Below, piece by piece: positions 1 to 14,361 of a stretch of 14,361 nucleotides of DNA. The notes under the pieces were generated by a model. That model saw only the letters and a list, made by a program, of their open reading frames with translations, was not told the origin of the DNA and did not search any database. How positions within the stretch are numbered: the stretch's first letter is position 1; every line of letters begins with the position of its first letter. The position numbers and the translations under genes were made by a program. This DNA is from an uncultured Clostridia bacterium (GTDB lineage: Bacteria; Bacillota; Clostridia; Lachnospirales; Lachnospiraceae), in contig CAMORF010000020.1 of NCBI GenBank assembly GCA_946623485.1, forward strand, positions 1 through 14,361, given 5' to 3'.

Positions 1-547
1 CAGAGGGGACAGGATAGGCGCCCACATAGCCGACGATGGCTTCTTCCGGGGATATGACCCTGTTGTCCACCATTTCCTGGAGCTTCAGTCCGGCCGCGAC
101 GCCGCTTACATATCGTGCCTGGTAGAATTCCCCGTTGAAGGTATGATAGTTGTCCGGATGGTCTGCCGGCGGATTCACCATATCGCTGATCTGGCAGATC
201 TGCATATCCGGATAGGAAGGCGCAAGCTCCGCAAAGCTTTCACTGTGACAGTTTGTGAAGATGATGTTGCATCCCTTGAGGGACATCTCCCGCAGCGTAT
301 CTTCAATCGCGTCATCCGGAACATTGTTTTTAGCCAGAATGTTGACGGAGTCCCGCAGTTCCTCGTGCAGCATGACCTGCGCACGGGCAAAATTGTAGGT
401 ATAGGGAGCACTTTCGTCGCTTTCATAGATGAAGCCGACTGTGATGCTGCTCATGGCGCCGCTGATATTCCGGGTGCGGCTGATCCCGAAAAACAAAGCC
501 AGGACTGCGAGGCATGTCAGGAAAGTGGCAATATATGCTCGTTTCAT
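1..547 (-). CDS. Bmp/PnrA-family solute-binding protein (nucleoside-binding type), partial
   Basis: Start ATG at 545-547; the gene continues past the left edge, leaving 182 residues. A hydrophobic N-terminal segment (about residues 5-22) is a signal peptide or uncleaved anchor. The Cys at residue 12 is preceded by Leu-Thr, which is a poor lipobox, so lipidation is doubtful. The mature part begins as a type I periplasmic-binding fold with ITVGFIY near residue 35, a central IIFTNCH stretch, then GEFYQARYVSGVAAGLKL and IVGYVGAYPVPS at the cut end. These last two blocks closely resemble the Bmp/PnrA (BMP) family, whose members bind nucleosides or similar ligands outside the cell for ABC importers. 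No permease or ATPase is visible, so it may act as a sensor partner. The start overlaps the stop of the HD-GYP gene (ATGA), preceded by GGGAGGTG, indicating translational coupling and co-transcription. Family call fairly sure; ligand not known. Confidence 0.8.
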   Translation of the reverse strand, partial: MKRAYIATFLTCLAVLALFFGISRTRNISGAMSSITVGFIYESDESAPYTYNFARAQVMLHEELRDSVNILAKNNVPDDAIEDTLREMSLKGCNIIFTNCHSESFAELAPSYPDMQICQISDMVNPPADHPDNYHTFNGEFYQARYVSGVAAGLKLQEMVDNRVISPEEAIVGYVGAYPVPS

Positions 548-3500
548 TTGGCACCTCCCTTCTCATTCTCAACATTCTTTTTAGCAGAGGCTGCTTCCGC
601 GGTATCCTTTGTGGCGGCGGTTGCTTCCTCGGCATCCTTCTTGCTGCCGGAATCTTGTCCGGCATCCTTCTTGCTGCCGGAATCTTGTTCCGCATCCTTC
701 CCGGATTCTGCCTTGGGCTGATCCGGGGAGGATGTTTCCTCTTTGCCGGCTGCCGTGCTCTGCCGCCTCGGGTAGAGCAGCTCCAGGTCGATGGTTCCTT
801 CCTCCAGGATATCCAGGAAGATATCTACAACCCTGGGATCAAACTGGGTGCCGCGTCCCTTTCTCAGCTCGTCCAGCACATACCCGATATCCATCTGATT
901 CCGGTAGATGCGGTTTGCGGTCATCGCGTCAAACGCGTCTGCAACACCGATAATCCTGCCGTACTGCGGGATCTCTTCCCCCTTGAGTCCCTGGGGGTAA
1001 CCGCGCCCGTCATAGCGCTCGTGATGGTACAGCGCGCCTTCCCGGATGTGCTCGATCAGGGTGAAGCCCTTCAGGATCTCCGCGCCTCGTGTCGTATGTG
1101 ATTTCATGATTGCGTATTCTTCGTTTGTCAGCCTGCTGGGTTTATTCAGAATATTGTCGGGAATCGCAATCTTGCCGATATCATGGAGCGCTGCAGCCTT
1201 GTGCAGGTTCTCACATTCCTTCTCGGAATAGCCCATCTTCCGGGCAATCATCACGGAATAATCCGCGACACGCTGGGAGTGCTGGCTGGTCCGTTCATCC
1301 TTGGCATCTACGGTATTGGCGATGGCTACGATTGTCTGGTTGCCCATCTTGATCTGCAGCTGCGCCCGCTCATATACACGGCGGAACCACAGCCCAAGCA
1401 GGAAGACAATGAAGAACATTGCGATTCCGATCACATATCCGATAAACCAGGGTTTGTCATAGATATCCTTTTGCTTGATGATCGGGTAGATCCGTTCCTC
1501 CAGGATCGTGGACTCGTCATTCGTGAAAACGGCGAGATGGAACCGGTAATTCCCCGATGGGACATTGGTGTATGTGATGCTTCCGAGGGTGCTCTGGGGA
1601 AGAAATGTCCATTGGGTATCAAAGCCTTCCAGGTAATAACCGACATTCGGATCCTGGATCGTGAAGTTGATGACCTCCGGGAACAGCTCGATCTTACGGA
1701 CGCTCCGGTCAACGTTGATCGGGGCGCTGCTTTCGACGCGGAAGGATTCCCCATCCAGATAGACAGTGGACAGGTTCATGCGGTACGCATGCGTTCCCTC
1801 GGAATACCGCTCGATATCCGCCAGGTAAACGCCGCTGTCACAGGACAGAAACAGATGCCCGTTTCCATCGTAGTAATTCCAGGAATTCGCGGTCAGGGAG
1901 CTGTGCAGGCCCTTCCTGGCATCCAGAAGGTCATAGGAGATGTTTGCAGCATCCGACAGGAGTTCCTCGCGGTCTACGACATAGATGCCTGAGCTGCCGG
2001 TGACAAACAGTGTTTCATCATCCTGGATCCAGACATCATAGTTGTTGAAATAGGGGAAATTGTTCAGCGGCCGGATGGCGTAGGACTGATCCATGTAACA
2101 CAGTCCGTTGCTGGTGACAAGAAAGACGCCAGCCCCTCCAACATCCAGGATTGTGCGCAGGATCACGCCTGAACTCAGCCCGTCCTCCCGCGTAAGCATG
2201 CGGGCCACTTCACCGTTCTGGATCAGCGCGATGCCGTCCCCGTCCGTGCCGGCGATAATCGTTCCGTCCGGCATCTCGGTTACGGTAAGGATCATGGAGT
2301 TGATCAGCCCGTCAGCATATCCGATGGTCTGCAGGATCTCATGATCCCGGATGAAGCTCATGCCGGTGTCCCCGGCGGCGGCAATGGTGCCGTCAGACAG
2401 CTGTGTCACAAGGCGGGCACGGTTTCCGAAGCTCCCGTTTGAGCTGTCATACAGAACCTGCTTCCCGTCCGGATCGATCTCCAGCAGTCCCTGCCCGTAG
2501 GTACAGATCCACAGGTGTTCCTGACTGTCTGCGAAAATACAGCGGATCCGGACTCCGTTCAGCTGTCGGGTCAGGCTGTTTTTGATCTCTTTGCGGAGCG
2601 ATCCATCGATGATGTCCAGCCCGGAATCTGTTCCGATGTAATAATTGCCCTGCCAGCAGGAAACAGCATTGACGACCTTTTCCTGCATGCCGCAGGTGCT
2701 GTATAGATCCTGGAACGGGGAGGGGGCCATCCTCAGCAGACCCAGGCGGGAGGAGGTAAACCAGAGATTGCCCTGGTAGTCCTTGAGCATCCGGTCGATG
2801 GAATTATTGAATGCGTTGACATTGATCAGGTGATACTGATGGCTGGGATCGATAAATGCGATCCCGTTTTCCGCAGAGAGGAAAACATCCCCGTTTTCCA
2901 GCGTATTAATGTCATTCAGGCTGTTCAGCCCCTCGCACTCCAGTACGGTGATATCATCGAAATATCCTTCCGAGATGTCATACACATGCACCCGTCCAAG
3001 CGAGGTACCCACCAGAAGATGTCCTTCCGGGCTAAAGCCGCAGCAGTTGATCTGTTCGCCGTCCGCGGGATAGCGCATCGAGCAAAGAATCTGTCCTGCC
3101 TTCAGCAGGAAGATCCGCCCGTCAGAAGTGACGGCGGCAACGTGGCCGTTCCCGTCAGCGGTCAGGTCATCGGCGTAGTTGATCTCCCAGAGGGAGGCAA
3201 CCTTTTTCAGGCCGCTGTTCAGGGACAGGATCTGCATGCTGCCGGTTGTCCCGATATAATAATATCCGTCAGAACTTTCGACGATAGCGCGGACGGAATC
3301 GGAGGGAAGCCCCCCGCTTTGGTCAATCACATTGACGATCTTCTCGTTGATCGAGATGGCGAGGCCATTGTCATTGGTGCCGATCCACAGGCGCCCTTCA
3401 TCGTCTGTGTACAGGCAGTTGACATTGCGGACAGAATCGTATTTGTCCATCCACTCAAATTCCTGGCCATTGTAGCGGTAAAGCCCTGCGTAGGTTCCGA

Positions 3501-4266
3501 TCCACAGGATTCCGTCATTGGTTTCGGCAATGTCATTTGCCTCCCCGCAGGGAAGGCCGTTGTCATTGCTGAAGACCGTCTGCACATAATCGCTGTAATC
3601 CGTGGCGGTAACCGTGGCAGCCAGCACCCTGGATCGGGTGAGGGCGGGCAGGGCAGGAAGGAGGAACAGCAGCAGAACAAAGCTTCCCGTGAGCATCCGC
3701 TCCATGGAAAAAAACGCCGCATGAGGGAGTACCTTCCGGAAGAGGCGGAAGACCAGGTAGATGATGACCAGAGTCAGAACCTTGTCCACAAAGTCCAGAT
3801 AGAATTCCCCGAGGATGCTTGCGATGATCTGCGGCCATTTCCATTCGAGGAACAGGTTGATTACACCGTCTCCCCAGACATTTCCGGTCATGCCGGAATG
3901 GAACAGGTAGTTCAGCGGAACGGAGATTGCCGTGGCCGCGACAGCGCACAGGACCCCGATGATCATGGCTCCCGGGAAGGTATCAAGGCTTTTCCGGTGA
4001 GACAGGACGCCCACAAGGAGCGCCAGGGATATGCTGGTGAACAGATAGCCCCAGTGCGCATGGAACAAAGCGCTGCAGATCAGGTTGCCGGTGATTCCCA
4101 CCATGCTGCCGCAGATGGGTCCGAGCACGTAAGCACTCCAAACGGTACCGAAGGAATCCAGCCAGAGAGGAAGGTCGAACCGGTATGTGATGGAACGTCC
4201 CAGGCAGTTTAGGCTGATGCACAGGAGAACCAGGATAATAATCAGGTAAGTCTTTTGTTTTTTCAC
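544..4266 (-). CDS. Membrane sensor: ECF-S-like head, double propeller (Reg_prop), Y_Y_Y, HD-GYP c-di-GMP phosphodiesterase
   Basis: 1240 residues from a GTG start (4264-4266) with TGAGGT six bases upstream. Residues 1-180 are hydrophobic and resemble ECF transporter S components (LPLWLDSFGT and LGPICGSMVGITGNL near 32-62); a further membrane segment lies at 192-211. Residues about 230-825 hold roughly 14 propeller repeats of the LWIGT..GLYRYN kind (e.g. near 254, 293, 542, 585, 669, 805), i.e. possibly two seven-bladed propellers. A Y_Y_Y-type domain follows (about 830-930), then a transmembrane helix at 938-961. The HD-GYP domain (about 970-1160) keeps H996, H1028-D1029 (LHDIGK), H1057, H1081-H1082, the GRGYP loop at 1087-1091 and D1110, so it should hydrolyse c-di-GMP. 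The C-terminus is a charged repeat tail. The sensory half matches the architecture of Bacteroides hybrid two-component sensors, but the output is a phosphodiesterase. It lies 111 bases after the solute-binding gene and overlaps the BMP gene. Confidence 0.9.
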   Translation of the reverse strand: MKKQKTYLIIILVLLCISLNCLGRSITYRFDLPLWLDSFGTVWSAYVLGPICGSMVGITGNLICSALFHAHWGYLFTSISLALLVGVLSHRKSLDTFPGAMIIGVLCAVAATAISVPLNYLFHSGMTGNVWGDGVINLFLEWKWPQIIASILGEFYLDFVDKVLTLVIIYLVFRLFRKVLPHAAFFSMERMLTGSFVLLLFLLPALPALTRSRVLAATVTATDYSDYVQTVFSNDNGLPCGEANDIAETNDGILWIGTYAGLYRYNGQEFEWMDKYDSVRNVNCLYTDDEGRLWIGTNDNGLAISINEKIVNVIDQSGGLPSDSVRAIVESSDGYYYIGTTGSMQILSLNSGLKKVASLWEINYADDLTADGNGHVAAVTSDGRIFLLKAGQILCSMRYPADGEQINCCGFSPEGHLLVGTSLGRVHVYDISEGYFDDITVLECEGLNSLNDINTLENGDVFLSAENGIAFIDPSHQYHLINVNAFNNSIDRMLKDYQGNLWFTSSRLGLLRMAPSPFQDLYSTCGMQEKVVNAVSCWQGNYYIGTDSGLDIIDGSLRKEIKNSLTRQLNGVRIRCIFADSQEHLWICTYGQGLLEIDPDGKQVLYDSSNGSFGNRARLVTQLSDGTIAAAGDTGMSFIRDHEILQTIGYADGLINSMILTVTEMPDGTIIAGTDGDGIALIQNGEVARMLTREDGLSSGVILRTILDVGGAGVFLVTSNGLCYMDQSYAIRPLNNFPYFNNYDVWIQDDETLFVTGSSGIYVVDREELLSDAANISYDLLDARKGLHSSLTANSWNYYDGNGHLFLSCDSGVYLADIERYSEGTHAYRMNLSTVYLDGESFRVESSAPINVDRSVRKIELFPEVINFTIQDPNVGYYLEGFDTQWTFLPQSTLGSITYTNVPSGNYRFHLAVFTNDESTILEERIYPIIKQKDIYDKPWFIGYVIGIAMFFIVFLLGLWFRRVYERAQLQIKMGNQTIVAIANTVDAKDERTSQHSQRVADYSVMIARKMGYSEKECENLHKAAALHDIGKIAIPDNILNKPSRLTNEEYAIMKSHTTRGAEILKGFTLIEHIREGALYHHERYDGRGYPQGLKGEEIPQYGRIIGVADAFDAMTANRIYRNQMDIGYVLDELRKGRGTQFDPRVVDIFLDILEEGTIDLELLYPRRQSTAAGKEETSSPDQPKAESGKDAEQDSGSKKDAGQDSGSKKDAEEATAATKDTAEAASAKKNVENEKGGAK
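577..696 (-). repeat. Decapeptide/30-base tandem repeat in the HD-GYP tail
   Basis: Residues 1191-1230 of the HD-GYP protein read as four in-frame decapeptides: DAEQDSGSKK, DAGQDSGSKK, DAEEATAATK, DTAEAASAKK. At the DNA level two 30-base copies (631-660 and 661-690) are nearly identical, and the remaining copies have diverged. The tail is hydrophilic and low in complexity, follows the catalytic domain, and is probably a disordered cytoplasmic extension. Copy number could vary between strains by slippage. Confidence 0.85.
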
Positions 4267-4272
4267 GTTGAT

Positions 4273-4278
4273 ACCTCA
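4273..4278 (-). promoter_or_regulatory. Ribosome binding site for the GTG start of the HD-GYP gene
   Basis: Read on the minus strand, TGAGGT ends six bases before GTG at 4266. It supports a GTG start, as no ATG in this frame precedes the hydrophobic N-terminus. The 111-base gap to the upstream solute-binding gene (4267-4377) shows no clear promoter or terminator; only a 4-base-pair GGGC/GCCC hairpin occurs at 4297-4309. Confidence 0.6.
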
Positions 4279-4377
4279 GATCGGTTACTGCAGCCGGGGC
4301 GATGTGCCCTGACCAAAGCCGGATAGCTGTTCCATATTGTTTTGAAGGTTTGTAAAGCATCAGGCACGGGGCGGAAA

Positions 4378-5448
4378 TTACAGCCCAAGCTCCGAAGCGC
4401 GGACTGCGGCTTCCTCATACCAAGCTTCGTACTGACCGGATTCCAGGACCTCGTCGATGACACCGTTGATAAAATACATCAGCTCCAGGTCATCCTTCGG
4501 CCCGGCGATGCGGTCTCCCTGAAATTGTTCTTCAAGGTTGAACATGACGTCCTCCATCAGCGTTAGGCCGCAGTCCGGATTGTTTTTGATATACAGCTGC
4601 GCGCTCTCAATATCGACGCCTGCAGCGTCTGCTGTCTGATTGCTGACCAGGTCGTAGACCTCCTGGATGGAGGGAACTCTTCGAAACTGGGAATAGTCTG
4701 TGATGTTCTGCGCCACCAGCAGTTCCTGGAGGGAACCCATCTGCACGGCAAGATCCTTTCCGGACAGGTCAGCGGGGGTTTTCAGGATGTCCGCGTCAGA
4801 CTCCCGGATTAAAAGGCCTGCCCCGGCTCCTTCAGAGGAGTAGTAGTAGCCCTTGGAGAGTTCCATGGAGGAGGCACGCCCCGGCGTATAGGAGAGAGCA
4901 GAGATGGCGAGGTCATATTCCCCACGTGCCATGGAAGAAAGAACCTCCGTGAAATCAAGGGGGACGATCTCAAGCGAAACCCCCATCTTTTCCGCGATCA
5001 GGCGGGCAAGCATCATATCCGCCCCGGCGTACTGATCCTGTCCTTCCAGATCGGGATCAATGAATTCCTGCGGGGCAAAATAAGGTTCTGTGACCACCCG
5101 GAGCACGCCGCGCTCGCGGATCAGGGACAGGCGCCCGTAGACATCCTCCGGGATTCCGCCGGAGATATCCATAGAATCCTCAACAAAATTCCACTTGTTT
5201 TCATGGTACCGGCTGTCTGCATTGCTGCCTGATGAATCCGTTCCGGCAAAGGTGCTGTTGGCTCCGACGGCCTGATTCTCTTCCTCAGTCTGTATCTGGG
5301 AAAGCTGCATCTCGGAAACGGGATCTGTTTCAGGCGCGGGATCAGAGGCGGAAATCATGGCATTGCCCTGCGCAAGCATCAGGGAAAAGGTGAGAAATGC
5401 TGCAGCCAGCGCATGCATGCTTCGGCCAAGTTTTTTTGATAGATTCAT
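4378..5448 (-). CDS. Secreted amino-acid-type solute-binding protein (SBP_bac_3 family), orphan
   Basis: 356 residues from ATG at 5446-5448, chosen because AGGGAGGA lies five bases upstream and the signal peptide starts there; longer in-frame extensions lack a start signal. Residues 1-30 form a signal peptide (basic MNLSKKLGR, hydrophobic 12-27) with no lipobox Cys. Residues 33-95 are a polar Ser/Glu/Asn-rich linker. The binding domain (about 105-350) has GVLRVVTEPYFAPQEF, the GADMMLARLIAEKMG helix, GEYDLAISALSYTPGR with R191, the position of the carboxylate-binding Arg in amino acid receptors, and DAAGVD ending at D279. This is the HisJ/GlnH-type fold that binds polar amino acids for ABC importers, but no permease or ATPase gene is adjacent. 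It is first in the leftward unit before the HD-GYP sensor and divergent from an APC-permease/c-di-GMP fusion, which suggests a sensory role. The ligand cannot be read from sequence. Confidence 0.88.
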   Translation of the reverse strand: MNLSKKLGRSMHALAAAFLTFSLMLAQGNAMISASDPAPETDPVSEMQLSQIQTEEENQAVGANSTFAGTDSSGSNADSRYHENKWNFVEDSMDISGGIPEDVYGRLSLIRERGVLRVVTEPYFAPQEFIDPDLEGQDQYAGADMMLARLIAEKMGVSLEIVPLDFTEVLSSMARGEYDLAISALSYTPGRASSMELSKGYYYSSEGAGAGLLIRESDADILKTPADLSGKDLAVQMGSLQELLVAQNITDYSQFRRVPSIQEVYDLVSNQTADAAGVDIESAQLYIKNNPDCGLTLMEDVMFNLEEQFQGDRIAGPKDDLELMYFINGVIDEVLESGQYEAWYEEAAVRASELGL

Positions 5449-5453
5449 GAAGT

Positions 5454-5461
5454 TCCTCCCT
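5454..5461 (-). promoter_or_regulatory. Strong ribosome binding site of the solute-binding protein gene
   Basis: On the minus strand AGGGAGGA ends five bases before the ATG at 5448. This decides the start against much longer upstream readings of the same frame. Confidence 0.8.
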
Positions 5462-5467
5462 GAGGAT

Positions 5468-5547
5468 CTGCAAACAGATTCACAAAAGCAGATTGTGCCG
5501 GATCCGACGACGAATCTGATCAACCCGCCCGTTTGGTTTGTTTGCAG
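5468..5547 (-). promoter_or_regulatory. Candidate structured 5' leader of the solute-binding protein mRNA
   Basis: In the leftward transcript, CTGCAAAC (5547-5540) can pair with GTTTGCAG (5475-5468). Inside, AACC (5538-5535) can pair with GGTT (5525-5522), and CAGATTC (5518-5512) with GAATCTG (5481-5475). Together these make a closed helix with two arms, ending just before the Shine-Dalgarno site. The closing helix and the second arm share base 5475, so one pair is exclusive. It does not match any riboswitch consensus I recognise. Pairings are exact by inspection; function is inference, and chance pairing is possible. Confidence 0.35.
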
Positions 5548-5576
5548 TTTCTGTGACAATAGATACAATGATTCTT

Positions 5577-5599
5577 TCCGATTCTCATTTGAAATCGGA
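5577..5599. promoter_or_regulatory. Inverted repeat just downstream of the leftward promoter
   Basis: TCCGATT (5577-5583) and AATCGGA (5593-5599) form a perfect 7-base inverted repeat around a 9-base centre. It starts about 8 bases into the predicted leftward transcript. It could be a repressor operator or an early RNA hairpin. Confidence 0.4.
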
Positions 5600-5613
5600 C
5601 ACTCTATACAAAA

Positions 5614-5642
5614 ATAATACCATTGTGAGATAACTTCAGCAA
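5614..5642 (-). promoter_or_regulatory. Candidate leftward promoter for the solute-binding/HD-GYP/BMP unit
   Basis: On the minus strand: -35 TTGCTG (5642-5637), 17-base spacer, and -10 TATTAT (5619-5614) preceded by TGG, giving a TG-extended -10. Transcription would start near 5607, leaving a leader of about 158 bases before the ATG. Confidence 0.5.
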
Positions 5643-5663
5643 GCATAACGACGATAGTTTTCT

Positions 5664-5692
5664 TCGACAAACATACTTTTATCTGATACACT
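5664..5692 (+). promoter_or_regulatory. Candidate rightward promoter for the permease-GGDEF fusion and kinase
   Basis: -35 TCGACA (5664-5669, five of six matches to TTGACA), 17-base spacer, and -10 TACACT (5687-5692) preceded by TGA (TG-extended). Transcription would start near 5699, giving a leader of about 90 bases that holds the duplicated Shine-Dalgarno segment. The leftward -35 ends only about 20 bases away, so a single regulator could control both directions. Confidence 0.5.
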
Positions 5693-5733
5693 GAAAAGGT
5701 AGCTGGGAAATGACTTGCCGCACATGCTGATCT

Positions 5734-5787
5734 GCGCAGTTTACAAGGAGAAGAGGGTTTGCGCAGGGTACAGGGAGAAGAGGGTTG
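5734..5787 (+). repeat. 27-base tandem duplication carrying the Shine-Dalgarno segment
   Basis: Two adjacent 27-base copies (5734-5760 and 5761-5787) match at 23 of 27 positions; each contains GCGCAG, then GGAGAAGAGGGTT (GGGAGAAGAGGGTT in copy two). The second copy supplies the AGAGGG five bases upstream of the chosen ATG at 5790. The unit is a multiple of three and open in the downstream frame, so it would read as two similar nonapeptides if translation began earlier. Confidence 0.8.
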
Positions 5788-5789
5788 AT

Positions 5790-8700
5790 ATGGGAGAAAA
5801 CAGGAAACTGGCAAGACATCTGTCGCCGGTCAGTGTGTGGGCGTTTGCGCTCGGGACCGCCGTCGGATGGGGTTCTTTGGTGGTCACAAGCAATACGTAT
5901 CTGGTTCAGGCAGGACCGTTGGGAACGACGCTGGGGCTGATCGTCGGAGCTGCTATCATGCTTCTGATTGGCTGGAACTATTCCTACATGATGCGATGCT
6001 ATCCGGAAGCCGGCGGCGCGTATGCATTTACCAGGGAAACCTTCGGCTACGACCAGGGATTTCTGACTGCCTGGTTTCTGATGGTGACTTATCTGGCGGT
6101 GCTGTGGGCGAATGCCACCTCGCTGCCTCTGTTCTCCAGGATCTTCCTGGGCGGGATCTTCCGGTTCGGGCGGATGTACGAGATCTTCGGTTATGATGTT
6201 TACATCGGGGAAGCGATCCTGTCCGCAGCGGCGCTTCTTGTGATCGGATTCCTCTGTATCCGTTTCAGCCATGTCTCCGTGCTTCTGATGACGATGCTGG
6301 GAGGCGTGTTTTCCATTGCGATCGCGGTCTGCTTCGTCTGCGCGATTGCGGGAGGCGGCAGCGCGCAGATGACGCCTGCATTTGTGCCGGAGGCAGCTGC
6401 TATTTCCCAGGTCGTGAAGATCGCGGTGATCTCCCCGTGGGCATTTATCGGGTTCGAAAGCATCTCCCACCTGACAGAGGAATTTGATTTTGAGCGCGCC
6501 AGGATCCGCCGTGTCGTGCTGATCTCCGTGGTCTCTACCACCGTCTTGTATATTCTGGTTACCCTGCTGTCCGTAACGGCATATCCGGAGCAGTATGGCA
6601 GCTGGCTGGAATATATCAGGGATCTGGACCAGCTGGAGGGGATCGAGGCGCTTCCACCGTTTTACGCGGCTTATCGTTACATGGGCGATGCCGGCATCTG
6701 GCTTTTGATGATGGCGCTGCTTGCGCTCGTGATCTCCAGCCTGATCGGAAACATGACGGCGCTCAGCAGACTGATCTATTCCATGGGAAAGGACCGGATC
6801 GTTCCGGACCGTTTCGCGAAACTGAACCGTTATTCGGTTCCGGGCAACGCGATCGGTCTGGTGGTGGCGGTTTCCTGCGTGATCCCGCTCGTGGGCCGGA
6901 CTGCGATCGGCTGGATCGTGGATGTCACGACCATCGGGGCAACGCTGGTTTACGGACTGGTCTCTGCTTCCTGCGCGCGGATGGCAGCGCGGTCAGGGAG
7001 CAAGCGGGAGAAGTGGACCGGTATCATCGGAACTCTTTTGATGATCTGCTTTGGTGTCTATATTCTGGTGCCCAACCTGGTGGCAAAGGGCTCCATGGCA
7101 AGAGAGACGTATTTCCTGTTCATCGTATGGTCAGTTCTGGGATTCATTTTCTTCCGGTACATTCTCAGCAAAGACCGGGAGAAGCGGTTTGGCAGTTCCA
7201 TTATCGTATGGGTTGCGCTGCTTTCCCTGGTACTGTTCATCGCGCTGATCTGGATGAGGCAGTCCATGATCGACGCAAATGATCAGATGCTGCTCAATGT
7301 CAGGGCGCACTATGAGGAGGAGGAAGAAGGCTCGGCCCGCCTGGAGGATGAACGGTATATCGAACAGCAGATGGATGAGATGGAGCAGACCAATAACCAG
7401 AGTATGATGATGACGATGGTTATGTTCGTGTTTGCGCTTGCCATTATGCTGACAAACCATTCCTATATGCAGCGCCGTTCCCGTGAGAGCGAACTTTTGG
7501 CCAATACCGACCCGATGACCGGGGTGAAGAACAAGCATGCATACCTGGTGCGGGAGCGGGAGCTTACGGTGGCGCTGAAGGAACAGCGTGTCCCTGATTT
7601 CGCGATTGTGGTCTGCGATGTCAATGGACTGAAAAAAATCAACGATACCTATGGGCACAAGGCAGGCGATGAATATATCCGCAGCGCCTGCAAGATGGTT
7701 TGCGAGATTTTCTCCCACAGCCCGGTTTACCGGATCGGCGGAGATGAGTTTGCCGTGATCCTGACGGGCAGGGATTATGATATGCGCAAGGAGCTGACGG
7801 CTTTGCTGCATGACCAGTCTGTCGACCATATCAAAAACGGCGGCGCGGTCATTTCCGGAGCGGTATCGGAATTCAGGCCTGAGACAGACACGGATGTCCA
7901 TGAGGTCTTCGAGCGCGCGGATGCCTTGATGTATGAGGAAAAACGGCTCCTGAAGAGCCTTGGCGCGGTGACGAGGGATGATGAAAGCGACGCGCAGGAA
8001 GCGGCACAGGCACAGGATCAGGGACTGTCGATCCTGAATTTGAGAAAGGATATCCTGATCGTAGAGGATCAGGTGATCAACCAGGAGCTGCTGGGAGCCG
8101 CGCTGGAGGAGGAATACGAGATCCTGTACGCTTCGGACGGCGACCAGGCACTGGAGATGATTCAGGAATACCGCGACGAGCTGGCGCTGGTGCTTCTGGA
8201 CCTGCAGATGCCGAAGAAAAATGGCATGGAGGTTCTGCGGATTGTGAAGGCGGATCCGTCGCTGAAGGATCTTCCGATCATCGTGCTGACTGCGGATCAG
8301 GATGCGGAGGTGGAATGCCTCAAGGCCGGGGCTGCGGATTTTATCCCGAAACCGTATCCGATGTGGGAGATCATCCAGGCCCGGGTCAACAAAGTCATCG
8401 AGCTGTCAGAGAACCGGGACCTGGTCCATTCGACAGAGCGCGACAGCGTGACCCGCCTGTTCAATACAGAGTATTTCATGCGTTATGTGAGGCTGCATGA
8501 CCAGCATTACCAGGAGAAGGTCATGGATGCCATCGTGCTTGACGTGAATCATTTCCATATGATCAATGAGCGCTATGGCAAGCAGTACGCGGACGGCGTT
8601 CTGAGGCGGATTGGCGAGCGTGTCAGGCAGGTGGCAAGGAAGATCGATGGCCTTGGCTGCAGGAGAGGCGCGGACACATTCCTGATTTATTGCCCCCACA

Positions 8701-10127
8701 GGGATGACTACAAAGAATTGCTGGAGAAGTTTTCCGTCGGCCTGTCCGGCGAGGATTCCTCGCAGGACCGGGTGCGCCTGCGGATGGGTGTCTATTCAAT
8801 GGTGGATAAGCACATCGACATTGAAAGACGTTTTGACCGCGCGAAGAATGCGGCTGATACGGTCAAGGGCAGCGTGTCCAATCCGATCGGCATCTATAAT
8901 GAGAAGATGCATGAGTCCGCGATCCTGCGGGAGCGGCTGGTGGAGGATTTCCGATCCTCGATCACGGAGGGGTGCTTTGACGTTTATTACCAGCCGAAGT
9001 TTGATATCCGGCCGGATAAACCGGTGCTTTCCAGCGCGGAAGCATTGGTGCGCTGGAACCATCCGGAGATGGGCCTGATCAGCCCGGGAGATTTCATCCC
9101 GCTTCTGGAGGAAAACGGCCTGATCCTGGAGCTGGACAAGTATGTGTGGCGTAAGACGGCGGCGCAGATCCGCGAATGGAAGGAGCATTTTGGCTACGCG
9201 GTGCCGGTTTCCGTCAATGTATCCAGGATTGACATGCTGATGCCGGATCTGAAGAGTATCTTTATGCAGATCCTGGAGGAGAACGGGCTGACCACCGAGG
9301 ATATTATCCTGGAGATTACGGAGTCCGCTTATACCGGAGACTCCGAGCAGGTCATTTCCACCGCAAGGGAACTGCGGGGGATGGGCATGGGCTTTAGGAT
9401 CGAGATGGACGATTTCGGAACCGGCTATTCCTCCCTGGGTATGCTGTCGAACCTTCCCATCGACGCGCTGAAGCTTGACATGACCTTTGTGAGGAGCGCG
9501 TTCGGCGAGAACAAGGATGTCCGGATGATCGAGCTCATCATTGACATCGCCTCATACCTCCATGTTCCGGTGGTGGCAGAGGGCGTTGAGACGGAGGAAC
9601 AGTATCGCGTGCTGAAGGCAATGGGATGCGACCTGGTACAGGGGTATTATTTCTCCAGGCCGGTTCCCAGCAAGGAGTTCTGCAGGTTCCTGGAAGAGAG
9701 AGGAGCCGAAGAGCCGGTTCCGGTCCAGAGGAGCGCGCGGACTTATATGAGTATCTCAGGTGCGCTTGCCGGGGAATATGAGCATATCTATTATGTGGAT
9801 ACGGTGACGGATTATTACCTGGAATTCGGACAGGGGCAGGGCGGAGAGCTGCAGATCCTCCCCGGCGGCAAGGATTTCTTCCGGGATGCCCTTGGCAGTC
9901 TGGTGGAGAGCGCGGCGGAACATGACCGCGGCAAGCTGCTGGAGACCTTGAATAAGGAAAACCTGATGAGCTGGCCGGGCAGGGAGGAAACCATCGTCGT
10001 GCCTTATCTGAGAAAGGATGGGACAAAACAGAGGCTTTACTGCCTGCAGACGATCCGGACCCGGGGCAGTGATGACCATCATGTCGTGATCGGCGTGCGG
10101 CCGGATCATGGAAGCGCAGACGAATGA
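5790..10127 (+). CDS. APC-type amino acid permease fused to GGDEF-REC-degenerate GGDEF-EAL-PAS-like (c-di-GMP enzyme)
   Basis: 1445 residues from ATG 5790 (AGAGGG five bases upstream). Residues 1-490 look like an APC-superfamily permease with about 13 membrane helices: GTAVGWGS (22-29), PEAGGAYAFTRETFG (72-86), SPWAFIGFESISHLTEEF (215-232). An acidic loop (489-536) and one more helix (537-555) follow. GGDEF domain 1 (565-728) has an intact GGDEF at 650-654 with D610; no RxxD inhibitory site precedes it. A receiver (752-872) has D760, phosphoacceptor D804, T834 and K854. GGDEF domain 2 is degenerate, GADTF at 960-964. The EAL domain (1046-1300) keeps E1084, N1143, E1175, D1207-D1208, K1228, E1264 and Q1284. 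Residues 1315-1440 look PAS-like. It probably both makes and degrades c-di-GMP, controlled by a transporter-like membrane part; whether it still transports is unknown. The hybrid kinase gene follows after 29 bases. Confidence 0.9.
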   Translation: MGENRKLARHLSPVSVWAFALGTAVGWGSLVVTSNTYLVQAGPLGTTLGLIVGAAIMLLIGWNYSYMMRCYPEAGGAYAFTRETFGYDQGFLTAWFLMVTYLAVLWANATSLPLFSRIFLGGIFRFGRMYEIFGYDVYIGEAILSAAALLVIGFLCIRFSHVSVLLMTMLGGVFSIAIAVCFVCAIAGGGSAQMTPAFVPEAAAISQVVKIAVISPWAFIGFESISHLTEEFDFERARIRRVVLISVVSTTVLYILVTLLSVTAYPEQYGSWLEYIRDLDQLEGIEALPPFYAAYRYMGDAGIWLLMMALLALVISSLIGNMTALSRLIYSMGKDRIVPDRFAKLNRYSVPGNAIGLVVAVSCVIPLVGRTAIGWIVDVTTIGATLVYGLVSASCARMAARSGSKREKWTGIIGTLLMICFGVYILVPNLVAKGSMARETYFLFIVWSVLGFIFFRYILSKDREKRFGSSIIVWVALLSLVLFIALIWMRQSMIDANDQMLLNVRAHYEEEEEGSARLEDERYIEQQMDEMEQTNNQSMMMTMVMFVFALAIMLTNHSYMQRRSRESELLANTDPMTGVKNKHAYLVRERELTVALKEQRVPDFAIVVCDVNGLKKINDTYGHKAGDEYIRSACKMVCEIFSHSPVYRIGGDEFAVILTGRDYDMRKELTALLHDQSVDHIKNGGAVISGAVSEFRPETDTDVHEVFERADALMYEEKRLLKSLGAVTRDDESDAQEAAQAQDQGLSILNLRKDILIVEDQVINQELLGAALEEEYEILYASDGDQALEMIQEYRDELALVLLDLQMPKKNGMEVLRIVKADPSLKDLPIIVLTADQDAEVECLKAGAADFIPKPYPMWEIIQARVNKVIELSENRDLVHSTERDSVTRLFNTEYFMRYVRLHDQHYQEKVMDAIVLDVNHFHMINERYGKQYADGVLRRIGERVRQVARKIDGLGCRRGADTFLIYCPHRDDYKELLEKFSVGLSGEDSSQDRVRLRMGVYSMVDKHIDIERRFDRAKNAADTVKGSVSNPIGIYNEKMHESAILRERLVEDFRSSITEGCFDVYYQPKFDIRPDKPVLSSAEALVRWNHPEMGLISPGDFIPLLEENGLILELDKYVWRKTAAQIREWKEHFGYAVPVSVNVSRIDMLMPDLKSIFMQILEENGLTTEDIILEITESAYTGDSEQVISTARELRGMGMGFRIEMDDFGTGYSSLGMLSNLPIDALKLDMTFVRSAFGENKDVRMIELIIDIASYLHVPVVAEGVETEEQYRVLKAMGCDLVQGYYFSRPVPSKEFCRFLEERGAEEPVPVQRSARTYMSISGALAGEYEHIYYVDTVTDYYLEFGQGQGGELQILPGGKDFFRDALGSLVESAAEHDRGKLLETLNKENLMSWPGREETIVVPYLRKDGTKQRLYCLQTIRTRGSDDHHVVIGVRPDHGSADE

Positions 10128-10156
10128 GCCAAAGAGACTGACGTGGGGTGGGCAAC

Positions 10157-12751
10157 ATGAAAAAAGAGTTAAAGCTGATCATTGCCGGCTTATGTACGAT
10201 TCTTGTATCGATCGGAGTTGTATTCTTTTTTCTGTACCGCTTTATGGAGGCGCAGACAGAGAAGGATATCAGGGAGATCGGCAGGGTTTTTCTGGAAGAG
10301 AAGGCGCGTCAGGAGGCAAACCGCTTTGAAGCGATCAAGTCGATCCGGTTTTCCCAGATGGATTCCATGAAGGAAAGCCTGGATGAAGCCGGCGATGAGT
10401 TGGACGCGAATCTGATCCGCCAGGCGCTTGCTTATGCTGCCGAGTTCCAGGATTTATCGAACTGTTCCCTGATCAGCGCCTCCGGCGAACAGGAAACGAT
10501 CTACGGGGATCCCATTGTCAGGCTCGGGGATGAAAGCTTTCTGACAGACAGCCTTGCGAAGAAGAAGGAAAAGATCATCACGGGCGGATGGAGTGACAAA
10601 GAGCAGCTGATTATCTATGCCTGCTCCCTTTCCGTTCCGATGCTGAACGGGGAGAAAAGCATCGGGCTTCTATGGTGCAAGCCCATGTCCTTTTTTGCCC
10701 AGAGCATGAATCTGGATGATCCGGATTCCCTGGTGCGGTTCCATCTGATCCGGCGGGATTCCAGCTTTGTGGTGGAGGGAGAACACACGGCGGAAGAAAC
10801 CTACGATGATGTTGTGCTGGCGCATGTGACGCCGGAAGGCATGACGGCAGAGGAATTCGTCGAGAAGCTGCATCAGACAATTGCGGAAAACGGGACATTT
10901 ACGGTGCATACGCGTTACGTGGATGAAGCGGAAGGGATCAATATCCGCAGGAGCGTCTATGCGATGCCGCTGCCGGATTCCAACTGGTACCTGCTGTCGA
11001 TCCTTCCCTATGGCGTGCTGGATGTTTCCATTGCTGACATGGGGCAGGCGAGAATGAGAGGTATGCTGACGGCACTGGCGATTCTGATGGTCATGCTCCT
11101 GGTGGTTTTCTTCCTGTATATGCGGATGACCAGGCGCCAGGTCAGCAGGATCGAGGCGGCCAAGGCAGAAGCGGAGGAGGCGAAGGAAGCGGCGGAAGCG
11201 GCAAACAGGGCAAAAAGCGATTTTCTGTCGAATATGAGCCATGATATCCGCACGCCCATGAATGCCATCGTCGGCATGACGCAGATTGCGTCGGAGCATA
11301 TTGAAGACCAGGAACGGGTCAAGGATTGCCTGAAAAAAATAACCCTGTCATCCCATCAGCTTCTGGGACTGATCAATGACATTCTGGATATGTCCAAGAT
11401 CGAGAGCGGGAAGATGACGCTGAAGATGGAAGCGGTTTCCCTGAAGCAGACCATGGAAACCATGTGCGAGATCGTGCGTCCCCAGATCCGGAGCAACCGT
11501 CAGTCTTTCGATATTATGATCCATCAGATTCTGGCGGAGGAGGTATACTGCGACAGCGTCCGGCTGAATCAGGTCTTGCTGAATTTCCTCTCCAACGCGA
11601 TGAAGTTTACGCCGCAGGGAGGGTCGATCCAGATCGGGCTGTGGCAGGAACCATCCCCCAAGGGAGATAAGTTCGTCAGAACGTATCTGTCTGTCAAAGA
11701 TACCGGAATCGGGATGTCGGAGGAATTCCGCGAAAAGCTGTTTGTGGCCTTTGAGCGGGAGGACAGCCGCAGGGTACAGAAAACCCAGGGCACCGGGCTG
11801 GGGATGTCCATCACCAAATACATCGTGGATGCCATGGGCGGCGAGATTGCGGTGGAATCCGCGCCGGGGGCGGGCAGTACGTTCCAGGTAACGGTGGATC
11901 TTGAAAAGGTTCCTTCGGATGCCGCAAAGATGCAGCTTCCTGACTGGCGGATCCTGGTGGTGGATGACAATGAAGAGGTGTGCGCGGCTGCGGAATTGTC
12001 CCTGCAGGAACTCGGGACAAGGCCTGTGACATGCAGAAGCGGGGAAGCGGCCGTGAAACTGGTATCCGAGGCCAGGCAGCAAGGAGAAGACTTCTTTGCC
12101 GTGTTGATTGACTATAAGCTTGACGGGATGAATGGCGTCCAGACTGCGGTGAAGATCCGGGAGATTGCGGGCGGTGAGATTCCCATCCGGATCATCTCTG
12201 CCTATGACTGGTCGGAGATCGAAGCCGAGGCGTCCAGGGCGGGAATCACCGGCTTTATCGCAAAGCCGCTCTTCAAATCGACCTTGTACTACGAGCTGAG
12301 CAAGTATGTCGGGGAGCGGAAGGATGACGTCCCCCAGGAGAGCGCAAAGAAGAAAAATGATATCTCCGGGATGAGGATCCTTCTTGCGGAGGACAATGAC
12401 CTGAACGCCGAGATCGCGACCATGATCCTGGAGGAATGCGGGTGTGAAGTGGAACATGCCCAGGATGGCCAGGCGGCGGTGTCGATGTTCACGGAATCAT
12501 CTCCCGGCTATTATGACGTGGTTTTGATGGACCTGCGGATGCCGAATCTGAATGGGATCGAGGCAACACAGAAGATCCGCGCCATGGACAGAGATGACGC
12601 CGCAAGGATCCCGATCATCGCGATGACTGCGGATGCTTTTGCGGAGGATGCCCAGAGATGCCGGGACGCAGGGATGAATGCGCATCTCGCAAAACCGATT
12701 GATGTAGACCAGCTCACCTGGACGTTGGTGCATCTTGTGAGGAATCAGTGA
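10157..12751 (+). CDS. Hybrid sensor histidine kinase with two receiver domains
   Basis: 864 residues from ATG 10157, with GGGGTG six bases upstream; a GTG nine bases earlier is less likely. Membrane helices at about 8-27 and 304-322 enclose a 275-residue extracytoplasmic sensor, probably Cache-like. An Ala/Glu-rich coiled coil (326-352) takes the place of a HAMP domain. The kinase core has phosphoacceptor H362 in SHDIRTPMNAI, N-box NQVLLNFLSNAMKF (471-484), DTGIGM (515-520) and GTGLGM (545-550). Receiver 1 (about 597-718) has D652 and K703; receiver 2 (about 739-860) has E745-D746, D792, T824 and K846. No HPt domain follows, so phosphate must pass to a separate HPt protein, or the receivers act internally. 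Co-transcribed with the permease-GGDEF-EAL fusion, whose lone receiver domain makes it a plausible functional partner. No DNA-binding output domain is present. The signal is unknown. Confidence 0.92.
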   Translation: MKKELKLIIAGLCTILVSIGVVFFFLYRFMEAQTEKDIREIGRVFLEEKARQEANRFEAIKSIRFSQMDSMKESLDEAGDELDANLIRQALAYAAEFQDLSNCSLISASGEQETIYGDPIVRLGDESFLTDSLAKKKEKIITGGWSDKEQLIIYACSLSVPMLNGEKSIGLLWCKPMSFFAQSMNLDDPDSLVRFHLIRRDSSFVVEGEHTAEETYDDVVLAHVTPEGMTAEEFVEKLHQTIAENGTFTVHTRYVDEAEGINIRRSVYAMPLPDSNWYLLSILPYGVLDVSIADMGQARMRGMLTALAILMVMLLVVFFLYMRMTRRQVSRIEAAKAEAEEAKEAAEAANRAKSDFLSNMSHDIRTPMNAIVGMTQIASEHIEDQERVKDCLKKITLSSHQLLGLINDILDMSKIESGKMTLKMEAVSLKQTMETMCEIVRPQIRSNRQSFDIMIHQILAEEVYCDSVRLNQVLLNFLSNAMKFTPQGGSIQIGLWQEPSPKGDKFVRTYLSVKDTGIGMSEEFREKLFVAFEREDSRRVQKTQGTGLGMSITKYIVDAMGGEIAVESAPGAGSTFQVTVDLEKVPSDAAKMQLPDWRILVVDDNEEVCAAAELSLQELGTRPVTCRSGEAAVKLVSEARQQGEDFFAVLIDYKLDGMNGVQTAVKIREIAGGEIPIRIISAYDWSEIEAEASRAGITGFIAKPLFKSTLYYELSKYVGERKDDVPQESAKKKNDISGMRILLAEDNDLNAEIATMILEECGCEVEHAQDGQAAVSMFTESSPGYYDVVLMDLRMPNLNGIEATQKIRAMDRDDAARIPIIAMTADAFAEDAQRCRDAGMNAHLAKPIDVDQLTWTLVHLVRNQ

Positions 12752-12804
12752 TCTTCCTGCCTTTGCAGGCCTGGCGGCGGGACATGACATTTGGAAAACG
12801 GGTC

Positions 12805-12833
12805 TTTTCAAGGATTCCGGGAAGTGTTATGGT
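12805..12833 (+). promoter_or_regulatory. Candidate distal promoter for the HAD gene
   Basis: TTTTCA (12805-12810), 17-base spacer, and TATGGT (12828-12833) preceded by TGT, a TG-extended -10. Transcription from about 12840 would place the large inverted repeat at 12873-12934 in a leader of about 160 bases. Match quality is moderate. Confidence 0.3.
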
Positions 12834-12872
12834 AGAAGAGGTATGCTTACCGGCATGGGGCGTTCTGCCTTG

Positions 12873-12944
12873 TTACTATTCACAGCATACTCCATGACTT
12901 GCCATGGAACATTCCATGACATGCAGAATAGTAATTTTGTTTTT
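12873..12944 (+). terminator. Inverted repeat with T-run: probable intrinsic terminator or leader attenuator
   Basis: TTACTATTC (12873-12881) pairs perfectly with GAATAGTAA (12926-12934). After a small internal bulge GCAT (12885-12888) pairs with ATGC (12921-12924), and inside CATGG (12903-12907) pairs with CCATG (12914-12918). The stem is followed at once by TTTTGTTTTT (12935-12944). This fits an intrinsic terminator for the upstream kinase unit, about 120 bases after its stop. If the promoter at 12805-12833 is real it would instead be an attenuator for the HAD gene. The stem base is AT-rich, so strength is uncertain. Confidence 0.5.
12891..12924. promoter_or_regulatory. Operator-like repeats upstream of the HAD gene
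   Basis: TCCATGACTTGC (12891-12902) recurs as TCCATGACATGC (12913-12924), 22 bases apart start to start, about two helical turns. Between and overlapping them, CATGGAA (12903-12909) and TTCCATG (12912-12918) form a perfect inverted repeat with a 2-base centre. This could be a regulator binding site or part of the terminator-like hairpin around it. Confidence 0.4.
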
Positions 12945-12965
12945 GCGGATGCCGGTTCGTATATT
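12937..12965 (+). promoter_or_regulatory. Candidate proximal promoter for the HAD gene
   Basis: TTGTTT (12937-12942), 17-base spacer, TATATT (12960-12965, five of six matches to TATAAT). Transcription would start near 12972, about 28 bases before the ATG, and the mRNA would carry the AGGGAGAGG ribosome site. The -35 overlaps the T-run of the preceding hairpin, so both cannot be strictly independent. Confidence 0.4.
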
Positions 12966-13000
12966 AACATTGGCTCACATAATCAAGAAGGGAGAGGTAC

Positions 13001-14361
13001 ATGAAAAAACGTGTAACACTATGGCTGACAGTGGCTTTGAGCTTCGTGCTGGCAGGCTCTGCCATGGCGGAAGATGCGCCGGAAGCGCAGACGGAGGCCG
13101 TGGAAGCAGCGCAGACCGAGGCTTACGAAGAAGAAGAGATATTTGCGGACTGGAACCAGGATGCTCCGGCATTGCAGACGCTGATTGATTACGTGGAGAC
13201 TGTGACGGATGAGTCCTCGGAAGACTACATTCCTCCGGTGGACAGGATCGCCGTGTTTGATATGGATGGAACCATCTGCGGAGAATTATATCCGACCTAT
13301 CTGGAGTACTATGCGCTGGCATGGCGCATCCTGAAGGATCCGTCGATCGAGCCGGATGCCGAGATGCTGGCTATCGGACGCGAGATCCGGGATCACGCGC
13401 TGGACAAGTCTTTCCGGGAGGACATGCCGATGCAGCATGCAATCCAGGCTGCCCGTGCTTATTCCGGGATGACACTGAATGAGTTTTCTGATTTCATCAC
13501 TGAGATCCTGCTGCGTGATGTGGATGGATTTGAGGGCATGACCTACGGAGAAGCGCTTTACTCTCCGATTCTGGAAGTGATCGAATATCTGGCGGACAAT
13601 GACTTCAAGGTCTATATTGTCAGCGGAAGCGATCGTTTCCTGTGCAGGACGCTGTTTGAAGGCCATGTCGATATTCCGGAAGAGCGGATCATCGGTATGG
13701 ATGTCGCAGTGGAAGCGACACACCAGGGCGATGTGGATGGCCTGGATTATGTTTATTCGGCAGACGATGAAGTGGTTCGTACCGACCGTCTGCTGATCAA
13801 GAACCTGAAGATGAACAAGGTTTGCCAGATCGTCAGGGAAATCGGCCGCCAGCCGGTGCTTTCCTTCGGAAACAGCAGCGGCGATGTGAGCATGCATAAC
13901 TTTACGATTCACAATAACAAGTATAAGAGCGCGGCGTTCATGCTGGTCGCGGATGATTCCGAGCGTGACTACGGGGATCCCGAAAAGACAGAGCCGCTCA
14001 AGGAGAAATGGGCAGAGAGCGGATACCAGGTGATCTCCATGCGGGACGACTTCCGTACCATCTACGGGGATGATGTCGTGAAGACCGGAACCTTCCGCTG
14101 GATGGATGAGCTTGCAGATGACAGAGGAGAAGGCTCCCCGGTATTCAAGGGAGCGCACTACGCTGAGAAAGCGGCAGAGGATCAGGCTTCTGCAGACGCA
14201 GCCCAGGCACCTGCAGCGGAGGCATCCGCAGATGCGGCCCAGGCACCTGCGGCAGAAGCATCCGCAGACACAGCCCAGGCACCTGCGGCAGAAGCTCCAG
14301 CGGATGCGGCCCAGGCTCCCGCGGCGGAACCAGCCCAGGCAGCAGACGGAGAAGATGCCGA
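13001..14361 (+). CDS. Secreted HAD-superfamily phosphatase-like protein with Ala/Pro-rich tail, partial
   Basis: ATG at 13001 with AGGGAGAGG just upstream; 453 residues are visible and the frame is still open at the right edge. Residues 1-23 are a signal peptide (MKKR, hydrophobic core, AMA before Glu24). An acidic stretch (24-50) leads into a HAD fold: motif I DMDGT with D87 and D89, a helical cap inserted after it (about 95-180), motif II IVSGS with S208, a motif III Lys (K267 or K270), and motif IV FGNSSGD with D295. All catalytic positions are present, so it should be an active extracytoplasmic Mg-dependent phosphohydrolase. The substrate is unknown; the layout with a helical cap resembles secreted phosphatases such as phosphorylcholine phosphatase, but I cannot assign it. 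From residue 398 the protein becomes a repetitive Ala/Pro/Glu tail, perhaps a wall-spanning or disordered region. It likely has its own promoter. Confidence 0.85.
   Translation, partial: MKKRVTLWLTVALSFVLAGSAMAEDAPEAQTEAVEAAQTEAYEEEEIFADWNQDAPALQTLIDYVETVTDESSEDYIPPVDRIAVFDMDGTICGELYPTYLEYYALAWRILKDPSIEPDAEMLAIGREIRDHALDKSFREDMPMQHAIQAARAYSGMTLNEFSDFITEILLRDVDGFEGMTYGEALYSPILEVIEYLADNDFKVYIVSGSDRFLCRTLFEGHVDIPEERIIGMDVAVEATHQGDVDGLDYVYSADDEVVRTDRLLIKNLKMNKVCQIVREIGRQPVLSFGNSSGDVSMHNFTIHNNKYKSAAFMLVADDSERDYGDPEKTEPLKEKWAESGYQVISMRDDFRTIYGDDVVKTGTFRWMDELADDRGEGSPVFKGAHYAEKAAEDQASADAAQAPAAEASADAAQAPAAEASADTAQAPAAEAPADAAQAPAAEPAQAADGEDA
14192..14335 (+). repeat. 36-base tandem repeat encoding ADAAQAPAAEAS units
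   Basis: Four in-frame units start at 14192, 14228, 14264 and 14300, each encoding a variant of ADAAQAPAAEAS; the fourth degenerates into a partial AAEPAQA run. Copies are similar in DNA as well as protein, implying recent expansion. The repeat lies in the C-terminal tail of the secreted HAD protein and may continue beyond the window. Confidence 0.88.

Follow-up and report, generated by a model that had tools for sequence, protein, structure and literature searches.

Several kinds of proteins are known in which a transporter fold passes a signal to an output. CbrA and CrbS (SLC5-STAC-histidine kinase) and the SLC5-STAC-diguanylate cyclase proteins carry a transporter fold and an output in one chain, according to the available text of PMC7096432, which mentions the cyclase proteins, and of PMC13022988. 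S-component/5TMR domains place a transporter-related membrane fold, that of ECF S-components and thus different from the one treated here, on GGDEF, EAL or kinase outputs (excerpts of PMC11109136). In these excerpts, the same 2024 paper describes transporter-fold receptors as eukaryote-only oddities, sets STAC-linked cases such as CbrA aside by definition, and then adds the S-component class (PMC11109136). In the ammonium sensor kinase Ks-Amt5, a nutrient transporter fold serves as the sensor and transport has been lost (PMC5764959, in part). Ks-Amt5 differs from the protein described here in its Amt fold, its trimeric state and its histidine kinase output. In yeast, Ssy1 is an amino-acid permease sensor, and both Ssy1 and Gap1 are eukaryotic and are not known to carry a fused enzyme. 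Gap1 is likewise an amino-acid permease that signals (PMC11109136, in part). AdiC and GkApcT share the fold and several gate positions of the present protein, but they have no output domain and differ at site residues (W293, Y93 and S26 are replaced here by N321, T100 and W27).

The window, which is the whole stretch of DNA that was analysed, comprises 14,361 nucleotides of an uncultured Clostridia bacterium of the Lachnospiraceae. It contains a gene for a 1,445-residue protein with the order APC, coupler, GGDEF, REC, degenerate GGDEF (GGDEF*), EAL and PAS-like domain. This protein is likely a membrane receptor through which an amino-acid-like ligand from outside switches c-di-GMP synthesis. 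The reading builds on the fusion, its recurrence, the swapped outputs, a conserved putative pocket and fixed linker lengths, all of which were seen in sequence comparisons. Compared with proteins of the CbrA/CrbS kind, APC (PF13520) replaces SLC5, a two-helix membrane coupler occupies the place of STAC, and the output combines synthesis and degradation domains. The original prediction considered the arrangement uncharacterised. No description of APC-GGDEF, APC-EAL, APC-HD-GYP or APC-kinase proteins was found in searches of the open-licence literature for such fusions and for bacterial transceptors, but a transporter fold on a cyclase is not new in kind, as the SLC5-STAC-diguanylate cyclases show (PMC7096432, in part).

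Domain layout of the fusion protein

The gene lies at 5790..10127 on the + strand, as do all of its domains. Its APC-fold domain (residues 11-461; 5820..7172) matched AA_permease_2 with 104.7 bits (cut-off 27) and AA_permease with 86.8 bits (cut-off 24.6), both above the curated Pfam cut-offs. The predicted model of the window protein has the APC/LeuT-type fold with broken TM1 (residues 25-26) and TM6 (residues 220-221). A Pfam search of the protein returned these APC families and no SSS (SLC5) match at E 0.1. The permease assignment made from the letters alone held against both profiles. The coupler (residues 472-572; 7203..7505) is composed of a membrane helix, a loop of variable length that presumably faces outside, and a second membrane helix. 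Residues 472-565 matched no Pfam family above cut-off, although Pfam may hold no STAC model; the coupler was modelled as a membrane hairpin whose second helix is predicted to continue, as one helix, into the GGDEF domain.

The output part begins with GGDEF domain 1 (residues 571-719; 7500..7946), which has an intact GGDEF motif. It is followed by a receiver domain identified by Pfam (residues 755-864; 8052..8381), a degenerate GGDEF domain 2 with RGADTF replacing GGDEF (about residues 871-1045; 8400..8924), and an EAL domain with its catalytic motifs present (residues 1052-1291; 8943..9662). The C-terminal PAS-like domain (about residues 1320-1441; 9747..10112) was assigned by a weak fold match, and Foldseek gave no match under 1e-3 for this end of the protein. 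Thus the proposed joining of an APC permease to GGDEF, receiver, degenerate GGDEF, EAL and PAS-like domains in one frame was confirmed by Pfam and motifs, with the PAS-like part at the level of that fold match.

In GGDEF domain 1, D610, N618, D619 and the GGDEF residues 650-654 were invariant in 71 rows, and we take them to be the metal and nucleotide residues. The GG(D/E)EF motif was present in 146 of 148 long forms (exactly one copy in 145, two in one, none in two). An RxxD five residues upstream, the usual place of an inhibition site, was absent in all 188 motif-bearing proteins. The EAL domain of the window protein contains EAL, NxS, ExTE, DDFG, KxD, EGVE and QGY, the motif set of c-di-GMP phosphodiesterases, and may be active. 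Crude patterns found EAL in 145, NxS in 145, ExTE in 147, DDFG in 147, EGVE in 146 and QGYxFSxP in 132 of the 148 long forms. The receiver Asp was found by a crude pattern in 102 of the 148, and the sequences only faintly suggest receiver phosphorylation in all members. The receiver and PAS-like parts would add further inputs.

Putative ligand site of the APC domain

For comparison, 80 named loci were taken from species genomes. Three of them (L021, L051 and L078) have the same fusion with interrupted frames, for which sequencing error or decay are candidate causes, and these were dropped from the tree and the output counts. The tree contained 100 APC domains, of which 77 came from the 80 loci, 3 were our own and 20 were others; it was a quick tree with long branches and no bootstrap, in which the 88 fused rows formed a single clade with SH-aLRT 99. 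The nearest outsiders to this clade were stand-alone permeases.

The AdiC gates are the proximal W202, the middle W293 and the distal E208, as given in parts of PMC6199258 and PMC4970712. W202 and E208 correspond to W217 and E223, and both were present in 88/88 fused rows, as was GWG at the TM1 G-x-G site motif. N108 and Y388, aligned with AdiC N101 and Y365, were each found in 87 of 88 rows; N101 presumably has a role in the AdiC site. Among the stand-alone relatives, W217 was kept in 5/6 and N108 in 6/6, and 5/6 have D instead of E at 223. W217 and N108 alone do not mark a receptor because the stand-alone relatives share both. Most c-di-GMP forms have N321 at the middle gate W293 (70/78) and T100 at Y93 (66/78), and the site therefore differs from that of AdiC. 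Eleven putative pocket positions were taken from GkApcT (PMC5803215, in part), through a map that rests on 15-19% identity. In the 78 c-di-GMP forms, their mean entropy was 0.43 against 1.40 for all helix positions, and equally low entropy occurred in 13 of 100,000 random position sets. The helices with the lowest entropy were TM1, TM3, TM6 and TM10. The ligand would be an amino acid or a close relative.

The original prediction proposed a transceptor in which binding or transport of a substrate sets the c-di-GMP level. This idea agrees with the fold, the conserved putative site, the swapped outputs and the fixed linker, but a receptor that does not transport explains them as well as, or better than, a transceptor that does. 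An importer that still works and also signals, with transport flux rather than mere binding setting c-di-GMP as in a CbrA-like transceptor, is rather unlikely. The APC fold is complete in the model, the gate positions W217 and E223 are kept, and close stand-alone permeases exist (L090, L091); in addition, CbrA binds and transports histidine (PMC7096432, in part). Against this stands the change of the AdiC middle gate and of one distal gate residue in most members. The TM5 lysine was considered too: changes of Lys191 in GkApcT stopped or reduced transport while binding was kept, according to the text seen of PMC5803215. This lysine is absent in the fused forms. Its absence is not telling because the stand-alone relatives lack it too and the AdiC column has proline, so the loss was rejected as a mark of a non-transporting sensor and is not decisive against an importer. 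The receptor reading, under which the module may have lost net transport, has a counterpoint of its own in CbrA, whose SLC5 domain proved dispensable for signalling (PMC7096432, in part).

Coupler spacing and exchanged outputs

Between N556, where the last membrane helix ends, and D574, where GGDEF starts, the spacing was 18 in 117 of 192 rows and 25 in another 74; L011, the one row left, was mis-sliced and gave 27. This count excludes two of 194 proteins that have no GG(D/E)EF motif, contains the window protein twice (P0001, P0002), and may contain some loci twice under protein ids. The two lengths differ by exactly one heptad (7 residues). The step is a single change on the tree, with branch support 87, and the rows are not independent. 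For the outside loop of the coupler, 71 rows gave 12 different lengths. Length is also invariant in most other intervals of the module, so the telling point is the contrast with the loop together with the step of 7. By eye, the spacing between the last membrane helix and the H-box was equal in 19/19 kinase forms, and four further ones (L112 and L113, two genes each) agree. One of the 19, L105, carries Arg instead of the His. HD-GYP forms, with two origins on the tree, have 31 and 38 residues, which are again 7 apart (by eye). These spacings suggest that the linker is a register-locked signalling helix, and it would form a dimeric coiled coil. In L112 and L113, APC-kinase genes (808-836 aa) stand in tandem pairs; by eye, their kinase ends seem degenerate and have no receiver.

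The outputs of 77 of the 80 loci were GGDEF (42), GGDEF-REC-GGDEF*-EAL (27, with or without the last domain, one of them cut by a contig end), PAS-GGDEF (3), HisKA-HATPase-REC (2) and HD-GYP (3). These types were called by eye and by running segments of our own proteins in local phmmer, and one per type was confirmed with Pfam. Since the same membrane domain occurs on five signalling outputs, it is likely a nutrient sensor. Kinase forms branch first within the fused clade and c-di-GMP forms are nested inside; two kinase forms are the sister of the c-di-GMP forms, inside a branch with support 100. The HD-GYP output requires two changes on the tree, and L104 was left out of the change count over all groups. 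All three AA_permease matches in the window's genome lie in fused frames, those of the window gene, of an APC-GGDEF gene (C14) and of an APC-kinase gene (C222); as the genome is 73% complete, a stand-alone permease could have been missed. In the 19 genomes of the genus, 18 of 23 above-cut-off matches were in frames longer than 700 aa and 5 were stand-alone. A separate fusion of an APC permease with an iron-containing alcohol dehydrogenase (882-907 aa) was seen in six genomes of the same family (L094-L098, L109); it was Pfam-confirmed in L095 and belongs to a different APC lineage on the tree.

Control might also run from the inside out, with the c-di-GMP domains sensing the nucleotide and regulating the permease, in parallel with KimA, a transporter of the same superfamily that is regulated by c-di-AMP. 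This is improbable, as 145-147 of 148 long forms retain the motifs of GGDEF domain 1 and EAL (132 for QGYxFSxP) and the module also occurs on histidine kinases and HD-GYP domains. Any membrane domain could tether a cyclase, and the APC part might accordingly be a mere anchor or dimeriser that has no ligand; the conserved positions are those of the putative pocket, with the lowest entropy in TM1, TM3, TM6 and TM10, which makes such a role similarly improbable.

Under the receptor reading, a ligand from outside would bind the APC fold and close the W217 gate, after which TM6 and TM1 would shift. The coupler helices would then turn or slide, and the changed geometry of the GGDEF dimer would raise or lower c-di-GMP. 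The receiver may be phosphorylated, perhaps by the hybrid kinase whose gene starts 20 bases downstream.

Recurrence and gene neighbourhood

Within length limits that leave out the 735-aa APC-GGDEF forms, a search of a large protein collection returned 1,761 matches. All of the 120 matches listed have the same five Pfam families as the window protein; among them, one is apparently the window's own and the other 119 are 55-86% identical to it. The family with this architecture thus contains at least 119 clusters, and the expectation that other genomes carry it was borne out. Counting the window's own genome, matches extending into the coupler were found in 19 of 299 genomes of the taxonomic family and in 4 of 398 of the phylum. 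The 80 loci include records not labelled MAG (AC2029, AD3010, NK3B98 and Ruminococcus sp. YE71). An assembly or annotation artefact that fused two genes has a negligible probability and was rejected: the window's genome is fragmented (390 contigs, 73% complete), but the architecture is common to all 120 matches listed and a genome not labelled MAG has the fusion on a contig of 3.86 Mb (L006, the AC2029 form).

Judged by title, the named loci cover, among others, Bacillota, Coriobacteriia-type Actinomycetota, Treponema and Chloroflexota, and a single short contig is labelled Desulfovibrio; the animals named are mostly ruminants. The Desulfovibrio-labelled member (L053) is on a 5 kb contig, and a binning error is possible. 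More tentatively, the APC fold may be a plug-in bacterial amino-acid receptor that has lost net transport. Through a heptad-registered helix, it would then act on kinase, cyclase or HD-GYP outputs in rumen and gut Bacillota, Actinomycetota, Chloroflexota and Spirochaetota. Well over a hundred bacterial proteins carry this common amino-acid transporter fold joined to c-di-GMP enzymes, kinases or HD-GYP domains. The family offers a direct test bed for how a signal can be read from the LeuT-type binding cycle, and it is a candidate for connecting amino-acid supply with c-di-GMP in gut bacteria. c-di-GMP commonly governs attachment or motility.

The fusion gene is flanked by a divergent gene for a solute-binding protein of family 3 (4378..5463, - strand; Pfam) and by the gene for the hybrid histidine kinase, HisKA-HATPase-REC-REC (10148..12751, + strand). 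Five window neighbours were compared with the 80 loci by tblastn at 1e-20, with short flanks in many loci. The hybrid kinase matched only in its generic core (19 loci), and the HD-GYP protein matched in 6 loci, 3 of which are APC-HD-GYP genes themselves; the other three neighbours had no match at this threshold among the 80 loci. Within the genus, 3 of 6 loci have the solute-binding protein gene next to the long form (the L128 contig ends 0.7 kb upstream); besides the window, L119 and L127 gave a neighbouring match to it. It is possibly linked in function to the fusion. In 7 of 9 loci of the genus, the APC-kinase gene is preceded by an EAL gene on its own strand (L004 has only 0.8 kb upstream), and because of this position the kinase form may feed into c-di-GMP too. 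In L117, this EAL gene encodes REC-GGDEF-EAL and is itself preceded by a hybrid kinase.

Three APC sensors with three outputs occur within 12.2 kb in L117 (L117:3768-15969), and a D-Ala-D-Ala dipeptidase and a CoA-transferase are encoded between two of them. A D-Ala-D-Ala dipeptidase follows the kinase form in genome G002; a search of the other loci, some of which stop shortly past the gene, matched no homologue. None of the neighbour genes examined as ligand clues names a ligand. Beside the fusion gene, window 544-4266 (- strand) encodes an S-component-like N-terminal membrane domain (by eye), a Reg_prop beta-propeller, Y_Y_Y and an HD-GYP-type HD domain (HD_5); this may be another c-di-GMP enzyme with a transporter-like domain. 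At 13001-14359 (+ strand), a HAD-type hydrolase has a repeated Ala-rich tail (ASADAAQAPAAE) that runs off the window.
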